A stretch of 64,000 bases of DNA. Origin: a virus. Within the stretch, counting starts at the first letter, position 1. Each line of letters starts with the position of its first letter. This document shows, piece after piece, positions 1 through 64,000 of this stretch. Made by a program: the position numbers and the translations under genes. The DNA is taken from positions 1 to 64,000 of the IMG/VR virus record IMGVR_UViG_3300037502_001442, one strand, 5' to 3'. Below the pieces are notes generated by a model. That model was given only the letters and a program-made list of their open reading frames with translations. It did no database searches and was not told where the DNA came from.

Positions 1-55
1 CTGGGTTTAGGGCCCAGCGTCCACGGACTTGAGGGTTCGACCCCCTCCTTGCCCA
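1..55 (+). tRNA. tRNA-Leu(UAG), 5' end outside window
   Basis: The window opens at the anticodon stem CTGGG/CCCAG. Its 7-base loop TTTAGGG gives anticodon UAG (Leu). A short variable-arm hairpin, a T-arm (GAGGG, loop TTCGACC, CCCTC) and an acceptor strand ending at base 55 follow. The long variable region fits a class II leucine tRNA. The acceptor and D-arm lie before the window, so folding is only partly checked. Confidence 0.8.
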
Positions 56-69
56 CTATTGAATACAAT

Positions 70-95
70 GGGTGCGTAGCCCAACGGCAGAGGCA
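70..95 (+). pseudogene. 5' fragment of an interrupted tRNA gene
   Basis: The sequence reads as acceptor GGGTGCG (70-76), TA, and a D-arm GCC-CAACGGCAGA-GGC (79-94). No anticodon arm or T-arm follows; an HNH gene begins instead. The acceptor pairs over seven positions (one G-U) with bases 680-686, which follow a complete T-arm. This suggests one tRNA gene split by about 560 bp. The anticodon arm is missing or was replaced, so the amino acid cannot be named. The HNH gene's Shine-Dalgarno AGGGGA (95-100) abuts the fragment. Confidence 0.6.
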
Positions 96-106
96 GGGGA
101 TGTGCT

Positions 107-652
107 ATGCTATTGCCTATGAAGAATAGAACATGGTCTGAAAAAGAGTTCAGGGAGGCGGTAGCCAGTTCTATCTCTGTTGCGGAGTGCCTTAGAAAGT
201 TGAATCTTGAGCCAGCAGGAGGAAACTACAAGCAGGTAAAAAAGTATGTTGCTGAGTTTGGTTTAGACACCTCGCACTTCACTGGTCAGCGCTGGAGCAA
301 GGGGAAGAAACTTGAGAGACGCGGAGCCCCGTTGCCCACAATCTTGACTGTGGACAGTTATTACAACTCGTGCAGATTACGCAAGAGGCTGATATCTGAG
401 GGGATAAAAGAAAAAAAGTGCGAGTCATGCGGTGGAACGGAATGGATGGGGGTGGCTATCCCGTTGGAACTGGAACACATAAATGGCAACAACACGGACA
501 ATAGAATTGAGAATCTCAAAATACTTTGCCCCAACTGTCATGCTTTGACCTCAACCTATAGGGGCAAAAACAAGAGGGCTAGTGGTGGAATGGCATACAC
601 GGAGGACTTAAACTCCTCTCCCGAAAGGGATGCGGGTTCAAATCCCGCCTAG
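107..652 (+). CDS. HNH homing endonuclease
   Basis: The protein is a free-standing HNH nuclease of 181 aa. A CxxC pair lies near residues 105-108, the central ELEHINGNNTDNR near 122-134, and LCPNCH near 139-144, which is the usual Cys-His-Asn-His zinc/nuclease fold. The N-terminus (about 10-60) looks like a helical DNA-binding segment. The start is ATG 107, with AGGGGA at 95-100; ATG 119 is the alternative. The gene sits between two halves of a tRNA gene. Its last roughly 25 codons run into tRNA-Leu(UAA), so the C-terminal tail is encoded by tRNA sequence. Homing into the tRNA cluster is inferred. Confidence 0.85.
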   Translation: MLLPMKNRTWSEKEFREAVASSISVAECLRKLNLEPAGGNYKQVKKYVAEFGLDTSHFTGQRWSKGKKLERRGAPLPTILTVDSYYNSCRLRKRLISEGIKEKKCESCGGTEWMGVAIPLELEHINGNNTDNRIENLKILCPNCHALTSTYRGKNKRASGGMAYTEDLNSSPERDAGSNPA

Positions 653-656
653 CCTA
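576..656 (+). tRNA. tRNA-Leu(UAA)
   Basis: A complete cloverleaf can be drawn. Acceptor GGGCTAG pairs with CTAGCCT (G1-U72). The D-arm is GTG/CAC. The anticodon stem GAGGA/TCCTC has loop CTTAAAC (anticodon UAA). The class II variable arm is TCCC-GAAA-GGGA and the T-arm is GCGGG-TTCAAAT-CCCGC. No CCA is encoded. It overlaps the 3' end of the HNH gene on the same strand, whose stop codon lies inside the acceptor stem. Confidence 0.92.
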
Positions 657-687
657 CGAAGTGTGGGTTCGAGTCCCACCGCACCTA
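657..687 (+). pseudogene. 3' fragment of the interrupted tRNA gene
   Basis: Directly after tRNA-Leu(UAA) comes a variable-loop-like CGAAGT, a perfect T-arm (GTGGG, TTCGAGT, CCCAC; 663-679), acceptor strand CGCACCT (680-686) and discriminator A. No D-arm or anticodon arm precedes it. The acceptor strand is complementary to 70-76. Its T-arm is identical to that of the adjacent tRNA-Lys, so recombination between tRNA genes is another possible origin. Confidence 0.6.
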
Positions 688-690
688 CGA

Positions 691-763
691 CTCCCTCTAA
701 CTCAATTGGCAGAGTAACGGGCTTTTAACCCGAGAGTTGTGGGTTCGAGTCCCACGGGGGAGA
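691..763 (+). tRNA. tRNA-Lys(UUU)
   Basis: Acceptor CTCCCTC pairs with GGGGGAG. The D-arm is ACTC/GAGT. The anticodon loop CTTTTAA gives UUU, and the T-arm is GTGGG-TTCGAGT-CCCAC. The outermost anticodon-stem pair is A-A and does not form. It ends 27 bases before the terminase start codon. Confidence 0.9.
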
Positions 764-769
764 CTAATG

Positions 770-775
770 TAAAAT
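770..775 (+). promoter_or_regulatory. possible -10 box upstream of terL
   Basis: TAAAAT lies 15 bases before the GTG of the terminase gene and just after tRNA-Lys. A start near 782 would give a leader of about 9 nt containing GAGGT. No clear -35 is visible, and read-through from the tRNA cluster is equally possible. Confidence 0.3.
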
Positions 776-790
776 GTCACTGAGGTACAC

Positions 791-2356
791 GTGATCACAA
801 GCGAAGAAGAACTACAAGAACCAGTAGAAGACTTTGGAGAATCAGAGGAGTTAGATGAGACCTCTGCTGAGTTCGTTGACCAACTGGTCAAGCGCATTTT
901 GGTGTTCACCGAAGAGTTCTGCGACGTGGAGTTCTTCCCCTACCAGATCCCCATCGCCTACCGCATTATCGAGTCTGTGGTCATCGGAGACGGCGACGAG
1001 TTGACGGTCACTGCTACCCGCCAGTCGGGCAAGTCCGAGGTTCTTTCTGCGGTTCTTGCTGGGATGATGGTCATTCTGCCGAAACTGGCCCCCATCTACC
1101 CCACATGGCTGTCCAAGTTCTCCAAAGGATTCTGGGTCGGCGTCTTTGCCCCCACCGAAGAGCAGGCAGAGACCGTGTTTGGGCGTATCGTCACCAAGTT
1201 GACGAGCGACCACGCTCTGGAGTTCTTGCTGGACCCCGAGATCGACGACAAGGCCACTGGTGGCGGTACCCGTGGTCGAGGGCGCATCATCACCCTCAAG
1301 AACTCTGGCTCGCTCTGCCGTATGCAGACCTGCAACCCCAAAGCCAAGATTGAGTCCAAAACCTACCACTTCGTCCTCATCGACGAGGCCCAGGAAGCGG
1401 ACGAGACCATGATTGCCAAGTCGATCAAGCCAATGCTCGCGTTCAACAACGGCACTATTGCCCTGACAGGAACCGCTAACCGTTACAAGTCGTACTACTA
1501 CAGGATGATCCAATACAACAAGCGTAGATTCGCCAATGGTGGCAAGAAGTTCCGACCAGCCCACTTTGAGTACGACTGGCGGACTGCCGCCAAGTACAAC
1601 CCGAACTATGCCAAGTTCATCGCCAAGGAGAAACTGAGGATCGGTGAGGACTCAGACGAGTTCCAGATGTCTTACTGCAACCGTTTCATCCTTGAAAAAG
1701 GCATGTTTGTCACCGAGGAGCGTCTGGACCGCATGTATGACGAGTCCATGCCCCTCGTCAAGGAGTGGTGGCGCACCCCCATTGTGGCTGGCATCGACGT
1801 TGCCCGATCCAACGACTCCACGGTCGTCACGGCGGTCTGGGTCGACTGGGACCATCCAGACCCGTTCGGCTTCTACGAGCACCGAGTCCTCAACTGGCTG
1901 GAGATCAACAATGAGGAGTGGGAGTCCCAGTACTTCCATATCATCGACTTCTTGAGGCGCTATGACGTCCTGAGGGTGGGGGTGGACGCACAAGGCGTCG
2001 GAGGCGCTGTGGCTGAGCGCCTCGGCCTCCTACTGCCCAATATCGAGGTCTTGCCCATCTCGTCAGATTCCAAGGCCCAGAACGAGCGATGGGTGCACCT
2101 GACGGAACTTATCCAGCGAGACCAGTTGATCATCCCTGGTCATTCCAAGGCCCGTCGTACCAGAACCTGGAAACGGTTCAACCAGCAGATGTCGGACCTG
2201 GAGAAGGTCTACAAGGGCCCCTATTTGCTAGCGGCCGCGCCTGACGAGAGGGGCGCCTTTGACGACTACCCCGACTCCCTGGCCATTGCCTGTTATATGA
2301 CTGTTCAGGACACAATGCCCATGATTCAGGAGTCCAACAGCCCCTTCTTCGGATAG
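791..2356 (+). CDS. terL: Terminase large subunit
   Basis: This is the ATPase-nuclease that packages DNA into proheads. Walker A RQSGKS lies near residues 77-82 and Walker B FVLIDEAQE near 193-201. The C-terminal RNase H-like nuclease shows acidic positions at GIDVARSND (about 334), VGVDAQG (about 396) and DYPDSLA (about 491). Its 521 aa length is normal for the family. The start is GTG 791, with GAGGT 6 nt upstream. No small terminase subunit is recognised next to it; the small HTH protein at 5052 is a possible candidate. Confidence 0.95.
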   Translation: MITSEEELQEPVEDFGESEELDETSAEFVDQLVKRILVFTEEFCDVEFFPYQIPIAYRIIESVVIGDGDELTVTATRQSGKSEVLSAVLAGMMVILPKLAPIYPTWLSKFSKGFWVGVFAPTEEQAETVFGRIVTKLTSDHALEFLLDPEIDDKATGGGTRGRGRIITLKNSGSLCRMQTCNPKAKIESKTYHFVLIDEAQEADETMIAKSIKPMLAFNNGTIALTGTANRYKSYYYRMIQYNKRRFANGGKKFRPAHFEYDWRTAAKYNPNYAKFIAKEKLRIGEDSDEFQMSYCNRFILEKGMFVTEERLDRMYDESMPLVKEWWRTPIVAGIDVARSNDSTVVTAVWVDWDHPDPFGFYEHRVLNWLEINNEEWESQYFHIIDFLRRYDVLRVGVDAQGVGGAVAERLGLLLPNIEVLPISSDSKAQNERWVHLTELIQRDQLIIPGHSKARRTRTWKRFNQQMSDLEKVYKGPYLLAAAPDERGAFDDYPDSLAIACYMTVQDTMPMIQESNSPFFG

Positions 2357-2369
2357 CCGTCCGCAAAGA

Positions 2370-2378
2370 TGGTATTCT
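2370..2378 (+). promoter_or_regulatory. extended -10 promoter TGGTATTCT
   Basis: A TGn extended -10 (TGG-TATTCT) lies in the terL-to-2418 gap. The expected start near 2385 gives a leader of about 33 nt. The same TGGTATnnT form and leader length precede the portal gene (7903), suggesting a shared late-promoter type. No -35 is evident. Confidence 0.4.
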
Positions 2379-2417
2379 TGTATCAAGTCACAACCCCCCT
2401 ATTGGAGGATTAACACA

Positions 2418-2819
2418 GTGAATGTTTCACCTGCACCCATGTTCCCCGAGAAGTCGCCCACGGTGTTCGAGCGCTCGCTTGCGCCGAGCATCCCCATGAA
2501 CAAGGGCCCGCTTCGTTTCGAGGAGGGCGTTGCCACCGACACCGACGTGCCGCGTGACTTCGCTCAGGGCGCGTACATGGACACCGCTCCGTCGCCCGTG
2601 CGAATGAACCACAACAACCCCGAGATGTTCTACAAGTGGCCTGAGCAGACCATGGCCGAGCGTGCCCACGTTGGCGCGGCGACCTGGATCGAGGCACCGA
2701 CGGTTCTCTCCGAGTTCGTTCAGGGTTCGGTTGCTGGCGACGGCATGCCGTACTTCGAGTACGAGTACAACACGGGTGGCCACATGAACCGCCCGAACCC
2801 GACCGTCGTCTGGGACTGA
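2418..2819 (+). CDS. Unknown protein, virion-region
   Basis: A 133-aa protein rich in Pro, Met and acidic residues, with no membrane segment and no recognised domain. The start is GTG 2418, with a strong GGAGGA (2404-2409). It lies between the terminase and other unknown genes of the packaging region, so a structural or packaging-accessory role is plausible but not shown. Its composition (short Pro/Asn/Phe-containing stretches) resembles the unknown proteins of the 47.7-52.1 kb block. Confidence 0.65.
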   Translation: MNVSPAPMFPEKSPTVFERSLAPSIPMNKGPLRFEEGVATDTDVPRDFAQGAYMDTAPSPVRMNHNNPEMFYKWPEQTMAERAHVGAATWIEAPTVLSEFVQGSVAGDGMPYFEYEYNTGGHMNRPNPTVVWD

Positions 2820-2822
2820 CCC

Positions 2823-3254
2823 TTGGACGGGGGTGACGCCGCCCCCGCCACGACAGGCGATAGCGGATTAACCGACACCTCTAGTCTCCCCATCGCGCCT
2901 GTCTACGGCGGGGCCATGTACAAATTTGGTCCCGCCGTACGCATCGCTCGTAAAGCGTTTATGAGCGAGCAGTTCTACCGTCGTCCCGACTACGGGACCG
3001 ACATTCCCAACCCCTACGTGCCCAAGCCTATGGGACCTCGTGGCGGTATCGACGTTCAGCGCCATATGGCTGGCACTGGCGTCCCTTATTCCGATGCCCT
3101 CGACCTGTTCAAGCCTGGTCGTCTTGACATCGACAAGAAGGCCCAGCCCGTGAGGCGTCCTTCGCGCCCCGTTGATCCTGCACGACAGCGCAAGCGCGGT
3201 ATCTCTGCATACCGTAAAATGAATAAGGCAAACGTCGACGGAATGGATGTGTAA
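2823..3254 (+). CDS. Unknown basic protein
   Basis: Up to 143 aa from TTG 2823; a shorter form from ATG 2916 (112 aa) is possible. The C-terminal half is strongly basic (RRPSRPVDPARQRKR near 110-124), which would suit nucleic-acid contact. The stop codon overlaps the next start (TAATG at 3252-3256), so the two genes are translationally coupled. No family is recognised. Confidence 0.55.
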   Translation: MDGGDAAPATTGDSGLTDTSSLPIAPVYGGAMYKFGPAVRIARKAFMSEQFYRRPDYGTDIPNPYVPKPMGPRGGIDVQRHMAGTGVPYSDALDLFKPGRLDIDKKAQPVRRPSRPVDPARQRKRGISAYRKMNKANVDGMDV

Positions 3255-4759
3255 TGGTTAGGAAAAATATTCCTGATGCTGATTACATTCCTGGGTTGTC
3301 CGCTGAAAACAACCCTCGTAGAGGTGGGACCTTTAGGACCGCGCCTGAACAAAGACAACAAGAGGCTCTAGAAGGTCTTGCTCAATTTGGGGCACGTCTT
3401 CCTGAAAGAGTTTCTGCGGAAATTGCGACACAGCAACGTGTTTTGTCTGGAACAGCGGTCCCCGCCAAGAAAGAAGCGGCAGAAGGTGTGCTACAGCGTT
3501 TGGTACATTTTCAGGAGGCGTTGGGGACGTACCCCACAGGAATGTCCACGTCTGTGCGAGCAGTCGGTGAAGCGGCGCGTATGCCTATTGAGGCGGCACG
3601 CCTCCAGTCTCGTGAAGAAGGCAGACTAATTGTTCCCAGAGCGGGGCTGTTTTACTCTGACAAATTTAACATGACCCGTGAAGCGGCAATGAGTCATTCA
3701 CAAGATCCAGGGCACCTTGTCTCTACTCTTTTGGCCACTCCCCAACTCAGTTCTCTTACAGACCCTCAAACAGAACTACAGGGTGGTTCCGCCTTGTCGT
3801 TCCTTAAAGCGCACGGACACCATGGTTCCGTGACTTTGTCTGACAGAGATGTAGCAACAATCAATAGCGCCCTGGTTAAAAAGGGTGGAGTACACACCGC
3901 CGATTTGGTTCCACACAGCGGAACACACCCGTTGTCTACCTTGTCTCCATCTGTTCTTTCTGGTCTTGCTGTCCACTACAGAGCCGCTAGCCAAGGTAAG
4001 CAGGGAACAACCTCTAGTTGGTTTGCGGAGTCTAAGATCCACGCTCCTGATGACTTATCGGACGCCCTCAATGATTTTGGCAACCTTGGAATGGGCGGAT
4101 GGACAAAAGGTTCTCAGGCTGTTCGTATGTTCGATAGCCCTCACGAAATTTTTGGTAAAAAATCTGAGGGGGGAGCCCATAAACGGCCCTCATATACACT
4201 TAACACTATTAAAAACGCCTCTGACCTATATCGTGCTGGAGTTCACCATCTTCTTGGGAGCATTACTCATGGGGAAGAGTGGCACCGACAGAATCCCGAA
4301 GCCAGTGAAATTCTCGAAAAAGCCGTGAAGTTGCCTCATTGGACAGACCCCACGTATACAGGAGACGTGCATTCAAGCCAATTATCATCGGGCCTACCTC
4401 GTGAAGCACGCTCTGGAGCGGGGGACATTTTGCGTCCAGAAAACCTGTTTACTGGAGCAACAGGCATCCCTAGAGCGTCAGGAAGAAGTCAGTATCTGAC
4501 AGGTGCCCCTGATATGGGATATTTTATTGGAGAAGAGGCGCACAACCGTGTGTCAAGGACAACTCATTTTGTTACTGGAGCAAATGGTGTGAAAATACCC
4601 ACCCCCGTAGAAGTAACCCAAGCCCTTGGATGGGCGGGAAAACAAGCCCAGGACAAGGGAGAAAGCCTTCGTGGTATTCAACGCGCCACTTCAACAGCGC
4701 AAATAATCAACCCTAACGATATTAACCAACTAGCCCCCTTGCGGAAGTACAGAGCGTGA
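3254..4759 (+). CDS. Unknown 501-aa protein
   Basis: A large protein without recognised domains. It appears soluble, with scattered Ser/Gly/His-rich stretches and no membrane segment. Start ATG 3254 overlaps the preceding stop. Third positions are less C-biased than in the flanking terminase and phosphoesterase genes, giving a different codon texture. Size and position (packaging region) would fit an injected or capsid-internal protein, which is only a guess. Confidence 0.7.
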   Translation: MVRKNIPDADYIPGLSAENNPRRGGTFRTAPEQRQQEALEGLAQFGARLPERVSAEIATQQRVLSGTAVPAKKEAAEGVLQRLVHFQEALGTYPTGMSTSVRAVGEAARMPIEAARLQSREEGRLIVPRAGLFYSDKFNMTREAAMSHSQDPGHLVSTLLATPQLSSLTDPQTELQGGSALSFLKAHGHHGSVTLSDRDVATINSALVKKGGVHTADLVPHSGTHPLSTLSPSVLSGLAVHYRAASQGKQGTTSSWFAESKIHAPDDLSDALNDFGNLGMGGWTKGSQAVRMFDSPHEIFGKKSEGGAHKRPSYTLNTIKNASDLYRAGVHHLLGSITHGEEWHRQNPEASEILEKAVKLPHWTDPTYTGDVHSSQLSSGLPREARSGAGDILRPENLFTGATGIPRASGRSQYLTGAPDMGYFIGEEAHNRVSRTTHFVTGANGVKIPTPVEVTQALGWAGKQAQDKGESLRGIQRATSTAQIINPNDINQLAPLRKYRA

Positions 4760-4763
4760 TGTT

Positions 4764-4964
4764 ATGGACCCGATTGTTGCAGGATCTCTAATTACTGCCC
4801 TCTTTGGATTTTTTGGAATCGCTCTCAAGGAGTTCCGCGCCATGAGGCGTGAGAACCGTAACGACCACGGTGTTGTCGTAAAGCAGTTGAACAAGATGCA
4901 CGACAAACTTGATCACGTATCAGAGCGCCTTGACGACCACATCGACTGGCACCTGAAAAAATAG
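4764..4964 (+). CDS. Small membrane protein, possible lysis accessory
   Basis: 66 aa. One N-terminal membrane segment (about residues 4-22) is followed by a basic stretch and an amphipathic, coiled-coil-like tail (about 35-62). This resembles the small DUF2746-type or holin-like proteins of actinophages. It could also be a membrane anchor unrelated to lysis. ATG 4764 lies 4 bases after the preceding stop. Confidence 0.6.
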   Translation: MDPIVAGSLITALFGFFGIALKEFRAMRRENRNDHGVVVKQLNKMHDKLDHVSERLDDHIDWHLKK

Positions 4965-5051
4965 TCCATAGGATTGACGCCACCAACGCATCCATGATAC
5001 GCTTCATGAACGGGTTTGAACCCCGTCACGAAACGAACATTGGAGGGCTCA

Positions 5052-5339
5052 GTGGCTACCAAGAAGAAGAGTCTCAAGGAAGACCTTGAGGCGCCGCCGT
5101 CGAATTACTACGGCGGTATTTGCAAGATTCAGGTCATCCTTGATGAACTGGATGACGATGACAAGGAAAGCCTTCTCAAGGCTGTCGAGAAGGTCCGTAA
5201 CGACCGAGGACAGGGACGGGCTCGCGCATTCAGCACCAAATGGCTGACCGCTATGCTTATCAAGAACGGACACAACATTGGCGAGAGCACGGTTCGTCGC
5301 CACATCAACAAGGAGTGCCCCTGTGAGCGGTCTATCTGA
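5052..5339 (+). CDS. Small helix-turn-helix protein
   Basis: 95 aa from GTG 5052, chosen because GGAGGG (5042-5047) precedes it; the TTG at 5016 has no ribosome site. The N-terminus is basic (ATKKKSLKED). The C-terminal half (about 58-88) contains a helix-turn-helix-like segment ending STVRRHINKECPC. Its 3' end overlaps the next gene by 17 nt. A DNA-binding role, possibly as a terminase small subunit, is inference only. Confidence 0.65.
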   Translation: MATKKKSLKEDLEAPPSNYYGGICKIQVILDELDDDDKESLLKAVEKVRNDRGQGRARAFSTKWLTAMLIKNGHNIGESTVRRHINKECPCERSI

Positions 5340-6468
5340 CGATCTGAATACCCCTGCCGACAAGGCAAAGGGTCTCGGCAAACTCATTGAGATGCTGGAG
5401 CGCCAGAACATCGATATTGAGGAGATCGGCTCTGTCAAGCGTGTCTCCCTCTATCAGTCGCTGACTAAGGGCGACGATGGTGAGGCTGAGATCCATGACC
5501 TCAGCGCCATCCAGTTCAGCCCCAAGTGGGCAGAGGGGCCGACCTGGGACCCCGTCCGTCAGGGGCCCCCGATCAAACTTCCCAAGCCCGTCATCAAGCA
5601 GTCGGTGTCCACTTGGAAGAAGTGCGTCGTCCTGCCCGATATTCAGGCTGGCTACTTCCGTGCCATGGACGGCACCTTGGTGTCCACCCACGACGAAAAG
5701 GCCATCGACTACGCACTTCACGTTGTCAGGCAGGAGAAGCCCGATGTTGTTGCCCTCAACGGCGACAACGCTGACTTCCCCGAGTTCGGCAAGTACAGGC
5801 TCACCCCTGCTTTTGCCATGACCACTCAGGCCACTATTGACTACCTGACGACCCTCTGCGCCCGCATCCGCGACGCGGCTCCCCATGCCCGCATCGTCTG
5901 GCTGGAGGGCAACCACGAGGTCCGATTGTCTAACTACATCCTGGACAACGCTCAGGCATCGTTCGGTCTGCGTCAGGGCAACTCCCCTGCGTCGTTCCCC
6001 GTGCTGTCGATCCCGTTCCTGTGCAGGTTCGAGGACTTTGGAGTGGAGTACCTTGCTGGCTACCCCGCCTCGCAGTTCTGGCTCAATAATCGCATCAAGA
6101 TCATCCACGGCACCAAGGTGGCCTCCAACGGCTCTACCGCCCACAAGTACCTTGCTACGGAAAAGACCTCTGTGGTCTATGGGCACATTCACCGTCGTGA
6201 GTGGGCTGAGCGCACCCGTAACGACTGGGATGGTCCCAAGACCATTGCGGCCATCTCCTTCGGGTGCCTAGCCCGTGTGGACGGGGCAGTGCCCTCCACC
6301 AAGGGCGGCGTGGACCTCGACGGTCGCCCCATCACCTGCATTGAGGACTGGCAACAGGGCCTCGGAATCATCCACTACCAAGAGGGAGAGGGCCCTTTCC
6401 AGCCCGAAATGCTCCCAATTCACGACGGAACCATGTTTTATCGTGGAAAACTGCTTGGTGTAGAATAG
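5323..6468 (+). CDS. Calcineurin-like metallophosphoesterase
   Basis: A dinuclear-metal phosphoesterase with the five usual blocks: LPDIQAGYF near 104, GDNAD near 147, GNHE near 196, HGTK near 262 and GHIHRRE near 287. The 381-aa reading uses GTG 5323, with AGGAG at 5311-5315. It is coupled to the HTH gene upstream. The substrate is unknown; family members act on nucleotides, cyclic nucleotides, phosphoproteins or DNA ends. Its place among packaging genes is unusual for a nucleotide-metabolism enzyme. Confidence 0.88.
   Translation: MSGLSDDLNTPADKAKGLGKLIEMLERQNIDIEEIGSVKRVSLYQSLTKGDDGEAEIHDLSAIQFSPKWAEGPTWDPVRQGPPIKLPKPVIKQSVSTWKKCVVLPDIQAGYFRAMDGTLVSTHDEKAIDYALHVVRQEKPDVVALNGDNADFPEFGKYRLTPAFAMTTQATIDYLTTLCARIRDAAPHARIVWLEGNHEVRLSNYILDNAQASFGLRQGNSPASFPVLSIPFLCRFEDFGVEYLAGYPASQFWLNNRIKIIHGTKVASNGSTAHKYLATEKTSVVYGHIHRREWAERTRNDWDGPKTIAAISFGCLARVDGAVPSTKGGVDLDGRPITCIEDWQQGLGIIHYQEGEGPFQPEMLPIHDGTMFYRGKLLGVE
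6461..6466 (+). promoter_or_regulatory. -10 box for a likely leaderless gene
   Basis: TAGAAT ends 7 bases before ATG 6474, so transcription would begin at or next to the start codon. The region between has no good Shine-Dalgarno at proper spacing. This matches the -10/ATG spacing seen at 49275, 51270, 54807 and 58863. No convincing -35 is seen. Confidence 0.45.
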
Positions 6469-6473
6469 GGACT

Positions 6474-6767
6474 ATGTCCGTATTCAAGAACCTAGTAGAC
6501 GACGTTTTCGGAAAGAAGGACCCCAAGAGCCCCCCTCTCGTCGAGGTTCAATGGGTGGACGCTACGGACATTGGCGCCAACTGGTTTGATATGGGTGAGA
6601 TTGAGCGGTGCATTCCCGCTCCCTCTCTTGCCGTCGGTTACCTGTTCAGCAAGGACAAGGATTCTGTAAAAGTTGTGCCTCTCGTGAATCACGATCACGG
6701 CGGTAACGGCATCCTTATCCCCATGGGCATGGTCAAGAAGATCACCTATTTACATCGTCAAAAGTGA
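6474..6767 (+). CDS. Unknown 97-aa protein
   Basis: A soluble, slightly acidic protein with a likely beta-rich fold. No domain is recognised. ATG 6474 is probably used from a leaderless transcript driven by TAGAAT at 6461. It is followed by a palindrome and the holin-like gene. Confidence 0.6.
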   Translation: MSVFKNLVDDVFGKKDPKSPPLVEVQWVDATDIGANWFDMGEIERCIPAPSLAVGYLFSKDKDSVKVVPLVNHDHGGNGILIPMGMVKKITYLHRQK

Positions 6768-6776
6768 TACTATGAG

Positions 6777-6786
6777 TGGGTACCCA
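6777..6786 (+). promoter_or_regulatory. perfect 10-bp palindrome TGGGTACCCA
   Basis: The palindrome lies between the 6474 gene and the holin-like gene, 20 bases before GTG 6807. It could be an operator or a short hairpin near the ribosome site. Only its symmetry supports this. Confidence 0.3.
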
Positions 6787-6806
6787 TTACCCTCATAGGA
6801 GTTGAC

Positions 6807-7079
6807 GTGGCTGTTTCGAACCAGATTGGTGACCAGACCCTCAAGGGCGCCGTTGTTGGCGTCGTTGCTTACGTGCTCAACAGGCTCAATGTTGGCGCCG
6901 AGGCTCAGGCCGCATTCCTGCCCCTCGTCCTCTGGGCCCTTGCTTTGGTCAGCACCAAAGTCGGAGACCCGAACGTGGCCTCTTTCCTCGCCAAGGCCCC
7001 CGAACTGAAGCCCGAGATCGAGGCTGAGGTTGCCAAGAAGAAGGCTCCCGCCAAGAAGGCTCCCGCCAAGAAAGCCTAA
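6807..7079 (+). CDS. Putative holin-like membrane protein
   Basis: 90 aa with two hydrophobic stretches (about 12-28 and 33-50) and a lysine-alanine tail made of repeats of KKAPA. Small size, two membrane spans and a charged C-terminus are typical of holins. Start GTG 6807 has TAGGAG upstream (6796-6801). Another holin candidate lies at 29961, so which one acts in lysis is open. Confidence 0.55.
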   Translation: MAVSNQIGDQTLKGAVVGVVAYVLNRLNVGAEAQAAFLPLVLWALALVSTKVGDPNVASFLAKAPELKPEIEAEVAKKKAPAKKAPAKKA

Positions 7080-7081
7080 AC

Positions 7082-7666
7082 ATGGCCGAGGAAATCACCA
7101 ATCCAGTAACAAAAGAACTGGCTACTGAGTACGTCAGAAAGGTCAACGACCCTGATGATCGTGGGTTTACGCACCCCCATATGGTGACTGGCGAAGACCC
7201 CACCAACAAAAACATCATGGTGTCGCTTCCTGGGCGCGAAAAACTTATTCGTTCTCAGGTCCTTACCCCACACGCCATCCAGCAGTACGCAGAACAAAAT
7301 ATTAGTGACCTTACCCAGGAAAAGCAATACCTTGGTGGGTTCATGATGGACCCCGTGGTTGGGCGTCCCGCTGACGATAGAGATGTTGCCTTAGACGTGT
7401 CTGTTGGGGTACCTTTTAGCGGTCGTAGCGCGGAAAAACTTCCATATGTTGAGGCCATGCGCCTCGCGGCTCTCCACAACCAGCAATCGGTCTACGATCC
7501 CCGTCCTAGGGCGGCAAGCACGTCCCCTGCAAACCCGCACTACAAGAAAGATGTTCCTGACTACGCTAAAAACAAGGAAGAATGGGCGGCAAGGTTTGTG
7601 GCAAACCAAGAAGAGCCGCTAGAAGCCGCAGTCCTTACCAAGGAAAAATACCCAGAGTTATTCTAG
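7082..7666 (+). CDS. Unknown 194-aa protein
   Basis: A soluble protein with no recognised domain. ATG 7082 follows the holin-like stop by 2 bases. The C-terminal half is rich in charged residues. Its stop overlaps that of a convergent minus-strand gene (7663-7830). Codon use is less C-ending than in the capsid genes. Confidence 0.65.
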   Translation: MAEEITNPVTKELATEYVRKVNDPDDRGFTHPHMVTGEDPTNKNIMVSLPGREKLIRSQVLTPHAIQQYAEQNISDLTQEKQYLGGFMMDPVVGRPADDRDVALDVSVGVPFSGRSAEKLPYVEAMRLAALHNQQSVYDPRPRAASTSPANPHYKKDVPDYAKNKEEWAARFVANQEEPLEAAVLTKEKYPELF

Positions 7667-7830
7667 GACACGGAGGGGACGTGCTCCTTACAAAACCACT
7701 CAACGGCGGTAACTATATTGTCGTCGTCCGTGTGAGTAGCGTAATATTCGGCATGTTTACCGCATTCTGCGCACTCACGGCCCCCAATTCTCAGTGAGAG
7801 CATCCAATGCGCTTTTTCGATCTGTACCAC
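7663..7830 (-). CDS. 55-aa zinc-ribbon-like protein, antisense to late cluster
   Basis: Read on the minus strand, GTG 7830 opens a 55-codon frame with an excellent GAGGAGG 7 bases upstream. The protein has CAEC at 20-23, several His residues and a second C-KEH (47-50), a plausible single zinc site. It lies in what is otherwise a 285-bp gap. Its stop overlaps that of the plus-strand gene ending at 7666. The function may be regulatory but is unknown. Confidence 0.65.
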   Translation of the reverse strand: MVQIEKAHWMLSLRIGGRECAECGKHAEYYATHTDDDNIVTAVEWFCKEHVPSVS

Positions 7831-7902
7831 AATCTGTCCTCCTCTAAGGTGCTAGGGTCACACGGTACCAGCGACCACGCCCTCCCCACAAGTATTTGCC
7901 CG

Positions 7903-7922
7903 TGGTATGATGTTTTTCATAC
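7903..7922 (+). promoter_or_regulatory. late promoter with overlapping inverted repeat
   Basis: An extended -10 TGG-TATGAT (7903-7911) would start transcription near 7918, giving a leader of about 34 nt for the portal gene. GTATGA (7905-7910) and TCATAC (7917-7922) form an inverted repeat across the -10 and start site, a suitable operator. The same TGGTATnnT form occurs at 2370. Confidence 0.45.
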
Positions 7923-7951
7923 TTAACCCATAGGAATGAGTGTAACAACCC

Positions 7952-9637
7952 ATGGCTATTGATTTCTGGTCTCCTTCATATAGGGCGTCGTCCAGCGATC
8001 TCACTGTTGCCATCTCTCCTCTGGGCCTCGTCGAACTTGCAGACGAAGAGTTTGAGGTTCATGGACCGCGACTGAACCGTTATGCGGCCGCTTGGGCTTG
8101 GTATCTGGGCCACCACTGGTCCTACCGCCGAGAGATGGGCGAGTCTCAGTTCTACATGAACTACGTCCGCACGATGTCGGACTACATCACCAACTTCTGC
8201 TTCGGTAAGGGCGTTCAGTTCCGCGTTCCCGAGCAGAACGCGGCGATTATCCCCCATCTTCTTGCCCGTGTCTGGGAACAGCACAACCACAAGCACTACG
8301 TGCTTTGGGAAATGGGACAGTTGGCCTCGGTCACTGGCGACTGCTTTGTCAAGGTTGCCTATGAGGAGCCCTACGTCGACCCCGCTGGCGTCCCTGTTGA
8401 GGGCCGCATTCGTATTATTCCGCTGAACCCCGCTCACTGCTTCCCTGAGTACCACCCCCACGACCGCGACCGACTTCTGCGCTTCAAGTTGAAGTACCGC
8501 TTCTGGGGCACCTCGCCCGAGGGCACCCGTCAGGTCTACACCTTCACGGAAATCCTTTCGGACGGGATGATCCAGCAGTTCATCAACGACGAACTCATCG
8601 ATCAGTACGAGAACGTCCTCGGGATCATCCCGATTGTCCACATCCCGAACACCAGCATCTCGTCGTCCCCGTGGGGCCAGAGCGACATTTGGGACATCAT
8701 CCCGCTCAACCGCGAACTCAACGAGAAGATGGCCGAGGTTTCGGACATCATCAACTACCACGCCGCCCCTGTAACCATCATCACGGGCGCTAAGGCCAGC
8801 CAGTTGGAGCGCGGTCCTAAGAAGGTCTGGGCTGGTCTGCCCAAGGACGCCAGCGTGTTCAACCTTGAGTCCCGTGGCGAGATGTCGGGAGCCCTGGAGT
8901 ACGTCCAGTTCCTGAAGAGGACGATGCACGAGATTACGGGCGTTCCTGAGACCGCTCTGGGCCAGTTCCAGCCCGTCTCCAACACCTCTGGCGTGGCTTT
9001 GGCTATCCAGTACCAGCCAATGATGAACCGCTTCACGATGAAGAAGGTGCACTTCACCAAGGGTCTTGAGCGCATCAACGAGATCATCATCAGAACAGCG
9101 GCCGTCTTTGAGCCCCAGATGCTCGTCTACGACCCGTCCCAGGCGGCGATGCCCGAGAAGGACCAACTTACGCAGTTGGACCCCGCCGATCCGAACACCT
9201 ACAGGACGATGGTCCACTGGCCCGAGCCTCTCCCTGTGGACGCCCTCATCAAACTCAACGAGGTCCAGGCCAAGATGGCCCTCGGCCTTGAGTCCAAGCG
9301 CGGAGCCCTCCGAATCCTCGGTGAGGAGTTCCCGAACGAGAAGATGGACGAAATCTTTGAGGAATTGCAGTCTGACGCCCTTGATCAGGGCGCTCTAGAC
9401 ATGCTCCGAGCCCAGATCAACATGGCGGTCATGATGGTCACGGGAATGGTCGCTGGTCCTGAGGGACCAGAAACGACTTCGGCTGGAGGTGCTAATGTGT
9501 CTTCAGCGGGAGGTTCTTCCGAGGGTCCGTTGCCTGGAACGGCAGTCGGTCCCATGGAAGAGCAGATGGTGAATCAACTTGTAAGCAAGGCTTACGGCGC
9601 TCGTTTCGCACAGCGTCGTGTGCCTGATGAAGAATAA
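7952..9637 (+). CDS. Portal protein
   Basis: This forms the dodecameric ring at the capsid vertex through which DNA passes. The 561-aa length, the position before scaffold and major capsid, and the mixed alpha-beta sequence with long helices (about 250-350, including the segment around NRELNEKMAEVSDIINYHAA) fit SPP1/phi29-like portals. The C-terminal 60 residues are Gly/Ser/Pro-rich. Start ATG 7952 has only a weak ribosome site. Confidence 0.88.
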   Translation: MAIDFWSPSYRASSSDLTVAISPLGLVELADEEFEVHGPRLNRYAAAWAWYLGHHWSYRREMGESQFYMNYVRTMSDYITNFCFGKGVQFRVPEQNAAIIPHLLARVWEQHNHKHYVLWEMGQLASVTGDCFVKVAYEEPYVDPAGVPVEGRIRIIPLNPAHCFPEYHPHDRDRLLRFKLKYRFWGTSPEGTRQVYTFTEILSDGMIQQFINDELIDQYENVLGIIPIVHIPNTSISSSPWGQSDIWDIIPLNRELNEKMAEVSDIINYHAAPVTIITGAKASQLERGPKKVWAGLPKDASVFNLESRGEMSGALEYVQFLKRTMHEITGVPETALGQFQPVSNTSGVALAIQYQPMMNRFTMKKVHFTKGLERINEIIIRTAAVFEPQMLVYDPSQAAMPEKDQLTQLDPADPNTYRTMVHWPEPLPVDALIKLNEVQAKMALGLESKRGALRILGEEFPNEKMDEIFEELQSDALDQGALDMLRAQINMAVMMVTGMVAGPEGPETTSAGGANVSSAGGSSEGPLPGTAVGPMEEQMVNQLVSKAYGARFAQRRVPDEE

Positions 9638-9689
9638 AAAGTCCTATTAACTAAGTCCAAATAAGCCAAACTAACGAGGTAGGTAACTC

Positions 9690-10490
9690 ATGGCACGGAA
9701 TAACGTCCCCGAAGGGGACATCATCAGCGTTCCCGTCGACGCTCCCGCAGTGGAGCAGTTCGTTGAGAGCGCAATGAAAAGCACTAACGGCAAGATCTTC
9801 ACTGAGGACGAGGTCGAGAAGATTCGTCAGCAGGAGAAGGACAAGATGTACAAGCGTCTTGAGGATGCCGACAGCAGGGTCAAGACCCTTGAGGAGCAGA
9901 TCAACCTCATTGCTGAGGAGCGCGAGCAGGCCCGCCGAGAGGCTGAAGAGCGTGCCGCCAAGGAGGCCGAACTCCTCCGCCAGCGTGAGGTAGAGGAACT
10001 GAGCGCCAAGGAACTCCTCCTGAAGAAGGAAGACGAGTTCAACCAGCGGATCAATACCGTCGAGCAGGAGTGGCAGAGCCGCCTTGCCGAGATTGAGGCC
10101 CAGCGTCAGGCTCAGGAAGCCCTCCTTGAGAAAGAGCGCCGTCTCCAGGAACTGGAGCACTACCGCAACAGCCGTCTCCAGGCTGAGCAGGAGGCCATCA
10201 TCCCCGAACTGATCGACCTCGTCTCGGGTAACTCCGAGGAGGAGATCGAGCAATCGATTGCTGTGCTACGAGATCGTTCTTCTGCTATTATTGAGTCAAT
10301 CCAGCAGGCGACCGCGCAGTCGCAAAGTCGTCTGAGGGGGGCTCCTGTTACGGCTCCCCCCGTTGGGCCGATGGAAACTCAGACGGAATACCAGCAGTTG
10401 AATGCGGATGACATCCGCAACATGTCGATGGATCAGTACGCGAAGATGCGGGACAGGCTCCTGAATGCTCGGACCCGAGGACGCTTTTAG
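9690..10490 (+). CDS. Capsid scaffolding protein
   Basis: 266 aa dominated by a highly charged, Glu/Gln/Arg-rich coiled coil (about 45-185) between a short N-terminal and a flexible C-terminal region. The position between portal and major capsid is canonical for a scaffold. No separate maturation protease is seen, in keeping with N4-gp56-type capsids that often lack one. The start ATG is preceded by GAGGTAGG. Confidence 0.8.
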   Translation: MARNNVPEGDIISVPVDAPAVEQFVESAMKSTNGKIFTEDEVEKIRQQEKDKMYKRLEDADSRVKTLEEQINLIAEEREQARREAEERAAKEAELLRQREVEELSAKELLLKKEDEFNQRINTVEQEWQSRLAEIEAQRQAQEALLEKERRLQELEHYRNSRLQAEQEAIIPELIDLVSGNSEEEIEQSIAVLRDRSSAIIESIQQATAQSQSRLRGAPVTAPPVGPMETQTEYQQLNADDIRNMSMDQYAKMRDRLLNARTRGRF

Positions 10491-10545
10491 TCCAAGGGTT
10501 CACCCCCAAACATCCACAAACCCCTAACCACGGAGGAAAAATCCC

Positions 10546-11628
10546 ATGGCCTATCCTGGCCCTTCTGGTGGAGCGATTACCACGGCGGGAGCAACCAGCG
10601 CGACTGGTTACTCCAGCGGTGAGTACCTCTCCCCCGCAATTCAGACCATTTGGTCGAAAGAGATCCTGTTCCAGGCGATGCCCGTGCTTCGCTTCGAGCA
10701 GTTCGCAGTCAAGAAGACGGAACTCGGCGTCATGCCTGGTCTCACGATCAACTTCATGCGTTACAACAACCTTGCCACTGATGAGGCGAACGGTTCGGAA
10801 CTGACCGAGGGTGTCCGTATGGACCCCGTCGCTCTGTCGTCCAGCCAGATCCAGATCACGGTCAAGGAGCAGGGCAAGGCGGTCTCCGTGACCGAACTCC
10901 TGCTGAACGCTTCGTTCGACGATGTCATGGCCTCGGCTTCGCGCCTTCTCGGCCGTCACATGGCTCAGTCGATGGACATCCAGGCCCGTAACACCCTCTA
11001 CAAGAACGCTGTGCCGTTCGGTGGTGGGGCGGCTGTTCCCCCGAGCGTCGTCTTCGGTCGTACGCCTGCGGCCAGCCGTGGCTCGATCAGCCCGTACGAC
11101 GCTGGTACCCTCGGCAACGCCTCGGCTCCTGGCTACATGTCGCCCGCGACCATCAAGGACGCTGTCGAGGTGCTGGCTGAGCAGAACATCCCGCGCCTTG
11201 GCGACACCTACGTGTGCTTCGTGCACCCGTCGCAGAGCCGCTCGATCCGTGACTGGCCCGAGTTCATCGAGGTCTCGAAGTACGCCGCTCCTGGCAACTT
11301 CATGCTCGGTGAGATCGGCCGTCTGTACGACGTGGTGTTCATTGAGACGACCCAGGTGAAGAAGGGCCTTACCCTTTCCAACGTCACCGACACCGACACG
11401 AACTTCTCGTCGGCTGGTGTTCAGTCGAACGCGAATGCGTACAACGCGATCATGATCGGTGACAACGCCTTTGGTCAGGCCATTGCCCTCCCCGTGGAAC
11501 TCCGCGACGGCGGTGTGATCGACTTCGGTCGTGAGCACGGTCTCTCGTGGTACGCGATCTGGGGCTTCGGCATGATCACCCACGAGTCCCGAGTGGTGAT
11601 CAACACCCTCGGTGGCGCCATCTCCTGA
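10546..11628 (+). CDS. Major capsid protein (N4-gp56 family, HK97 fold)
   Basis: This 360-aa protein forms the icosahedral shell. Sequence texture and blocks such as the segment around GLTINFMRYNNL (about 66-77), MAQSMDIQARNTL (about 140-152) and the C-terminal GLSWYAIWG (about 327-335) match the N4-gp56 family as I know it. A strong CGGAGG precedes ATG 10546. A terminator-like hairpin follows, as is common after a highly expressed capsid gene. Confidence 0.92.
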   Translation: MAYPGPSGGAITTAGATSATGYSSGEYLSPAIQTIWSKEILFQAMPVLRFEQFAVKKTELGVMPGLTINFMRYNNLATDEANGSELTEGVRMDPVALSSSQIQITVKEQGKAVSVTELLLNASFDDVMASASRLLGRHMAQSMDIQARNTLYKNAVPFGGGAAVPPSVVFGRTPAASRGSISPYDAGTLGNASAPGYMSPATIKDAVEVLAEQNIPRLGDTYVCFVHPSQSRSIRDWPEFIEVSKYAAPGNFMLGEIGRLYDVVFIETTQVKKGLTLSNVTDTDTNFSSAGVQSNANAYNAIMIGDNAFGQAIALPVELRDGGVIDFGREHGLSWYAIWGFGMITHESRVVINTLGGAIS

Positions 11629-11654
11629 TAACACAGGACCACACAATCGTGTAG

Positions 11655-11696
11655 AGTGTGGGGGAACGGCCTTCGGGCCTAGTACCCCACACTTTT
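11655..11696 (+). terminator. Rho-independent terminator after major capsid gene
   Basis: A 9-bp stem AGTGTGGGG (11655-11663)/CCCCACACT (11685-11693) encloses a second hairpin GGCC-TTCG-GGCC (11668-11679) with a stable UUCG loop. TTTT follows. It may also stabilise the capsid mRNA 3' end. Confidence 0.8.
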
Positions 11697-11721
11697 CACA
11701 CTCACACCATAAGGAGTAGAA

Positions 11722-11955
11722 ATGCCTAGCAAGAAGACCATCGACGCATTTGTCGTGTCAGAGGATGACTTTGACGACGAGGGCACTGTTGTTGCCCCTG
11801 GTGGAACTGGTACAAAGAAGGGGCGCGTCAAGGGCTCCTGGACGATGTACTGGGGAAACACGAAGTACGAGTTTGAGGACGGCAGGGCGTATGTCCTTCC
11901 CACCGACCTCTACCAGTACCTTCGAGAGAACGATTCTATTTACGACACTCTGTGA
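11722..11955 (+). CDS. Unknown 77-aa head-region protein
   Basis: The N-terminal half is acidic and disordered, with DDFDDEG followed by Gly/Thr. A compact C-terminal part (about 35-77) is rich in Tyr/Trp. ATG 11722 has AAGGAG upstream. Position after the major capsid suggests a small head protein, without direct evidence. Confidence 0.65.
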   Translation: MPSKKTIDAFVVSEDDFDDEGTVVAPGGTGTKKGRVKGSWTMYWGNTKYEFEDGRAYVLPTDLYQYLRENDSIYDTL

Positions 11956-11963
11956 GGTAATTA

Positions 11964-13274
11964 ATGGGCGGGTTCACGATCCCGAATACGCCAGATGCGT
12001 ATAACCAGAATCAAGCCGAACCCGACTCGTTAGACTTCCAGATTCTTGGTGATCAGCGCTACGGCGTGATCAGCGGCATGGGGGTTATCAACCCCCTGTC
12101 CGCAGGTACTGTTGACGTCGAGGCTGGCGTCATCCTCATCAATGGTCAGCAACACTCGTTTGCTGGCATCCAGGGGGTGCAACTAACCCCCTACGCCTCT
12201 GCGCCCTTCTTTGACGTTGTTGTCGCCCGCCATGACGGTTCCAGCAACGTCACGATTGTGGTTGTCGACGGTACTACCGTCAACCCCCGCTACCCCGCTA
12301 TTGACCGCACCACTGACGTGGTACTTGCCACCGTGTGGCGGGACAATGCTGGCCTAACTTCGTCCCACATTACGGACAAGCGCTACTTTGTCCGAGCCAA
12401 CTCCAACTACGTCGAGCCTGGTGACCCTGACCCCGCTCGCGGTAGCACTGGCGACTTCTGGGTTGAGAGCAACTGGACCCCTGGTCCGAGCCTTGACTCA
12501 CCTGTTTCCGTCAAGATCGGTGCCTCCTACATCAACCTTGCCAAGTGGTCAGGGACCGAGAACATCATCACCACGGGCTCTTTTACTGGCGCAAACCTAA
12601 CCCTGTCTGGTAACGCCAATATCAACCGCGTGATTCCCGCTTCCAACGTGGGTACTGGTAGCCCTGTTCGTGTTTGGGGAGTCACCGCTGAGGGAGACAA
12701 CACCCTCCGTGCTTACCCTACGACCTCTCTAGCCGTAAATACGGCCACACGGTTGGACAGCGGCGGACGCTCTATCTCGTACGCTACTGGCTCTTCTGAG
12801 GGAGGCACTGGCTGGCTCACCACGGGCGCCTTCTACGCATCTGGCACTGGTCTTCGGTATTCGTTTACCCCTGACACCAACACTGGTATCGGTAATACGT
12901 CTACTCAAGGACAGGTTTCTGTTTATAACAACGGCGATATCAGGGCCCTATTTACTAACTCTGGATTGACCGTTTACGGAAGCGTTACTGAGTCCTCGTC
13001 TTTGCGGTACAAGGACAACGTCCAGGACCTCAAGTTCAACGCCAAGGACCTTTTGAAGGTCAGGCTCGTTACGTTCCGCCTCACTAACTCCCTGCACGCC
13101 CAATACACGGGCCTCATCGCTGAGGAACTGGACAAGTTGGAGGGTGGTAAGCCCTTCGTCACCTATGACGAGGCTGGGCGCCCCGACGGTATCAACTACG
13201 CCCAGTTGGCTGTTGCTTATATCGAATTACTAAAGGATCACGAGGCTCGCCTGTCTGCACTTGAGGCCAAGTGA
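11964..13274 (+). CDS. Fibre-like protein with C-terminal S74 intramolecular chaperone
   Basis: A 436-aa Ser/Thr/Gly-rich, beta-structured protein. It ends in a peptidase S74-type chaperone domain (about 342-436), which in other phage fibres and endosialidases helps trimerise and then cuts itself off. The cleavage region SSLRYKDNV keeps the Ser...Lys spacing of the family, and the tail IAEELDKLE...NYAQLAVAYIELL is typical. Its place among head genes suggests a head fibre or neck appendage, though a tail fibre is possible. Confidence 0.8.
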   Translation: MGGFTIPNTPDAYNQNQAEPDSLDFQILGDQRYGVISGMGVINPLSAGTVDVEAGVILINGQQHSFAGIQGVQLTPYASAPFFDVVVARHDGSSNVTIVVVDGTTVNPRYPAIDRTTDVVLATVWRDNAGLTSSHITDKRYFVRANSNYVEPGDPDPARGSTGDFWVESNWTPGPSLDSPVSVKIGASYINLAKWSGTENIITTGSFTGANLTLSGNANINRVIPASNVGTGSPVRVWGVTAEGDNTLRAYPTTSLAVNTATRLDSGGRSISYATGSSEGGTGWLTTGAFYASGTGLRYSFTPDTNTGIGNTSTQGQVSVYNNGDIRALFTNSGLTVYGSVTESSSLRYKDNVQDLKFNAKDLLKVRLVTFRLTNSLHAQYTGLIAEELDKLEGGKPFVTYDEAGRPDGINYAQLAVAYIELLKDHEARLSALEAK

Positions 13275-13435
13275 TGCCCCACGAACTCGAACGCCCCATT
13301 CCCAAGCCCTCTGGAAATGTCGTTGACGCCGTCCAGGTGAGGCAGGTTATGGCCCCCCGCGTCAGGGAGACCCAGCCGCAAATCAATCAGCCGTATCAGG
13401 ACACGATTCCTGGAGAAGGTTCTGGTGACCAATAA
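13274..13435 (+). CDS. Unknown 53-aa Pro/Gln-rich protein
   Basis: A short frame coupled at both ends: its ATG overlaps the S74 gene's stop (TGATG), and its TAA overlaps the next ATG (TAATG). The peptide is Pro/Gln/Val-rich and likely unstructured. Coupling and exact fill of the gap support it as a real gene of unknown function. Confidence 0.6.
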   Translation: MPHELERPIPKPSGNVVDAVQVRQVMAPRVRETQPQINQPYQDTIPGEGSGDQ

Positions 13436-14244
13436 TGACTCAAGAAATTAGCCCTGAACTTCTGGAGGAACTGTCCACGCTGGCCCGCAACTACCTGCGG
13501 GACTTCCCCAAGTTCTTCCAGACCTCGTTTGACGCTGTCGGCCGCACCTACCAGTTGGGACAGATCAACATTGATAAACCCACCTTCTGGGTGGCAACGA
13601 CCACTGGTGCCAGCGCGACCGAACTTTCGGACAACCAGTACTCGCTTGACGTCCGTAACGGAGTTCTACGTCTGGCGTCTACCCCTGCCGCTGGCTCTCG
13701 CATCATGGTAGAGGGCTACTACTACGAGTGGTTCCTCCCCGAAGATCTTGAGTACTACGTCAAGAGGTCCATCTACTTCCACGACCAGACGATCCATATC
13801 CCTATTGAGAGCGCAAACAAGGCTGTCAAGGACACGGTGGGAATGGCTGGTCTGATTGAGGCCCTGTGGGCTCTCATGACCGAGTATTCGCGTGACATCG
13901 ACGTCATGACCTCTGAGTCGATTCACATTCCTGGTTCTCAGCGTTTCCGCATGCTTCAGGCCCTCATTGCCCAATGGGAGGCCGAATACCGCAAACATGC
14001 CAACAACCTGAACATCGGCCCCGAGCGCATCGAGATCATGAACCTGCGCCGCGTGTCCCGTACCACCAACCGCCTTGTGCCCCTCTTCGTGGCCAAGGAG
14101 TTGGGCGACTACGACCCGTACGAGCGTATTTTCGTGGACGACCACCCCCAACAGATTCTCCTTACTGACGAGGAATCTCTCAGGGACAACGTGTACATCG
14201 ACGGAGACCCGCCCACGGGCATTCCTACTAATGCGTACTTCTGA
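13435..14244 (+). CDS. Putative head-tail connector (269 aa)
   Basis: Lies directly after the capsid genes and before the tail sheath, where adaptor/head-completion proteins are encoded. The sequence mixes beta strands (about 30-105) and helices (about 115-200). No motif can be named, so the role rests on gene order. It overlaps the next start (TGATG). Confidence 0.6.
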   Translation: MTQEISPELLEELSTLARNYLRDFPKFFQTSFDAVGRTYQLGQINIDKPTFWVATTTGASATELSDNQYSLDVRNGVLRLASTPAAGSRIMVEGYYYEWFLPEDLEYYVKRSIYFHDQTIHIPIESANKAVKDTVGMAGLIEALWALMTEYSRDIDVMTSESIHIPGSQRFRMLQALIAQWEAEYRKHANNLNIGPERIEIMNLRRVSRTTNRLVPLFVAKELGDYDPYERIFVDDHPQQILLTDEESLRDNVYIDGDPPTGIPTNAYF

Positions 14245-14780
14245 TGGACGCTCGGCGCGAACTATCGCATATTCGCAAGCACTATAGGCAGTACAGCCGC
14301 GACTACGGCGAGACCGTGGTCTACTTTGAGTTTGTCCCGCTAGCCAATGCGGCCAGTGCTGGTTCGGTTTACGACGACATCTACGACGAGGGAGCCCCTG
14401 GAGAAGGGGGCCGAAAGTACCGAGAAGGTCTTGTTCTCCCTGTCCTGATGATCACCGAGGCCGAGGACCAGAAGAGGGCCATCCCCGAGGGCCGTCAGCC
14501 TGTCCAGTTGGCTAACTTCGTGGCCTCCATCGAGGACATGCGGGATGCTGGCGTCACCAACCCCTTTGAGTACCAGACCCACCTAAACGACATGTTCCTG
14601 TACGACGGCAGGTACTTTTCGGTCGTCTCCTACCGTGTCCGTGGGCGCACGAGAGACGACGTTCTGGTGGTCGTCGAGGGCATTGAGGTTTACATCAGCG
14701 AGGAAATGTCCAACGACATTGGCCCAGCCCCGTTCTCTATCCAGGATGACCCCTGGCCTTCTAGGCTTCCCGAACTCTGA
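14244..14780 (+). CDS. Putative head-completion/neck protein (178 aa)
   Basis: ATG 14244 overlaps the upstream stop. The sequence contains alternating beta segments such as YFSVVSYRVRGRTRDDVLVVVEG (in part) near 130-150, as in head-tail joining proteins. The assignment rests on position in the connector block. A small hairpin follows the gene. Confidence 0.55.
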   Translation: MDARRELSHIRKHYRQYSRDYGETVVYFEFVPLANAASAGSVYDDIYDEGAPGEGGRKYREGLVLPVLMITEAEDQKRAIPEGRQPVQLANFVASIEDMRDAGVTNPFEYQTHLNDMFLYDGRYFSVVSYRVRGRTRDDVLVVVEGIEVYISEEMSNDIGPAPFSIQDDPWPSRLPEL

Positions 14781-14794
14781 TAAACTTGGAATAA

Positions 14795-14812
14795 CCCTGA
14801 TGCGCGTCAGGG
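14795..14812 (+). terminator. short stem-loop, weak terminator
   Basis: CCCTGA-TGCGCG-TCAGGG forms a 6-bp stem in the 61-bp gap. No T-run follows. A TAGAAT (14824-14829) downstream resembles the -10 at 6461 and could restart transcription for the next gene. Confidence 0.3.
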
Positions 14813-14841
14813 GGTCCAACGCCTAGAATCCTGAGGGAAGT

Positions 14842-15240
14842 ATGACTGCTTCTTCAACCTACTCCCGCAACGGTTCTAGCGCGTCCACGCCCGCAGAGTT
14901 CTCCCCGTTTGTTTCATGGGTTGAGAGCGCGGTAAACGCACTTCCTCAGGCAATCGTTCAGGCCATCACCGCCGTTGAAAAGGAAGAGAAGACCTTCCTT
15001 GAGGACAGGTTAAACAGGCACCCTGACTGGGCCGCTATCAAGCCCAACGCCAATGTCCGCTATGGGCAAGAGGGGATGGTCTACCAGGTTCCTGGGGCGC
15101 AAGCCCATCAACTGGAATACGGCAATCCTGAGGAAAGCATCGTTGCCACTGGTCTCGTGCGCTCGACGGCCAAGAGGCGCGAGTACGACGTTCAGCAATC
15201 CTTGACAGGTCACATCAACAAGGCGATCACGAGTGCCTAA
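14842..15240 (+). CDS. Putative neck/tail-completion protein (132 aa)
   Basis: A disordered Ser-rich N-terminus (1-20) is followed by a helix and a compact domain. Size and place between connector and sheath genes resemble HK97-gp10-like or neck proteins. The end overlaps the next gene by 8 nt. ATG 14842 is preceded by GAGGGA. Confidence 0.5.
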   Translation: MTASSTYSRNGSSASTPAEFSPFVSWVESAVNALPQAIVQAITAVEKEEKTFLEDRLNRHPDWAAIKPNANVRYGQEGMVYQVPGAQAHQLEYGNPEESIVATGLVRSTAKRREYDVQQSLTGHINKAITSA

Positions 15241-15910
15241 TCCTGGGTTCCTTCTTGCCGAAGATGCGGCCGTAAAGGCTCGATTCTCCAACCTCACGGT
15301 CAAAGATGATCGAGAAAACGCTCGCCCTGTTCAGGTTTTCTTTCGCTACCCTGAGGCTGAGACTGAGCGCTCTTACCCGTTCATTACCATCGAGATGATC
15401 GATGTCGTCCATGCTCGCAACCGCCAGCACTCCGAGTCTCAGATTGTATACGCACGGTCTACTACGACTGGAGCCAGTGCTTTTGGCGGGCCAGACCAGA
15501 TGGAGTATTGGCCCAGCAAAATCTCTGATTTGGACACAGTCCAGAACTCGTCCCAGTACGATTTCCTCGTCAGCAACGAGTTTGTGCCTGTCGACATCCT
15601 GTATCAAGTGTCGACCTACACCCGTAGCGCACTTCACGACCGCCAACTCAGCGCCCAAATGTTGAGTACAATTACACCGTTCCGAAGGGGCTTTATTGCG
15701 GTTCCAGAGGACGGCACAATGAGGCGTTTTGATCTTTTGGATTGGACGACTGCGGACCTGTTAGACTCCGAGTCTGGCTACCGCAAGCGCATTTTCCGAA
15801 AGATCTACACGATCCAGATGTCGGCCGAGATTCCCTCGACCAACATGTATGGAGCGTATCAAATTACAAACGTTATCCCTACCATCAGTGGCACCAATCT
15901 CGATTCGTAA
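15233..15910 (+). CDS. Putative tail terminator/completion protein (225 aa)
   Basis: Start GTG 15233 lies inside the previous gene's end. Position immediately before the sheath gene fits a T4 gp15-like tail terminator, or a protein joining tail to neck. It has alternating beta/alpha segments and no catalytic motif. The call rests on gene order and size. Confidence 0.5.
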   Translation: MPNPGFLLAEDAAVKARFSNLTVKDDRENARPVQVFFRYPEAETERSYPFITIEMIDVVHARNRQHSESQIVYARSTTTGASAFGGPDQMEYWPSKISDLDTVQNSSQYDFLVSNEFVPVDILYQVSTYTRSALHDRQLSAQMLSTITPFRRGFIAVPEDGTMRRFDLLDWTTADLLDSESGYRKRIFRKIYTIQMSAEIPSTNMYGAYQITNVIPTISGTNLDS

Positions 15911-15943
15911 CCCCCGCATACTTACTCAGGAGTAAAAAACACA

Positions 15944-17548
15944 ATGGCATATTCCCGCCCTGGAGTCTACGTCACCGAAGGACCCTTCTCGACCAACGCC
16001 TTTTCTGGCACTGGTGTGGTCCCCGCCTCTTTCGTTGGCACGGTTGCCCGTGGACCCGTCACCCCCACTCTGGTTACTTCTTGGAACCAGTACAAGACGC
16101 AGTTTGGTGATCTGACGAATGCGTCGGATCTCGGCTATGCCGTCTACCAGTTCTTCGCCAATGGTGGTCGGGCCGCTTACGTGACCCGCGTTTACCACAG
16201 CGTGTCCACTGGTGCCGCCTCTGCTACCGACGCAACGGCTGAGACGACCGCCTATGTCGGCACCGTTGGTGGTGCTTCGACTTCGGTTGACATCTTCAAG
16301 ATCAAGGCCAACAGCCCTGGCACCTGGGCCAACTACACGGCCGCTACGTCGACGGCCGCTACGGCTGGACTTCGTGTGGTTGTGACCGCTGGTCTCCGCA
16401 ACGGTGTCCCTGAGGGTCAGGGCGGAACTGGTACGCCGACCACCTTCAACATCTCGGTGCTCCTCAATGGGGTCGAGGTTGAGCGTTGGCGTGAGGTGTC
16501 GCTGGACCCCGATTCGGCCCAGTTTGCCCCGTCCATTGTCAACCAGTACTCAAACTACATCTCGGTTGACGCCGACGACATCAACGCCAGCATCACGTCT
16601 GGTGTGTACTACACCCTGACTCTTGCGACTGAGGAGAATAGGACTCGTGACCTCGCTGGTGGCACCACGAGCGCTCCCGAGACCGTGGACTGGCAGGATG
16701 CGGTGGACCGCCTCGACGAGGTGACTGATGCCATGAACATCAACCTTGTTGGTCGTTCGGACTCCACCCTCGTCAATTACGCTCTGGCCTACGCTGAGGG
16801 CCGTGGCGACTGCTTTGTCATCATCGATCCTGACAAGAGCCTTCTCTCCGAGGATGGCATCAGGACCCTTGTGGACGGCTACAGCAAGTCCTCGTACGGC
16901 GCGGTGTACTACCCGATGCTGAAGATGCCTGATCCCGCCCGTAGCGGTACGACCACCCTCCGTGACACCTACCCTGGTGGCGCTGTGGCTGGCCTGTTCT
17001 CGCGTGTTGAGATCGAGCGCACCATTGCCAAGGCTCCCGCTGGTTACCTGTACGACCTGCGTAACGCCTTTGCTCTGGCGGTCAACTTCACCGATGTGGC
17101 TGTCGGCACCCTGTACGATGCCAATATCAACACGATGAAGGTCGTTCCTGGCGGTGGTGTCATCATCAATGGCGCCCGCACCCTCAAGAAGACTGACATC
17201 ACCCGCTACGTGCCCGTTCGCCGCTCACTCAACTTCATCAAGAAGAGCGTCGAGGACATCGCCAAACTGTCGCTGTTCGAGCCGAACGGCGAGCGAGTTT
17301 GGTCCGAGGTCAGCACCCGCATCACCCGATTCCTCACGGATTTCTGGGGCGGTGGAGGTCTCAAGGGCCGCAATGCCAGCGAGGCTTTCTTCGTGGTCTG
17401 CGACGCTTCTAACAACACGGCTTACACGATGCAAAACGGTGAACTACACGTCGAGGTTGGTGTCGCCCTACAGACCCCTGCCGAATTCATTATCATCAAT
17501 GTCACCCAGTTCGCTGGGGGATCTACCACCGCAACGGAAGCGGTCTAA
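15944..17548 (+). CDS. Tail sheath protein
   Basis: The 534-aa contractile sheath subunit. The N-terminus (SRPGVYVTEG, 4-13) and the GxVPASFVGTVARGP and YAVYQFFANGG...YVTRV blocks are hallmarks. The C-terminal domain (about 400-520), with VPVRRSLNFIKKSVE and LTDFW, is the conserved region that links neighbouring subunits. AGGAG precedes the ATG. This gene defines the virion as contractile-tailed. Confidence 0.95.
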   Translation: MAYSRPGVYVTEGPFSTNAFSGTGVVPASFVGTVARGPVTPTLVTSWNQYKTQFGDLTNASDLGYAVYQFFANGGRAAYVTRVYHSVSTGAASATDATAETTAYVGTVGGASTSVDIFKIKANSPGTWANYTAATSTAATAGLRVVVTAGLRNGVPEGQGGTGTPTTFNISVLLNGVEVERWREVSLDPDSAQFAPSIVNQYSNYISVDADDINASITSGVYYTLTLATEENRTRDLAGGTTSAPETVDWQDAVDRLDEVTDAMNINLVGRSDSTLVNYALAYAEGRGDCFVIIDPDKSLLSEDGIRTLVDGYSKSSYGAVYYPMLKMPDPARSGTTTLRDTYPGGAVAGLFSRVEIERTIAKAPAGYLYDLRNAFALAVNFTDVAVGTLYDANINTMKVVPGGGVIINGARTLKKTDITRYVPVRRSLNFIKKSVEDIAKLSLFEPNGERVWSEVSTRITRFLTDFWGGGGLKGRNASEAFFVVCDASNNTAYTMQNGELHVEVGVALQTPAEFIIINVTQFAGGSTTATEAV

Positions 17549-17558
17549 GGAGTAAATC

Positions 17559-18197
17559 ATGGCAATTACGGCATCTGCAACCCGTACCGATCCGCTGAGG
17601 AACTTCAAGTTCCAGGTCGAGATCGTCCCTAACGGAAACGCACTCCGCACCTACACGAAGAACCTGGGCAAACTGGGTTTTGCGTCGATGAGCGGACTGT
17701 CGGTCAACAACGACCTCCTCGCTTACCGCGAGGGTGGCATGAATACCCACACCCACAAGATGGTTGGTCTGTCCGACTTCAACGCCATCTCGTTCATGCG
17801 AGGCGTGTTTTCGGAGGGCGACGAGATGTGGCGTTGGCAACAGTTCATCCACTCTTGGCAGAGCGGTGTCCCTGGTGGCAACGCTGGCTCCTCGGGTAAC
17901 GGCGACTATCGTTGCACGATCAACGTCCGCGTCTACGACCACCCCGTGACCAGCGACGCCTACTCGTATGTGACCGACGCGGCCAATCCGCCTGACACCC
18001 TTGCCAAGCCTGGTGACGTCAAGTTGATGGTCCGTCTGTACAACTGCTGGCCTGGTGTGTTCTCGTTCGGTGGCCTCTCTGCTGGTGACAGCGGTCTCCT
18101 CGTTCAGGAGATGACGGTCCACCACGAGGGATTCGTCGTGGCCTGGAACAACACCGACGCTGGCCGACTTGGCCTCCCCCAAGAGTTCCGCTCGTAA
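17559..18197 (+). CDS. Tail tube protein (T4 gp19-like)
   Basis: A 212-aa tube subunit. It has the typical opening DPLRNFKFQVEI (about 11-22) and the GLSVNNDLLAYREGG and FIHSW...RCTINVRVYD blocks of the gp19/Pvc tube family. It is about 40 residues longer than minimal tube proteins, with the extra length in a central loop (about 105-150). It directly follows the sheath gene. Confidence 0.92.
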   Translation: MAITASATRTDPLRNFKFQVEIVPNGNALRTYTKNLGKLGFASMSGLSVNNDLLAYREGGMNTHTHKMVGLSDFNAISFMRGVFSEGDEMWRWQQFIHSWQSGVPGGNAGSSGNGDYRCTINVRVYDHPVTSDAYSYVTDAANPPDTLAKPGDVKLMVRLYNCWPGVFSFGGLSAGDSGLLVQEMTVHHEGFVVAWNNTDAGRLGLPQEFRS

Positions 18198-18218
18198 CAA
18201 CACTAAAAGGAAAACAAA

Positions 18219-19016
18219 ATGGCTGAGGATCTTGCCTCTGTTGCAAACCAAGTAAACCAAGGTATTGCTGACCCTGTCCCCGAGGTAGCGGCTCCCCCGT
18301 CTACCTCGGTGGAACTCATCCGTGGCGTCTTCAACGGCGCTACGGGTGACTGGGAGAACAATGCGGTCGTCAGGGAGATGACAGGTGAAGACGAGGAGGC
18401 TCTCGCGGCTATCGACGCCCGAGAGGACCTTTCCTACGGCGACTATCTGTATCACCTTCTTCAGCGGTGCGTGGTCTCTATCGGTAGCCAGGAAATCTCC
18501 AAGGTGCCCCACATCATCGATGACCTGCTCATCGGTGATAGGGACCTGCTGTTCCTGGCCATCGTGAGGGCTACCTACGGAATCAGCCGAAAGATCGAGA
18601 TGATCTGTGGCGGGTGCCGTGAGCACAACGACGTTACTCTTCGTCTGGACGACGACTTCCCCGTTTCTGACGTGGAGGTCGACACGACCAAGAAGATCAG
18701 CGTCAAGTTGAAGAACGGTAGCACCGTGGAGTTCAACTACCCCACGGCTGGCGATAGTCGATATGCCCTCAAGAAGGCCAAGACCACCGCAGAGCAGAAC
18801 ACCCTCATCATCGCTCGTTGCGCTGATGTCAGCATGGACCGCATCTCTCGGGAGAACTGGGCTAAAAAACTCAACATCTCCGATAGGTCCAACATTGTGA
18901 AGGCTCTTACGTCTACACAGCCTGGTCCTCGCATGGAGGAGGTGAAGACTCAGTGCGCTCATTGCAATGCAGAGATGGTGGTGGCCGTCGACTGGGTCTC
19001 ACTTCTATTCGGTTGA
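18219..19016 (+). CDS. Tail/baseplate assembly chaperone (T4 gp26-like)
   Basis: A 265-aa protein between tube and tape measure. The helical core MTGEDEEALAAID...YGDYLYHLLQRC (in part) and CGGC (130-133)/CAHC (246-249) zinc pairs match the T4 baseplate-hub-chaperone family as I recall it. An open frame continues in +1 to 19152 and fills the gap to the tape measure gene, so a frameshifted longer product is likely, as for lambda G/GT. Confidence 0.8.
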   Translation: MAEDLASVANQVNQGIADPVPEVAAPPSTSVELIRGVFNGATGDWENNAVVREMTGEDEEALAAIDAREDLSYGDYLYHLLQRCVVSIGSQEISKVPHIIDDLLIGDRDLLFLAIVRATYGISRKIEMICGGCREHNDVTLRLDDDFPVSDVEVDTTKKISVKLKNGSTVEFNYPTAGDSRYALKKAKTTAEQNTLIIARCADVSMDRISRENWAKKLNISDRSNIVKALTSTQPGPRMEEVKTQCAHCNAEMVVAVDWVSLLFG

Positions 19017-19152
19017 TATTCGAATCATTTATTGGGAATACGAAAAGATTGCCTCTTCGTACAGGGGCTTTGGTCTTAGCGACCTTAAGTCAATGACAGT
19101 CCGCCAGCGTGCCTACTGGGTCAGTATGGCAAAATGGCGGAGTACTCCTTAG
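18967..19152 (+). CDS. Frameshift extension of the tail assembly chaperone
   Basis: This frame is +1 relative to the upstream chaperone and overlaps its last 50 bases. After the zero-frame stop (19014-19016) it encodes about 45 residues with IYWEYEKIASSYRGFGLSDL, like the short C-terminal half of GT-type chaperones. ATG 18967 lacks a ribosome site, so entry by frameshift between 18946 and 19016 is preferred. The slip site is not obvious (CTT CTA TTC GGT TGA precedes the stop). Confidence 0.6.
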   Translation: MQRWWWPSTGSHFYSVDIRIIYWEYEKIASSYRGFGLSDLKSMTVRQRAYWVSMAKWRSTP

Positions 19153-19161
19153 AGGTAATTT

Positions 19162-21426
19162 ATGGCAGTCCCCGATCAACAAGGTAGCGACATCAAGATT
19201 GACAGTTTTGGTCAATCTTCTGGCGCACGTGGTGTCAACGGTGATTCCTTGGCGTCCGCTGTCAAGCCCTTTGAGCGTTCCCTTGACAGCATCATCAAGA
19301 AACTTGAAAAGATCAATGATCTAGTCAAGAAGACTGGCTCTGGGGTTGCTGGGGCATTCGGCGGCGCGGGGCAAAAGCAATCCAAGACCAGCATGCCCGC
19401 CGCTGGCACTGTTGTTGCGCAGTCCACTGGTGGGTGGGGCCCTCCGACAACTCCTCCTGGAGTAAGTGGAACACCGCAGGCCGCTGGGGGCGCTGGCGCT
19501 GGTGGGGGGCAAAACCCCTCTCTGACTGCTCGCCAGCAATTTGCCATGAACTTCGCGGCTGGCACTACCCAGATGGTGGGGGATAGGAACGCCAGAGGCG
19601 CCCAGTACTCACTGCAAGCGGACAGGATGAGCACCCAGTACATGCAGATGTACGGGATGAGCAATGCCGAAGTTCGAAACCAAGTTCGTATGCCACTGGC
19701 TCAGCACTACTTGCTGGGTGGTGGTGCCGCTGTCAACCAGTTGATGGGGTTGCAGGCCGCTACTGGCCTAAGCGCCGTTGGCCAAGCGTCCAGCGTCGAA
19801 GCCATCAGGGCCATCTCAGGGTTCTCGTACGGCGCTGGAGATGTCACCAACATGCTCGGAGCCATGGCTAGCCCTGACGTAGCCAATCGCATGTTCATGA
19901 TGGGTGGCACTGGTATGTTTGGAATCGGTGGCACCCAACGTGGTGGCATGCAGGTGATCCAGGACATTATTCAGAAAACTGGTCTTACCAACGAAATGGC
20001 ACTAAAGGGAGCGCTGTCTCCTGGATCAGTTACTCGACAGAGGCTGACCGCTATGGGAGTCCCTGCTGACATGCAGGACATGGTGATCCAGTACGCCATG
20101 CAGAATGTGGAGTTTGGCAAAAAGGGTGGAAGTGGTATGTACGACCCTTCCAAAGAAGCCAATCGCAAGATCATGGGTATTGAGGGCACCTACGCCGTTC
20201 AGCATGAGAAGACCACTGGGGAGATGCTCAAGAGGGAGGAAAGTTTCTACGGTCGCCAGACCGACAACCTTGCTGACTTTGAGAAGAACATGCGTTCTAC
20301 GGTCAGGATGCTTGCCGCTTTTGAGGACGCGCTTTCTGGCATCACTGGCCTACTGATGAGTGTGAAGGGCCACCCCGTCGGTCGAATGCTTGGGTCTACC
20401 TTCAACATGGGAATGGGAGGAAACCCTATTGCGGGCGATGGCTTCTCCATGAAGGACATCGGTGACGCAACATCTGTTAAAACTGGTAACACGGTCGGAC
20501 CAGCCAAGGGTGGTGTTCCTACAGACGGCGGAGACTACGCCTCTAAAACCCCCATCTCACAGCACAACATGGACAAACTCACGCAACTGGATCACAGGCT
20601 TGCTGGTCCAGTTATCCGCATGTTGAGGGACAACCCTAGGCTGAAGATCGGCTCTACTCGTCGAAGCCCTGCCGACCAAGAAAAACTGTTTAAATCTCGC
20701 TATAGGGCACGACCTGATCTCAAAGAAAAACAAAAGCGCGAAGACAGAGTATGGAATGGTGTTGTGTGGGAACACATCCCAGGAACGGGGGCGGCACTAG
20801 CGGCTCCTGGCTCTTCATGGCACGAAAAGGGCCTTGCTGTCGACATCCACGGAGACTTGGAGTGGATCAAAGCCAACGCCAGTAAGTACGGGCTATTCCA
20901 CGGAGGTACTGGGCAGGGTGGTCCTAGCGATGAGCCTTGGCACCTTCAGCCCCTATTCACCAAGAGTGCGAGCGCCCGAGACGAGTTCACTACGGGCCAA
21001 GATGGTATCGCATCGAGCCCTGGGGCAGGAACGTCTGGAACCACCCTTGCGGGGCCAGGAGGCTCTCCTGGAACCCTCTCAGGGGGCGGTGGGGCCGCTG
21101 TAGAGGGAGGATCAGGGGGTGGGGCGGGTAGCCGTGCCTCAGAACTCATCTCTTCTGGCGTGTACTCCAGTATGAACTCGATCATGTCGGGTATTGACAA
21201 GCCCTACAAGTCATCGTCTTCATCCTCGCAAGAAGGAGACGGGACCATGATTGCTGGCTCTAGTGGGTCTGTTGCAGGAGGCGGTGGGGGGACTGTTATC
21301 ACCATTGCCCCCAACATCTACCTGACAACCACTGGAGACAGTGCTGTCGACATGCGTCGTATGGCGCAAGAAATTGGAACTATCCTTGAGCAAGAAGTTC
21401 GTCTAGTAGCAATGAGGTCCTCGTAA
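19162..21426 (+). CDS. Tape measure protein with M15 peptidase domain
   Basis: 754 aa in the tape-measure position. The N-terminal part has a coiled coil (about 30-60), then Gly/Ala/Met-rich helical sequence to about 430. Residues about 475-600 form a VanY/M15-type Zn peptidase: SxHxxGxAxD as SSWHEKGLAVDIHGD (about 550-564) and the second His in EPWHLQ (about 592-597). The C-terminus is Gly/Ser-rich. It would set tail length and cut peptidoglycan cross-links during entry. Confidence 0.85.
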   Translation: MAVPDQQGSDIKIDSFGQSSGARGVNGDSLASAVKPFERSLDSIIKKLEKINDLVKKTGSGVAGAFGGAGQKQSKTSMPAAGTVVAQSTGGWGPPTTPPGVSGTPQAAGGAGAGGGQNPSLTARQQFAMNFAAGTTQMVGDRNARGAQYSLQADRMSTQYMQMYGMSNAEVRNQVRMPLAQHYLLGGGAAVNQLMGLQAATGLSAVGQASSVEAIRAISGFSYGAGDVTNMLGAMASPDVANRMFMMGGTGMFGIGGTQRGGMQVIQDIIQKTGLTNEMALKGALSPGSVTRQRLTAMGVPADMQDMVIQYAMQNVEFGKKGGSGMYDPSKEANRKIMGIEGTYAVQHEKTTGEMLKREESFYGRQTDNLADFEKNMRSTVRMLAAFEDALSGITGLLMSVKGHPVGRMLGSTFNMGMGGNPIAGDGFSMKDIGDATSVKTGNTVGPAKGGVPTDGGDYASKTPISQHNMDKLTQLDHRLAGPVIRMLRDNPRLKIGSTRRSPADQEKLFKSRYRARPDLKEKQKREDRVWNGVVWEHIPGTGAALAAPGSSWHEKGLAVDIHGDLEWIKANASKYGLFHGGTGQGGPSDEPWHLQPLFTKSASARDEFTTGQDGIASSPGAGTSGTTLAGPGGSPGTLSGGGGAAVEGGSGGGAGSRASELISSGVYSSMNSIMSGIDKPYKSSSSSSQEGDGTMIAGSSGSVAGGGGGTVITIAPNIYLTTTGDSAVDMRRMAQEIGTILEQEVRLVAMRSS

Positions 21427-22958
21427 TGTCTGGTGTTTTTGATCCTACCAGAAGGTCTGTCGACAACCCCCCATTCAGTTGGCCCCAGAAGACCTACCAC
21501 AACATCAGTGGTGAAGTAGAAACGGTTCAGCGCGGTTACATGAGGGGGCTTCTGCCTACCTCAGAACTGTTCGAAGGGCTAAACGAAAAGGCCGACAAAA
21601 AACTGTTTTTCCAATTCAACCCTCAAGTTCTTGTACGTTCTGTGCAACAGTCTATTGGTGCACTCAACCCCCTGCTCCAACCTGCTGAGCAGTTGATGCA
21701 ACCTATTCCTGGAACGGCGTCTTTTGGGTTTGAATTGTTTTTCAACAGAGAATTAGAAGTCGCAAATGGATACGACCCAGACAACGTAGACACGGTGTAT
21801 GTTGGAGAGGGTATCGATACTCGTGTATCGAGGATTGGTGTTCTTGCAGATATTCTCGTCCTTGATTCTATTATCGGGCAAGGTGTTTCTGCTGACCTCA
21901 TTAGCGCGGTTGCACAATACAATGCTTTAGTTGCTGACGCTAAAAACGCCCCCATCTTGGAAGAAAAAGCGCGTCTGGAGGCTGAAGGAAAAACCGACGA
22001 AGCCGCCGCCCTTAAAGTTGACGAGGTAAGCACCGATACTGATAGGGCCGAGGGTCTTCTGGGGGTTAACTTAGGCAACTCAGCATTCCTTAACCCGCTT
22101 CCGTTTAGGGTCTTGTTCTCTGAACTGTTTATGGTCGAGGGTTTCGCCAACGCCGTTACTGTTGACTTTCAAAAGTTCAGCAACAAAATGATCCCAACTA
22201 TGTGCCGAGTGAACATCAACATGCAGGCTCTGTACATTGGGTTTACAAAGAAGGACACGTTCCTTACCAAGGGTCTTGAGGCTGTAGCAGAGGAGGCTAA
22301 AAAAACTGATAGTAAGAGAAAACGTGCTGGTATTCAACTAGAGAACGCTCTTAACCGTTTCTCCTACTACCAGATCAGAGCGCAAGACTGGAATGGTGCT
22401 ACACCCCCTACTCCTATTAACCCACTAACCATTGATAGTGTAAATAAAGTAGAGTTCAACGCAAAACTAGATGTCGACAGGACAGAAGCGTACGCCAACG
22501 CGGAAAGCGCAAACGAAATTAACGAGTCTAGGTTAACTATTAACCTTTACGCTAAATTTGCTAATTCAGAAAATGAAGCAAACCAGTACACTGTGTCGGA
22601 CCTACTTCAGGTTGATCCTTACGCCGTGTCGAAAACCAATGGTGAGACGACCATCATGCTCGGAGATGCAACCAATGGAGTTGATCTTCGTTGCGTTGAC
22701 CTAGATGAAAAAATAAAAGAAATCATCAGAGAAAATGTCTTTGATCAGAACAGCGTGGCAAATAGTACGTGGGTGGCCTTTATGTTTAGAGCAACGTTAA
22801 CCGCTGAATATATTGATACTGAAGCCAGCACTCCTGAGGGATACTCCACCCAAATTATTGTGCTTAATTGGTCTGGCTTGGACAGCATGAACTTACGTGC
22901 TCTCTGGACTAAGCCACAAACAGTGCCCTCGGCACCCCCTGCAAGAGGTGTGCGATGA
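21426..22958 (+). CDS. Baseplate/tube-initiator protein (CIS-tube-like)
   Basis: 510 aa. Blocks such as KLFFQFNPQVL (about 58-68), FGFELFFNRELE and the AVTVDFQKFSNKMIPTMCRVNI region resemble the contractile-injection-system tube-like proteins that precede a LysM protein. A helical acidic insert (about 165-200) stands out. It is followed by the LysM gene with a 4-nt overlap. Codon use is more AT-ending than in the sheath and tube genes. Confidence 0.65.
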   Translation: MSGVFDPTRRSVDNPPFSWPQKTYHNISGEVETVQRGYMRGLLPTSELFEGLNEKADKKLFFQFNPQVLVRSVQQSIGALNPLLQPAEQLMQPIPGTASFGFELFFNRELEVANGYDPDNVDTVYVGEGIDTRVSRIGVLADILVLDSIIGQGVSADLISAVAQYNALVADAKNAPILEEKARLEAEGKTDEAAALKVDEVSTDTDRAEGLLGVNLGNSAFLNPLPFRVLFSELFMVEGFANAVTVDFQKFSNKMIPTMCRVNINMQALYIGFTKKDTFLTKGLEAVAEEAKKTDSKRKRAGIQLENALNRFSYYQIRAQDWNGATPPTPINPLTIDSVNKVEFNAKLDVDRTEAYANAESANEINESRLTINLYAKFANSENEANQYTVSDLLQVDPYAVSKTNGETTIMLGDATNGVDLRCVDLDEKIKEIIRENVFDQNSVANSTWVAFMFRATLTAEYIDTEASTPEGYSTQIIVLNWSGLDSMNLRALWTKPQTVPSAPPARGVR

Positions 22959-23209
22959 TTGCTCCATTTTCACGTTACGTGTCTGCTAGTGAGACTCGCA
23001 ACGGGGTTACTTACGTGGTGGCTAAGCGCCCCGTTACGTACACCCCCAACTACATCTCCCACACGGCTCGTCGTGGGGAGACCATGGCCGATCTAGCCAA
23101 GAAGTACTTAGGGACTCCTGTCCTTTACTGGCGTATTGCCGACATCAACCCTCAAGTGCCGTTTCCTGACATCATCGAGCCTGGGACCAAGATCCGCATT
23201 CCGCAATGA
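22955..23209 (+). CDS. LysM-domain baseplate protein
   Basis: 84 aa with one LysM motif (about 36-83): HTARRGETMADLAKKYLG, then YWRIADINP and IEPGTKIRIP. In Mu/P2-like and CIS baseplates a small LysM protein (gpX/gp53-like) connects hub and tube or contacts peptidoglycan. It overlaps its neighbours on both sides by 4 nt. Confidence 0.88.
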   Translation: MIAPFSRYVSASETRNGVTYVVAKRPVTYTPNYISHTARRGETMADLAKKYLGTPVLYWRIADINPQVPFPDIIEPGTKIRIPQ

Positions 23210-24363
23210 TCACTACTGGCGCGTCTAACCTAAAACTTAACTTCAATGTGGTGATTGACGGCATTGCCCTCAATTTTGTTGACGTGCGCATGATTTCAGT
23301 GGAACTGCATGAGAACATGCACAACATGGCGGTAATCCACGTCGCTGGTATTCCTGCCGATTCTCTTACCGATTACATCAACAGGCCGATACTTATCGAG
23401 ATGGGTATTGGAGAACTCAGCCAGCACACCTTTTACGGGACTATCATCTACCTAGAGCCTGAGTCCAAGACCCACGATGGCCTTGTAAACGGTAGCCCCT
23501 TTCAGATCACGAAAATCTTCTGCATGGGTCCTACGTTCGCAATGAGGGGCAAGAAGACCAGGGCATGGGACAAGAGGACTCTTCCCCAACTGGCTGGTCA
23601 ACTTGCCTCGGAGTACGGTCTGTCCGTTTCCGTGCCCAACAGCACTTACGTTTACCCGAGGCTTGTGCAGAACGGCAAGTCTGACTGGGAAATCTTAGTT
23701 GAGGCCGTTGAGTATCAGGGATTCCGCATGATGTCTCGCGGTACCCATATTGAAATCTGGGACCCTTACACTCTTCTTAACCGAAACGGTGGCGCTATCC
23801 CTATCACTACACTCAAAGGCACACAGGGAGACGTCACCCCCGACCTCGGTCAGGTCATTGAGTTCAAGGCTCAGGTCGGTGCCAGCACTCCTGGAGGCCA
23901 AGGTGTACCCAACACCGTGCACGTTCTTGCAGACGGGCAGATCAAGACCATCAACCTCGTGGAGTCAAGCGGGTACGGAGACGCTATCCCTCGGCCATAC
24001 TCCAACGAGGCCAACGAAAACCTCACATCGGTTGAGCAGGCAGAGACGTTCTTGGGGGCCAAGTTCCTTCCTATTTCTGGCTCTTGCACCGTGGTAGGCA
24101 ACTTCAACATCCAGCCTGGAACGCTGGTCAATCTCTTCAAATACGACTCCAAGATCGACGGGGTATGGATCGTTGAGTCGGCCAAGCATGAAATGTTCCG
24201 TGGGTCGGGTCTTTCTTACCTGACTCTTAGGCGAGACTCCCTTGCCCGCGACGGGGCCATCACCATCACGAGGCCCGCAACTCCGCCTATAATTCCACCT
24301 CAGCCTGTGCTCCGTGACGGACGTTGGCGCAGTTCACAAGAGGTAATCGATGTTTACGCATAG
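23206..24363 (+). CDS. Baseplate hub protein (gpD/gp27-like)
   Basis: 385 aa. It follows the LysM gene and precedes the spike, the usual place of the late-control D/gp27 hub. The sequence has the SDWEILVEAVEYQGFRMMSRGTHIEI block (in part, near 163-186), typical of the hub's second tube-like domain. A Pro-rich tail ends the protein. Its last 14 nt overlap the spike gene. Confidence 0.82.
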   Translation: MITTGASNLKLNFNVVIDGIALNFVDVRMISVELHENMHNMAVIHVAGIPADSLTDYINRPILIEMGIGELSQHTFYGTIIYLEPESKTHDGLVNGSPFQITKIFCMGPTFAMRGKKTRAWDKRTLPQLAGQLASEYGLSVSVPNSTYVYPRLVQNGKSDWEILVEAVEYQGFRMMSRGTHIEIWDPYTLLNRNGGAIPITTLKGTQGDVTPDLGQVIEFKAQVGASTPGGQGVPNTVHVLADGQIKTINLVESSGYGDAIPRPYSNEANENLTSVEQAETFLGAKFLPISGSCTVVGNFNIQPGTLVNLFKYDSKIDGVWIVESAKHEMFRGSGLSYLTLRRDSLARDGAITITRPATPPIIPPQPVLRDGRWRSSQEVIDVYA

Positions 24364-26200
24364 GGCGCTAGTTACATTCTCTAACCCCGACAACGGAGAG
24401 ATCAAGGTCAAGGTACCCGCCGTTACTGGTCTGTCTGAACTGTCAATCTCCTACTTTGGTAGGTCTGCCAGCAACGGTTATTGGGCTGTCCCCAAGATCG
24501 GTGACGAGATTGCCGTCTCGTCTGACGACGAGCACATGACCAACCTGTTCTGGGTGCAGACCGAGCCCTATAACCCTGGCACCAAGGAACCTACTGGAAT
24601 CTCCAACAAGAGCGATTCCCTCATTGCGTTCGATAACGCAACCCGAACCTTCACCATTAGGCCAGCCGCTCGCTCGTATGAGGTGTGGGTAAAGGGAGTC
24701 AAGTACAACATCACCGAGCCCAAGTCGGTGCAAATTCCTAACGTCACTGGCATTTACTTCATCTCCTTTGGCATCGGCGCTGAACTACAGGAAAGCGTTG
24801 ACTTCTTCGATCTGGAAAACTGCGCCCCAGTTTCGTACATCTACTGGCGGGAAGTGGACCAGAAGGCTGAGTTCTTTGCTGACGAGAGGCACGGCATCGT
24901 CACGGACTGGCAGACCCACGAGTATCTGCACCTGACTAGGGGTGCCGCTTTTGGCCGTGGTCTGAGTATCAGCGACTACGTGACAAACGGGGATGGTTCC
25001 TCGGCCGATCATCTTAAGTTCAGCCTTAACTACGGCTTCTTTTACGACGAGGACATCAGGGTAGACATCATCCCGTCTGCTTCTCCCACCCCCAATACTT
25101 GGGAACAGAGGCTCCAAAACGGTGCTTACTGCCCGATCTATTACAGAGATGCCAACGGGTGGAAGCAGGACGTTGCTACGCAAGTGTGCATCAAAAAGGG
25201 AACACTGCACCCGTACTACAACAACATGTCGGCCAACTCTTTGGTAGAGATGACGGCTAACAGATATGCTGTTTCTTGGGTAGTTGCGTCAAACAACCTG
25301 AACGAGCCCGTCATTATTCTCATGGGACAAGCACAGCACTCCAATATTGGAGGGGCGCAAGATGAGACCTGGAGCGGGGTAAATCTAGAGGGATTGCCCA
25401 TCTATGAGTTTCGACCACTATACAAAATCATTTTTCAGTCATTAAACGCCACTCAAGGAGCGGCTATACGCGAGGTGGAGGACATCCGCTATGCCACCTC
25501 AGTATCTACTGGGGGTGCCGCCGCTTCTGGAGATACTGTGCCTACGGGTAGTGTTGTGGCATTTGCAGGGTCTATTGCCCCCAGCGGTTGGCTTGTGTGT
25601 GACGGTTCTGCCGTAAGCAGGACGACTTATGGCTCCTTGTTCTCAACGATCAACACCGTTTACGGAGCGGGGGATGGGTCTACAACGTTCAACCTTCCTG
25701 ACCTGCGCACAAGAGTCCCTGTTGGTAAGGCCGCGTCTGGGACGTTCGTGAACTTAGGTGCTACTGGTGGTGCGGAAACCCACACCTTGACGACGTCTCA
25801 GATTCCTGCGCACAGCCACACACAGAACCCGCACAACCACACGCAAGACTCGCACGACCATGCCCAACAATCCCACAGCCACACTGTGGGAACTGGCGGT
25901 ACTCACGACCATGCTATTTTTGTAACTGGTACTAACGACACCAGCCACACCCACAACGGGGCCTCTACCACCACATTTGTGGCAGGTACTCCTTCGTCGG
26001 GTACGGGAGGCAGTAGCACCGCATCCCCAATATTGGATGATGGTTCGCACAACCACTCCCTTACATCGACCACGGCTAACAACCTCAGCACTACGGCTAC
26101 AAACAACGAAACTACCGCTACCAACCAAAACACGGGCGGAGGCCAGTCCCACAACAACCTCCAGCCGTACATCGTCCTGAACTACATCATCAAGACCTGA
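24350..26200 (+). CDS. Spike OB-fold fused to a His-rich tail-collar domain
   Basis: The N-terminal about 80 residues look like the gp5/VgrG OB domain (RALVTFSNPDNGEIKVKVP...YWAVPKIGDEIAV, in part). A beta-rich middle follows. Residues about 398-470 form a phage tail-collar domain (SIAPSGWLVCDG, NLPDLRTRVPVG). The end (about 480-605) is packed with HSH, HNH, HDH pairs and Thr/Asn repeats, like metal-binding needle tips. This combines hub spike and collar-fibre in one 616-aa chain. Confidence 0.8.
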   Translation: MFTHRALVTFSNPDNGEIKVKVPAVTGLSELSISYFGRSASNGYWAVPKIGDEIAVSSDDEHMTNLFWVQTEPYNPGTKEPTGISNKSDSLIAFDNATRTFTIRPAARSYEVWVKGVKYNITEPKSVQIPNVTGIYFISFGIGAELQESVDFFDLENCAPVSYIYWREVDQKAEFFADERHGIVTDWQTHEYLHLTRGAAFGRGLSISDYVTNGDGSSADHLKFSLNYGFFYDEDIRVDIIPSASPTPNTWEQRLQNGAYCPIYYRDANGWKQDVATQVCIKKGTLHPYYNNMSANSLVEMTANRYAVSWVVASNNLNEPVIILMGQAQHSNIGGAQDETWSGVNLEGLPIYEFRPLYKIIFQSLNATQGAAIREVEDIRYATSVSTGGAAASGDTVPTGSVVAFAGSIAPSGWLVCDGSAVSRTTYGSLFSTINTVYGAGDGSTTFNLPDLRTRVPVGKAASGTFVNLGATGGAETHTLTTSQIPAHSHTQNPHNHTQDSHDHAQQSHSHTVGTGGTHDHAIFVTGTNDTSHTHNGASTTTFVAGTPSSGTGGSSTASPILDDGSHNHSLTSTTANNLSTTATNNETTATNQNTGGGQSHNNLQPYIVLNYIIKT

Positions 26201-26207
26201 GGTTTTT

Positions 26208-26621
26208 ATGAAGGCTATTTCCATCCCATTCCGCTTTGAGAACGGCAAGGTTGCTTCCACGGAAGATAACGCCGTGATTGCCAAGCAACGGATCATCGAC
26301 GTCTTGGCGACCAACAAATACGAAAGGGTCATGCGCCCCGAGTACGGGGCCAGCGTCTCCAGCCTGTTGTTTGAGCCTTTGGACCCCCTGATCCTGGCCG
26401 ACTACAAGGTCGACGCCCTGTCGGAAATCAACGACAATGTGAGCAACGCCCGTGTTTTGGACATTGCCTTCCAGACCTCTGGGGATTTCGTATACAATAC
26501 AAATGACGAATCAACATTGGTTGCCCGTGTAATATACGAAGTTGCAGGACTTGGACTCACCACGTTCACCTTTACGGTGGACACCACGCAGATCTTAACC
26601 GAAGAAACCCCCATCTCATAG
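26208..26621 (+). CDS. Baseplate wedge protein (gp25-like)
   Basis: 137 aa. IPFRFENGKVA, then KQRIIDVLATNKYERVMRPEYG (in part) and SSLLFEPLD are the conserved gp25/lysozyme-like wedge blocks (about 5-65). Gp25 joins wedge subunits to the sheath. It is directly followed by the J-like gene, as in most contractile phages. Confidence 0.9.
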   Translation: MKAISIPFRFENGKVASTEDNAVIAKQRIIDVLATNKYERVMRPEYGASVSSLLFEPLDPLILADYKVDALSEINDNVSNARVLDIAFQTSGDFVYNTNDESTLVARVIYEVAGLGLTTFTFTVDTTQILTEETPIS

Positions 26622-26628
26622 GACAGCC

Positions 26629-28206
26629 ATGGCTACTTTTGACTACACCAGCAGGGACTTTGTCTCTATCAGGCAAGACCTGATCAACCGCGCCTCTCGG
26701 CTAGTTCCTGAGTGGAATAGGACCGACGACTCTGACTTTGCAAACGTCCTGGTTGACCTCTGGGCGTACATGGGGGACATTCTCCACTTCTACGTGGACA
26801 GAGCCGCCGCAGAGACTTTTCTACCTACGGCTACCCAGCGTGAATCCGTGCTGGCAATCGCAAACCTTATGGATTACGTGCCCGCCTCTTCTCGCGGTGC
26901 AAAGGGAACCATCACGTTCAACGTCAACAGTGTCCCCACTAACCAGACAACCTATACGATTCCTCAGTACACGGTTTTCATTGGCTTCGATGACGACGGA
27001 AACGAGTACAAGTACTACTCCACGACTGCCGTAACCGCCGCCAGCGCTGGAAGCCAGCACTCCGTGACTGTGGTGCAAGGTGAACTGATCAATGAGGAGA
27101 GCCTGGGCCGTAGCAGTGGCACTGCTAGTCAGAGAATCAACTTGACCAAAAAAGGTGTTGAGTCTACCAGCGTGTCCGTGTATGTCTACGAAGGGCCAGT
27201 GGATGCCTCTGGTAACGCAACTGCCGTTACTTACCAGTACGTCGAGCAGATTTCGTCCGCTGGGTATCAAGACAAGGTCTTTACTACCCGCCTTACCTCG
27301 GATGGCTACACCATCATTGAGTTTGGTAACGGGTTCAATGGTGCTATCCCCACCACAAACGCGGCTATCACTGCATCCTATCGTGCTACCTCGGGTGCTC
27401 TGGGCAACCTGTCGCAAAACAAAGTGACTCTTGTGGGTGGCACTCCCAACCAATACATCTCGGTTGTCTCTTCGTCCGCTATGTCTGGTGGCACGGACAT
27501 CGAGTCCATTGTCTCGATCAAAGAGAATGTGTCGCGCTTGTACAGGACACAGGATCGAGCGGTGTCCCTGTCGGACTACAAAGACCTGACTCTGCAAACC
27601 CCTGGTGTGGGTAAGGCTACGGCCGTTTATCAGAGCAACACCAGCACTGGGGCGTCTGTTCTTGTCTACCCCGTCCCTACTCAATCGGCATATCCACCTG
27701 CGGCCGTGTCCAACCAAGTCCGACTCACGGTGCCCACCTCCATTGTGGAATACACCGAGTCTTATCTGCGTGACAAGTCCATGGTGGGAGTAACCGCTTA
27801 CGTTGCCAACAAAAGCAGTGCCTCCGCTGGGGTCACCGCCTACATCGAGTGCGTACCCGTGTATGTAGCGATGACTGTGAACGTACTACCCAACTTTGTG
27901 CAGGCTGTAGTCAAAGAAAACGTCACGGCCGCTATCAAAGAACTTCTGTCTTTTGACAACGTCTCGTTTGAAAAGAGGCTGAGTATTGGAGAGGTTTATC
28001 GGGCGGCACTCAGCGTTCAGGGTGTCGACTTCGTGGACATCACGCAGTTGAACACCAACAGGCTGTCGGCTACGGTTACAAACATTACCCCAGATGTATC
28101 GACAAACTACACGGCAACTAAACTTCTCTGCTTTGCCGATGACGTGGACAGCACCATCGCCATTACCCTAACCATGGTTGGTGGCCTCACTGGCGTTCAG
28201 GTGTAA
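26629..28206 (+). CDS. Baseplate wedge protein (J/gp6-like)
   Basis: 525 aa. The N-terminus, with DDSDFANVLVDLWAYMGDIL (about 29-48) and FLPTATQRESV, matches baseplate J/gp6 proteins, which form the wedge backbone. Middle beta repeats and a C-terminal domain with SFEKRLSIGEVYRAALSVQG (about 450-469) also fit. The order gp25, J, I is preserved. Confidence 0.92.
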   Translation: MATFDYTSRDFVSIRQDLINRASRLVPEWNRTDDSDFANVLVDLWAYMGDILHFYVDRAAAETFLPTATQRESVLAIANLMDYVPASSRGAKGTITFNVNSVPTNQTTYTIPQYTVFIGFDDDGNEYKYYSTTAVTAASAGSQHSVTVVQGELINEESLGRSSGTASQRINLTKKGVESTSVSVYVYEGPVDASGNATAVTYQYVEQISSAGYQDKVFTTRLTSDGYTIIEFGNGFNGAIPTTNAAITASYRATSGALGNLSQNKVTLVGGTPNQYISVVSSSAMSGGTDIESIVSIKENVSRLYRTQDRAVSLSDYKDLTLQTPGVGKATAVYQSNTSTGASVLVYPVPTQSAYPPAAVSNQVRLTVPTSIVEYTESYLRDKSMVGVTAYVANKSSASAGVTAYIECVPVYVAMTVNVLPNFVQAVVKENVTAAIKELLSFDNVSFEKRLSIGEVYRAALSVQGVDFVDITQLNTNRLSATVTNITPDVSTNYTATKLLCFADDVDSTIAITLTMVGGLTGVQV

Positions 28207-28209
28207 CCA

Positions 28210-29964
28210 ATGGCTCTGTCCTCCTTTACCCTAAAGAAGACCATCGTCTCTGGTGGCTCGGCTCTTAGGCGCACGCACGTAAACCAAGATGCCAGCGACC
28301 CCGCTGGATCTGGTGACGTCGTAGAGGACAGCGGTCTTCGTTCAGACGGGTTCGTCATCGGGGTTCCTACTGCCGCTGACGAGTCAACGTTCTTTGCTGA
28401 CATTTACGAGCGCGGACAAATTGAACTTGGGTGGTCCCTTAGCGTCGCCCTATCTGATACCCCAGTTGCTGGTAGTGACCCCAACGTATACGAGGCCGTG
28501 GAGATTCTCATCCGTGGTTCGGGACAGGGAGAGCCTGAGACAGCGGCCGACGGCGTACAGGTCACCTCCGTCATTTACAGCAACTACCGAGAGTCTTACA
28601 CCGACGTCGCTGGTGCTGGTAGGCCCTACATCGCAGATGGTAGGTGGGCATATTACTCCATGTTTGTTCGATACCAGAACTACCTGGGAGACGCCTTCTA
28701 CGAGAAGATCACGTCGATCTCTATTCAGATGCCTTACAACTTTGGCTCTGCTGACCTTCTCTGGAACAAGATTCCTGCCTACTACAGGGAAGCCGACAAC
28801 GCCTATGTCTTGCAAAACGAGAAGACGTACAACTACACCTCTGGCCCTCTGCGCCGTTTTATTGATCTCATTGGGTGGGAACTAGATCAGTACCGTAGCA
28901 CCATCTACGACACCCAAAGAATCAACGATCCCGATGTCATCCACAGTTCGGCCATCGATGCTCTAGCCACTCAGATGGGTGTGCCTTTCACCAAGGACAT
29001 TCTTGGGACCGAAAAGTTGCGGGTCATTCTGGACAACATCGGGCACCTTCAGCGCACCAAGGGCACGCTGAACAGCATTCAGGAGTACATCAGCGCTTTG
29101 ACAGGCTCCCGAGTTTCATATGATGCTTCAGGGACGCCAGTGGTCTTTAACGTCCACCCACAGCGAGTTAACCTGACGACGGACCCGCTCTACCAGAATC
29201 CCGCCACCACAACGGACTCTGTCGGTGATGTCTATCGCAAGTTCTTTGCAGGTTTGGATGGTATTCGTGAGCATGGTTGGGGAGTATACGTCGACCAGGA
29301 CTCCAGTGTCACCACCCCTCCGTCCATCACCGTGTCTGGTGGGGCAGTTCAGGTTGTGCTGGATGCTGGTACTGGAACCAGCAACGTTTACCTGTACAGC
29401 CGTGGGGCTTTTACGTACAACAATGATTTGACGTATTACGCCAGCGCTGAGACTGGGGCCAGTTTCTCTCTTCGCTTTGTAGATTCCGCCCATGTAACTA
29501 CAGAGTTGGAGTCTGGGTCTCCCCTGGTGACCTTCTACGACTCGTGGAACAACAACCTGTCCGCGTCCGCTGTGCCTGTGTACTCCAACATCAACGCCCC
29601 CAACAGAAGGATCGTTGGCAGTGTGCCCAGCACGACTACTCCCGAGGACAAGACTGTTGTTCCAGTCTTTGCGTTTGAGGTCAACCACAGCGCAGGAGCC
29701 AGCGCTACCCTGAACTTCTCCAAGCCTCTGGTCGAGCCCAACGGGGCTACTGGTGTGTTCTTCACTGGCAATAGCGCCCTAGGGCCGTTTGACTACCGCT
29801 GGGGCCCTAGCGACACCAGCAACCCCCATGAGGACTTTTCATACTTCTCAATTGATGCTTACCGATCCCAGGAAGTGGCTGACTATGTGGTAGAAACATA
29901 CGTCAAACCAGTTACGCTGGAGAAAACAACAGGGTACGTAATCAATTGGGATGTTCTTGAATGA
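28210..29964 (+). CDS. Tail protein I-like/baseplate wedge protein
   Basis: 584 aa after the J-like gene. The middle (about 180-300), with LLWNKIPAYYREADN and the helical region ending VILDNIGHLQRTKGTLNSI, matches the gpI-like fold that closes wedges and holds fibres. The C-terminal half (about 360-580) is beta-rich, like a carbohydrate-binding or fibre-attachment domain. No dedicated large tail fibre gene follows, so this region could carry receptor binding. Confidence 0.75.
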   Translation: MALSSFTLKKTIVSGGSALRRTHVNQDASDPAGSGDVVEDSGLRSDGFVIGVPTAADESTFFADIYERGQIELGWSLSVALSDTPVAGSDPNVYEAVEILIRGSGQGEPETAADGVQVTSVIYSNYRESYTDVAGAGRPYIADGRWAYYSMFVRYQNYLGDAFYEKITSISIQMPYNFGSADLLWNKIPAYYREADNAYVLQNEKTYNYTSGPLRRFIDLIGWELDQYRSTIYDTQRINDPDVIHSSAIDALATQMGVPFTKDILGTEKLRVILDNIGHLQRTKGTLNSIQEYISALTGSRVSYDASGTPVVFNVHPQRVNLTTDPLYQNPATTTDSVGDVYRKFFAGLDGIREHGWGVYVDQDSSVTTPPSITVSGGAVQVVLDAGTGTSNVYLYSRGAFTYNNDLTYYASAETGASFSLRFVDSAHVTTELESGSPLVTFYDSWNNNLSASAVPVYSNINAPNRRIVGSVPSTTTPEDKTVVPVFAFEVNHSAGASATLNFSKPLVEPNGATGVFFTGNSALGPFDYRWGPSDTSNPHEDFSYFSIDAYRSQEVADYVVETYVKPVTLEKTTGYVINWDVLE

Positions 29965-30212
29965 GTTATTTACTAGCAGGACTAGCGGTCTACAAACTGA
30001 TGCAGTTGCTCAACTCCCTAACCCCTAGGGAGGCCATGCCTTGGGTCAAGGTTCTTACGGGAATTATTCTGGGCTATGCGATAGCAATCCCATTTAGTGT
30101 TCCTGACAGGTGGACATCGGGGCTGGTTGTCGCTACAATCGCCTCCGCATGTCATGGCGTTCTGCGGTGCATCACACTGTTTGGCGACATGGCGCTTAAA
30201 AAGTCCAAGTAA
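29961..30212 (+). CDS. Small membrane protein, possible holin
   Basis: 83 aa with hydrophobic stretches at about 3-16, 28-45 and 52-72 and a KKSK tail. The topology and place at the end of the late operon suit a holin. The 6807 gene is the competing candidate. It overlaps the upstream stop (ATGA). Confidence 0.55.
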   Translation: MSYLLAGLAVYKLMQLLNSLTPREAMPWVKVLTGIILGYAIAIPFSVPDRWTSGLVVATIASACHGVLRCITLFGDMALKKSK

Positions 30213-30224
30213 CAGGAGCAACAC

Positions 30225-30968
30225 ATGAAATACGGGATTGTGGGTAGTGGCGAAGCCACTGCCTCGGTGGTTCACGCAGGTCTGTCAGACCTTCTTTCCA
30301 AGGATAAGAACGCTGAGTTCCTTATCCACGCCAGGAAGTCGCCTCAGGGGGCAGTCGGGGATGTCTACGACTACCTCATCGACAACGAGGTTTCCTTCCG
30401 CGCCTACACCAGAATCGACGACAAGGCGCCCAAGTTGCTCCTCGATTCGGCTCTGGACGTCGTCAAGACCGACGACCCTCTGAAGAGCATCCTCAACGAT
30501 GCAGAGACGATCCTCATCCTGTGGGACGAGAAGAGCCCCGAGAACTCTGAGAAGATTTGCCTGATGGCTGACGCTGAAGGCATCGCGGTCCTTGACCTGT
30601 CTATGGCCCTCACTCCCATCGTGATCGAGTCGTCGGATGAGGCTCCCAAGGAAGAGCCTGCACCGAAGCAGGCCCCTCAGGTTGAGGAAGACGACGATGA
30701 GACCGAGTTCGTGCCCTTCTCTCGTGCAGAACTGGAGTCCATGACCATCGGAGTTCTCAGACGGCAGGCCAAGGCTCTAGGCATCGAGGGCTCGTTCACG
30801 ACTAAGGAGGCACTGGTCGAGGCCATCACCGCCGTCAATGGAGGTGGCGAAGTCGCCTCAGACGTGCACGTGCCCAAGAGCGAGCAGGCAGTTGTGGTCT
30901 GGTATCAGGACGGACAGCCCATGACTGTCCACATCGACTTGGAGAAGTTGAAGCCTCTACTTAGTTGA
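30225..30968 (+). CDS. Unknown protein with C-terminal SAP/Rho-N-like helix
   Basis: 247 aa. The N-terminal about 135 residues start with MKYGIVGSGEATAS and look like a small Rossmann-type fold. An acidic linker follows (about 135-165). Then comes a helical SAP- or Rho-N-like segment (SRAELESMTIGVLRRQAKAL, about 167-186), which often binds nucleic acid. The last 12 nt overlap the convergent Dps-like gene. The function is unknown. Confidence 0.65.
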   Translation: MKYGIVGSGEATASVVHAGLSDLLSKDKNAEFLIHARKSPQGAVGDVYDYLIDNEVSFRAYTRIDDKAPKLLLDSALDVVKTDDPLKSILNDAETILILWDEKSPENSEKICLMADAEGIAVLDLSMALTPIVIESSDEAPKEEPAPKQAPQVEEDDDETEFVPFSRAELESMTIGVLRRQAKALGIEGSFTTKEALVEAITAVNGGGEVASDVHVPKSEQAVVVWYQDGQPMTVHIDLEKLKPLLS

Positions 30969-31394
30969 GGCTGTAAGCATCCAGCGCCACTTCTTGTGCA
31001 CGTCATCACGGCCTGCCAAGAAGTCCATGATCCCCTGCTCGTTCTCTTTTTCGGCAGACGCAATGGCCTTGTTGATGGTCTCGATGACCCCATCGTTGAC
31101 CTTCAGCAGGGCCTTTGCCATTGCCTTGGGCTCAGGCTTGACCTCCACGGACTCAACGGTGCGCAGGTCGGTGAACTTGCTGAGGGTAAACGGGGCGTAC
31201 TCGTCGAGTTTGCGGATGTTCTCTGCAATCGGGTCGATGCTTCCATAGACGTCCCCGTAGATCTCGCCAAAGAGGGCGTGATACTGGTGGAAGTCCTCCC
31301 CCTCCACGTTCCAGTGATAACCCTGGGCGACGAAGGACATTGTGACAACATCAGACAACAAGGTCTTCAGGTCGTCAGATAACTTGCTCACCAC
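30957..31394 (-). CDS. Dps-like ferritin-fold protein
   Basis: 145 aa, the length of a Dps subunit. GYHWNVEG (about 25-32), FHQYHALFGEIYGDV and IAENIRKLDEYAP hold the His, Asp and Glu ligands of the inter-subunit ferroxidase centre of Dps. It could protect phage DNA from oxidative damage or bind host DNA. It is the last gene of a five-gene minus-strand operon and runs convergent to the late operon. Confidence 0.85.
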   Translation of the reverse strand: MVSKLSDDLKTLLSDVVTMSFVAQGYHWNVEGEDFHQYHALFGEIYGDVYGSIDPIAENIRKLDEYAPFTLSKFTDLRTVESVEVKPEPKAMAKALLKVNDGVIETINKAIASAEKENEQGIMDFLAGRDDVHKKWRWMLTASTK

Positions 31395-31681
31395 TTCACC
31401 TTGTCTGCCCAGTAAGCGGCGCTCATCTTGCCCTTGGCAATATTCTTGGCGTGACGCGCCTTGAACGACGCACGCTTGTCCTTCATGCGCTCGGACTCGC
31501 CCTCCTTGGGCTTGCCTGCGGTCTCTGCACCCTGCTCACCAAAGCGGATGGTCTTGATCTGGTCACCTTCCTTGGCAACCACGATGTGCGACTTGGTCGG
31601 ATGGTCAGGGGTGCGCTTGGGCTTGTTGTAGCCCTCGACACCTGCCCGCTCCAGTCGGGGGTCCTTCTTCTTTGCGGCCAT
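31388..31681 (-). CDS. Small basic protein (DUF6321-like)
   Basis: 97 aa, rich in Lys/Arg. The pattern AGVEGYNKPKRTPDHPTKSH (about 13-32) and the end ARHAKNIAKGKMSAAYWADK resemble a family I know from aquatic phages as DUF6321. The function is unknown. It overlaps the Dps-like start by 7 nt and shares the AAKKK opening with the 31938 protein. Confidence 0.7.
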   Translation of the reverse strand: MAAKKKDPRLERAGVEGYNKPKRTPDHPTKSHIVVAKEGDQIKTIRFGEQGAETAGKPKEGESERMKDKRASFKARHAKNIAKGKMSAAYWADKVKW

Positions 31682-31938
31682 TACTTTTTCCTCGCTGTCT
31701 TAGAAGCCTGTGCGGCTTTCTTGGTGTTGGGCACGAACTGCTTTCCTTTTTTCGTGCCCTCTTTCTTCTTCTTGCTGGTGGCTTCGTACTCTTCGTCACT
31801 CAGCGACTGAATCGCCTTCTTCGGAAGGTAGCGCTCACCAGTGGCGTCAGGACCTTGAGTGGAAGGCTTGCCAGACTTGGTGCCCCACTCTTCCTTCGTC
31901 CACTTGTCCAAGGACTTCTGTGACTTTGCCTTAGCCAT
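31681..31938 (-). CDS. Small basic protein (DUF5872-like)
   Basis: 85 aa. The SLDKWTKEEWGTKSGKPSTQ and ATGERYLPKKAIQSLSDEEY blocks are those of DUF5872 as I recall it, with a Lys-rich tail. The function is unknown; the basic charge suggests DNA binding. Coupled by 1-nt overlaps on both sides. Confidence 0.72.
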   Translation of the reverse strand: MAKAKSQKSLDKWTKEEWGTKSGKPSTQGPDATGERYLPKKAIQSLSDEEYEATSKKKKEGTKKGKQFVPNTKKAAQASKTARKK

Positions 31939-32129
31939 CAGTCCTTGTATCCTCCGCCCTTGGCCTTATACTCCTTGGCCAGCATCTGGGCTTTTCTGGC
32001 AGACCACTCACCAGGGTCTCCACCCTTGTCGCCTGCCTTGATCTTCTCGAATAGTTGCTTGCGCAACTTTGGCTTGGTGTAGTTACCAGCCTCGTTGACA
32101 CGAGACTCGGTCTTCTTTTTCGCGGCCAT
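31938..32129 (-). CDS. Small basic protein, aquatic-phage family
   Basis: 63 aa. VNEAGNYTKPKLRKQLFEKI and GEWSARKAQMLAKEYKAKGG are conserved-looking blocks, seen in small proteins that accompany DUF5872/DUF6496 genes. The charge is strongly positive. No function is known. Confidence 0.7.
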   Translation of the reverse strand: MAAKKKTESRVNEAGNYTKPKLRKQLFEKIKAGDKGGDPGEWSARKAQMLAKEYKAKGGGYKD

Positions 32130-32302
32130 TACTTCTTCTTGGTCTTCTTCTTGTCGTCTTTGCTTTGACCAGACTCAGAGAGAGCGATGGCGATGGCCTG
32201 CTTACGGCTCTTGACCTTGTCGCCAGAGGAGGACTTGAGTTTGCCCTCCTTGTACTCCCCCATGACCTTCTCGACCTTGGCTTGTTGTTTCTTGGTAGCC
32301 AC
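32129..32302 (-). CDS. Small basic protein (DUF6496-like)
   Basis: 57 aa from GTG 32302, chosen because AAGGAGG sits 5 bases upstream; the TTG at 32320 would place that site inside the gene. KVMGEYKEGKLKSSSGDKVK then SRKQAIAIALSE matches DUF6496 as I recall it. It is the first gene of the minus-strand Dps operon. Confidence 0.75.
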   Translation of the reverse strand: MATKKQQAKVEKVMGEYKEGKLKSSSGDKVKSRKQAIAIALSESGQSKDDKKKTKKK

Positions 32303-32344
32303 CTTGTCCTCCTTTGACAAATCTTGAAAAAGATGGGATGCTCA

Positions 32345-32356
32345 ATGGTACACCAT
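32345..32356. promoter_or_regulatory. inverted repeat ATGGT-AC-ACCAT between divergent operons
   Basis: A perfect 5+2+5 palindrome lies 43 bases upstream of the minus-strand operon and about 140 bases before the plus-strand replication operon. Its place in the only divergent gap of this region suggests an operator. No clear -35/-10 pair is visible. Confidence 0.35.
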
Positions 32357-32364
32357 AAACAGCA

Positions 32365-32404
32365 ATACCGAGGACCTAACCACGGATGGCTAGGCCCTCG
32401 GTAT
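32365..32404. terminator. strong stem-loop in divergent intergenic region
   Basis: ATACCGAGG (32365-32373) pairs with CCTCGGTAT (32396-32404), and inside it CCTA (32375-32378) pairs with TAGG (32391-32394). No T-run follows on either side. It may be a leader structure, a terminator without T-run, or a protein-binding RNA. Confidence 0.45.
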
Positions 32405-32496
32405 CACCGAGCAACCAACACAGGGGAGGGAACCGCAAGTGTCTACGGCGAGTGTATCATCGGCTTCCCGCAACCGTCAACCATAGGAGCAACAAT

Positions 32497-32997
32497 ATGA
32501 GCAACAACAAGTTCGGAGGGCCCTTCCTTCCCTTCCCACGATGGGCCATGAAGTCTCTGGTCGGGGACACCACAGCCATGGGGGTCCTCCTCCAGATGCT
32601 GATGTTCATGAACCCCGACAACCAGACCACGACGACCTCGTACGAGTACATCGCCAGCCAGATCGGCGTGGACCGTAGAACAGTTATTCGCGCCGTCAAG
32701 CGTCTGGAGTCCATCGGGGTCCTGGTCAAGAAGACCCGCAAGAAGACGGACGGAAACGGCAACCTCTCCAACCTCTACGTGATCAAGTTCGATAGCCCTG
32801 AGGTCTTCGAGGTAGTGTCACCAGAGTCACTAGGTAGTGTCACGGGTGACACTAGGGGTGGTGACACCAGTGTCACTAGGGTGGTGTCACGGGTGTCACC
32901 CAATCAAGAGTATAAGAACAAGAGTAAAAACAAGAGTAACCGTACCAAGAAGCCGAATTCGGGGTACGAGGACTTGAGGGTGGACGAGCGCATATGA
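32497..32997 (+). CDS. Winged-helix replication-initiator-like protein
   Basis: 166 aa from ATG 32497 (AGGAG at 32485-32489). Residues about 45-90 form a winged helix: SYEYIASQIGVDRRTVIRAV, KRLESIGVLVKK. This is like DnaD/RepA-type and other phage replication regulators. A Ser/Thr/Gly linker (about 105-135) follows, with repeated GTGTCAC-type DNA in it. The C-terminus is YEDLRVDERI, a motif repeated at the end of the next protein. It heads the replication operon. Confidence 0.78.
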   Translation: MSNNKFGGPFLPFPRWAMKSLVGDTTAMGVLLQMLMFMNPDNQTTTTSYEYIASQIGVDRRTVIRAVKRLESIGVLVKKTRKKTDGNGNLSNLYVIKFDSPEVFEVVSPESLGSVTGDTRGGDTSVTRVVSRVSPNQEYKNKSKNKSNRTKKPNSGYEDLRVDERI

Positions 32998-33398
32998 GCA
33001 CCGACGATTGGGGTAAGCCACTCGGGTGGGACCCAGACGACGCGCCTTCGGATCGGAAGCCCAAGAAGAAGCCCCGAGGCGGGGACTCGACCTACGGTCT
33101 CATCCAGTTCTTCACCGACAACCTTCCCGCGAACTCTTGGGGAGACCTGAACTCTCCCGTGAACACCCGCGCCATGTCTGCTGGCGTCAAGAAAGCCAAG
33201 GACGCTGGCTACACACCCGACGAGATTCGTGGGATGATGAAGGCGTTCCTCGTGGAGATACAGAACAAGCCGTTGCCCAATGGGGTTGCGCCGTGGAGGG
33301 GGTTCCTTGCTAACCTCGACCGCCTCGCCCACAAGGTGAGGACCAGCAACACAGCAACGCAGTCCTACGAGGACCTAGAGGTGGACCACAGAATATGA
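32994..33398 (+). CDS. Unknown replication-module protein with shared C-terminal motif
   Basis: 134 aa. A basic, Pro-rich N-terminus is followed by a small helical domain (about 35-115). The C-terminus YEDLEVDHRI copies the end of the upstream protein. ATG overlaps the upstream stop by 4 nt, and the same arrangement recurs at its own end. Gene order before a DnaC-like loader suggests a part in initiation. Confidence 0.7.
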   Translation: MSTDDWGKPLGWDPDDAPSDRKPKKKPRGGDSTYGLIQFFTDNLPANSWGDLNSPVNTRAMSAGVKKAKDAGYTPDEIRGMMKAFLVEIQNKPLPNGVAPWRGFLANLDRLAHKVRTSNTATQSYEDLEVDHRI

Positions 33399-34051
33399 GC
33401 GAACTACGGAGTCAGCGCTACTGGCGCAACAGAGAGCCCGAGGAGCGCGTACGCAACACGGCAGTTCCCAAGAGGTTCCGCGCCGATACTCTCGATACGT
33501 TCAAGAGCAACTCGGCGGACAAGGAGACACTGCGTCTCGTGCACAAGTGGGTTGACAATGCTGTTGAGTACGCAGAGCAGGGTCAGGGACTCTACATCTG
33601 CGGAGGCACGGGGTCTGGCAAGACGCACCTTGCTCAGGCAGTCCTGAAGCGAGTCGTGTACACGAACAAACTCTCGGGCATGTTCATCACCGCCGACAAG
33701 TACATCCAGTTGGCTTACAACGAGGTCAAGTTCGGTGACGACCTGCCAGAGGGCTATGAGGACCCGAACACGATGAAGTACCTTCAGGAGGTCTACGACA
33801 TCGTGGTGCTGGACTCCCTCGGCTCTGAGCGCCCCACGGACTTCACTAGGCGCACAATCATCTCTCTCATTGAGTCCCGCTATCACAACCAGTTGGCGAC
33901 CATCATCACGAGCACTCTCAGGCCAGATCAGGTCGAGTCGGTCTACAACACAAGCGTGCAGTCGATCATCAAGGAGTCGTGCTTCATCGCCCCACTCAAG
34001 AGCGGTGACTACCGAATCTCGAAGTGGCTGGATGACAATGCAGGGAAATGA
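33395..34051 (+). CDS. DnaC-like helicase loader (AAA+ ATPase)
   Basis: 218 aa. Walker A CGGTGSGKTH (about 68-77), Walker B IVVLDSLGSE (about 135-144), and sensor-like STLRPDQ near 174. Size and motifs match DnaC/IstB-type loaders that place the replicative helicase on DNA. A DnaB-like helicase follows two genes on. The end overlaps the next gene. Confidence 0.88.
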   Translation: MSELRSQRYWRNREPEERVRNTAVPKRFRADTLDTFKSNSADKETLRLVHKWVDNAVEYAEQGQGLYICGGTGSGKTHLAQAVLKRVVYTNKLSGMFITADKYIQLAYNEVKFGDDLPEGYEDPNTMKYLQEVYDIVVLDSLGSERPTDFTRRTIISLIESRYHNQLATIITSTLRPDQVESVYNTSVQSIIKESCFIAPLKSGDYRISKWLDDNAGK

Positions 34052-34478
34052 CATCGCCTCGTTCTCCCCTACCGCTCAGGGAGTGATTTTCGACGGCCTC
34101 CTCGCCTCGCCCCCGTCTGGTAACAAGGCCATCCTTGAGGCCATCCAGAAACGGCGCGACAGGTGGGACTCTGTCATCAACTTGTGGGAGCCGAACGACC
34201 TTCCGTTGAAAGCACTGAGTGACTCTGTCAACCGACTCGGTCTCGGCACCGATGTTTACACGTTCATCCACCCAGACGCGGCTGACGCGATTGACAAGTG
34301 GTTGGTGCGTAAAGGGATATCCACACCCGTGTACTACTACGAGACACCGCAGTTGCTGGAATACGACTTGCGCTTCAGCCGTGCGGTGCGTATCATCTAC
34401 ACCTCCAACGAGGAGTACGCACGAATCCTTGGAATAAGAGCAACCGTAGTTAACCCAGAGAGGGCTTGGACACCGTAA
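34038..34478 (+). CDS. Unknown replication-module protein (HAD-fold-like?)
   Basis: 146 aa from ATG 34038 (ATG 34032 is possible). It alternates beta and alpha segments, for example VYTFIHPDAADAIDKWLVR and VRIIYTSNEEYARILG. That could be a small Rossmann/HAD-like fold, but no catalytic Asp motif is present. Its stop overlaps the helicase start (TAATG). Confidence 0.65.
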   Translation: MQGNDIASFSPTAQGVIFDGLLASPPSGNKAILEAIQKRRDRWDSVINLWEPNDLPLKALSDSVNRLGLGTDVYTFIHPDAADAIDKWLVRKGISTPVYYYETPQLLEYDLRFSRAVRIIYTSNEEYARILGIRATVVNPERAWTP

Positions 34479-35737
34479 TGGCCAGCGCAGAGCATCTGCT
34501 CATTAGCAAGATCATCGAGACCCGCAGTCTCGAAGAGTGCATCAACGCTGGTCTTCGCCCCGACCACTTTGATTCCAAACTGGGGAACATCTACACGTGG
34601 ATTCTTTCGTACTGGAGAGAGTACGGAGAAGTGCCGACTGACCGTGTGGTCAAGCAGGAGTACGCCGACCTCCAGTTGCCCGACGCTCGCCCCGAGCCAA
34701 TGGCCCGACTCATCGATGAGTTGTACGACGCCTACAAACTCCGTCAACTGACCCTGTCCGTACAAGCGGCCAGCCCTGCCCTGAGCAACGGCAACACCGA
34801 GTCCGCCATGAAGGTCCTCTCAGAGGGTTTGCAGAAAGCGGCACTTGAGGTCGCCCACCTTCGTGACGTTGACATCATCCAGTCGTGGGAGCAGAGGCTT
34901 CAGCGCTACAAGGAGATGCGGGACACCCCGAACTTCCTGCGTGGCATACCGACTGGGTTCCATGGTCTGGACAAGATCACCGCAGGGTTCCGCCCCCAGC
35001 AGTTGATCACCTTCGTTGGTGAGGCCAAGAAGGGTAAGTCGCTCATGACGCTCATCATGGCTAACGCGGCCCACAACCACGGCATATCGCCCATGTACGT
35101 CTCGTTTGAGATGAGCATCGAGGAGCAGGAAGCCCGCTACGACGCCATCGTGGCTAACGTCTCGCACACCCGCCTCCTCCGTGGTGATTTCACCATGGCG
35201 GAACTGGAGCGCATTGAGAACGCCATTAAGATTCGCAAGAACATGCACCCGTTCTACATGACCGAGGATTCGTCGTCCCTCACGACGGTGAGCGCCATCG
35301 CTGGCAAGATTCAGCAGTACCGTCCTGGGCTCGTCATCGTCGACGGCGTGTACCTCATGGACGATGAGAACGGCGAACCCAAGGGGAGCCCGCAGGCTCT
35401 CACCAACATCACGAGGTCGCTCAAGAGACTCGCTCAGAGGTTCGATGTTCCTCTGATCGGCACCACGCAGGTTCTGTCGTGGAAGTTGGGTAACAAGAAG
35501 TCCCGACAGATAACATCGGACTCAATCGGATACACCTCATCGTTTGCTCAGGACTCTGACCTGATTCTCGGCGTTGAGTCGGACCCCGATATAGACAACC
35601 AAGCAATCATCCGTGTCGTTCTTGCCAGAACAGCACCCAAGGGCGAAGTTCGCATCAAGTGGGACTGGGAGAACATGGACTTCACGGAGGTGGGAGAAGA
35701 TGGAGAACATGTCAACAACGACGGCTGGTACTACTGA
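34478..35737 (+). CDS. Replicative DNA helicase (DnaB-like)
   Basis: 419 aa from ATG 34478. An N-terminal helical domain (1-120) precedes a RecA-type motor. Walker A is GEAKKGKS (about 180-187). MYVSFEMS near 207 is the H1a-type motif, Walker B is VIVDGVYLM near 286, and GTTQVLSWK near 328 is the H3 motif. It unwinds DNA at the fork and works with the DnaC-like loader and primase beside it. The last 38 nt overlap the primase gene. Confidence 0.9.
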   Translation: MASAEHLLISKIIETRSLEECINAGLRPDHFDSKLGNIYTWILSYWREYGEVPTDRVVKQEYADLQLPDARPEPMARLIDELYDAYKLRQLTLSVQAASPALSNGNTESAMKVLSEGLQKAALEVAHLRDVDIIQSWEQRLQRYKEMRDTPNFLRGIPTGFHGLDKITAGFRPQQLITFVGEAKKGKSLMTLIMANAAHNHGISPMYVSFEMSIEEQEARYDAIVANVSHTRLLRGDFTMAELERIENAIKIRKNMHPFYMTEDSSSLTTVSAIAGKIQQYRPGLVIVDGVYLMDDENGEPKGSPQALTNITRSLKRLAQRFDVPLIGTTQVLSWKLGNKKSRQITSDSIGYTSSFAQDSDLILGVESDPDIDNQAIIRVVLARTAPKGEVRIKWDWENMDFTEVGEDGEHVNNDGWYY

Positions 35738-36611
35738 CCTCGTCGATTTCCTCACGTCCATTGGCGTGGAAATCAAGAGGGTCGGACAAGAGATTTCTGC
35801 GAAGTGCCCCGTGCACGTCGCACGCACGGGCAAAGAGGACAGGTCCCCCTCGTGGTCCATGAACGCGGATACGGGACTGTGGATCTGCTACTCGTGCGGT
35901 GCCAAGGGCACGTTGCGCCAACTCGCAACCGAACTGACTGGCAAAGACGACTTTGAGATCATCACGATGATGATGGAGACCAGCGTTGACCGTCTGACCA
36001 TGCCTGCGATTGAGCGCAAGCCCGAGGTCGACATCAACAAGTACCTGAGTTACGGCCCCGTTCCCAAGCGGTACCTCAACAGCAGGAACCTGTCGGAAGA
36101 AGCGGCCAAGAAGAACGGCATTCGCTGGAACGACGAGAACAAGTCGTGGATCATCCCCATTGTTTCCTACGAGGGAGAACTGATGGGCTGGCAGGAAAAG
36201 GGCACCGACTTCACTCTCAACCACCCGACGGGTGTCCGCAAGGGACAGACGCTGTTCGGTATTGAGCGGGCTCAGTACCCGACGACCATCGTCGTTGAGT
36301 CGCCTCTTGACGTGGTGCGGTTTGAGTCCGCCTTCGGTGGCATGAACTGTCTCGCTACCTTCGGTGCGCAGGTGACCAGCATCCAGATGCAATTACTGTC
36401 CCTCGTGTCCGAGAAGATCATCATCGCTACGGACAACGACAAGGCTGGCATCGACAGCGCTAAGTCCATGTTTGACCGCATGCCCCTGCTCAAGGGTGGT
36501 GCATACTGGCTCAAGTATTCGCACACCAAGGCCAAGGACATCGGAGACATGACTGACGACGAACTCGAAGAAGCCATCGTCGGCGCCTCTGTCATCCCTT
36601 GGTGGTACTGA
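35700..36611 (+). CDS. DNA primase (CHC2 zinc finger plus TOPRIM)
   Basis: 303 aa from ATG 35700 (ATG 35709 is possible). CPVH (about 36-39) and CYSC (about 63-66) form the zinc-binding domain. TOPRIM motifs are VVESPLD (about 199) and ATDNDKAG (about 244). It is shorter than cellular DnaG because the C-terminal helicase-binding domain is missing or reduced. Coupled to both neighbours. Confidence 0.87.
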   Translation: MENMSTTTAGTTDLVDFLTSIGVEIKRVGQEISAKCPVHVARTGKEDRSPSWSMNADTGLWICYSCGAKGTLRQLATELTGKDDFEIITMMMETSVDRLTMPAIERKPEVDINKYLSYGPVPKRYLNSRNLSEEAAKKNGIRWNDENKSWIIPIVSYEGELMGWQEKGTDFTLNHPTGVRKGQTLFGIERAQYPTTIVVESPLDVVRFESAFGGMNCLATFGAQVTSIQMQLLSLVSEKIIIATDNDKAGIDSAKSMFDRMPLLKGGAYWLKYSHTKAKDIGDMTDDELEEAIVGASVIPWWY

Positions 36612-38155
36612 TGTTCAAGGGCAGTCTTTACCCGTTCCAAGAGGAAGCCAGCACCCGCATGGTGGACCGTGGCCAGATGTTGCTGGCCATGGTCATGGGC
36701 GCTGGTAAGACTGTCACAACCATCTCCGCCTTGGAGGAACTCATCGGTCAGGAAGAGATCGACAGAGTGTTGGTCGTGGTGCCCAGCAGTCTCAAGTACC
36801 AGTGGCTCCGTGAGATCAAGAAGTTCACCGACTCGACGGCGGTGGTGATCGACGGACCACCGAAGGCTAGAGAGGTGCTATGGCGCACTGCATTGCGGTG
36901 TCGTTACGTCATCGTGAACCCAGAGACTCTCGTCAACGACGAAAAGTACCTAACACACCTCAATGCCAACGCCATCGTCATTGACGAGGCCACGATGATC
37001 AAGTCCCCCAAGGCCAAGCGCTCCAAGATGCTCAAGAAGTTGGGCAAGAAGTTCCAGTACCGTTTTGCCCTCACGGGACAGCCGATTGAGAACAAGCCAG
37101 AAGAACTGTTCTCCATCATGGAGTTCGTCGACCCCTCCGTTCTGGGCAGGTTCGACGTCTTCGACAGGACCTTCATTGTCCGCAACCACTACGGCGCTCC
37201 AGTTCGGTACAGGAACCTAAAGGCTCTCAACGAGACGATGGCCGAGAGCATGGTCCGCAAGACCAGAGATGACATTGCTGACCAGTTGCCCAAAGTCATC
37301 CACCAAGTGGTACCAGTACCGTTTGATTCAGCGGGTGCATCTGCCTACGAGAAAATCAGCGCAGACCTCATCGAGCAGATTAACAAAGCAATTACCACCA
37401 GCGGTCGTGGCTTCGACCTCTGGTCTCACTATCACGGAGGTGGCGGAGATGACGCCCAAGGTCAGATCATGTCTCGTCTTACTGTTCTTCGCATGCTGTG
37501 CGACAACCCTCGCCTTGTCCGCTGGTCGGCTGAGGCGTACATGGACCCGTCCCAACACTCCGAGGGGAGCAAGTACGCACACGACGTCGTCAACCTCGGC
37601 TGGATCTCCGAGAGCGCTAAGACACCCAAACTAGACGCAGTTATTGATTACATTAAGGATGTACTAGATGAAGACCCAACTAACAAGGTGGTTGTATTCT
37701 CGTTCTTTAAGAAGAACCTACGGCTTATCCAAGAGGCAACTAGCGGACTTACTGGAAGCGTACTTTTCATGGGTGGCATGGACGCACACGAGCGGGACCG
37801 TGCTAAGGAGCGATTCCAAACCGATAGCAATGTTCGGCTCTTTCTATCCTCTGATGCGGGGGGCTATGGGGTGGACCTACCACAAGCCAATTACCTCATC
37901 TCTTACGATCTGCCTTGGTCGGCTGGCAAACTTGACCAAAGAGAGGCCCGTATCATCCGCCTATCCTCGACACACCCCCACGTTACGATCACATCATTCG
38001 TGATGAAGGGTTCCATCGAGGAGAGGCAGTACGAGATGCTCCAGCAGAAGAGGGCCATCAATCAGGCATTCATTGACAAGGGCTACGACCAGCAGGGCAA
38101 GTTTGAGTTGTCTCTCGGTACCCTGTCGGACTTTCTCAAGAACACGGAGGTTTGA
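36611..38155 (+). CDS. SNF2-type SF2 helicase/ATPase
   Basis: 514 aa. Motif I GAGKT (about 31-35), motif II IDEAT (about 124-128), motif III LTGQPIEN (about 154-161). The C-terminal motor has VVVFSFFKKN (about 360), SSDAGGYGVDLP (about 416-427) and motif VI QREARIIRLSS (about 444-454). It resembles phage D10/SNF2-like translocases used in recombination or repair. Bases about 37630-37960 are more AT-ending than the rest. Start ATG 36611 overlaps the primase stop. Confidence 0.88.
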   Translation: MFKGSLYPFQEEASTRMVDRGQMLLAMVMGAGKTVTTISALEELIGQEEIDRVLVVVPSSLKYQWLREIKKFTDSTAVVIDGPPKAREVLWRTALRCRYVIVNPETLVNDEKYLTHLNANAIVIDEATMIKSPKAKRSKMLKKLGKKFQYRFALTGQPIENKPEELFSIMEFVDPSVLGRFDVFDRTFIVRNHYGAPVRYRNLKALNETMAESMVRKTRDDIADQLPKVIHQVVPVPFDSAGASAYEKISADLIEQINKAITTSGRGFDLWSHYHGGGGDDAQGQIMSRLTVLRMLCDNPRLVRWSAEAYMDPSQHSEGSKYAHDVVNLGWISESAKTPKLDAVIDYIKDVLDEDPTNKVVVFSFFKKNLRLIQEATSGLTGSVLFMGGMDAHERDRAKERFQTDSNVRLFLSSDAGGYGVDLPQANYLISYDLPWSAGKLDQREARIIRLSSTHPHVTITSFVMKGSIEERQYEMLQQKRAINQAFIDKGYDQQGKFELSLGTLSDFLKNTEV

Positions 38156-38156
38156 G

Positions 38157-38573
38157 ATGGAGAAGAGAGTTGTCAAGCGTGCGGAAGGCTTCGACGCCTC
38201 CTACATCGAGCGCCTTGCCGAGGAATACAAGAAGAGCAAAGAGTTCCTTGCCGAGATCGAGAAGCGCACCAACGCCATGAAGAAGGAACTGTCCGACGTC
38301 GTCGACGCCAACGGTGTCCCCGACGACAAGGGCAACGTCTGGCTCCGTATCGGTGACCTCTCCCTCAAGCGTGAGAAGCGCATCAGTCGCTCTCTGGACC
38401 AGCAAGCGGCTGAGGACTGGGCCCGAGCCAACGGGCACTGGGACGACGTCAAGCAGGTCATCGAGGTCCTTGACGAGGACAAACTCTTGGCCCTAGCGTG
38501 GGACAACTCGGATCTGGAGGACACCATTCAGGCGTTCTACGTTGAGAAGGAAGTGTGGGCATTCAAGGCATGA
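38157..38573 (+). CDS. Unknown acidic/helical protein (138 aa)
   Basis: It begins 1 base after the helicase stop. Residues about 10-50 form a charged coiled coil (YIERLAEEYKKSKEFLAEIE), and a compact C-terminal domain follows. No family is recognised. Its place in the replication module and overlap with the next start (ATGA) suggest a replication or recombination accessory. Confidence 0.65.
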   Translation: MEKRVVKRAEGFDASYIERLAEEYKKSKEFLAEIEKRTNAMKKELSDVVDANGVPDDKGNVWLRIGDLSLKREKRISRSLDQQAAEDWARANGHWDDVKQVIEVLDEDKLLALAWDNSDLEDTIQAFYVEKEVWAFKA

Positions 38574-39028
38574 AAGACGTTCTGGACTACTTCAACGACC
38601 TTCCTGACTATCCAGGAAAGAGCAAGCCCCGCAACCGAGGGGTGTCGTCTGTCAAGGCGGCACGTGACCTGTCGTTTGACATCTTCGACGGGGTGCCCTG
38701 CAAGTTGATCGAGATCGACGGGGAACTCAAGGACTTCTACACCATCGGCAGTCTTGCCCGTGTGGTGGGCAGGTCTCACAAGACCGTCAGGTCATGGGAA
38801 GACAAGGGCTGGTTGCCCAAAGCAACCTACCGATCCAGCAAGGCCAGCGGTCACCCCGCTGTCAATAAGAAAAATCGTGGCTACCGCCTTTACTCCAGAG
38901 AGCAAGTTCAGGTAGTCTACAGAGCCCTTGAGGTCAACGGCCTCTTGGGGGGCAGAACAGTTGCTTGGCGCGAGAGCCATCGGTGGATAGACTTCATCGA
39001 CTACGTCAAGGCCAACTGGCCCCGATAA
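38570..39028 (+). CDS. MerR-like DNA-binding protein
   Basis: 152 aa from ATG 38570. Residues about 63-125 hold a MerR-type wHTH: YTIGSLARVVGRSHKTVRSW and, after a basic wing, GYRLYSREQVQVV. No effector domain is present. It could regulate the replication operon, but lies inside it rather than at its head. Confidence 0.8.
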   Translation: MKDVLDYFNDLPDYPGKSKPRNRGVSSVKAARDLSFDIFDGVPCKLIEIDGELKDFYTIGSLARVVGRSHKTVRSWEDKGWLPKATYRSSKASGHPAVNKKNRGYRLYSREQVQVVYRALEVNGLLGGRTVAWRESHRWIDFIDYVKANWPR

Positions 39029-39058
39029 CAACAAACACACAACTAAGGAGAGCAAGCC

Positions 39059-39766
39059 ATGGGACGATGGGATGATGAAGAGCAGGAAGTGTCGGAACCG
39101 AAGCAGGAACTGACCCGCAAACTGCGAGTCGTGGACAACGACGCCAATGATGACGACGAGGACGTTGCTCCTCGCAAGGTCGTTCGCTCTGGATGGGGCT
39201 CCTCGGAGCGCACCAGCGGAGGCAACGGAGACGAGTTCGCCAAGCGCCTCAAGGTGACTGAAGAGATTCAAATCATCAAGTTCCTCGACGACGCACCGTA
39301 CGCCCGCTACCGCCAGCACTGGGTGGAGCGCAAGGGACAGATGTCGTTCACCTGCATCGCTGACATCGAGTCGGGCACGACCTGCCCGCTCTGCGAGGTT
39401 GGCAACCGTCCGTCGTGGCGCTTCAACTTCAACGTGGTCCTGATGACCCCTGGCGAGGACCCTGTCCTCCGCTCCTACGAGGTGGGAGCCCGAGTCATTG
39501 ACCAGTTGAAGAACTTCAACGACCACCCCGCCATGGGCCCGCTTCCCAAGCACTACTGGACCGTGTCCCGCAGTGGCAAGGGTGCTACTACTTCCACGAA
39601 CCATCAGATGGTGCGTGCGTCCGACCTCAACGACTGGGGTCTGGAGGAACTGTCCGACTCGAAGATCAAGCACTTCGAGGGCATCGCCTACGATGAGTCC
39701 ATCATCCGCACGCCCTCCCGCAAGACCCTCGCGGCAGTTGCTCTCGAAGTTCAGACCGACGACTGA
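39059..39766 (+). CDS. Single-stranded DNA-binding protein (gp32-like)
   Basis: 235 aa. The acidic, disordered N-terminus (1-55) is followed by an OB-like core. TCPLCEVG (about 109-116) is part of a zinc site, as in the gp32-like SSBs of many actinophages. It directly precedes and couples with the DNA polymerase gene (TGATG), supporting a role at the fork. AGGAG lies upstream of ATG 39059. Confidence 0.75.
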   Translation: MGRWDDEEQEVSEPKQELTRKLRVVDNDANDDDEDVAPRKVVRSGWGSSERTSGGNGDEFAKRLKVTEEIQIIKFLDDAPYARYRQHWVERKGQMSFTCIADIESGTTCPLCEVGNRPSWRFNFNVVLMTPGEDPVLRSYEVGARVIDQLKNFNDHPAMGPLPKHYWTVSRSGKGATTSTNHQMVRASDLNDWGLEELSDSKIKHFEGIAYDESIIRTPSRKTLAAVALEVQTDD

Positions 39767-41811
39767 TGCGTTGCAAGGTTGTCACGAGCCTCGCTGAGGT
39801 TCGGGACGCCGTTTCCAAGATCCAGTCCCACGGGGCCTTCGCGTTTGACGTGGAGACCCGTGGGAACTTGGAACGTCACCCCGACCTCGTGGAGATGGCT
39901 GAGAGCGAGTGGAAGTCGCACCTTTCCAAGTTGAAGGCGCCGACTCCCGAGATTGCTCGCAAGGCTAAGGAGAACATCGAGGCCAAGTTCCGCTCGGAAC
40001 TGGCTCTCGACCCTCTGCGCAATGAGGTGTTCTGGATTGGTCTTGCCACGTACGCAGAGTCGTGGGCCATCCCCATGGGTCACCCCTTGGGCATCATCGT
40101 CGAGCCTGAAGAGGTTGGTGACGGAACCACCGTCCCACCCGTCGGCTATCGCAAGAAACTTAAGAACGGCGAAGAGTCTATGGCCAAGGCCAAGTACGTC
40201 AAGCCTGCCGTCTACAGCGAGGTACCCGAGCAACTGGATAGGTCCGAGGTCCTTGAGGCTTTGCGCCCATTGTTCTTCAGCGACCTCATCAAGGTCGGCC
40301 ACAACGTCAAGTTCGACGCCCGCTCCGTTGGCAAGTACTACGGAGAACTGCCCCCTGGCCCCTTCTACGACACCATCCTGATGCAACACATCTTGGACGA
40401 GAACATGATGTCGTACTCCATGGAGCAGGTGGTTCTCAAGAACTTCAAGACAGCCTCGCACGGCCGTGAGGGCAAGATCGGTAAGGTCATCACAAGAGTG
40501 CCATTTGATGTCGCGGCCCGTTACCTGCACCTCGACGTCCGCTGGACGTGGTTGCTGTATACCCGCATGAAGGTTGCCATCGAGCGCCGAGAGGATCTGC
40601 ACAAGGCTTTCCTTCTGGAGACCGACGCCCTCCGTGTCATCATGGAGATGGAGGACGAGGGCATCCTCGTGGATTCCCGTGCCCTCAAGTCTCTGGGCAA
40701 GGAACTGGATGCCCGCATCAGGCAGATCCATCTGGACATATCAGAGTATGCGTTCGTGGGATTCAACCCAGACTCCAACCCGCACAAGCAGGCTCTGCTC
40801 TTCAACAAGAAGCGTGAAGGAGGTCTGTCTTTGAAGCCCGTCAAGAAGACTCCCAAGGGGGCCCCGTCCGTGGATGAAGAGTCGCTCCAGAAACTCAAGG
40901 GAGAGCACCCTGTGGTTCCTCTTCTGCTGGAGTACGCCGAGGTCCAGAAGTTGAAGTCAACGTACGTCGAGGGTCTCATCCCGAAACTGAACAACAGCAA
41001 ACTGCACCCGTCGTTCCACCTGCACAGGACCGCCACGGGTCGACTGTCGTCGTCTAACCCGAACCTCCAGAACATCCCGCGCTCGTCCAGCATTCGCAGT
41101 CTGTTCGTGGCCCCCGACGGTTACAAACTGTTAGTGGCTGACTACGATCAGATTGAACTGCGCGTCATGGCAATGTTCTCTCAAGACAAGCACATGACCC
41201 GCATCTTCCGCAACGAAGAGGACATTCACGCTGGAGCCGCCGCTCTCATCTACAAAAAGCCGATTGAAGAAATCACAAGCGAAGAGCGCCAGGTAGGCAA
41301 GGGAGTCAACTTCCTCACGGCCTATGGCGGTGGAGCAGGCAAACTTGCCAACACCACGGGCATTCCGTTTGAGGAGGCCAAGGAAATCATCGACAACTAC
41401 TACCGTCAGTTCTCTGGCATCACCGAGTGGAAGAGGCACGTTATTGCCAGCGGTCGCTCCAAGGGTTACGTGTCCACCATGGCTGGTCGTCGCAGGCGAC
41501 TTCCCGACCTTCACTCCGCTGACGACATGGACAGGTCCCGAGCCGAGCGTCAGGCCGTCAATGCCGTGGTTCAGGGCTCTGCGGCCGACATCTGTAAGCA
41601 GGCCATGATTGACGTGGACAAGGTTCTCAAGGGCACTGGCGCTAAGTTGATCGTGCAGGTGCACGACGAACTTGTCGCCATCGTTCCCGAGGATAAGGTA
41701 GAAGAGTTGACCCCCAAGTTCATGGACGCCATGGGACACGGACGAATCATCGACAACGTGCCTCTGCTTGTGTCGTGCGACTCCGCCTACAGTTGGGCGG
41801 ATGCCAAGTGA
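39766..41811 (+). CDS. polA: DNA polymerase, family A
   Basis: 681 aa. A 3'-5' exonuclease domain comes first: FDVETRGN (about 27-34) and GHNVKFDAR (about 178-186). The polymerase domain shows motif A DYDQIELR (about 460-467), RTATGRLSSSNPNLQNIP (about 422-439), the O-helix region RQVGKGVNFLTAYG (about 510) and motif C HDELV (about 634). No 5'-3' exonuclease domain is present. This is the phage replicase. Confidence 0.95.
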   Translation: MRCKVVTSLAEVRDAVSKIQSHGAFAFDVETRGNLERHPDLVEMAESEWKSHLSKLKAPTPEIARKAKENIEAKFRSELALDPLRNEVFWIGLATYAESWAIPMGHPLGIIVEPEEVGDGTTVPPVGYRKKLKNGEESMAKAKYVKPAVYSEVPEQLDRSEVLEALRPLFFSDLIKVGHNVKFDARSVGKYYGELPPGPFYDTILMQHILDENMMSYSMEQVVLKNFKTASHGREGKIGKVITRVPFDVAARYLHLDVRWTWLLYTRMKVAIERREDLHKAFLLETDALRVIMEMEDEGILVDSRALKSLGKELDARIRQIHLDISEYAFVGFNPDSNPHKQALLFNKKREGGLSLKPVKKTPKGAPSVDEESLQKLKGEHPVVPLLLEYAEVQKLKSTYVEGLIPKLNNSKLHPSFHLHRTATGRLSSSNPNLQNIPRSSSIRSLFVAPDGYKLLVADYDQIELRVMAMFSQDKHMTRIFRNEEDIHAGAAALIYKKPIEEITSEERQVGKGVNFLTAYGGGAGKLANTTGIPFEEAKEIIDNYYRQFSGITEWKRHVIASGRSKGYVSTMAGRRRRLPDLHSADDMDRSRAERQAVNAVVQGSAADICKQAMIDVDKVLKGTGAKLIVQVHDELVAIVPEDKVEELTPKFMDAMGHGRIIDNVPLLVSCDSAYSWADAK

Positions 41812-42155
41812 GCGCGGTCGATCAACGCTTGTATTACCTGATGTTGTCACCGCAACTAGGTCAGGAGTTCGCGCATAACGGAGGCTTTTCTAAGCCCTCT
41901 GAGGATGTGCAGGAAGCAGAAACCGTGGATGTGATTTCACGGTGGACTGTTCTTACACTCGCTGGCCTTCTAGAGGACGTCATCGAGACCGCCGATTGGT
42001 TCTGTCAATTAGAAGTTCTGTCGGACGTGGATCAGGAGCAACTAAAAAAGACGCTCGTGTCCCACGGGGTCGGTCTCTTGAATAGACTGCTGGACTCTGG
42101 CAAGATATCGATTGTCCTAGAACTAGAAGACGAAGAGGAGGAAGACGATGAGTGA
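41808..42155 (+). CDS. Unknown acidic protein (115 aa)
   Basis: GTG 41808 overlaps the polymerase stop (GTGA), which favours it over the ATG inside polA. The protein is helical and ends in a run of Glu/Asp (EDEEEEDDE), like the acidic tails that mimic DNA or bind SSB partners. No domain is recognised. Confidence 0.65.
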   Translation: MSAVDQRLYYLMLSPQLGQEFAHNGGFSKPSEDVQEAETVDVISRWTVLTLAGLLEDVIETADWFCQLEVLSDVDQEQLKKTLVSHGVGLLNRLLDSGKISIVLELEDEEEEDDE

Positions 42156-42567
42156 CTGGTGGAACAAGAAACTGAGCGGGCAGGAGCCGACCCCCCAGAG
42201 GACCTACGCGACTCCCCCCACTTCGCCCCCGCTCCGCTTCCCAGCACCCTCTCAGAGCGCTCCTACGGCCCCTCAGAGCCACTCTACGGTGCCCTCCGCA
42301 CCCCAGGACCGTCAGGACGTTTTGGACCCCTCTAAAGCCCCTACAGAGCAGATCACGATGGGTGACGCCATCAGGCTCTGGAAGGGCGGAGAGGCCATGC
42401 GCAAGGAGGGCAACCTGACCTGCCCCGAGTGCGGGAGCATCCACGTGTTCTCTCGAACTGGGCGTGGGTTTGGCACCACCGTCAACGGAGCGTCCCCCGC
42501 CCCTCGTTGCTACGAGTGCGGATGGAACGGTATGTACGATCAAGGTTCACGAGGAAACTGGGTATAA
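42148..42567 (+). CDS. Zinc-ribbon protein with Pro-rich linker
   Basis: 139 aa. Residues about 10-60 are Pro/Ser/Thr/Gln-rich and disordered. The C-terminal part has CPEC (about 92-95) and CYEC (about 121-124), a zinc ribbon. It lies between polymerase and recombinase and overlaps the upstream gene by 8 nt. It probably binds nucleic acid or a protein partner. Confidence 0.7.
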   Translation: MSDWWNKKLSGQEPTPQRTYATPPTSPPLRFPAPSQSAPTAPQSHSTVPSAPQDRQDVLDPSKAPTEQITMGDAIRLWKGGEAMRKEGNLTCPECGSIHVFSRTGRGFGTTVNGASPAPRCYECGWNGMYDQGSRGNWV

Positions 42568-42569
42568 CA

Positions 42570-43589
42570 ATGTCTGACTACGAGTCACTTCAGTCCATCA
42601 TCTCTTCTCTTCGCAAGAAGCACGGAGACGGAGTCATCGTCAAGGGCTCCGACGTGCGTGAGATGATTCCTCGCATCACCACGGGAATGCTCTCGTATGA
42701 CCTCATGCTTGGTGGCGGTTGGCCAGTCAACCAGTGGAGCGAGATCATCGGTGAGGAGTCCAGTGGCAAGACCGCTATCGCTTACAAGACCATCGCGGCT
42801 AATCAGGCCGTCGACCCCAACTTCTGCGCTTTGTGGATCGCGGCTGAGGACTTTGTTCCTGAGTACGCCAAGGCAATCGGTGTCGACCTAGACCGTCTTT
42901 GGGTCGTTGAGAACAACATCATGGAGCAGGTTTACGACCTCGCTATCCGCGCCCTCGACAACAGGGCAGTGGACATGATCGTCATCGACTCTCTCCCCGC
43001 ACTCGTCCCCGACGACGAGGCCGAAAAGATGATGGAGGAGTTCACGGTCGGACTCGGTGCCCGACTCACTGGTAAGTTCTTCCGCAAGTCTTCCAAGGCT
43101 CAGAAGCGCTCTTTGATCGAGGAGGACCGTGGTTGCACTGGCCTCATCATCAATCAGTGGCGCGAGAAGATCGGTGTCATGTATGGAGACAACCGTACGA
43201 CTCCTGGTGGTAAGGCAAAGAACTTCCACTACTTCTGCCGTCTTGAGGTCAAGCGCGACGAGTGGCTCAAGGAGAAGGACGAGGTAGTTGGTCAGTCCAT
43301 CAAGGGACGCACCATCAAGAACAAGACTCACCGCCCCCAGCAGAGCGCCGTGGTCGACTTCTACTTCTCCGACAGCGACCACTTCCAGTTCGGTGAGTTT
43401 GACGTCATCAAGGACATGGTGAACGTCGGCATTGTCGCTGGCATCATCGAGCGTGCGGGTGCCTTTTACTCCTACGGTGGAGAGCGCTGGCAGGGCAAGG
43501 AGAAGGTGCTCCTCGGTATCCGAGAGGACCTCGACCTCCAGAAGTCCTTGCGTGAGCAGGTGTTTGCTCACTACGGTGTCGAGTCGTGA
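42570..43589 (+). CDS. RecA/UvsX-like recombinase
   Basis: 339 aa from ATG 42570, which begins 2 bases after the preceding stop. Walker A GEESSGKT (about 61-68), Walker B DMIVIDS (about 135-141) and the long block with INQWREKIG (about 192-200) are as in phage RecA/UvsX. It would catalyse strand exchange in recombination-dependent replication. It is coupled (4-nt overlap) with a nuclease gene. Confidence 0.9.
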   Translation: MSDYESLQSIISSLRKKHGDGVIVKGSDVREMIPRITTGMLSYDLMLGGGWPVNQWSEIIGEESSGKTAIAYKTIAANQAVDPNFCALWIAAEDFVPEYAKAIGVDLDRLWVVENNIMEQVYDLAIRALDNRAVDMIVIDSLPALVPDDEAEKMMEEFTVGLGARLTGKFFRKSSKAQKRSLIEEDRGCTGLIINQWREKIGVMYGDNRTTPGGKAKNFHYFCRLEVKRDEWLKEKDEVVGQSIKGRTIKNKTHRPQQSAVVDFYFSDSDHFQFGEFDVIKDMVNVGIVAGIIERAGAFYSYGGERWQGKEKVLLGIREDLDLQKSLREQVFAHYGVES

Positions 43590-43921
43590 CCCTAGACCCG
43601 CATGAGCGCAAGCAGATTCTCAAGAAGTCTCGACGCCAAGAGGCTCGCACCGCCGATACTTATCGGGGCAGTCGCAACTCTGGTTCTGGTAACGGTTGGC
43701 TACGCAAAAACGATGTGCGTAGCGACAAGATCCTTTTTGAGAACAAGTTCACGACGGCTACGAAGTCGATAAGCCTCAAGTCTTCGGACCTCAGAGAGTT
43801 AACGGAAAGGGCCATCCTTGACGATAGGGTGGCGGTCCTCCAGTTCGATCTGGCGGGAAGGCGATACGTAGTCCTCAATGAGGACGACTTTTTGGAGATG
43901 ATTCATGAGAGCGATCAATGA
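43586..43921 (+). CDS. PD-(D/E)XK resolvase-like nuclease
   Basis: 111 aa. GSGNGWLRKNDVRS then LFENKFT (about 33-56) reads as the D...ExK active site of small phage Holliday-junction-type nucleases. The end VAVLQFDLAGRRYVVLNEDDF fits the fold's last strands. GTG 43586 overlaps the recombinase stop (GTGA). Junction resolution after RecA exchange is a reasonable inference. Confidence 0.65.
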   Translation: MTLDPHERKQILKKSRRQEARTADTYRGSRNSGSGNGWLRKNDVRSDKILFENKFTTATKSISLKSSDLRELTERAILDDRVAVLQFDLAGRRYVVLNEDDFLEMIHESDQ

Positions 43922-44126
43922 GTGGGAATCACAAGCGGCCTTCTTCTCCATCCTGTCGCTGAAGCATGCCAAGAGGCGCTCTCTGGCCGAGGCTGAGACC
44001 GCTCAGTGGATGAACATGTGCCAACTCATGGCCCACATCCTTAGTGAGCAGGGACACCCTGAAGGTTCTTTTGTGGGCTCTGTTCTCAACGAGTACAAGA
44101 AGATGGTTGACTCCTATGCCAATTAG
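43905..44126 (+). CDS. Unknown small helical protein (73 aa)
   Basis: It overlaps the upstream gene by 17 nt and the downstream nuclease gene by 11 nt. The sequence is all helix, with no Cys pair or membrane segment. The function is unknown. Confidence 0.6.
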   Translation: MRAINEWESQAAFFSILSLKHAKRRSLAEAETAQWMNMCQLMAHILSEQGHPEGSFVGSVLNEYKKMVDSYAN

Positions 44127-45015
44127 TCCCAAGGACATGAAGCGCATCATGGCCAGCCCCCACCGCATCCTCGGTCCTGTGGAGCGCCACGTCATTCAAG
44201 AGAACGACTCCAAGACCTCCAAACGCGATACAGAGCACCTACACCCGTCCGAAATCTGCAAGAAGGATTGGTGCCCCCGCTCGTCCTACTACAAGATCAT
44301 CGGTATGCCCGAGAAGCCTGAGTCGTTCAACCTTCAGAGGCTGAACGTGTTTGCCATGGGCACCATGATCCACGAGAAGTGGCAGAAGTGGATGGAGGAT
44401 GCGGGCATCCTTGAGCAGGCCGAAGTCCCCGTGTACAACGAAGAGCACCTCATCATGGGACACGCCGATGGCATTGTCTCCGACAAGCACGGAAGAGCCG
44501 TCGTTGAGATCAAGAGCGTGGGCGCTGGCACCATCAGGTTTGAGGACTACGGTCTGTTTGCCCCCTATGCCAAGAAGGAGATCACCTTTGAGGCCCTGTG
44601 GGAGAGCATCAAGCAACCCTTCGACTCCCATGTCCGACAGGCACAGTTGTACATGTATTGCCTGGGTGTGGATAAAGGTCTCATCCTCTACGAGTGGAAG
44701 GCCACTCAAGAGGTCAAAGAATTTCAGATCGACTACCAGCCAGAGTTGGTGGACCCCATCCTTGCTTCCTGCCTGACTGTCAAGAGGGCGCTAGAAGCCA
44801 AAGAGCCCCCTAGTAGGCCGTCATGGTTGACACCAGAGAGTAAGACATGCAAATATTGCCCGTTCAAAGAGGAGTGCTGGAATGAAAACAGTCGTGAGGT
44901 CGACACTTGGGGAGCAGGAGTTGCTGGAGAAGTTCAGCCACAAGTTCGAGTTGCCGAACAGGCCGTCGAACTTGATTCCCGAGATGCCCCACAACCTCGA
45001 CGAGTTGTCCGATAA
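44116..45015 (+). CDS. Cas4/RecB-family PD-(D/E)XK nuclease
   Basis: 299 aa from ATG 44116. The active site is GHADG (about 115-119), VEIKS (about 129-133) and QAQLYMYCLG (about 177-186). A Cys near 52 (DWCPRS) and CKYCPFKEEC (about 244-253) form a four-Cys Fe-S cluster site. Such phage enzymes trim DNA ends for recombination. The last 45 codons, after CWNENS, lie inside the next gene and look non-conserved. Confidence 0.85.
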   Translation: MPISPKDMKRIMASPHRILGPVERHVIQENDSKTSKRDTEHLHPSEICKKDWCPRSSYYKIIGMPEKPESFNLQRLNVFAMGTMIHEKWQKWMEDAGILEQAEVPVYNEEHLIMGHADGIVSDKHGRAVVEIKSVGAGTIRFEDYGLFAPYAKKEITFEALWESIKQPFDSHVRQAQLYMYCLGVDKGLILYEWKATQEVKEFQIDYQPELVDPILASCLTVKRALEAKEPPSRPSWLTPESKTCKYCPFKEECWNENSREVDTWGAGVAGEVQPQVRVAEQAVELDSRDAPQPRRVVR

Positions 45016-45382
45016 TCGACTCATGTCCCTGTACGGGGAGTTCATGGCATGGGTGTCCTACGCTAAAGCAGAACTGGTCAAGGCAGAGATTGCCGAAGAC
45101 CGCACAGCCCACGTGCTCAAGGTGACCGAGTCCAGCGCGATCATCGAGCAGTGGAGTGACAAAGTCAAGGGTGACACCGTCACCCTCGCCAAGGCCCGCC
45201 GTGATGTTGACCCCACGGTTGTAGAAGCCACCGAGAAGCATCTTGAGTCCCGCGCCTATCGCAAACTAACAGAGTCTGTGTTTGACCGCTGTGAGAAGAG
45301 CGCTCAAGTTCTTAGCCGAGAGTTGAGTAGGCGCATCAGCCTTGCCCCCAAGGAAGGTAGGCAAGCCAAGTATCTGCCATGA
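44882..45382 (+). CDS. Unknown protein overlapping the nuclease 3' end
   Basis: 166 aa from ATG 44882, with a good GAGGAG upstream. It overlaps the nuclease gene by 134 nt in another frame. The protein is helical and charged (coiled-coil-like, about 45-100), with a basic end. No family is recognised. Confidence 0.68.
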   Translation: MKTVVRSTLGEQELLEKFSHKFELPNRPSNLIPEMPHNLDELSDNRLMSLYGEFMAWVSYAKAELVKAEIAEDRTAHVLKVTESSAIIEQWSDKVKGDTVTLAKARRDVDPTVVEATEKHLESRAYRKLTESVFDRCEKSAQVLSRELSRRISLAPKEGRQAKYLP

Positions 45383-45495
45383 GCAAGAAAAAAGAACCCG
45401 TCAAGGACATCAATTACTGGATAGCCTTGGCGCAGAAACTGCACGCCGAGAATGAACGGCTCAAAGAACAACTACTAGCCCTGAGGGGGTACTGA
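45379..45495 (+). CDS. 38-aa coiled-coil micro-protein
   Basis: ATG 45379 overlaps the upstream stop (ATGA). A Lys-rich start is followed by a helix with heptad-like Leu/Ala (WIALAQKLHAENERLKEQLL, 14-33). Supported by tight packing in the operon. Confidence 0.55.
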   Translation: MSKKKEPVKDINYWIALAQKLHAENERLKEQLLALRGY

Positions 45496-45496
45496 A

Positions 45497-45634
45497 ATGA
45501 TCAAGACAATTATCGCTGTGATGATGGGAAATCTCTTTTACTTCGCAATCATCGGATACCTGCGGGACCGCATTGCCCAAGCCACCAGACCCGAGAACGA
45601 CCCGATGTTTTTCGATCAGGACGATTGGCTCTGA
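45497..45634 (+). CDS. 45-aa single-span membrane protein
   Basis: ATG 45497 begins 1 base after the preceding stop. Residues about 3-20 are hydrophobic (IIAVMMGNLFYFAIIGYL) and the rest is charged, ending FFDQDDWL. One membrane span with an acidic cytoplasmic or periplasmic tail is predicted. AGGGGG lies upstream. Confidence 0.55.
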   Translation: MIKTIIAVMMGNLFYFAIIGYLRDRIAQATRPENDPMFFDQDDWL

Positions 45635-45635
45635 C

Positions 45636-45710
45636 ATGCTCAGATACCTAGGGGCTCTTGGCCTCATCTTCGGGATGCTTCTCATCCTCTTCTTTGTTGA
45701 CGGGGACTGA
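45636..45710 (+). CDS. 24-aa hydrophobic micro-protein
   Basis: ATG 45636 follows the upstream stop by 1 base. The product is essentially one transmembrane helix (LGALGLIFGMLLILFFV) plus DGD. It exactly fills the gap to the next start, which supports translation, but such a short frame could be chance. Confidence 0.4.
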   Translation: MLRYLGALGLIFGMLLILFFVDGD

Positions 45711-45711
45711 C

Positions 45712-46119
45712 ATGCGTATTGGTTTTACCTGCTCGACGTTCGACTTGTTTCATACGGGCCACGTCATCATGCTTGAGGAGGCCAAGTCCCTTTGCGACCA
45801 CTTAGTCGTCGGTTTGCACACCGACCCAACTATTGACCGCAACTGGAAGAACAAGCCAGTACAGAGCGTCATGGAGCGTTTTATCCAAGTAGCGGCCTGC
45901 CGTTACGTGGACGACGTTGTGGTATACGAAAGCGAACACGACCTCTACAACTTCTTGGTGTCCTACCCCATCGACATTAGGTTCCTTGGCGAGGAGTACC
46001 GAGATCAGTCGTTTACTGGCATGGACCTCGACATCCCCATTCACTTCACTAAGAGGCGTCATGACTATTCGACCACTTCTCTTAGAGATCGGGTCATAAA
46101 GGAGGGCAAAGGTGACTGA
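45712..46119 (+). CDS. TagD-like cytidylyltransferase
   Basis: 135 aa. TCSTFDLFHTGHVIML (about 6-21) contains the HxGH nucleotide-binding motif of glycerol-3-phosphate cytidylyltransferases, and the ISSTSLR-type motif appears near the end as STTSLRDR. Length matches TagD. It would make a CDP-alcohol; a link to teichoic-acid-like or lipid precursors is inference. It is followed with an 8-nt overlap by small coiled-coil genes. Confidence 0.82.
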   Translation: MRIGFTCSTFDLFHTGHVIMLEEAKSLCDHLVVGLHTDPTIDRNWKNKPVQSVMERFIQVAACRYVDDVVVYESEHDLYNFLVSYPIDIRFLGEEYRDQSFTGMDLDIPIHFTKRRHDYSTTSLRDRVIKEGKGD

Positions 46120-46357
46120 TGACATTGTGACCCGACTGAACATTGATGCGGCATGGCTTGAAACTTGCTCACCAACTATTTATCAGGACATCGCAAGTAT
46201 TGTGCGTGAAGCCGCTGATGAGATTGAGCGTCTACGAGAGGACCGCGACAGGTGGAAAGCATTAGGTCAGCACATTTGCGAGTTCCATTACAATTTGATT
46301 CCTGACCACATCCATCAGTTGTTCGATGACTACAACAAGGCGGTGCGTGGTGAGTGA
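46112..46357 (+). CDS. Paralogous small protein 1 of 3 (DDIVTRL type)
   Basis: 81 aa from GTG 46112 (AAGGAGG upstream). It shares the opening DDIVTRL and the motif AADEIERLRED with the next two proteins. It is likely helical. The family is frequent in phages and its role is unknown. Confidence 0.65.
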   Translation: MTDDIVTRLNIDAAWLETCSPTIYQDIASIVREAADEIERLREDRDRWKALGQHICEFHYNLIPDHIHQLFDDYNKAVRGE

Positions 46358-46643
46358 CGACATTGTGACCCGACTACGGGAGAATTGCGACACCGTTTGT
46401 AAGTACGCAACTGTAAACGAGTTCGTGCCGTGCGAGGTGTGCGAGGCCGCTGATGAGATTGAACAGTTGCGCTCCATGTTGCGCCATGTCCTCGGCAATA
46501 ATGCCTTTGACCCTGACGACGACTGCCCCCAATGTCGTCAAATCATGGTGCGTTACGGAAACATTATTTGGCACACACCAATACCTGATTCAGAACAGGA
46601 CAAGGCTCAGCCAATGATTTTTCAGCAAGAAAGAGATGCCTAA
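46350..46643 (+). CDS. Paralogous small protein 2 of 3, with Cys pairs
   Basis: 97 aa from GTG 46350 (8-nt overlap upstream). It opens with SDDIVTRL and has AADEIEQLRSM. CEVCE (about 29-33) and CPQC (about 62-65) could form a zinc site that the other two copies lack. Confidence 0.65.
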   Translation: MSDDIVTRLRENCDTVCKYATVNEFVPCEVCEAADEIEQLRSMLRHVLGNNAFDPDDDCPQCRQIMVRYGNIIWHTPIPDSEQDKAQPMIFQQERDA

Positions 46644-46846
46644 TGACTGATGACATTTTGACCCTGCTTCGTAAGTACCAACCGTACAGCAAACTTCACG
46701 GACAAGCCGCTGATGAGATTGAACGCCTACGGGCAGAAAACGAGCGCCTACGCACAGAGGTTGCTCGTCTTGGTTCATTCATTCACCCCATCGGAACAAT
46801 CACATGCGGAATAGTTGGCGACGAGGCAGAGCATGGCCCAAGGTGA
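46643..46846 (+). CDS. Paralogous small protein 3 of 3
   Basis: 67 aa. TDDILTLLRKY opens it and AADEIERLRAENERLRTEV (about 22-40) forms a short leucine-zipper-like coil. ATG overlaps the upstream stop (TAATG). Confidence 0.6.
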   Translation: MTDDILTLLRKYQPYSKLHGQAADEIERLRAENERLRTEVARLGSFIHPIGTITCGIVGDEAEHGPR

Positions 46847-47015
46847 AGACCACGGTGCCGAAATCGGTGCGAAGTTCAAGCGTTGGGGCGAAATGAACGA
46901 AGCCGAACAAGACGCCATCTGCGCGAAAATGGCGCTGGACTGGAAGGGCAACCTGATGGCAGGCTATGCCACCATCCACTACCACGATAGGAGAGACCGT
47001 GGGGAACAAAAGTAA
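46833..47015 (+). CDS. Unknown small protein (60 aa)
   Basis: ATG 46833, with GAGGCAGAG upstream, overlaps the previous gene by 14 nt. The peptide is helical and charged, with no recognised motif. Its end overlaps the resolvase-like gene by 17 nt. Confidence 0.5.
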   Translation: MAQGEDHGAEIGAKFKRWGEMNEAEQDAICAKMALDWKGNLMAGYATIHYHDRRDRGEQK

Positions 47016-47364
47016 GGCCAAGGGCACAGCCTTTGAAACTCTGATCAAGAACTATCTCGTCAATAAAGGTTTCATCCATGCCCACAGGACAGCACTAGAG
47101 GGCGGTCAGGACAAGGGGGACATCCATGGCATCGCGCACAGGATGACGCGCCGAAAGGTAGCCGTTCAATGCAAGAACCAGAAATCTTTCAACCTCAGCG
47201 GCTGGCTCAATGATACGGTCGAGCAGGCAGAGAGGTTGAACAACGCAGTTCCCATTCTGGTCGTAAAGAGGCCAGGAAAAGGGGAAAAAGCCGTCGGTGA
47301 CTCGTACGCCGTGATGCGGTTAGATGACTTGGTTCAACTCCTACAGGACGCAGATTTCACCTAA
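46999..47364 (+). CDS. Hjc-like Holliday-junction resolvase/PD-(D/E)XK nuclease
   Basis: 121 aa from GTG 46999 (AGGAGAG upstream). KGTAFETLIKNYLVNKGF (about 6-23), then DKGDIHG (about 37-43) and VAVQCKNQ (about 53-60), match the E...GD...(E/Q)xK layout of archaeal Hjc-like nucleases. Gln replaces the usual Glu of ExK, as happens in some active relatives. It is the last gene of the recombination block. Confidence 0.75.
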   Translation: MGNKSKAKGTAFETLIKNYLVNKGFIHAHRTALEGGQDKGDIHGIAHRMTRRKVAVQCKNQKSFNLSGWLNDTVEQAERLNNAVPILVVKRPGKGEKAVGDSYAVMRLDDLVQLLQDADFT

Positions 47365-47370
47365 ACTAAT

Positions 47371-47392
47371 AGGGACACAACAAGGAGTCCCT
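47371..47392 (+). promoter_or_regulatory. RBS-occluding stem-loop before the SpoVS gene
   Basis: AGGGAC (47371-47376) pairs with GTCCCT (47387-47392), directly before ATG 47393. The AAGGAG Shine-Dalgarno (47382-47387) lies in the loop and first stem base. Such a structure could limit translation unless melted. Confidence 0.5.
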
Positions 47393-47683
47393 ATGTCACA
47401 AGAACTAAACAACGTTATTGGCGATGTCCTGAAAGTTTCAGGCTCCAGCAACCCGCAGTCCGTGGGTTCACTGCTGGCACGATCTGTTACCGCAGGGCAG
47501 ACCCCCAAGTTACGCGCCATCGGCGCCTCTGCTGTCAATCAGGCTGTCAAAGCGGCCGCGATTGCCCGAGGCTTTGTCGCTCCGAGAGGCATCGACCTTC
47601 TTTTCGTCGTTGGCTTCGACGACATTGAGGGTGAAAACGGCGAAACCATTTCTGCGATATCATTAAAGCCAGTTATCAAGTAA
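47393..47683 (+). CDS. SpoVS-like protein
   Basis: 96 aa spanning one SpoVS domain: VLKVSGSSNPQSVGSLLARS, then AIGASAVNQAVKAAAIARGF and a final DLLFVVGFDDIEG...SAISLKPV. In Bacillus, SpoVS affects sporulation septation and belongs to an Alba-like nucleic-acid-binding fold. Here it may bind nucleic acid or alter host cell division. It follows the recombination genes and precedes a block of unknown genes. Confidence 0.88.
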   Translation: MSQELNNVIGDVLKVSGSSNPQSVGSLLARSVTAGQTPKLRAIGASAVNQAVKAAAIARGFVAPRGIDLLFVVGFDDIEGENGETISAISLKPVIK

Positions 47684-47692
47684 GGAGTTGCC

Positions 47693-48055
47693 ATGGCACT
47701 GCAAGCACTAGCCGCCGTGGGTCTTCGGGCCGTCGCTGGACAAGTCGCCAAGAAGGCCGCTACGCAAGTGGCGACCAAGGCCGCTACTGGTGCGGCCGCT
47801 GAGGGAGCCGCTGGAGCAACCGCAAGTGGCGCCTCCTCTGGCATGAGCGGAACCATCATGCGTTCTGCCAAGACCTTTGGACGTGGTCTGAACTTTGCCG
47901 AGTTTGGTGGCGGAGCAGAGACGCCTTCCCAGCCCATGCAACCCATGCAGTCTGCTAGCCCCGCTGGCGGGCAGATTTATAACACTGCTCAGAACGTTCT
48001 GGGCAGTTCTGCACCTACAACTTTAGATGACAATGATCAAGCGAGGTTTGGCTGA
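47693..48055 (+). CDS. Unknown Ala-rich protein (120 aa)
   Basis: The N-terminal half is a run of Ala-rich helix with KKAATQVATKAATG; the rest is Gly/Ser/Pro/Met-rich and likely disordered. AAGGAG precedes the ATG. It opens a run of 12 unrecognised genes. Its stop overlaps the next start (TGATG). Confidence 0.6.
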   Translation: MALQALAAVGLRAVAGQVAKKAATQVATKAATGAAAEGAAGATASGASSGMSGTIMRSAKTFGRGLNFAEFGGGAETPSQPMQPMQSASPAGGQIYNTAQNVLGSSAPTTLDDNDQARFG

Positions 48056-48351
48056 TGTCTATTACTGGCCCCGACGGCAAGCGCCGTACACGTAGCAACG
48101 GCTCTGGAGCAGGTCGCGGTGACAACCCGCACCGAGTCACTGGCACCTATCTGGGGTACTCCCACAGTGGTGGCCCCAGCCATGACCCGAGCAGTTACAC
48201 CCACCTGTTCTCCTCCCCCACTGGCGGTGAGTCGGACAGCATCGAGCAGTCGTACGGAAGCCACAAACCCAATCTAGAGGTGGGCAAGAAGTACAATCTA
48301 GACATGCGTCCTACCAAGGGCCCCAATAGCGCCCCCGATCCTGCGTACTGA
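48055..48351 (+). CDS. Unknown Gly/Ser/His-rich protein (98 aa)
   Basis: Likely disordered, with a basic N-terminus (DGKRRTRSNGSG) and scattered His/Tyr. It shows no motif. It is coupled to the upstream gene by a 1-nt overlap. Confidence 0.55.
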   Translation: MSITGPDGKRRTRSNGSGAGRGDNPHRVTGTYLGYSHSGGPSHDPSSYTHLFSSPTGGESDSIEQSYGSHKPNLEVGKKYNLDMRPTKGPNSAPDPAY

Positions 48352-48356
48352 CGCCA

Positions 48357-48623
48357 ATGCCCAAGGGTCTTGATACCAGCAGGAGTCTGAACCGCAGGCC
48401 CCCTTCCCGCGACCTAGTCGAGGCCGCTTCTCGTGCACGCGCCCACGGAGGTCGTGTTCTGGCTGATAAGCGGACTGGTGAAATGCACATTGTGAGCCCT
48501 GCTGGCTCCAAGTGGGGGTCGTACGACCAGACGGTAAACCACCTTCGAGGTGGGGATCTTCGTCGTGTGAATGGCGACGATGACATCGTTGACATCACGG
48601 ACACCTTCGATGGCGACCGCTAA
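48357..48623 (+). CDS. Unknown basic protein (88 aa)
   Basis: A possible small folded domain lies at about 18-70 (VEAASRARAHGGRVLADKRT), with an acidic tail. The start MPKGLDTS resembles MPKGKDTR of the 51491 protein. It overlaps the next gene by 14 nt. Confidence 0.6.
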   Translation: MPKGLDTSRSLNRRPPSRDLVEAASRARAHGGRVLADKRTGEMHIVSPAGSKWGSYDQTVNHLRGGDLRRVNGDDDIVDITDTFDGDR

Positions 48624-48768
48624 GAACCCCCGCTCTCGGTCGCGCACTCAGCAAAGGTACGCCCGTAAGCAGGCAGTCAAGAAGAGCGCTCGCCCCGTCT
48701 CTATTGTCGGTGGCGGTCAGGGTGGCATCCTGAGCCCGTCTGGTAACGCTGGGAGTTTCTGGGGCTAA
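48610..48768 (+). CDS. Unknown very basic protein (52 aa)
   Basis: From ATG 48610 the first 30 residues are strongly basic (NPRSRSRTQQRYARKQAVKK), followed by a Gly/Ser tail. It could bind DNA or RNA. The final ATG overlap (TAATG) couples it to the next gene. Confidence 0.5.
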   Translation: MATAKNPRSRSRTQQRYARKQAVKKSARPVSIVGGGQGGILSPSGNAGSFWG

Positions 48769-49268
48769 TGGCTCAGCAGACCCCCACCTTCGCCAACTGG
48801 AACACCCCAGAGCAGGCTCCTGGAGTAGGTACTCAGGTTACGTTTGGCCCTGAGCCGTTCTTCCGCAACTCCAAGGATCAACTTCTCACTGGCTTCAGAA
48901 CAGCAGTAGACGCCCAGTACCCCGACGGGTATCTGGGTACCATGTCTGCCAACCGTAGACAGGACAAGGTCCTCGGCACCCTGAGCCGTATGAACGCCCG
49001 CCAATACAGCCGAGGCGTTCACAAGGGAGAGCGCATCAACACGGGCGATTACTTTTGGCCCGAGGAGTTTGGTAAGTACACGGGCATCCAATTGGAGGCC
49101 GCTGGTCTCAAGTTTGCCCCTCCTGGAGCCGAGCCTGTGCGACTCACCAACGACGGCAAGGTTGGCCCCCGAGGCATCCCCCGCAGTATCGACGACGGCG
49201 AGCAAGCATCCCAGATCAGTCCCGAGATGCGTTCTAGGCTCAAGTCGCTGGCCCCGCGCTGGCGCTAA
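48768..49268 (+). CDS. Unknown protein (166 aa)
   Basis: The largest folded-looking protein of this half of the block. Aromatic and Gly residues are spread through it, with no membrane segment or motif. It is coupled to the upstream gene. Confidence 0.6.
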   Translation: MAQQTPTFANWNTPEQAPGVGTQVTFGPEPFFRNSKDQLLTGFRTAVDAQYPDGYLGTMSANRRQDKVLGTLSRMNARQYSRGVHKGERINTGDYFWPEEFGKYTGIQLEAAGLKFAPPGAEPVRLTNDGKVGPRGIPRSIDDGEQASQISPEMRSRLKSLAPRWR

Positions 49269-49274
49269 ATAGTC

Positions 49275-49280
49275 TAAAAT
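49275..49280 (+). promoter_or_regulatory. -10 box for a likely leaderless gene
   Basis: TAAAAT ends 6 bases before ATG 49287, in an 18-bp gap with no Shine-Dalgarno. Transcription would start at the ATG. No -35 is seen. Confidence 0.45.
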
Positions 49281-49286
49281 AGCCTC

Positions 49287-49541
49287 ATGGCATATCGTTA
49301 CGGGGACAACGGAGAGTACAGGGACCCACACGACGGTCTCAATATCTTTAGGACCCCCCGCAAGCACGACGGCGGTAACTGGTACCTCCCCCAGATGCCT
49401 GACAACAACAACCCTGACTTTGGTCCGTACAAGGACGGGCGTGACCCGTTCAACGGTGGATCAGGAGGGGCTCGTGTTCCCCGTAGGCCCAAGACCCCCG
49501 CAGGCGGAGGCGGTATGAAGATGGAGGTAGGCCGTGAGTGA
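49287..49541 (+). CDS. Unknown Asn/Asp/Gly-rich protein (84 aa)
   Basis: A disordered composition with YGDNGEYRDPHDG and DNNNPDFGPYKDGRDPFNGG. It contains one DPF tripeptide, a motif repeated in the next protein. Probable leaderless start at 49287. Confidence 0.55.
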   Translation: MAYRYGDNGEYRDPHDGLNIFRTPRKHDGGNWYLPQMPDNNNPDFGPYKDGRDPFNGGSGGARVPRRPKTPAGGGGMKMEVGRE

Positions 49542-50196
49542 CCCTTTTGCCGACCCGTTCAAGGACACTGGTTCCCTTTCCTCCCGTCTACATGGGTTCA
49601 TCGGCAGTGTAGGTTCACACGCATCTTCGCATCATGTCGAGCACTTCAAGGCTCGTGCCCAGCAGGTGGGAGGACAGGCGGCTCAGCAGGCTACACAACT
49701 GGGTGGACAGGCGGCTGATCGCGCCGTCGGATTCGCGGCTGACAACCCCGACACCATGGAGAGGGCTGGCGAGAAAATGGGAGAGCGCATTGGTCGTGCG
49801 GCTATCCCTGTCCCCTTTGTCGGAAAGAAGATCGGCGGAGCCGTCGGTCGTCGCGTCGGCCGTTCCCTGAGCGAGAGCGCACAGGCACGCACTGGTGGTG
49901 CTCCGCAAGGATCGCAACCGTTTGACAGTGCTGACCCGTTCGGCGGTGTGGACTTGTCGCGTAGCACGCACAGCGAGCCCAGCATGGCGTATGACCCCAG
50001 TGATCCGTTCGCTGGTAGCCCGTCTTCTCCGCAGGGCGGTTCTTCTGGTATGGGATACGACGCCAGTAGCGATCCGTTTGCTGGTTCCCAGCCCGCACAG
50101 CAGGAAGAGGCTCCCAAGAAGAAGATGTTTGGTCGCAAGAAGAAGGAAGCAGACGCTGGACAGCAGTGGACTGCCCCCGATGACCCGTTCGCGTAA
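49534..50196 (+). CDS. DPF-repeat protein with Gly/Ala-rich core (220 aa)
   Basis: GTG 49534 overlaps the upstream gene by 8 nt. The tripeptide DPF occurs six times: twice in the first ten residues, three times between about 130 and 190, and at the extreme C-terminus (DDPFA). Residues about 30-115 are Gln/Gly/Ala-rich, with a Gly-zipper-like, possibly membrane-associating segment (about 85-112). A basic KKKMFGRKKK lies near 198. Repeated short linear motifs suggest a multivalent binding partner. Confidence 0.65.
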   Translation: MSDPFADPFKDTGSLSSRLHGFIGSVGSHASSHHVEHFKARAQQVGGQAAQQATQLGGQAADRAVGFAADNPDTMERAGEKMGERIGRAAIPVPFVGKKIGGAVGRRVGRSLSESAQARTGGAPQGSQPFDSADPFGGVDLSRSTHSEPSMAYDPSDPFAGSPSSPQGGSSGMGYDASSDPFAGSQPAQQEEAPKKKMFGRKKKEADAGQQWTAPDDPFA

Positions 50197-50199
50197 GTA

Positions 50200-50508
50200 A
50201 TGCCTCAGTACCCCGCACGCCCTTGGCAGTCCCGACAGGAGATGCTCGTAGATCAAGCACTCCAGTCTGCCATCTCTGACCCTGAGACCATCAGGGCGAT
50301 TCGCCCTGTCGTGCCTCAGCAACTGTTCCCGCAGAACAGGGGAATGGCAAAGCAGGAGATGGGCGTTGCAGAAGTGCTCACCGTCGACCGACGCTTCCCG
50401 ACCTACCGTTCGTGGATTTCTGGCGCCCCTGTTATGTTCCGTAACGGCTTTATGGACGACAACTTCTCCAGTAGCAGTCGCTACTCCATGCAGGGGCTCT
50501 GGACCTGA
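50200..50508 (+). CDS. Unknown protein (102 aa)
   Basis: A small protein with Pro/Arg/Gln-rich sequence, ending in a Ser-rich segment and GLWT. It has no motif. ATG 50200 follows closely after the DPF-protein stop, and its own stop overlaps the next ATG. Confidence 0.55.
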   Translation: MPQYPARPWQSRQEMLVDQALQSAISDPETIRAIRPVVPQQLFPQNRGMAKQEMGVAEVLTVDRRFPTYRSWISGAPVMFRNGFMDDNFSSSSRYSMQGLWT

Positions 50509-51269
50509 TGGCCTCTCGTCGCGGTCAGGGCATTTGGACTGAGGGCCCCAACGTCCCCTTCACCACCTACAAGATGCCCGAGGTCAACAAGCCAGCGGTA
50601 GTCCCTCCCCCGAACGTCAACTCTGGTGCTACCCGTAACTATGGGAGTACTCCAGACAACTTAAACACTGTTTCTAGCAGGTACAGGCCGTATCGACCCC
50701 CTATTCGTCAGGCTTTGGCCTACCTATCCGAAGAGGTCGAGTATCTCGACCCTAACACTGGTCTCCTCTATCACGGACGCCCTCCGAGTGGTTCTAGGGG
50801 TACTTCGGGGCAACCTCCCGCTACCTCAGGCCCCTCATCTCGACTGGGTCAACGCTCAAACCCGTTGCCTTTCCCTAGTGGTTCTCCCGCTGGTTCTGCT
50901 GGTGCCCCAGCACCCCCGACCCCTGGTGGCGCCACGCAACCCACGTGGACTTCCATGCCCCCCGTTTCTGGGACACAATCCATGCCTGCCCCGCCGAAGA
51001 AGACCACCAAGACCAGTCCCTTTGGGCTACCCCCGCTGAAAGGGTCAGAGCAAGAAGACCCCTTTATCGCGCAGATCCGAGGGGCAGAGCCTAAGCCCCC
51101 CACCCAATGGGCTGGCCCCGAGGCCACGTCTGATGTTCTTGATCTTACAAAACCATATTCTCCGTCTAAAGCACGAGAGGTAACGGAGGATGCAATCCTT
51201 GGTTTTTTGAAACAAGGCGCCAAACAGGTTGGGCGCAGGCAGGGCTCCAAACGAGCCAAGAGCACCTGA
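50508..51269 (+). CDS. Unknown Pro/Ser-rich protein (253 aa)
   Basis: Residues about 90-170 are Pro/Gly/Ser/Ala-rich and disordered. A basic helix ends the protein (about 225-253, FLKQGAKQVGRRQGSKRAK). It contains SEQEDPFIAQ, one more DPF. The function is unknown. Confidence 0.6.
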   Translation: MASRRGQGIWTEGPNVPFTTYKMPEVNKPAVVPPPNVNSGATRNYGSTPDNLNTVSSRYRPYRPPIRQALAYLSEEVEYLDPNTGLLYHGRPPSGSRGTSGQPPATSGPSSRLGQRSNPLPFPSGSPAGSAGAPAPPTPGGATQPTWTSMPPVSGTQSMPAPPKKTTKTSPFGLPPLKGSEQEDPFIAQIRGAEPKPPTQWAGPEATSDVLDLTKPYSPSKAREVTEDAILGFLKQGAKQVGRRQGSKRAKST

Positions 51270-51275
51270 TACAAT
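51270..51275 (+). promoter_or_regulatory. -10 box for a likely leaderless gene
   Basis: TACAAT begins with the last bases of the upstream stop region and ends 6 bases before ATG 51282. The intervening AGGAAT is too close to act as a normal Shine-Dalgarno. No -35 is seen. Confidence 0.45.
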
Positions 51276-51281
51276 AGGAAT

Positions 51282-51488
51282 ATGGCAGTTAACGATTCTC
51301 GCTCAATGAACAACGACATGCGGCTCGGTTCCACCGACGGCAAGTTCAAGTGCCTGACCCCCGACCGTGGAGGCGATGTCGATCCGACTGCGGCCTACGC
51401 TCGTATGGAGGTCACCAAGGCAATGTTCCCGACTGGTGAGCAATACAGTTTCACTGATCGTCATCCCCTCGCGTCGAAAGGACTCTGA
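51282..51488 (+). CDS. Unknown small protein (68 aa)
   Basis: A polar protein with no recognised motif. Probably translated from a leaderless transcript from the -10 at 51270. It is followed 2 bases later by the next gene. Confidence 0.55.
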   Translation: MAVNDSRSMNNDMRLGSTDGKFKCLTPDRGGDVDPTAAYARMEVTKAMFPTGEQYSFTDRHPLASKGL

Positions 51489-51490
51489 GA

Positions 51491-51727
51491 ATGCCTAAGG
51501 GTAAAGACACCCGCCATCATCCCGACCGCAACGTGCACTTCGCTGGTGACCCGCTTCTCGCGGCCCAGATGCACTTGGTGGACGCCATCAACGCCCCCGT
51601 GCGTGCCCAGAACGACGACTTCCTTCGTCGCGTTGGTGCCATCATGGGAGGCATCTCCGTCGATAGCGACCCGACCCCGCCCCACGGGATTGAGCGCCCC
51701 GAACTTTCTGAAGAGGAGTACGACTGA
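51491..51727 (+). CDS. Unknown small protein (78 aa)
   Basis: It opens MPKGKDTRHH, like the 48357 protein. A short helix (about 18-48) and an acidic tail (ELSEEEYD) follow. It is unrecognised. Confidence 0.55.
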   Translation: MPKGKDTRHHPDRNVHFAGDPLLAAQMHLVDAINAPVRAQNDDFLRRVGAIMGGISVDSDPTPPHGIERPELSEEEYD

Positions 51728-51729
51728 TC

Positions 51730-52068
51730 ATGGCTACTAACCATCGCGGATACGAAATTCATCCTGGAACCGTCAACTACCGCAACACTCCGCGCTTCGC
51801 GGCGGCACTTCGTCGCACTATTGCAAACACCATGACTGAAAACTTTACTGACGACAGTCTTTATGGTGGCTACGTCGGGGATCATGCAAGCGAGGCGCGA
51901 AACTCCGAAAAAGTGCGTAACGCTGTTGAGGCAAGCATTCCCCTCGACTCCGTCCAGGAGACCATCAACTCGTATCGTAGAGATCGGGACAGGGGTTACC
52001 CCAGCATGGTGGATACGACCACCATGCACGGCGCCGCTCAATACAGGGGTCGGTATTTCCCCGCTTGA
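51730..52068 (+). CDS. Unknown protein (112 aa)
   Basis: A mixed, polar protein with Tyr/Arg-rich ends. It is the last gene of the unknown block, followed by a gap with a hairpin and a possible promoter. Confidence 0.55.
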   Translation: MATNHRGYEIHPGTVNYRNTPRFAAALRRTIANTMTENFTDDSLYGGYVGDHASEARNSEKVRNAVEASIPLDSVQETINSYRRDRDRGYPSMVDTTTMHGAAQYRGRYFPA

Positions 52069-52095
52069 TGACAAGCCCTCTACGAGGTTCTTAGT

Positions 52096-52120
52096 TATCA
52101 TGTGCTAGCCTACGGCTGGC
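52096..52120 (+). promoter_or_regulatory. -10 box and leader hairpin before the 52136 gene
   Basis: TATCAT (52096-52101) could start a transcript near 52108. A 7-bp hairpin GCTAGCC-TAC-GGCTGGC (52104-52120) lies just before the AAGGAG of the next gene. It may be a terminator for the upstream block instead, but has no T-run. Confidence 0.35.
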
Positions 52121-52135
52121 ACAAAGGAGCATAAA

Positions 52136-52603
52136 ATGGCTGAGACTGGATACGAGCGCCTGCTCGTCTGCAAGACCCATGGCGTCATGTACAAGATGCG
52201 CCCATACGACGGTCCCGCTGAGTATGATCAGGAACTCAGGGAACTCTGCGAGCGTCATAACGGGCAGGTCCCTGACCCCGACAACTGTCGTGCGATGATC
52301 TTTCGCACCGACCCCGAGACCGCCAAGAACCTTGACCTAGAGACTGCCCTCAAGGGCAAACTCAAGGAGCACGACATCGTCATCAAGGAGATGCGTGACG
52401 ACCTCAAGGTCGAGGCCCTCAAGTGCTACAACCGTCACAACCGCCCTCAGGGTGGTTGCTCCGACTGGTGCGACGAGTCCAAGACCATCGGTCGCAAGAC
52501 TGGCGTCCCCCCTGCTCACCGCCAGTACCTTTGCATGTACTGCCCCGTGGGCTCATGGGTCGCTGAGCAGGAGCGCATCCAGATGGGGATGTACAACGGA
52601 TGA
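52136..52603 (+). CDS. Unknown Cys-rich protein (155 aa)
   Basis: Cysteines occur at LVCKTHG (about 11), LCERH, NCRAM, KCYNRH, GCSDWCDE (about 107-111) and LCMYCPVG (about 132-135). His and Cys suggest one or two metal sites. AAGGAG precedes ATG 52136. Its stop overlaps the next start (ATGA). Confidence 0.65.
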   Translation: MAETGYERLLVCKTHGVMYKMRPYDGPAEYDQELRELCERHNGQVPDPDNCRAMIFRTDPETAKNLDLETALKGKLKEHDIVIKEMRDDLKVEALKCYNRHNRPQGGCSDWCDESKTIGRKTGVPPAHRQYLCMYCPVGSWVAEQERIQMGMYNG

Positions 52604-53076
52604 TCGTCATGTCGTTTGACGTTCTCGCCCACGACGGCGAGGACCTTGGGGCGCGTATGCCCACAGACGAGGGCAGGAAACTATGGAACATGATGTTCCC
52701 CATGTACGAGGGTCGCATCTGTGTTCTCGCCACAGGTCTGGACAAGAACAAAACACCTATACTTATGGAGTGGCTCAAGCGAGAGGGCTACAAGGCTGGA
52801 TCGATTGACCTAACCCATGAATCAACTACCGATGCCAAACTGGAGCGTGTACGTAGTCTCCAAGCAGGATACGGACGGATCGACTGGTTCGTCGACACCG
52901 ACCCGACTCTCGTCGCAAAAGTTATCCACGAAGGGATTGCCAGCCTCCTTGTCTCCATTCCTAGTTTCGCTAGACCCGAGTGGATCACCAAGCGAGATGT
53001 CAAAGGATGGGCAGACCTTACCGCTGAACTGGAACGCCAAGCCCTTGCCAAAGCCGAGCGAGAGTGGAAGGATTGA
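52600..53076 (+). CDS. Unknown protein, HAD/Toprim-like alternating fold (158 aa)
   Basis: The sequence alternates beta and alpha (MIVMSFDVL; GRICVLATGLDKN; YGRIDWFVDTDPTLV). DVL and DTDP acidic positions could form a phosphatase-like site, but the family is not certain. Coupled to the upstream gene by a 4-nt overlap. Confidence 0.6.
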   Translation: MIVMSFDVLAHDGEDLGARMPTDEGRKLWNMMFPMYEGRICVLATGLDKNKTPILMEWLKREGYKAGSIDLTHESTTDAKLERVRSLQAGYGRIDWFVDTDPTLVAKVIHEGIASLLVSIPSFARPEWITKRDVKGWADLTAELERQALAKAEREWKD

Positions 53077-53080
53077 GGGC

Positions 53081-53341
53081 ATGAGCGACTCAAACAACAC
53101 CCTGTTCCACTCCTTCGACGAATGGCTCGAATACGGCATGGACCAAGGCTGGTGCGGTCCCGCTGTGTGCGAGACCCACGACGGCCTTCCCCTGTCCTCC
53201 TCTGAAGAGGAAGAGTTCTTCGAGCAGGGCCTCGACCCCTGCATCCACGTCATCCGCCTCTACGAGGACTTCGAGACGAAGTTTGCGGTCGAGGAGAACC
53301 ACGCTCCTTCCCAGTGGAGGAAGCCGAACCGAGGCAAGTAG
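53081..53341 (+). CDS. Unknown acidic protein (86 aa)
   Basis: A very acidic centre (SSSEEEEFFEQGLD, about 39-52) and conserved-looking GWCGPAVCETHDG (about 23-35). This type of small acidic protein with a CxxHDG-like motif is common in actinophages. The function is unknown. ATG 53081 has TGAGGG upstream. Confidence 0.65.
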   Translation: MSDSNNTLFHSFDEWLEYGMDQGWCGPAVCETHDGLPLSSSEEEEFFEQGLDPCIHVIRLYEDFETKFAVEENHAPSQWRKPNRGK

Positions 53342-53344
53342 GCC

Positions 53345-54772
53345 ATGCGGGTCTTCTTCGGAGGGTCTGAGAAGGGCTCTTATCGGTCCATTCTCCTTAG
53401 CGCAGGGGTCACGAGGTTCGGCCTGAACCTGACCCACTTCCCCATCCCCAAGCGCAAGGAGTTGGACCTCGGGGCCCTGTACAAGGGTCATGAGTTGATC
53501 CTGTACACCTCCGAGGGGGACGAGGACGTCGCCAAGTACGACTCCTTCGTGCGGGAGCACATCGACCATTTGACCCATGTCATCGGTCGCCCCGACTACG
53601 ACGGGCAGTGGATGGAGGACAAGTACGTCCCTATCTGGAACGACGCCGAGGACCTAGAGAGGCTGGTCTGGCTGTGCCAGAAGCACGCCCGAGTCGCCAT
53701 CAGCGACAAGGCCATCAACGGCAAGAACGTGGCCCGCATCGGTCAGATCGGGATGCGCTGGGGCACCCAACTCATCGGCATGACCTCCAAGCCAGACCTC
53801 ATCGAGAGGATGCCTTGGGAGGCGGTCGTCGTGGGCTCGTGGTCCAGTTCGATCCGCTACGGCGAGACACAGGTCTGGGACGGGCACACCCTCCACAGGT
53901 ACCCCGCCCAGCAGAAGGAGAGCGCCCGTAGGCGTCACCGAGCCGACATCCAGAGGCTTGGGGTTGACTACGAGTCGGTCCTCAATGACGAGGTGAACGC
54001 CATCGCCCACCTCGCTGTTGAGTCATGGAAGGCGTGGGAGACCAAGAACTTTGGGGGCTATGACCCTATGAAAGACGACGACGAGATCGAGTTCGCAGAC
54101 CCCTCAGAGGGGTCAAACATTACTATTTCGGGGCAGGCACCTACTGCTCCAAGTGTGGCACGAGGGGTACCCAACATTACTAATAACCCCCTAGAGATTC
54201 GGCACCGAAACGACAAAACATTACTACCAGTGATGGGGGTCGAGCAGATCACCTCGTTCGGTTCGCAAAACGTTGATTCTGAAGGGGAATCTATTGAAGT
54301 TGACCCCGAGAGGGTGCCTGTAATCAGGTACAACGCGAACCCTTTGAGGCAGTGCAATCATTGCTATTTGGCGAGCCGTTGTCCGCAATTTCAAGAGAAC
54401 TCTGACTGTGCGTTTTCTTTGCCTGTCGAGATCAGGACCAAGGACCAACTCAACGCGGCCATGCGTGCGCTCGTCGAGATGCAGGTGGGCCGAGTCATGT
54501 TCGCCCGCTTCGCTGAGGAACTGGAGGGGCAGGGTCTGGACAGCACACTGTCGTCCGAGATGGATCGGTTCTTTGACATGATCGAGAAGATGCGGGACAT
54601 CTCAGACACCCGTGACACCGTTCGTTTCGAGGTTGAGGCCCGAGGGTCCAGCGGTGTCCTGTCCCGACTCTTCGGCGCCAAGGCTGGCGAGCAGGCTCGG
54701 CAACTGCCCAACGGCGGGATGAGCCCCGAAGCCACCGACGCCATGTACGCCGAGATCATCGACGAGGAGTAG
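53345..54772 (+). CDS. Unknown two-part protein with Cys cluster (475 aa)
   Basis: The N-terminal 230 residues look folded (MRVFFGGSEKGSYRSILLSA; WGTQLIGMTSKPDLIERMPW). They slightly recall TIM-barrel tRNA-modifying enzymes, but no catalytic motif is sure. Residues about 245-320 are a linker coded by AT-richer DNA with three AACATTACTA repeats. CNHC, C and C (about 340-359) form a possible metal site, and a helical C-terminal region follows. Confidence 0.65.
   Translation: MRVFFGGSEKGSYRSILLSAGVTRFGLNLTHFPIPKRKELDLGALYKGHELILYTSEGDEDVAKYDSFVREHIDHLTHVIGRPDYDGQWMEDKYVPIWNDAEDLERLVWLCQKHARVAISDKAINGKNVARIGQIGMRWGTQLIGMTSKPDLIERMPWEAVVVGSWSSSIRYGETQVWDGHTLHRYPAQQKESARRRHRADIQRLGVDYESVLNDEVNAIAHLAVESWKAWETKNFGGYDPMKDDDEIEFADPSEGSNITISGQAPTAPSVARGVPNITNNPLEIRHRNDKTLLPVMGVEQITSFGSQNVDSEGESIEVDPERVPVIRYNANPLRQCNHCYLASRCPQFQENSDCAFSLPVEIRTKDQLNAAMRALVEMQVGRVMFARFAEELEGQGLDSTLSSEMDRFFDMIEKMRDISDTRDTVRFEVEARGSSGVLSRLFGAKAGEQARQLPNGGMSPEATDAMYAEIIDEE
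54116..54226 (+). repeat. three direct copies of AACATTACTA
   Basis: Copies lie at 54116-54125, 54173-54182 and 54217-54226, inside an AT-richer part of the 53345 gene. The spacings (57 and 44) put the third copy in a different reading frame, so the repeat is kept at DNA level rather than protein level. Iteron-like or protein-binding sites are possible. Confidence 0.5.
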
Positions 54773-54782
54773 GTTCTATACG

Positions 54783-54812
54783 TTGACGCGGGGATACCCC
54801 TGTGGGTAAACT
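54783..54812 (+). promoter_or_regulatory. promoter TTGACG-18-TAAACT with operator-like palindrome
   Basis: A -35 TTGACG (54783-54788) and -10 TAAACT (54807-54812) are 18 bp apart. The palindrome GGGG-ATA-CCCC (54790-54800) lies between them. The expected start is at about 54819-54820, the ATG of the dehydratase gene, giving a leaderless mRNA. Confidence 0.65.
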
Positions 54813-54819
54813 CCGCGCC

Positions 54820-55845
54820 ATGTCTAAAACTGTCTTAGTTTCTGGTGGCTGTGGGTTCGCAGGGCACCACCTCGTCGAGCACCTTCTGGAGAACACCGAT
54901 TGGGAGATCGTCGTTCTGGACTCCCTGACCTATGCGGGCAGGGTCGACCGCCTCACCGACATGGTGGGCTACGACCCCAAGCGGGTCTCCATCCTCTGGC
55001 ATGACCTTCGGTCCCCCATCCCGAGCCATTTCCCCGACGTCAACTACATCCTCCACCTCGCGGCTGAGTCCCATGTGGAGCGCTCAATCACCAACCCCGT
55101 CCCGTTCGTGCACAACAACGTGATGGGCTCCACCCACATGGTGGACTGGGCCCGCAATCTGGACAATCTGGAGCACATCGTCCAAATCTCGACCGACGAG
55201 GTCTACGGACCCGCCCCCGAGGGTTACGCCCACCGAGAGTGGATCGACCCCATGATCCCCTCCAACCCGTACTCGGCCTCCAAGGTCGCTCAGGAGGCGG
55301 TCGCCATCTCGTACTGGCGCACCTTCGGTCTCCCACTCACCATCACGAACACGATGAACCTGTTCGGTGAGCGTCAGGACCTCGAGAAGTTCATTCCCAT
55401 GACCATCAAGGCAGTGGCTGAGGGCAGGCCCGTGCACCTCCACGCCAAGATCGTCGACGGTGAGCCCATCTTTTCCTCGCGCCATTGGCTCCACGCTCGT
55501 AACCACGCTGACGCTCTGCTGTGGATTCTGCGGGAGACCAAGCCGTTCCTTTACGGAGACCCCGCCAACCTGTCTGACCCGACCCCTCGACCCAACCGCT
55601 GGAACGTCTCTGGCGAGGAGATGGACGTGCGGGAGGTCGCCCTCCTCATCGGCTCCTTCTTCGGTAAGGAGACCGTGCCCTACACCTACGAGGACTACCA
55701 CACGAGCCGTCCAGGTCATGATCACCGCTATGCGCTGGACAACTCCAAGATCCTCTCCGCTGGCTGGCGCCCCCCGCTGACCATGGCGGATGCCCTTGAG
55801 AGGGCTGTCAAGTGGACCATGAACAACACGAAATGGATGCAGTGA
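54820..55845 (+). CDS. RmlB-like dTDP-glucose 4,6-dehydratase (SDR family)
   Basis: 341 aa from ATG 54820, chosen because it coincides with the predicted transcription start; GTG 54802 lies inside the promoter. GGCGFAGHH (about 8-16) binds NAD, QISTDEVYG (about 122-130) is the RmlB signature and YSASK (about 151-155) holds the catalytic Tyr/Lys. It acts on nucleotide sugars, perhaps for glycan or DNA/virion decoration. No partner sugar genes (RmlA/C/D) are seen here. Confidence 0.85.
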   Translation: MSKTVLVSGGCGFAGHHLVEHLLENTDWEIVVLDSLTYAGRVDRLTDMVGYDPKRVSILWHDLRSPIPSHFPDVNYILHLAAESHVERSITNPVPFVHNNVMGSTHMVDWARNLDNLEHIVQISTDEVYGPAPEGYAHREWIDPMIPSNPYSASKVAQEAVAISYWRTFGLPLTITNTMNLFGERQDLEKFIPMTIKAVAEGRPVHLHAKIVDGEPIFSSRHWLHARNHADALLWILRETKPFLYGDPANLSDPTPRPNRWNVSGEEMDVREVALLIGSFFGKETVPYTYEDYHTSRPGHDHRYALDNSKILSAGWRPPLTMADALERAVKWTMNNTKWMQ

Positions 55846-56060
55846 TGGTTGACCACAACGCTATGAAAGAGGCGATTGCTAACGCCACTCGACATGAGTA
55901 CTCCACCTTCTCGGTCGTTTCTCTGAAGGACGGCACCTACCTGATCGTCAAGGACAGCCGTAGTTTCGGGTGTGACTATGACGAGGTTGCCTCCACCACC
56001 AACGTCTACATGGCGCAGGACATCTGTCAATTGCTCAACATCAAGGAGGGCCTCAAGTGA
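55845..56060 (+). CDS. Unknown small protein (71 aa)
   Basis: ATG 55845 overlaps the dehydratase stop (TGATG); ATG 55863 is an alternative. The short alpha-beta peptide (FSVVSLKDGTYLIVKDS) has no known family. Its end overlaps the nucleotidase gene by 4 nt. Confidence 0.6.
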   Translation: MVDHNAMKEAIANATRHEYSTFSVVSLKDGTYLIVKDSRSFGCDYDEVASTTNVYMAQDICQLLNIKEGLK

Positions 56061-56677
56061 GAAGCAGAGTCATCACCGACGTTGCGATTGACCTCGATGG
56101 AGTCGTGTTTGACTTTGCTGAGTCTGCCACGTTCTATTTCTCTCGTCACCTGAACAAGTCCCTTCCGCGACCCACGACGTGGGAGTTCTACACCGACTGG
56201 GGTCTTGAGGCGTGGGAGTTCTACACGATGCTGGACGAGTTGACCGAGGAGCACGACATCTACGACTCGGGCGCCCCCCTGCAAAACACAATCGAGGGCT
56301 GGAACTCCCTTGTCACTCAGGGAGTGAACATCCACGTGATCACCCACAGGTCACCGAGGGCATACACCCAGACCTGTCGCTGGTTGGAGAGGTTCAACAT
56401 GTTGGCCGACAGCCTGCACTTCACTGGCAACAAGCCAGAGACCCTGCACGCCTGCGCCGTCGGTGGTGGGGCACTCGCGGCCATCGACGACAACATCCAC
56501 CAGTACGACGCCTACATCAAGAACGGCGTCAAGGCGTACTTGTACACCCAGCCGTGGAACTCCCGTGCCGTGAACGCTTCTCGTGTCTCGGACCTCATGG
56601 AGTTCGCTGAGGCCGTCCGTATCAACAACGACTTCTGGCACAACCCGCACGTACTCGACAATCTGGAGGTCTTCTGA
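56057..56677 (+). CDS. HAD-family 5'-nucleotidase-like phosphatase
   Basis: 206 aa. Motif I DLDGVVFDF (about 12-20), motif II VITHRS (about 94-99), a Lys/Gly region near 125 and motif IV AAIDDNIHQ (about 140-148). These match NT5C-like deoxynucleotidases and similar HAD phosphatases. It may reshape host nucleotide pools. GTG 56057 overlaps the preceding stop (GTGA). Confidence 0.8.
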   Translation: MRSRVITDVAIDLDGVVFDFAESATFYFSRHLNKSLPRPTTWEFYTDWGLEAWEFYTMLDELTEEHDIYDSGAPLQNTIEGWNSLVTQGVNIHVITHRSPRAYTQTCRWLERFNMLADSLHFTGNKPETLHACAVGGGALAAIDDNIHQYDAYIKNGVKAYLYTQPWNSRAVNASRVSDLMEFAEAVRINNDFWHNPHVLDNLEVF

Positions 56678-57018
56678 TGTCTGACAACTACCGTTCTGAG
56701 ATTCTGCGAGAGGCGATCATCCTCATCAACGGGGACAGGAACAACGACTACGGCGACCCCGTGGACGACTTCAGCACGACCGCTGAACTGTGGCAGACCT
56801 ACTTGTCCCGCACCATGGAGGCCCGTGGCGGTCTCAACATCAAGGCTCACGACATCGCCGTCATGATGATGCTTCTGAAAGTCGCCCGCATCTCGTGGAG
56901 CCCTGAGAAGCGGGACCACTGGGCAGACATCGCTGGCTACGACGGCTGTGGCTGGGACTGTGTCCAGAGGCAGGAAGAGGACATCGAAGACGACCCCGAG
57001 AGCGAAGGCTGGGCCTGA
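56677..57018 (+). CDS. DUF6378-like phage protein
   Basis: 113 aa. REAIILINGDRNNDYGDP (about 11-28) and AHDIAVMMMLLKVARI (about 57-72), then RDHWADIAGY, are the blocks of a widespread phage family I know as DUF6378. It is distantly MazG-like in shape, but its enzymatic role is unproven. Coupled by 1-nt overlaps on both sides. Confidence 0.78.
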   Translation: MSDNYRSEILREAIILINGDRNNDYGDPVDDFSTTAELWQTYLSRTMEARGGLNIKAHDIAVMMMLLKVARISWSPEKRDHWADIAGYDGCGWDCVQRQEEDIEDDPESEGWA

Positions 57019-57215
57019 TGGCTAGGCAGACGGTCACCGAACTCAGGGGCGAGATCGAGGCTCTCCAGAAGCAACTGGATGGCCTTCGCACCTATCTGGA
57101 AACCACCCTCGTGTCCACTCTTGAGATTCTGGACAAGGCCAACGAGTCAGTCGCGCACCAACTACGTGTTCTGAAGATCGAAACAGACAAGCCCCTCCCC
57201 GAGGACGACTTCTGA
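57018..57215 (+). CDS. Small coiled-coil protein (65 aa)
   Basis: One long helix with heptads (LRGEIEALQKQLDGLRTYLE, about 9-28) and an acidic end. Coupled to its neighbours. The function is unknown. Confidence 0.62.
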   Translation: MARQTVTELRGEIEALQKQLDGLRTYLETTLVSTLEILDKANESVAHQLRVLKIETDKPLPEDDF

Positions 57216-57216
57216 C

Positions 57217-57627
57217 ATGACCTATGACGAGGACTGGCGACAGGATGCCCTGTGCCTCGGCAAGAATCAAGACATCTGGTACCCACCTCTGGAGTCGCAG
57301 TCTCCCGAGCAGTACTACGCCGTTGGTCGTGAGATTTGTCGCGCATGCCCCGTGTGGGAACTTTGCTTAGCCGATTCTCGTGGAGAGAAGTACGGCATGT
57401 GGGCAGGTCTCACTCCCCGTGACAGACAGGGTGCATTTGAAAATCGAGAGACGCACCTCAAGATGCACGGTTGGTTGAGATACCGACAAGGATGTCGTTG
57501 TGAGGTCTGTACCAAGTCGCACTGGAGTAATACGACAGGTGTAAAGGTTGATCTTTCCCTTATTCCAGACGCTTTGGAGCCCTTAGAAGACATCGACTCT
57601 CTTAGGTATGGACTGCTAGGGCCGTAA
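57217..57627 (+). CDS. WhiB-family regulator with extra GCRC motif
   Basis: 136 aa. The four Fe-S ligands are Cys13, Cys41, Cys44 and Cys50 (ICRACPVWELC), followed by the YGMWAGLT beta-turn (59-66). After this comes HGWLRYRQGCRCEVC (84-98), an additional Cys-rich motif. WhiB proteins exist only in actinobacteria and their phages, so this fixes the host group. It may redirect host sigma factor activity. Confidence 0.92.
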   Translation: MTYDEDWRQDALCLGKNQDIWYPPLESQSPEQYYAVGREICRACPVWELCLADSRGEKYGMWAGLTPRDRQGAFENRETHLKMHGWLRYRQGCRCEVCTKSHWSNTTGVKVDLSLIPDALEPLEDIDSLRYGLLGP

Positions 57628-57632
57628 CCCCG

Positions 57633-57638
57633 TATACT
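57633..57638 (+). promoter_or_regulatory. -10 box TATACT facing a hairpin
   Basis: TATACT lies 7 bases before the first base of the long hairpin at 57646. If used, it would make an RNA beginning with the hairpin. The -35 (GGACTG at about 57610) is weak. Confidence 0.4.
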
Positions 57639-57645
57639 GGTAACC

Positions 57646-57711
57646 AGACACCCATACCAAGGTCCTCCCGTTTCGGTCGCAAGACCGTCTTGGTATGGGT
57701 GTCTTGTTTTA
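57646..57711 (+). terminator. 16-bp hairpin terminator or small structured RNA
   Basis: Bases 57646-57661 and 57689-57704 form a perfect 16-bp stem. Inside is a second hairpin CGGTC-GCAA-GACCG (57674-57687) with a GNRA loop. TTGTTTTA follows (57705-57711). It ends the operon containing WhiB. Because a -10 box sits exactly upstream, it may also be a separate ncRNA of about 65 nt. Confidence 0.75.
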
Positions 57712-57732
57712 TCCGACGACACTGGAGGAATC

Positions 57733-58857
57733 ATGACCAGTATCTTCTATGGCCTCGTTGCCATGTTCACCGCACTTAGTGCAACCCTTGCCTTTGGGAT
57801 AAAGGCGCCAGAGCAATCAACGCTAGACACCGCAACAGGATCGGTAGCAACCGACGCACAGTTCCCCTCATGGGAGCCCACCGCAACCGAGGCTGAGTTT
57901 CTCGCCTACGCATCCCTGCCTGAGGCCCCTCCCATGGACTACTGGGTGAGATTGGCCCAGTGCGAGACAGGGCAGAACTGGCAGAACAGCGGTCGCCACG
58001 GCGGAGGTTTCGGGTTCTTCACCGTTGGTGAGTTCCCCTCGTCCAGCATGGGCGGATGGGAGCGCATGGGCGGAGAGGAGTTTGCAGGCCACCCCATGGA
58101 CGCCACCCCGACCGAGCAGATCATCATCGCAACTCGTACCGCCATCCTTGGCTGGGGTCCGATCCCGCTCCAGCGCGACCCCGCCATGGCTAAGCGCAAG
58201 GGTATCCCCGTCGACTACGAGTGGAAGACCAATCCCCATGGCTATTGGACATGGGGCTGTGCCAAGAGGGTCGTCGGTGACCCCTGCGGGTACCTCTACG
58301 ACGGCACCGTCATCAAGGACTTCCCGCATGAGAAGCCCGCTTACTGTCGCTATCTGAAGCCCAAGAACTACTCGAAGGTGGACGGCAACGGCAGGTACCT
58401 GCACAACCGCGCCATCCGAGAAGCGTCAGCGAAAGCCCGAGCAGACGGAGCAACCTCGGTTGCCTTCCCCTCTGCGGTGGAGTGGTTGTACCCGACCCCC
58501 GTGAGCAATGCGCCCATTCCCGATACCGCACTCTGCCCCAAGGCATGGTCCTATGCACGAGAGGCAGGGTTCACCGACGAGGAAATCGCCGTGCTGGATG
58601 TCGTCATCAACAACTCGTCCAAGTGCTCTGCCTCTGCCAAGAAGAAGGACGCCGAGGGCATGATCTACCGAGGCTGGACTCTTCTCAGTTCTGACTGGGT
58701 TTCGTACTTCCGCATCTCGGCCACGCTGTGGTCCGCACAGGAACTGCTCGACCCCGCAACACACATGGAAGCGGTGCGAGCCCTCTACGAGCGAGACATC
58801 CTCCGAGGTGGAGACGGGTGGGGCTGGGCCAGTCAGTACCTCCAGAACACTAACTAA
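57733..58857 (+). CDS. Secreted Rpf-like transglycosylase with two lysozyme-like domains
   Basis: 374 aa. A hydrophobic N-terminal segment (about 4-22) serves as signal or anchor. WVRLAQCETGQNW (71-83), with Glu78 and the following Gly-rich FGFF, matches the resuscitation-promoting-factor fold. The C-terminal part ends LLDPATHMEAVRALYERDIL then GWGWASQYL, like the end of a second lytic transglycosylase domain. It would cleave host peptidoglycan, as endolysin or in virion-independent remodelling. GGAGGA precedes the ATG. Confidence 0.8.
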   Translation: MTSIFYGLVAMFTALSATLAFGIKAPEQSTLDTATGSVATDAQFPSWEPTATEAEFLAYASLPEAPPMDYWVRLAQCETGQNWQNSGRHGGGFGFFTVGEFPSSSMGGWERMGGEEFAGHPMDATPTEQIIIATRTAILGWGPIPLQRDPAMAKRKGIPVDYEWKTNPHGYWTWGCAKRVVGDPCGYLYDGTVIKDFPHEKPAYCRYLKPKNYSKVDGNGRYLHNRAIREASAKARADGATSVAFPSAVEWLYPTPVSNAPIPDTALCPKAWSYAREAGFTDEEIAVLDVVINNSSKCSASAKKKDAEGMIYRGWTLLSSDWVSYFRISATLWSAQELLDPATHMEAVRALYERDILRGGDGWGWASQYLQNTN

Positions 58858-58862
58858 TGTTC

Positions 58863-58868
58863 TACAAT
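58863..58868 (+). promoter_or_regulatory. -10 box for a likely leaderless gene
   Basis: TACAAT ends 7 bases before ATG 58876, the same spacing as at 54807 and 6461. No ribosome site precedes either ATG 58867 or 58876. No -35 is seen. Confidence 0.5.
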
Positions 58869-58875
58869 GGAACCC

Positions 58876-59112
58876 ATGGATAACTCCGACTGCATCAAGC
58901 GAACCGACATTCTCGGCACCTCTGAGGTGGCTGAGGTGCTCGGCGTTAGCAAGCAACGGATCGCGTCGCTTCGCAAGGACGTGAACTTCCCCGAGCCCTT
59001 CCTGAAGTTGGCGTCCACACCACTCTGGGACAGGACCGAGGTGGAGACCTTCCTTGCGAAGTGGCGCCCTTGGGTCCTCCTGAACCGCGACTCGGTATCG
59101 AGCGATGAGTGA
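58876..59112 (+). CDS. Excisionase/AlpA-like HTH protein
   Basis: 78 aa from ATG 58876, preferred as the leaderless start; ATG 58867 overlaps the -10. Residues about 12-50 form a MerR/AlpA-type helix-turn-helix (GTSEVAEVLGVSKQRIASLR), followed by PLWDRTEVETFLAKW. It could be a transcription regulator or a recombination directionality factor. No integrase is in the window. Confidence 0.8.
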   Translation: MDNSDCIKRTDILGTSEVAEVLGVSKQRIASLRKDVNFPEPFLKLASTPLWDRTEVETFLAKWRPWVLLNRDSVSSDE

Positions 59113-59248
59113 TCTGTACCGCTGTACGGCTTGCAAGCACTCGGTGAGGCTGGGGGTGACGCCTAGCGTCCCCCCGACCCACCACTGCTCTGGCAAGCAC
59201 CACGAGATGGTCCTTGTCGGGGAAAAGAAAAAGGCCCCCGCCGAATAA
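59105..59248 (+). CDS. 47-aa zinc-finger-like protein
   Basis: ATG 59105 overlaps the upstream gene by 8 nt. The peptide has CTAC (7-10), then HHC (26-28) and further His residues, enough for one zinc site, and a KKK tail. It ends inside the terminator hairpin. Supported by coupling and the Cys/His pattern. Confidence 0.6.
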   Translation: MSDLYRCTACKHSVRLGVTPSVPPTHHCSGKHHEMVLVGEKKKAPAE

Positions 59249-59262
59249 TCGGCAGGGGCCAG
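59233..59262. terminator. bidirectional terminator between convergent operons
   Basis: GGCCCC-C-GCCGA pairs with TCGGC-A-GGGGCC around loop ATAA (one C-A mismatch). An A-run lies on the left and TTT on the right, so it can end transcripts from both strands. It separates the plus-strand operon from the minus-strand WhiB operon. Confidence 0.8.
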
Positions 59263-59272
59263 TTTCTCTTCG

Positions 59273-59668
59273 TTAGTCAACGTACTCGGGGATGTCCCGC
59301 TTGGTTCCTTTGCCTGTGTGGAAGTCAATGCCACCCCACACTCCATAGAGGAAGTTGTTCAACTTGGCGAACTTGAAGCACTCACTGCGGACAGTGCACT
59401 CGGCGCAGATCGCCTTAGCCTTGTCCACGAGGGGTTTGCGGGGCTGACCCCGACCGATGCCCTCTGCGAAGAAGTACTGCAACAGTTCGGGCTTGCCCAA
59501 GCACTTAGCCTCGCTCTTCCACGACTCCCCGTCCGAGAACTTCAGAGAGGGAAGACCGACGACACCGCTGTGGGTCGTAACCTCATCCTCGGCAGAAGTG
59601 AGGGGGGACTCGTCGAGCCCCCCCTCTTCCTCCTCCTGCACGTCGCTCCAGTGCAGGTACTTCGTCAT
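59273..59668 (-). CDS. Second WhiB-family regulator
   Basis: 131 aa. A long acidic N-terminal extension (about 10-35) precedes Cys56, Cys88, Cys91 and Cys97 (ICAECTVRSEC) and YGVWGGID (108-115). The KGTKRD tail supplies the basic stretch of WhiB proteins. It is the last gene of the minus operon and differs clearly from the 57217 WhiB. Confidence 0.9.
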   Translation of the reverse strand: MTKYLHWSDVQEEEEGGLDESPLTSAEDEVTTHSGVVGLPSLKFSDGESWKSEAKCLGKPELLQYFFAEGIGRGQPRKPLVDKAKAICAECTVRSECFKFAKLNNFLYGVWGGIDFHTGKGTKRDIPEYVD

Positions 59669-60687
59669 GCGAACACCAGTTCCTTGATGAGCGAGAGGAC
59701 CTGACGGTCGTACTGCTCAGCCTTGCCAGTGAGACCGTTGAGCATGTTTCGCTCGACACGGGTCTCATCCGAGCCAGCGAAGTGGTGCTGGTAGGTGTTC
59801 CACGTCTGAAGGACGCCGAGGGCGGTGCCGTTCCACGGAGCGACCCGAGGGTCGTTGTAGTAGAGGTGGCGGAGCAGTTCCTGCTTGTTCTCGGCACGAG
59901 CCTTGACCTGCGGTCGCACGTCCACGTCCTGTGCGACAGGGACGAGGCGCTCGATGATCGCTTGGAACTCGTTGTCCACCACAGCCTGCGTGGCAAGGCG
60001 CTCGAGTTCCAGCGACAGGTCGTCAGAGTAGGAGTGCACCAGCGTCAGGGCGTCCCGCACCGTCTGGAGACGGAAAGCGCTGTTCTTGGAGTGGCGGACC
60101 TTGTACTGCGGGGTGTTCTCACCGAGGGCACCAGCCAGCGTGTTGTCGCAGACCACGACCGTCGAGACCAACTGGAAGGTGGTCGACAGGGTGCCGTCGT
60201 GCGAGGTGCAGGCAAGGAGGTGCGGGCGGATGCTGAACCCCGTGCCCGCGACGTCGACCGTCTCGGGCAGTTCGATGGTCACGAACGACTTCGCACCGTT
60301 CCGCAGGAGCCCCGCAGTACCGATGGAGAGGTCGTCATCGTCCAGCAGGTTGGCAACGGAACCGAGGAGCCACTCACGGTACTGGTGCACCTGATAGCCC
60401 GACTTGAAGGTTGCGAAGATGTCGTTCGTGTCCCCACGGACGATTGCCTTGCGCTCGGTGTCCTCGATGAAGTTCTCACCGATCTTGATGTACACGGGAG
60501 CCTCGACGGCTTCCCAGTTGTACAGGCGGCGGAGGACGTCGTCCACGGGGACGGCGTGCTTGTAGTGGTTGGGCTCGTCACCTTGCAGGTCGGCACGGTA
60601 GTGCCAAGCGTTTCCACGCCCGTACTGCGGGTCCGTGAACCCGATGAGCACCTGAGTGTTGAGCCATGAGAGTGTCTCTGCGGACAT
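59665..60687 (-). CDS. DUF932/TIGR03299-type phage-plasmid protein
   Basis: 340 aa from ATG 60687 (AAGGAGAAG upstream). Blocks such as PVDDVLRRLYNWEAV, HLLACTSHDGTLSTTF and VVCDNTLAGAL, with a later helical part, fit the DUF932 family found in phages and plasmids. Its role is not established. It overlaps the WhiB gene by 4 nt. An unannotated 88-bp gap with palindromes lies upstream. Confidence 0.85.
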   Translation of the reverse strand: MSAETLSWLNTQVLIGFTDPQYGRGNAWHYRADLQGDEPNHYKHAVPVDDVLRRLYNWEAVEAPVYIKIGENFIEDTERKAIVRGDTNDIFATFKSGYQVHQYREWLLGSVANLLDDDDLSIGTAGLLRNGAKSFVTIELPETVDVAGTGFSIRPHLLACTSHDGTLSTTFQLVSTVVVCDNTLAGALGENTPQYKVRHSKNSAFRLQTVRDALTLVHSYSDDLSLELERLATQAVVDNEFQAIIERLVPVAQDVDVRPQVKARAENKQELLRHLYYNDPRVAPWNGTALGVLQTWNTYQHHFAGSDETRVERNMLNGLTGKAEQYDRQVLSLIKELVFA

Positions 60688-60732
60688 TGTTTGTCTTCTC
60701 CTTGTGTTTGTTGGTTTGTTTGTGGGTTGTCC

Positions 60733-60776
60733 CACACCTGCGAATCTACAGGTGTGGATGTGGGGTTTGCAACCCC
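60733..60776 (-). promoter_or_regulatory. hairpin and palindrome upstream of DUF932 gene
   Basis: CACACCTG/CAGGTGTG (60733-60740 and 60749-60756) forms an 8-bp stem. GGGGTT-TGC-AACCCC (60762-60776) is a perfect 6+3+6 palindrome next to the upstream gene's stop. They may act as terminator plus operator. No clear promoter boxes are visible. Confidence 0.4.
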
Positions 60777-61096
60777 TAAAAGAGGTTCCTGACTTCCAGC
60801 CAGACCAGAGCCAGAGCCTCGGGCTCGAAGACCTCACCGTACGCTTCCTCGGACAGGTCCTTGAAGGTCTTGAACAGTTTCTCGCTGTCTTCGTCGGGGC
60901 AGAGGTACTTGTTGGCACCCCCATCGCCGTTCTGCTCAACGATGAAGAAGTTCTCCCCCCGAGAGACAGTGGCAGTGAACGCCACCCCTCGGTCGGTCTC
61001 CCATTCTTCGTCAATCTCGATCAACCACTCATCGTCGAAGAGCGAGGGGTTGGCAGGGGTCACAGGACCGTAGTAGTCCCTTAGTTCGTCAGTCAT
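60776..61096 (-). CDS. Unknown acidic protein (106 aa)
   Basis: From ATG 61096, with AAGGAGAAA upstream. It is strongly acidic (DDEWLIEIDEEWETD, about 23-37) and probably a small alpha-beta domain. It overlaps the membrane-protein gene upstream by 8 nt. The function is unknown. Confidence 0.65.
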   Translation of the reverse strand: MTDELRDYYGPVTPANPSLFDDEWLIEIDEEWETDRGVAFTATVSRGENFFIVEQNGDGGANKYLCPDEDSEKLFKTFKDLSEEAYGEVFEPEALALVWLEVRNLF

Positions 61097-61298
61097 TTGT
61101 TTCTCCTTTGTACTTTGCTGACAGGCTGAGACACCCGAACCCAAGGGAAGCGAGTGCCATGGTGACGGGAAGCGTTATGGGCGCCCCGTAGAACAGGATG
61201 TTGGTAAACACCCCGAGATAGAAGGACACGCCAAGGAGCGCCACCCCCGTAGGGGTGGTCACTCGGTTGGCGAACCTCTGAGGGTCAGAGACTCGCAT
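61089..61298 (-). CDS. Small membrane protein (69 aa)
   Basis: From ATG 61298. Two hydrophobic segments (about 17-33 and 39-58) are flanked by basic ends. The first 14 nt overlap the preceding gene. It is unrecognised. Confidence 0.6.
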   Translation of the reverse strand: MRVSDPQRFANRVTTPTGVALLGVSFYLGVFTNILFYGAPITLPVTMALASLGFGCLSLSAKYKGETND

Positions 61299-61512
61299 CT
61301 TCGGTCTCCAGTGCACGCACGAGGAAGTCGAGAGACACCCCGACAACCCGAGCCTCACGGAGCGCACCTCGGCGGGTCCGCTTGGTCTTGGTCGCCGTGA
61401 GTACGGGATCGAACTGGTCCACCGCCCAGATGACACCAGTGACGGTGTATCCCCCGAGTGGCAACCACTTGCGGTTCTTCTCGACGACGACGCTGATGTT
61501 GAGATCACTCAT
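61285..61512 (-). CDS. Unknown small protein (75 aa)
   Basis: From ATG 61512 with GGAGAAG upstream. Beta-rich start (LNISVVVEKNRKWLPLGGYT), basic middle (TKTKRTRRGALREAR), acidic end. It overlaps the upstream gene by 8 nt. Confidence 0.6.
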   Translation of the reverse strand: MSDLNISVVVEKNRKWLPLGGYTVTGVIWAVDQFDPVLTATKTKRTRRGALREARVVGVSLDFLVRALETEDASL

Positions 61513-61816
61513 CGTCTTCTCCGTCCTCGTAGAATCCCATGTTGTAAAGGAAGTCCACGAAGGCATCCAGATGGAGACCCTCCACGACGTCCCACGACGA
61601 GACCTCGGTGCTTCCCTTGTAGGAAACGCCCTCGGGCAGTTGGATCAACTCCTCGGGGTTCTCCGTGGCGCAGTTCTCGATGGCTTTGAGAGCCGTTGAG
61701 AGCATCTTGTTGGGCACGGGCGGGTAGCAGTTGCTCACGAAGTGAATGCTGACCGCCTTTGCCAAGTCTTCGTCACCGAGGTAGTCGATGAGATCCAGTG
61801 CCTTTGAGTATCCCAT
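61505..61816 (-). CDS. Unknown acidic protein (103 aa)
   Basis: A helical N-terminus (YSKALDLIDYLGDEDLAKAV) and a strongly acidic tail (YEDGEDDE). No motif. Coupled by a 1-nt overlap to the upstream gene. Confidence 0.6.
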   Translation of the reverse strand: MGYSKALDLIDYLGDEDLAKAVSIHFVSNCYPPVPNKMLSTALKAIENCATENPEELIQLPEGVSYKGSTEVSSWDVVEGLHLDAFVDFLYNMGFYEDGEDDE

Positions 61817-62019
61817 TAGATGTCCTCCTGTTCGTCGTAGGGATAGATGGAGAACGAGTACAGGTTGTGCTCGCTCAGGTCTTCGTAGAAGCCGTCGGGG
61901 TCAGCCTTGGCGTACTCCTCACACTCCTCCAGCGTGCCCACGAAGGCGGGCGTCTCGCTATCTGGCAGGCACCCTGCGGATGCCCACCAGACTGCGAAGG
62001 TTCCTTCGATGGTCTTCAT
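61816..62019 (-). CDS. Unknown acidic protein (67 aa)
   Basis: An aromatic, acidic small protein (ECEEYAKADPDGFYEDLSE). It overlaps the upstream zinc-ribbon gene by 4 nt. No family recognised. Confidence 0.58.
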   Translation of the reverse strand: MKTIEGTFAVWWASAGCLPDSETPAFVGTLEECEEYAKADPDGFYEDLSEHNLYSFSIYPYDEQEDI

Positions 62020-62258
62020 GATGCGCTCACCGTCGTTTCCACGGGGAAGAGACCGAGGGCGACAGCCTTTGCCACCGCCTCACGAAGGACCTGAAGAGCC
62101 TTGTCGTGGGTGTACTCGTCCACTGGGATCGTCAGAGCGAAGTTGAACCTGCTCAGGACCGTCTGGTTGTGGCAGGAGTAGCAGACTCCGTCCTCACCGA
62201 TGCGCTCCAGAGGTCCCTCGCAGTGCGGGCACCAGAGTGTGTAGTTGTTGATTGTCAT
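62016..62258 (-). CDS. Zinc-ribbon protein (80 aa)
   Basis: From ATG 62258 with GGAGAAG upstream. CPHC (10-13) and CYSC (about 27-30) form a zinc ribbon in the first 35 residues, and a helix follows (about 50-72). It probably binds nucleic acid or protein. It overlaps the upstream gene's stop by 4 nt. Confidence 0.65.
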   Translation of the reverse strand: MTINNYTLWCPHCEGPLERIGEDGVCYSCHNQTVLSRFNFALTIPVDEYTHDKALQVLREAVAKAVALGLFPVETTVSAS

Positions 62259-62389
62259 GAGTTGCTTCTCCATTCGCTGTAGTTGTCTCTGTTGTTGTCG
62301 TCCTCGGGGTCGAGCCCGAGTTCCGCACACCATTCGGCGTACGTGGGTCGTGTGCTGAACACGACCAGTCTGTGCTTCTTCTCTTTCAT
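62255..62389 (-). CDS. Unknown 44-aa protein
   Basis: From ATG 62389, with AAAGGAAA upstream. A basic start (KEKKHRLVVFSTRPTYAEWC) is followed by an acidic DPEDDNNRDN. Tight coupling (ATGA) and a good ribosome site support it. Confidence 0.55.
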   Translation of the reverse strand: MKEKKHRLVVFSTRPTYAEWCAELGLDPEDDNNRDNYSEWRSNS

Positions 62390-62401
62390 GTGTTTCCTTT
62401 C

Positions 62402-62671
62402 TTAGTAGGAGTCGGGGTTGCTTCGGAGCCACTCCTCGTAGCCGTCCCACGGGTCGTCTATCGACTCGGCTACGTGATTGACGTAGTCGCTGTAATCCTT
62501 GGACGACTTGTAGTCCTCCTCGGTCTTGTCGGGATTGTCCTCCAGCCACTCGTCGAGGCACTGGGCGTACTCGCCAGCGAGGAACTTCTCCTCTGCTCGC
62601 TCCCACCGTTCCTCTGCCTCGTACTGGTCCTGATAGGGCTTCTCCAGCCATGCGTCGTAGTTGATTCTCAT
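62402..62671 (-). CDS. Unknown very acidic protein (89 aa)
   Basis: From ATG 62671 with GAAAGGAAAG upstream. Glu/Asp/Tyr/Trp-rich along the whole length (YEAEERWERAEEKFLAGEY; WLEDNPDKTEEDY). Its charge resembles DNA-mimic inhibitors, but no family is recognised. Confidence 0.62.
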   Translation of the reverse strand: MRINYDAWLEKPYQDQYEAEERWERAEEKFLAGEYAQCLDEWLEDNPDKTEEDYKSSKDYSDYVNHVAESIDDPWDGYEEWLRSNPDSY

Positions 62672-62682
62672 GTTCTTTCCTT

Positions 62683-62979
62683 TCACTTGTAGATGTTCTT
62701 GGGTTCACTGCTGATGACGCGCCAGCCACGCCCGAGGTTCGACCCCTTGCTTGCCACAAACCACTCGTCTCGGTGCAGTTCAATGACCTGCACGTCGTCC
62801 ATGTTGAGTCCGTCGAAGATGGGGTTGCCCCTCTCGTACTGGTCGAAGACGCTGTTGGCATTGGCGAACAGTTCGTCCTCCGTGTCACCGAGTACGACGA
62901 TGGCAGGCTCCTCGATGTCGAGGTCAGGCCAGATGATGCGAACGATCACCCCGACCTTCTCCTTGTGCACGACGTCCAT
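62683..62979 (-). CDS. Unknown acidic protein (98 aa)
   Basis: From ATG 62979, coupled (TGATG) to the gene before it, with GGAGACAAG upstream. Acidic alpha-beta sequence (VVLGDTEDELFANANSVFDQ). Function unknown. Confidence 0.6.
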   Translation of the reverse strand: MDVVHKEKVGVIVRIIWPDLDIEEPAIVVLGDTEDELFANANSVFDQYERGNPIFDGLNMDDVQVIELHRDEWFVASKGSNLGRGWRVISSEPKNIYK

Positions 62980-63572
62980 CACTTGTCTCCTTCCGTGTGC
63001 TCTTTCCAGAGTTCGTCTGCGGTCTGGTTCAGGAGGTCCCAGACCTCGTTGTACTGGTTGTCCCAAGCGTCGATGTCATCGGGGTCATCGACATCGGGGA
63101 TGTCGTTGTCGAGGTCCACGTCCGCCAGCACCTCGCCGTTGGCGATGAGCGTCACGCCGAGAACGGCGTTGCTCAGTTCCTCGTACGAGATGAGGAACGA
63201 GAGGTCGCTCCACTCTCGGGAGATGGTGATGAAGGCTTGGAGGGGCGGTCCCCACGGACTGCTGAAACTGAAGTCCACCTCCAGAGTCACAGTGTCGTCA
63301 CGGTCCTGCTCCAGCACGAAGTCGTCCTTGAGGTACGTGTCGCTGTCACCCCACTTGGTTCCCCAGTTGGCGTACTGCCAGTCGACGACGTGCACGCCTT
63401 CGGCGTTGCGGTTGTCGTCGTTGTTGAACTCTTCGGGGATAGTTACGAGAGTCGAGATGATCTGAAACTCTCGGGACTCGCCCTCTCCCTTGACGGTCAC
63501 GGCGTCGACGAAACGACTCACGGACTCAGAGGGACCACGGACGGTCAGGTTGTTGGTGCACCAGTTGGGCAT
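62979..63572 (-). CDS. DUF1281/Api92-like protein
   Basis: 197 aa from ATG 63572 with AAGGAGAAT upstream. The opening MPNWCTNNLTVRG and the later SSPWGPPLQAFITISREW (about 110-127) are typical of the YubB/Api92 ferredoxin-like family found on phages and plasmids. The C-terminus is very acidic. The role is unknown. Confidence 0.82.
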   Translation of the reverse strand: MPNWCTNNLTVRGPSESVSRFVDAVTVKGEGESREFQIISTLVTIPEEFNNDDNRNAEGVHVVDWQYANWGTKWGDSDTYLKDDFVLEQDRDDTVTLEVDFSFSSPWGPPLQAFITISREWSDLSFLISYEELSNAVLGVTLIANGEVLADVDLDNDIPDVDDPDDIDAWDNQYNEVWDLLNQTADELWKEHTEGDK

Positions 63573-63621
63573 TGGATTCTCCTTGTGTTGTGTTGGTTGC
63601 TGTTGGACTTGCGTCCCATGA

Positions 63622-63662
63622 GTGCTGGAGCGGGGAGAAAGGGTAAGAACCCGCCCCAGCAC
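63622..63662 (-). terminator. 13-bp stem-loop
   Basis: On the minus-strand RNA, bases 63662-63650 pair with 63634-63622 over 13 bp (one G-U), with a 15-base loop. No T-run follows. It is the second of two hairpins downstream of the SNF2 gene. Confidence 0.5.
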
Positions 63663-63702
63663 CCATGGCACGCCACGGGCTCTCACCCGTGACGTCCATG
63701 GT
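63663..63702 (-). terminator. long stem-loop after SNF2 gene
   Basis: CCATGG plus a 10-bp inner stem (ACGTCACGGG/CCCGTGGCGT) with loop TGAGAG forms a roughly 16-bp hairpin with one bulge, 4 bases after the SNF2 stop. Tandem hairpins without T-runs are known as terminators in actinobacteria; an RNA element is the alternative. Confidence 0.5.
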
Positions 63703-63706
63703 CACT

Positions 63707-64000
63707 CTATCCGACCCAGTCGGAAAGAAGCGACGCAATTATGGACCCCGCCTCAATACCGAGGTCCTCTGCCTTGCCGTCCAGCACCGCCGTGAGGGCG
63801 GTCTGCTTCGCATTGAGGAGTGCGAACAGCCTGTCGTCAATCGTCTGCTCACCGTTGGCACGGGCACCAGTGAGGTGCCAGCACGTCACGGACTCGGTCT
63901 GACCGACACGGTGGATGCGGTCCTCTGCCTGAGAGAGTTCGGCAGGAGTCCACGGCAGTTCCACACCGAGCCACTGAGTGGCACGAGTGAGGGTCAGACC
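63707..64000 (-). CDS. SNF2-family helicase, C-terminal part
   Basis: The gene runs off the window; 97 codons are visible. TRATQWLGVELPWTPAELSQ then AEDRIHRVGQ is SNF2 motif VI and its lead-in, followed by TIDDRLFALLNAKQ. It is a second SF2/SNF2 ATPase besides 36611 and more typical of SNF2 proper. It would translocate on DNA for repair or recombination. Confidence 0.85.
   Translation of the reverse strand, partial: GLTLTRATQWLGVELPWTPAELSQAEDRIHRVGQTESVTCWHLTGARANGEQTIDDRLFALLNAKQTALTAVLDGKAEDLGIEAGSIIASLLSDWVG

Follow-up and report, generated by a model that had tools for sequence, protein, structure and literature searches.

The question raised by this locus is why two consecutive replication proteins that are otherwise dissimilar end in nearly the same ten residues, and what those residues might bind. 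The two proteins, designated P1 and P2, terminate in GYEDLRVDERI* and SYEDLEVDHRI*, respectively. They are encoded upstream of a helicase loader in the window, which is the whole 64,000-nucleotide stretch of DNA that was analyzed and is itself part of a 71.8-kb virus record. The features of the replication block are listed below.

32497-32997, + strand: P1, a lambda-O-like replication initiator with a winged helix, an iteron-coded linker, a K/N-rich linker and a C-terminal tail (Pfam HTH_36, 1.1e-10; PHROG 270)
32811-32903, unstranded: four iterons (direct repeats) of ~23 bp, each near a GTGTCAC/GTGACAC dyad, within the P1 gene; putative origin
32965-32994, + strand: P1 C-terminal tail YEDLRVDERI (sequence; homologous P1 tails in relatives)
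32976-32983, + strand: GAGGGTGG within the P1 tail codons, the Shine-Dalgarno of P2 (sequence; anti-SD duplex of -8.1 kcal/mol; AGG codon bias)
32994-33398, + strand: P2, a small helical putative co-loader (AlphaFold2 helices 33-122)
33003-33032, + strand: P2 N-terminal motif DDWGxxLGxD (D4, D5, W6, G7, G11 and D13 invariant in 22 sequences)
33366-33395, + strand: P2 C-terminal tail YEDLEVDHRI (D131 and R133 invariant in 22 relatives)
33378-33384, + strand: GAGGTGG within the P2 tail codons, serving in the window as Shine-Dalgarno for the loader gene (duplex of -10.8 kcal/mol)
33395-34051, + strand: DnaC/DnaI/IstB-type AAA+ helicase loader that appears to lack an additional N-terminal domain (PHROG 50, DnaC-like loader, 8e-31)
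34038-34478, + strand: gene between the loader and the helicase, conserved in relatives and overlapping the loader end (no Pfam match)
34466-35737, + strand: DnaB-like replicative helicase (PHROG 19, 2e-60; Pfam DnaB_C, 1.5e-28)
35613-36611: primase

P1 and P2 were compared with one another using BLASTP and profile comparison. The tail alone matches in BLASTP (8 of 10 residues identical, E = 0.003), and no domain common to the two proteins was detected by profile comparison. The description in the earlier note, that the proteins end in YEDLRVDERI and YEDLEVDHRI and are otherwise dissimilar, is confirmed by the sequence and by both comparisons. When the C-termini of + strand ORFs of at least 100 aa in the window were paired, the P1/P2 tails ranked first of 6,216 pairs with a score of 41, followed by a pair with a score of 35. 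A degenerate DNA pattern for the tail, allowing up to 3 mismatches, occurs at two places only in the window, where 0.16 occurrences are expected, and the whole 71.8-kb record contains just those two places again. A chance origin of the tail pair was rejected on the basis of the pattern expectation, the pair ranking, and the shuffling and permutation results presented below.

The best PHROG match for P1 is 270, replication initiation protein (2.3e-16), and several O-like PHROGs are matched as well; the N-terminal winged helix aligns with the O-like initiators of PHROGs 270, 391, and 678 at 2e-16 to 2e-13. The iterons are spaced by 22-24 nt with 67-88% identity to the reference copy and probably constitute a lambda-type origin. 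Past the winged helix no other domain was recognized in P1, and beyond the DNA-binding half the tail is the only conserved element. The arrangement is similar to lambda O/P, where an O-like winged-helix initiator with iterons in its own gene is followed by a loader gene downstream. It differs from lambda O/P in that the loader is a DnaC/IstB-type AAA+ ATPase, P2 stands as its own gene between initiator and loader, and in P1 a short tail takes the place of a C-terminal domain. The loader matches DnaC of Aquifex aeolicus (3ecc, 3e-21) as well as DnaI (4m4w, 9e-15); its Walker A sequence G..GSGKTH is invariant across clade A, and the AAA+ core is preceded by just ~25 residues.

No Pfam or PHROG family was found for P2. 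No DnaD-type Pfam match at an E value of 5 or better was obtained among 21 P2 proteins by profile search, a method that can miss remote relatives. A tblastn search with P2 in cultured phages returned nothing significant, and no member of the family was detected among 84,980 genomes of bacteria and archaea. The AlphaFold2 model of P2 alone contains helices at residues 33-122, with both ends at low confidence and an unstructured tail. These flexible ends bear the only conserved motifs of the protein, namely DDWGxxLGxD and the tail; the former is a possible second docking motif. Comparison of the predicted fold with the PDB was uninformative, returning generic helical AAA+ lid-like bundles (Z of 6.3 or lower, Foldseek E of 0.9 or higher). 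In BFVD the matches were weak and fell on phage helix-turn-helix proteins (E of 0.07 or higher), a hint from the model that P2 may resemble the C-terminal part of fused initiators. The tail provides an annotation marker for P2, as a family lacking a Pfam or PHROG match here.

Related loci were collected by a loader search, which yielded 13 loci at 68-75% identity. P1 and P2 are located upstream of the loader in 13 of 13, and both proteins terminate in a tail of the Y[ED]D[LIV] type with the exception of P1 of L006, which has FGD. Searches with a P2 profile and a loader profile added nine more clades; the relatives are uncultured environmental phages. Across the clades, the core of the tail is Φ-D-x-[RK]-[LIWF], where Φ is usually hydrophobic and an aromatic residue is often found a few positions upstream. 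The tails vary in wording between clades and are alike within each genome. The P1 and P2 tails are, respectively, KVDQRLVDEETI with SIDPRLIGE in clade B, RVDSRLFS with GVDSRLLED in clade C, KVDRRLL with TTDRRLLRED in clade D, GKIDPRLMS with PKIDPRLMKD in clade E, GIDPRLKRKK with KIDPRLKK in clade I, and FVDGRLLDE with VEVDDRLL in clade J. In clades G and H, P1 carries TDSRW or SDPRW and P2 carries TVDKRL or KFDPRLEKYL. The motif YEDLxVDxRI of the earlier note is thus a real tail in both proteins, although its literal wording is clade-specific and the element shared across clades is the core.

The gene order P1-P2-loader and both tails are present at all loci with intact genes outside one group, clade F, which is considered below. 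Among distinct tail pairs, the core is found in P2 in 51 of 51 outside clade F and 0 of 9 within it. In P1 it is found in 46 of the 51 pairs outside clade F, the other five being clade A tails that have YDD and lack DxR. The frequency of the core in shuffled tails is 7-8%. Tails of P1 and P2 from the same genome match with a score of 24.0 versus 17.1 (sd 0.7) when partners are drawn at random (n = 60; no permutation out of 10,000 as high), and inside clades with p = 0.00045 (earlier set of 40 pairs); both figures are inflated by kinship and show matching, not independent events. The two proteins thus share a tail that is conserved at the protein level, matches within genomes, and changes in both proteins in the same clade. 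Three O-type initiators from cultured phages, all distant relatives, lack the tail; it is therefore not general to phage initiators, where the earlier note had proposed to look for it.

The core lies outside the globular part of each protein, behind a linker that does not align, and its distance to the C-terminus varies: it may occupy the last residues or lie up to ~15 residues from the end. Turnover of the lambda O initiator is known, and both tails are terminal, as would suit a degradation signal at the C-terminus controlling the abundance of P1 and P2 alike. The variable distance is unlike that of a signal read at the free C-terminus, however, and we regard this explanation as very improbable.

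A constraint at the DNA level would account for the tails as the by-product of a Shine-Dalgarno with an overlapping start, or of a DNA segment duplicated at both junctions. Both stop/start junctions of the window, at 32994 (P1/P2) and 33395 (P2/loader), have the overlap ATGA, and both Shine-Dalgarnos are located ~10 nt before the next ATG. The Arg codon of DxR is AGG in 23 of 30 distinct P1 tails, which also favors such a constraint, but in only 6 of 35 P2 tails (Fisher 1.5e-6, for sequences that are related). The Arg codons of the P2 tails are mixed (AGA 11, CGA 10, AGG 6, CGT 5, and CGG 3), without Shine-Dalgarno bias. The P2-tail Shine-Dalgarno of the window is not kept in relatives. The P2 tail is intact in clades B and D, L018, and L031 even though 107-131 nt separate the P2 stop from the loader start there, and it is also kept where anti-SD pairing is almost nil. 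Identical residues of paired tails have a codon identity of 36% within genomes versus 30% between them; gene conversion or DNA duplication is therefore not indicated, and gene conversion was rejected. The Shine-Dalgarno alone was likewise rejected as an explanation, and the DNA-level reading as a whole is largely refuted, retaining next to no probability. These data indicate that selection acts on the peptide and that the Shine-Dalgarno is a secondary use of the P1 tail. Hence, the tail DNA serves as the ribosome binding site of the next gene for both genes of the window, as first noted, and generally from P1 to P2; it does not do so generally from P2 to the loader, and this role is not the cause of the tail.

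Clade F (L097-L106, L150, L155, and L158) keeps the gene order and departs from the tails. Its P2 proteins end in ...DVSEWK or a close variant with the core absent, and its P1 proteins end in GYxIDxxLL, in which the D and aliphatic residues are kept and the Arg is gone. The loader tree groups clade F with clade I as sisters (99/98); both proteins of clade I have full tails, and all other clades are tailed. Since clade F is nested among tail-bearing clades, the loss of the P2 tail is derived. The tail is thus not indispensable on P2. The alteration of the P1 tail in the same clade is in the direction expected if the two tails serve a single partner; as a single clade has lost the tail, this co-change rests on one event. 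The earlier note had looked to homologues of both proteins that lack the tail with the gene order kept as evidence against docking. Clade F supplies half of that picture, with a tailless P2 and an altered P1, and because the loss is derived the docking claim is restricted rather than refuted. In this clade, P2 and the loader are separated by a small ORF that shows a C2H2-like zinc-finger pattern (L097, 3222-3593).

Columns kept in at least 93% of the sequences outside clade F were compared (34 in the loader, 14 in P1, and 16 in P2). The sole departures of clade F are D131 and R133 in P2 and one loader residue:

33881-33883: loader Tyr163, the sole conserved loader position altered in clade F

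Mapping of the receptor by clade-F-specific substitutions thereby yields Tyr163 alone as a lead. This residue is probably a common one in the loader family, and its change therefore need not concern the tail.

The locus L053 combines two types. It is 93-100% identical to L044 in most 60-base windows up to position ~1420 and 98-100% identical to L052 from ~1361, which places the switch at ~1361-1420, within the conserved iterons. In its P1, a DNA-binding half of one type is joined to a tail of the other, and its P2 and loader match the type of the tail. This sequence is consistent with a tail that goes together with P2 and the loader, and it may be a recombinant or an assembly chimera.

Precedents for tails in helicase loading are available. 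In Bacillus, the DnaD tail binds DnaB and the DnaB tail binds the AAA+ domain of DnaI (PMC13326638), and in Staphylococcus aureus a pocket of the DnaI AAA+ domain accommodates the C-terminal tail of 77ORF104, a phage protein (PMC4887207). The DnaD-DnaB-DnaI system of Bacillus subtilis is alike in that an initiation protein, a co-loader, and an AAA+ loader form a relay with docking residues on flexible C-terminal tails (PMC13326638). Its two tails bind different partners, whereas P1 and P2 carry one motif; in addition, the phage P1, P2, and loader genes are adjacent and overlapping, and P2 is without a DnaD-type Pfam match. Phage 77 ORF104 with DnaI resembles the proposed arrangement in the placement of a C-terminal tail in a pocket of the loader AAA+ domain (PMC4887207). 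ORF104 inhibits the host loader, however, whereas the role proposed here is the recruitment of the phage's own loader.

By analogy with these systems, we place at about an even chance the reading that P1 and P2 share a docking motif on a flexible tail, that this motif fits a single socket, for which the AAA+ loader is the most likely site, and that P2 is a co-loader. P1 would bind the iterons inside its own gene. P2, encoded between the initiator and the loader, would act as a co-loader bearing the same plug as P1, and both plugs would fit one socket, most likely on the adjacent AAA+ loader. The loader, together with the helicase, would be held by P2 and then handed to origin-bound P1; alternatively, P1 and P2 might hold the loader simultaneously via different subunits. 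We infer the common partner, the loader as that partner, and the hand-over. A more specific version falls somewhat short of even probability; in it, loading would proceed by the exchange of identical tails on one loader socket (socket swapping), and the motif would move as a unit with the P2-loader cassette.

The structure prediction of the tail with the loader that the earlier note had suggested was carried out on the natural P2-stop-loader stretch of L002, where P2 and the loader share a reading frame and only a stop codon plus 15 nt lie between them; the stop was read as Gly. In this AlphaFold2 model the tail has a pLDDT of ~45 and both domains are mostly at 88-98. No docking of the tail is seen, but a single chain whose tether is short has little power to reveal it. 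The proposal of a docking peptide is well supported by the retention of the tail by both proteins in every relative outside clade F and by within-genome matching far above random; the loader is its probable partner, although the tail is disordered in the P2-loader model. The loader end (DYR) was aligned to the P2 tail by MAFFT and was taken as an alignment accident.

The helical domain of P2 could instead have a groove into which its own tail folds, and the P1 tail would mimic and displace it, freeing P2 for the loader or helicase. In Bacillus, the tail of DnaB is predicted to bind DnaB itself and so to occlude its DnaD and DnaI sites (PMC13326638), and clade F, with the P2 tail lost and a form of the P1 tail kept, would represent the mechanism without this regulation. 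However, the two models that include P2 both give the tail low confidence, and the clade F P2 domain is unchanged at conserved positions; we consider this mimicry unlikely. The shared partner could also be a DnaB-like helicase, SSB, a primase, or a host protein. The helicase gene is located two genes downstream, but the precedent tails of Bacillus and S. aureus bind a co-loader or AAA+ loader, and no SSB was recognized among the part of the window's proteins that was scanned. A partner of this kind is rather unlikely.

The tail pairing is real and wider than first noted, and on the docking reading, which is the best one, it would be a variant of tail-mediated helicase loading. The hand-over of the loader and helicase by initiators is an open question in bacterial replication, for which C-terminal tails make the decisive contacts in Bacillus. 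At this locus, two successive members of a loading chain share a single short motif. The natural variants (clade A, clades G and H with DPRW in P1, and clade F without the P2 tail) make a shared socket testable with short peptides.

Small proteins of three Streptomyces phages, LuckySocke gp109, GiJojo gp100, and a protein of pSt2308, are similar to P2 in having an N-terminal DxLWG or ELWG and in being encoded directly upstream of a DnaC-like loader. They differ from P2 in that the match is not significant (E of 0.1-1) and no DxRL tail is present. The P2-like DLWG/ELWG proteins of Streptomyces phages are located at 2914-3387 of L107 (LuckySocke gp109), 2923-3399 of L108, and 2914-3369 of L109. 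Elsewhere in the window, positions 32184-32281 align over 98 bp, with ~82% of the DNA identical, to a gene annotated as hypothetical in Caudoviricetes sp. MW202879.1 from Manatee Spring.

Follow-up and report, generated by a model that had tools for sequence, protein, structure and literature searches.

The internal proteins Ip1, Ip2 and Ip3 of bacteriophage T4 are described as small proteins with a common N-terminal capsid targeting sequence (PMC12373910), and the T4 internal proteins are further characterized as basic (PMC9026906). T4 Alt is presented as an injected virion enzyme of the ADP-ribosyltransferase class, and polyvalent proteins as single chains that combine 2-15 domains (PMC5512222). 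Here we analyze a block of small genes in a 64-kb stretch of DNA from an IMG/VR virus record (the window, i.e. the whole stretch analyzed) that resembles the T4 internal proteins, as portrayed in the cited passages, in that its tagged products are small and often basic, have only a leader in common, vary strongly between related phages and are encoded at hot spots (PMC12373910, PMC9026906). Unlike in T4, the phages with this block use at least two unrelated tags, cargos are found behind either of them, and a conserved gene row surrounds them; moreover, packaging into the head is in this case inferred.

The block (47693-52068) comprises 12 small genes on the + strand, on which all features given below lie; the same 12 were obtained by independent gene calling, and they are tightly packed, neighbors overlapping by as many as 14 bases or lying at most 18 bases apart. 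Scans of ten of the products against PHROGs and Pfam, and of the other two against PHROGs only, recovered no clear family (lowest E 0.66 for PHROGs and 0.048 for Pfam, the latter match not reaching its cut-off), in agreement with the first-pass annotation, which had described 12 tightly coupled, co-directional, unrecognized genes. Likewise, no activity was identified for the cargos of the window in these scans. Relative to the 66 other + strand genes of the window, the block products are enriched in G/P/S/Q/N/T (0.43 vs 0.32; p 7e-5), depleted in hydrophobic residues (0.32 vs 0.40; p 4e-5) and more basic on average (pI 8.6 vs 6.0; p 2e-4), the exceptions being g72 (6.3), g75 (6.5) and g76 (5.2). 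The third codon position is the least conserved in these genes, which is a coding pattern. The tripeptide DPF occurs 8 times in the 1441 residues of the block, against 0.26 expected from composition, and once in 16144 residues elsewhere in the window. The shared sequence habits remarked upon in the first pass are real; the likeness it saw to the genes g3 and g4 (2418-3254) is compositional, and profile comparison detected no homology (probability < 3%). We also considered DPF as a block-wide motif and rejected it: the eight copies are spread over three proteins only, six in g72 and one each in g71 and g74, and the signal is clear in the g72 family and weak otherwise (16/301 in the variable proteins of relatives vs 3.85 expected). 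In g72 (49534..50196; matches in 11 loci, best L012) DPF lies near both ends of a protein with an alanine/glycine-rich middle, an arrangement also seen in the L012 match and in the same-site proteins of L064 and L081.

To place these genes in context we sampled 127 distinct records of relatives, of which 59 hold all six genes of what we term the skeleton, namely g65, g69, g70, g73, g75 and g78, in identical order in 59/59. The left end of this row, g65 (47393..47683), encodes a SpoVS-family protein (Pfam SpoVS 5e-22, 77.9 bits vs the curated cut-off of 24; phrog_35646 7e-16) with an orthologue in four Streptomyces phage loci, and together with its upstream neighbors belongs to a set of nucleic-acid genes that includes a resolvase and a Cas4-like nuclease. 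The right end, g78 (52136..52603), encodes a Cys-containing protein present in 114 IMG/VR stretches and, by profile, in Streptomyces phages. Inside the block only four genes are conserved, with 79-85% identity to the nearest relative: g69 (48610..48768; 79%), which codes for a small basic protein of pI 12 and occurs in 59 of the 65 records holding g65 and g78; g70 (48768..49268; 166 aa), found in 113 IMG/VR stretches and in Streptomyces phages; g73 (50200..50508), found in 121 loci, with LuckySocke gene 178 as orthologue (hhalign 87%, 3.7e-6); and g75 (51282..51488), found in 128 loci, in four Streptomyces phage loci and in one Streptomyces genome. Profile comparison detected no homology between the skeleton genes (probability < 3%). 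AF2 returned no confident fold for g70 (pLDDT 55, pTM 0.17), which, the alignment being narrow, suggests that it may be disordered.

The remaining eight genes match their nearest relative at 27-43% identity or only over short stretches close to the N-terminus; they include the Ala/Gly-rich g66 (47693..48055; 35% identity, matches in 6 loci), g71 (49287..49541), whose 'EYRxPHxG' N-terminus defines a family among the variable proteins of relatives, and the Pro/Gly/Ser-rich g74 (50508..51269; 27% identity). With such quick replacement, the earlier suggestion that all 12 products might form one complex is not supported. The inserted genes differ between records in number and kind, with gaps of 147-2494, 326-3059 and 386-1908 nt; a conserved gene row frames insertion sites with rapid turnover of small genes. 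The variable proteins of the relatives fall into 293 clusters at 70%; scanning the 150 longest cluster representatives against Pfam and PHROGs gave one weak Pfam match (YpsA, 0.0077), 15 scattered PHROGs and no match to a T4 internal-protein family, although such models could miss short leaders.

The first pass had also assigned own promoters to at least two genes. A TANNNT box lies 3-9 bases before the g75 ATG (51282) in 35/59 distinct upstream sequences of relatives, as against 0/58 for g70, 4/63 for g73, 1/56 for g78, 2/54 for g65 and 7/52 for g69; in the window a probable leaderless promoter (GATACAATAG, 51262..51281) stands directly 5' of this ATG. This part of the claim is supported, but sigma-70 two-box sites are at chance level in the block (one, on the - strand, vs 1.6 expected), as are terminators. 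A similar box also precedes g71.

Many of the inserted proteins are built from two parts, a short tag at the N-terminus and a freely changing cargo behind it. Tag A, with the 17-residue consensus MARGxDT[RS]xHPNRxVxR, is all that 107 unique proteins have in common; across 57 nonredundant members each column through residue 17 carries 1.3-4.3 bits of information, dropping to about 0.5 beyond, and identity is 0.47 in the tag vs 0.07 in the cargo. Residues 4 and 13 of the tag are invariant. Identical residues are encoded by different codons in 0.57 of the pairs, 0.64 being the expectation under free codon choice; there is a bias in the first codons (GAA in 24/24 at residue 5; only GCA or GCT at Ala 2), and the bases upstream hold little information. 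What is conserved in the tags is the peptide and not the underlying DNA, and conservation stops abruptly at their end. In the window tag A is borne by g68 (48357..48623; MPKGLDTSRSLNRRPPSR), whose cargo occurs with other N-termini in relatives, and by g76 (51491..51727; MPKGKDTRHHPDRNV), which has a 'PxGI.RP' motif and a 24-residue stretch as its best match in relatives; these are the two MPKG-DT starts (48357 and 51491) that had rightly been singled out before. Tag B (MA[HT][DN]HR[GM]xPxG..., about 19 residues), which is unrelated to tag A, is borne by g77 (51730..52068; MATNHRGYEIHPGTVNYRNTPR). The cargos have no common length or sequence, and the same cargo recurs behind different tags (best E 1e-16), with 7 cross-tag pairs at E<=1e-4 vs 0 in each of 10 shuffles. 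For instance, the 'GTYLG..THLFSS..GGESDS' module that in g67 (48055..48351) follows a 'GAGRGDNPH' N-terminus is found with four kinds of N-terminus (tag A, tag B and two others); its weak AF2 model has four strands at 27-83, with the lowest confidence at residues 1-23, and no PDB match below E 0.1. Tags and cargos recombine, such that one cargo can bear different tags. As in the T4 internal proteins, small proteins with no other relationship have a short leader at the N-terminus in common. Searches of sequenced phages by tblastn gave no convincing match to tag-bearing proteins, and no description of either tag was found in the literature searched.

Across the 59 skeleton records every one of the 148 tagged genes falls within the block, with 0 in the 654 kb outside it. 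With this confinement and the constant skeleton order, the independent scattering across relatives that would have refuted the first-pass view is not seen, and that view was right in not taking the genes for random hypotheticals. Eight of the 59 have no tag detected by regular expression, and record G009 has a gene with tag A some 24 kb away from g70. A DNA pattern for tag A retrieved 21 stretches, 12 of them without skeleton genes; 9 of these 12, representing some four different layouts, have their tagged genes next to terminase/g3 or to portal/scaffold/capsid genes, and several of these tagged genes begin 2-6 bases after g3. The site equivalent to 2418-3254 holds tagged genes in other phages. 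The phage studied here has none in its head module, and among the 80 closest g3 loci no tagged gene was found beside the terminase, the single regex match being judged chance (2 in 3 shuffle rounds). In two relatives ADP-ribosyltransferase-like genes lie near tagged genes (Pfam PARP 2.7e-9; Arr-ms 4.9e-8); the lineage resembles polyvalent proteins and other injected effectors (Alt, DdrB and MuF fusions) in having effector modules near head genes. It departs from polyvalent proteins, with at least two activities per chain, in that most of its modules are short proteins of their own that bear a common tag, and no domains were found in the scanned proteins of the block or the variable proteins of relatives.

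Further comparison comes from the Borockvirus-like Streptomyces phages (BRock, LuckySocke, Alone3, GiJojo and pSt2308), the capsid of which is about 60% identical to that of this phage. Four of them hold g65, g70, g75, g78 and, by profile, g73 in the order seen here, with two small genes in the g65-g70 interval in three of the four and three in GiJojo, and one gene between g73 and g75; all are annotated as hypothetical, and peptidase, hydrolase and endolysin genes come after the block. Neither tag was found in the inserts read or in a Streptomyces provirus-like locus with skeleton genes. No prohead protease was recognized in the portal-capsid interval of the window, nor is one annotated there in LuckySocke, which may speak against T4-like removal of the tag.

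Taken together, we judge it slightly better than an even chance that this block serves an actinobacterial myovirus as a cargo island, whose tag-plus-cargo proteins would be loaded into the head and injected. The tag would then be a docking address recognized by a conserved phage partner, possibly one of the skeleton proteins (g70 or g73, for example), the scaffold (g16) or the capsid (g17), which would place tagged proteins into the head as the particle assembles; these would reach the cell along with the DNA and there affect the host, in anti-defense or takeover. The conserved, apparently unfolded skeleton proteins could be co-packaged partners or a loading hub. In favor of this reading we count the conservation of the tags as peptides, their exchange between cargos, the confinement of tagged genes to the block, the basic average composition, as in T4 internal proteins (PMC9026906), the tagged genes in the head modules of other phages, and the ADP-ribosyltransferase-like neighbors, Alt being of that class (PMC5512222). 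Against it count the tagged genes of this phage and its closest g3 relatives, which are not in the head module, the cargos of window and relatives without identified activity, and the skeleton without tags in the Streptomyces phages and the provirus-like locus, together with the tagless records and G009, the three products that are not basic, and the nucleic-acid genes at and upstream of g65, a possible sign of a role inside the cell. The first-pass guess of virion-internal or host-directed products is still the best one.

It appears unlikely, in contrast, that the tagged proteins are never packaged and that the tag instead binds a host or phage complex inside the cell, with the cargo blocking host defenses. 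Candidate targets of the tag are the replication or nuclease machinery encoded by the adjoining genes and the SpoVS protein; these neighbors, the separation of block and head genes in this phage and the promoter of a skeleton gene within the block agree with such a role, but the occurrence of tag A in head modules elsewhere, the basic, low-hydrophobic composition and the T4 packaging pattern of a shared leader on unrelated small proteins (PMC12373910) do not. Still less probable is a structural set, in which skeleton and inserted proteins would be minor capsid, neck or lysis-associated components and the inserts variable parts instead of injected effectors: the high conservation of the skeleton (49 invariant columns in 43 sequences of g70), the lytic genes after the block in Streptomyces phages and the few inserted proteins of relatives matching tape-measure or tail-lysin PHROGs (best 3.4e-6) would fit, but the changing number and kind of inserts, their heterogeneous cargos and the sharp tag end would not. 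That the tags are recombination or translation-start DNA elements with an idle peptide is close to refuted, since, for all the cargo swapping and the biased first codons, synonymous codons vary nearly as much as expected without DNA constraint and the upstream bases are low in information.

With less than even expectation, we extend the head-loading interpretation to a large group of uncultured actinobacterial myoviruses, which might possess an apparently protease-free system with at least two interchangeable tags, a pool of small effectors that can be exchanged, g69, g70, g73 and g75 as disordered hubs carrying them, and no detectable sequence relation to that of T4. Should the tags act inside the cell, they would still expose about a hundred hidden short phage proteins missed by ordinary family searches. 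If they are packaging addresses, the 17-residue pattern would be a search key for the injected proteins of this lineage, as the T4 leader is for T-even phages, and would provide a catalogue of candidate anti-defense proteins against actinobacteria and a second, apparently independent, case of tag-directed phage head loading.

The first-pass annotation had singled out twelve small, low-complexity genes on the plus strand (47693-52068; g66-g77 under the names g1-g102 assigned in this analysis) as tightly coupled and in part served by apparent promoters of their own. Their tight co-directional packing is confirmed and, together with their codon score and the third codon positions, which are the least conserved against the nearest relative, makes all twelve look real. 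The unusual composition and the DPF excess of this block are likewise statistically clear. As for promoters, comparison supports one at g75 (35 of 59 distinct upstream sequences), but a scan for sigma-70 two-box promoters recovered none above chance.

The window covers bases 1-64000 of an IMG/VR virus record of 71822 bases and encodes a myovirus, with terminase, portal, scaffold-position protein, capsid and tail genes; sheath and tube genes were assigned by position against the Streptomyces phage LuckySocke. The genome paper on the related phage BRock (PMC7453282) contains no proteomics. As the capsid shares ~60% identity with its counterparts in the Streptomyces phages pSt2308, GiJojo, BRock, LuckySocke and Alone3, and a WhiB gene is present (Pfam 9e-12), the host, judged from sequence, is most likely an actinobacterium. 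Elsewhere, three small adjacent genes (46112-46846) with a similar 'DDIVTRLR...AADEIERLR' pattern look like local duplicates, and g81 (53345-54772), a tRNA-guanine transglycosylase homologue (phrog_887 8e-36), matches a GiJojo gene annotated dpdA-like, hinting at a modified-base system. A small minus-strand cluster includes a ferritin-like gene (30957-31394, minus strand; Pfam 1.9e-17), possibly a Dps.

IMG/VR searches with g78 and g70 yielded 157 loci, to which four Streptomyces phage loci were added; merging same-contig loci with a hand-typed list left 127 distinct records, including the window. These reveal a conserved frame of six skeleton genes (g65, g69, g70, g73, g75 and g78) enclosing exchangeable small genes. 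All six occur in 59 of the 127 records (58 from IMG/VR and the window; 35 groups at 97% g70 identity), in identical order in 59 of 59, the remaining 68 being cut by contig ends or missing a detectable copy of one or more of the six. Where both g65 and g78 are present (65 records), so are g70 (65/65), g75 (65/65), g73 (61/65) and g69 (59/65). Spacing between skeleton neighbors varies widely (g65-g70 147-2494, g70-g73 326-3059, g73-g75 386-1908 and g75-g78 33-3525 nt). Identity to the nearest relative is 78-86% for the six skeleton proteins versus 27-43% for the inserted ones, with g76 and g77 matching over short stretches only (24 residues, and 46 residues at E 2e-4, respectively).

Within the skeleton, g65 (47393-47683) is a SpoVS-family protein (Pfam 5e-22), constantly present in these phages and likewise in the Streptomyces phages examined. 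The g73 orthologue in LuckySocke is gene 178, and g78 (52136-52603), a conserved Cys-containing protein found in 114 confirmed IMG/VR stretches, had no match in family searches. An alignment of 43 g70 sequences contains 49 invariant columns; the AlphaFold2 model of g70 (pLDDT 55, pTM 0.17) suggests an extended protein that folds on a partner, a hint only, since the alignment is narrow. In the GTDB collection a g70 relative was found in one bacterial genome, Streptomyces xanthochromogenes JCM 4612 (one of nine pattern-matching stretches was confirmed). A phage-like region of contig NZ_BMUZ01000008.1 (411,800 bases) carries it together with homologues of the LuckySocke WhiB, Cas4, SSB, RuvC, SpoVS, g75, endolysin and g78 genes; this region may be a provirus or phage-plasmid belonging to the same lineage as the window.

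The inserted genes display two recurring N-termini: tag A, of 17 residues (consensus MARGxDT[RS]xHPNRxVxR; g68 and g76), and the unrelated tag B (g77). In 57 ungapped nonredundant examples from the block set, tag A carries 1.3-4.3 bits, with 2.2 at residue 17 and ~0.5 from residue 18 on; in tag B ~19 residues are conserved across 37 examples in common register. An iterated profile search, started from a cargo (the part behind the tag), drifted to the tag and recovered 107 unique proteins; almost all of these bear tag A, and a few are only distantly tag-like. The tag expressions match 41 (A) and 35 (B) of 301 proteins, against averages of 0.00 and 0.10 in shuffled proteins; in the window they match g68, g76, g77 and one chance-like minus-strand site at 6186. 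Neither tag is plainly a DNA effect, since identical residues are encoded differently in 57% of pairs for tag A (64% expected from g70 usage) and 49% for tag B (observed value alone). In the 59 records all 148 tagged genes in the block lie on its coding strand, at least one being present in 51 of them, and the 654 kb outside the block contain none. In 20 whole records the tag A DNA pattern gave 15 matches in 9 records (reversed control, 0); by their coordinates 14 are in or adjoin the block and one, in record G009, lies ~24 kb from g70. Separately, a short motif resembling 'PxG[IM]xRP' (e.g. L025:5980-6282; window 51491-51727) recurs across differently tagged proteins (11 of 301 variable proteins, one doubtful; shuffles 0.1) and may be a further docking motif.

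Tags and cargos are exchanged. With the first 20 residues stripped, tag A cargos still match tag B cargos in 21 pairs at E<=0.01 among 107 proteins (best 1e-16, 1e-15, 3e-12 and 5e-9). These matches include four cargo kinds as well as shorter motifs. When 22 residues are stripped, 7 cross-tag pairs persist at E<=1e-4, against 0 in each of 10 shuffles. The cargo 'GTYLG..THxFSAEStGG.tDS', represented in the window by g67, occurs behind four N-termini (tag A, tag B, 'GAGRGD(N/D)' and 'MPTHNGNPVFR'), and the g68 cargo is common to proteins with other N-termini.

Tagged genes also occupy head modules of other phages. Scanning IMG/VR with a degenerate nucleotide pattern for tag A recovered 21 stretches, 9 with skeleton genes and 12 without; a stricter scan for tag B recovered one, within the group. 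In 9 of the 12 the tagged genes adjoin head genes related to the window's own. In five they come immediately after g3, which itself follows terminase (L166, L167, L178, L179, L182); in L165 and L175 they lie farther downstream of g3, and in L172 and L184 they are upstream of the portal-scaffold-capsid genes. Three pairs are near copies (L165/L175, L178/L179 and L172/L184), and the proteins encoded in L167, L178 and L182 are similar, so the nine represent about four independent arrangements. L183 has three tagged genes 6-9 kb upstream of terminase, and no head gene is seen within the L169 and L174 stretches; ADP-ribosyltransferase-like genes lie near the tagged genes in L169 and, across terminase, in L183. 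g3 (2418-2819 in the window) is an extremely widespread gene (at least 588 confirmed stretches), conserved in Streptomyces phages. As counter-evidence, the 80 loci most closely related to g3 of the window have no convincing tagged gene after it; in the window's lineage g4 occupies this site.

We do not file the block proteins with the T4 internal proteins described in PMC9026906, because no sequence relation was found and a protease step is unsupported. The strongest rival to loading into the head is a docking island that acts inside the cell and whose tagged proteins are never packaged; the composition of the block proteins and the head-module positions tilt against it but do not decide the matter. 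Under head loading, the more probable reading, the tags would be read by a phage partner, and the tagged proteins would enter the head and then be injected, whereupon their cargos may act on host defences.
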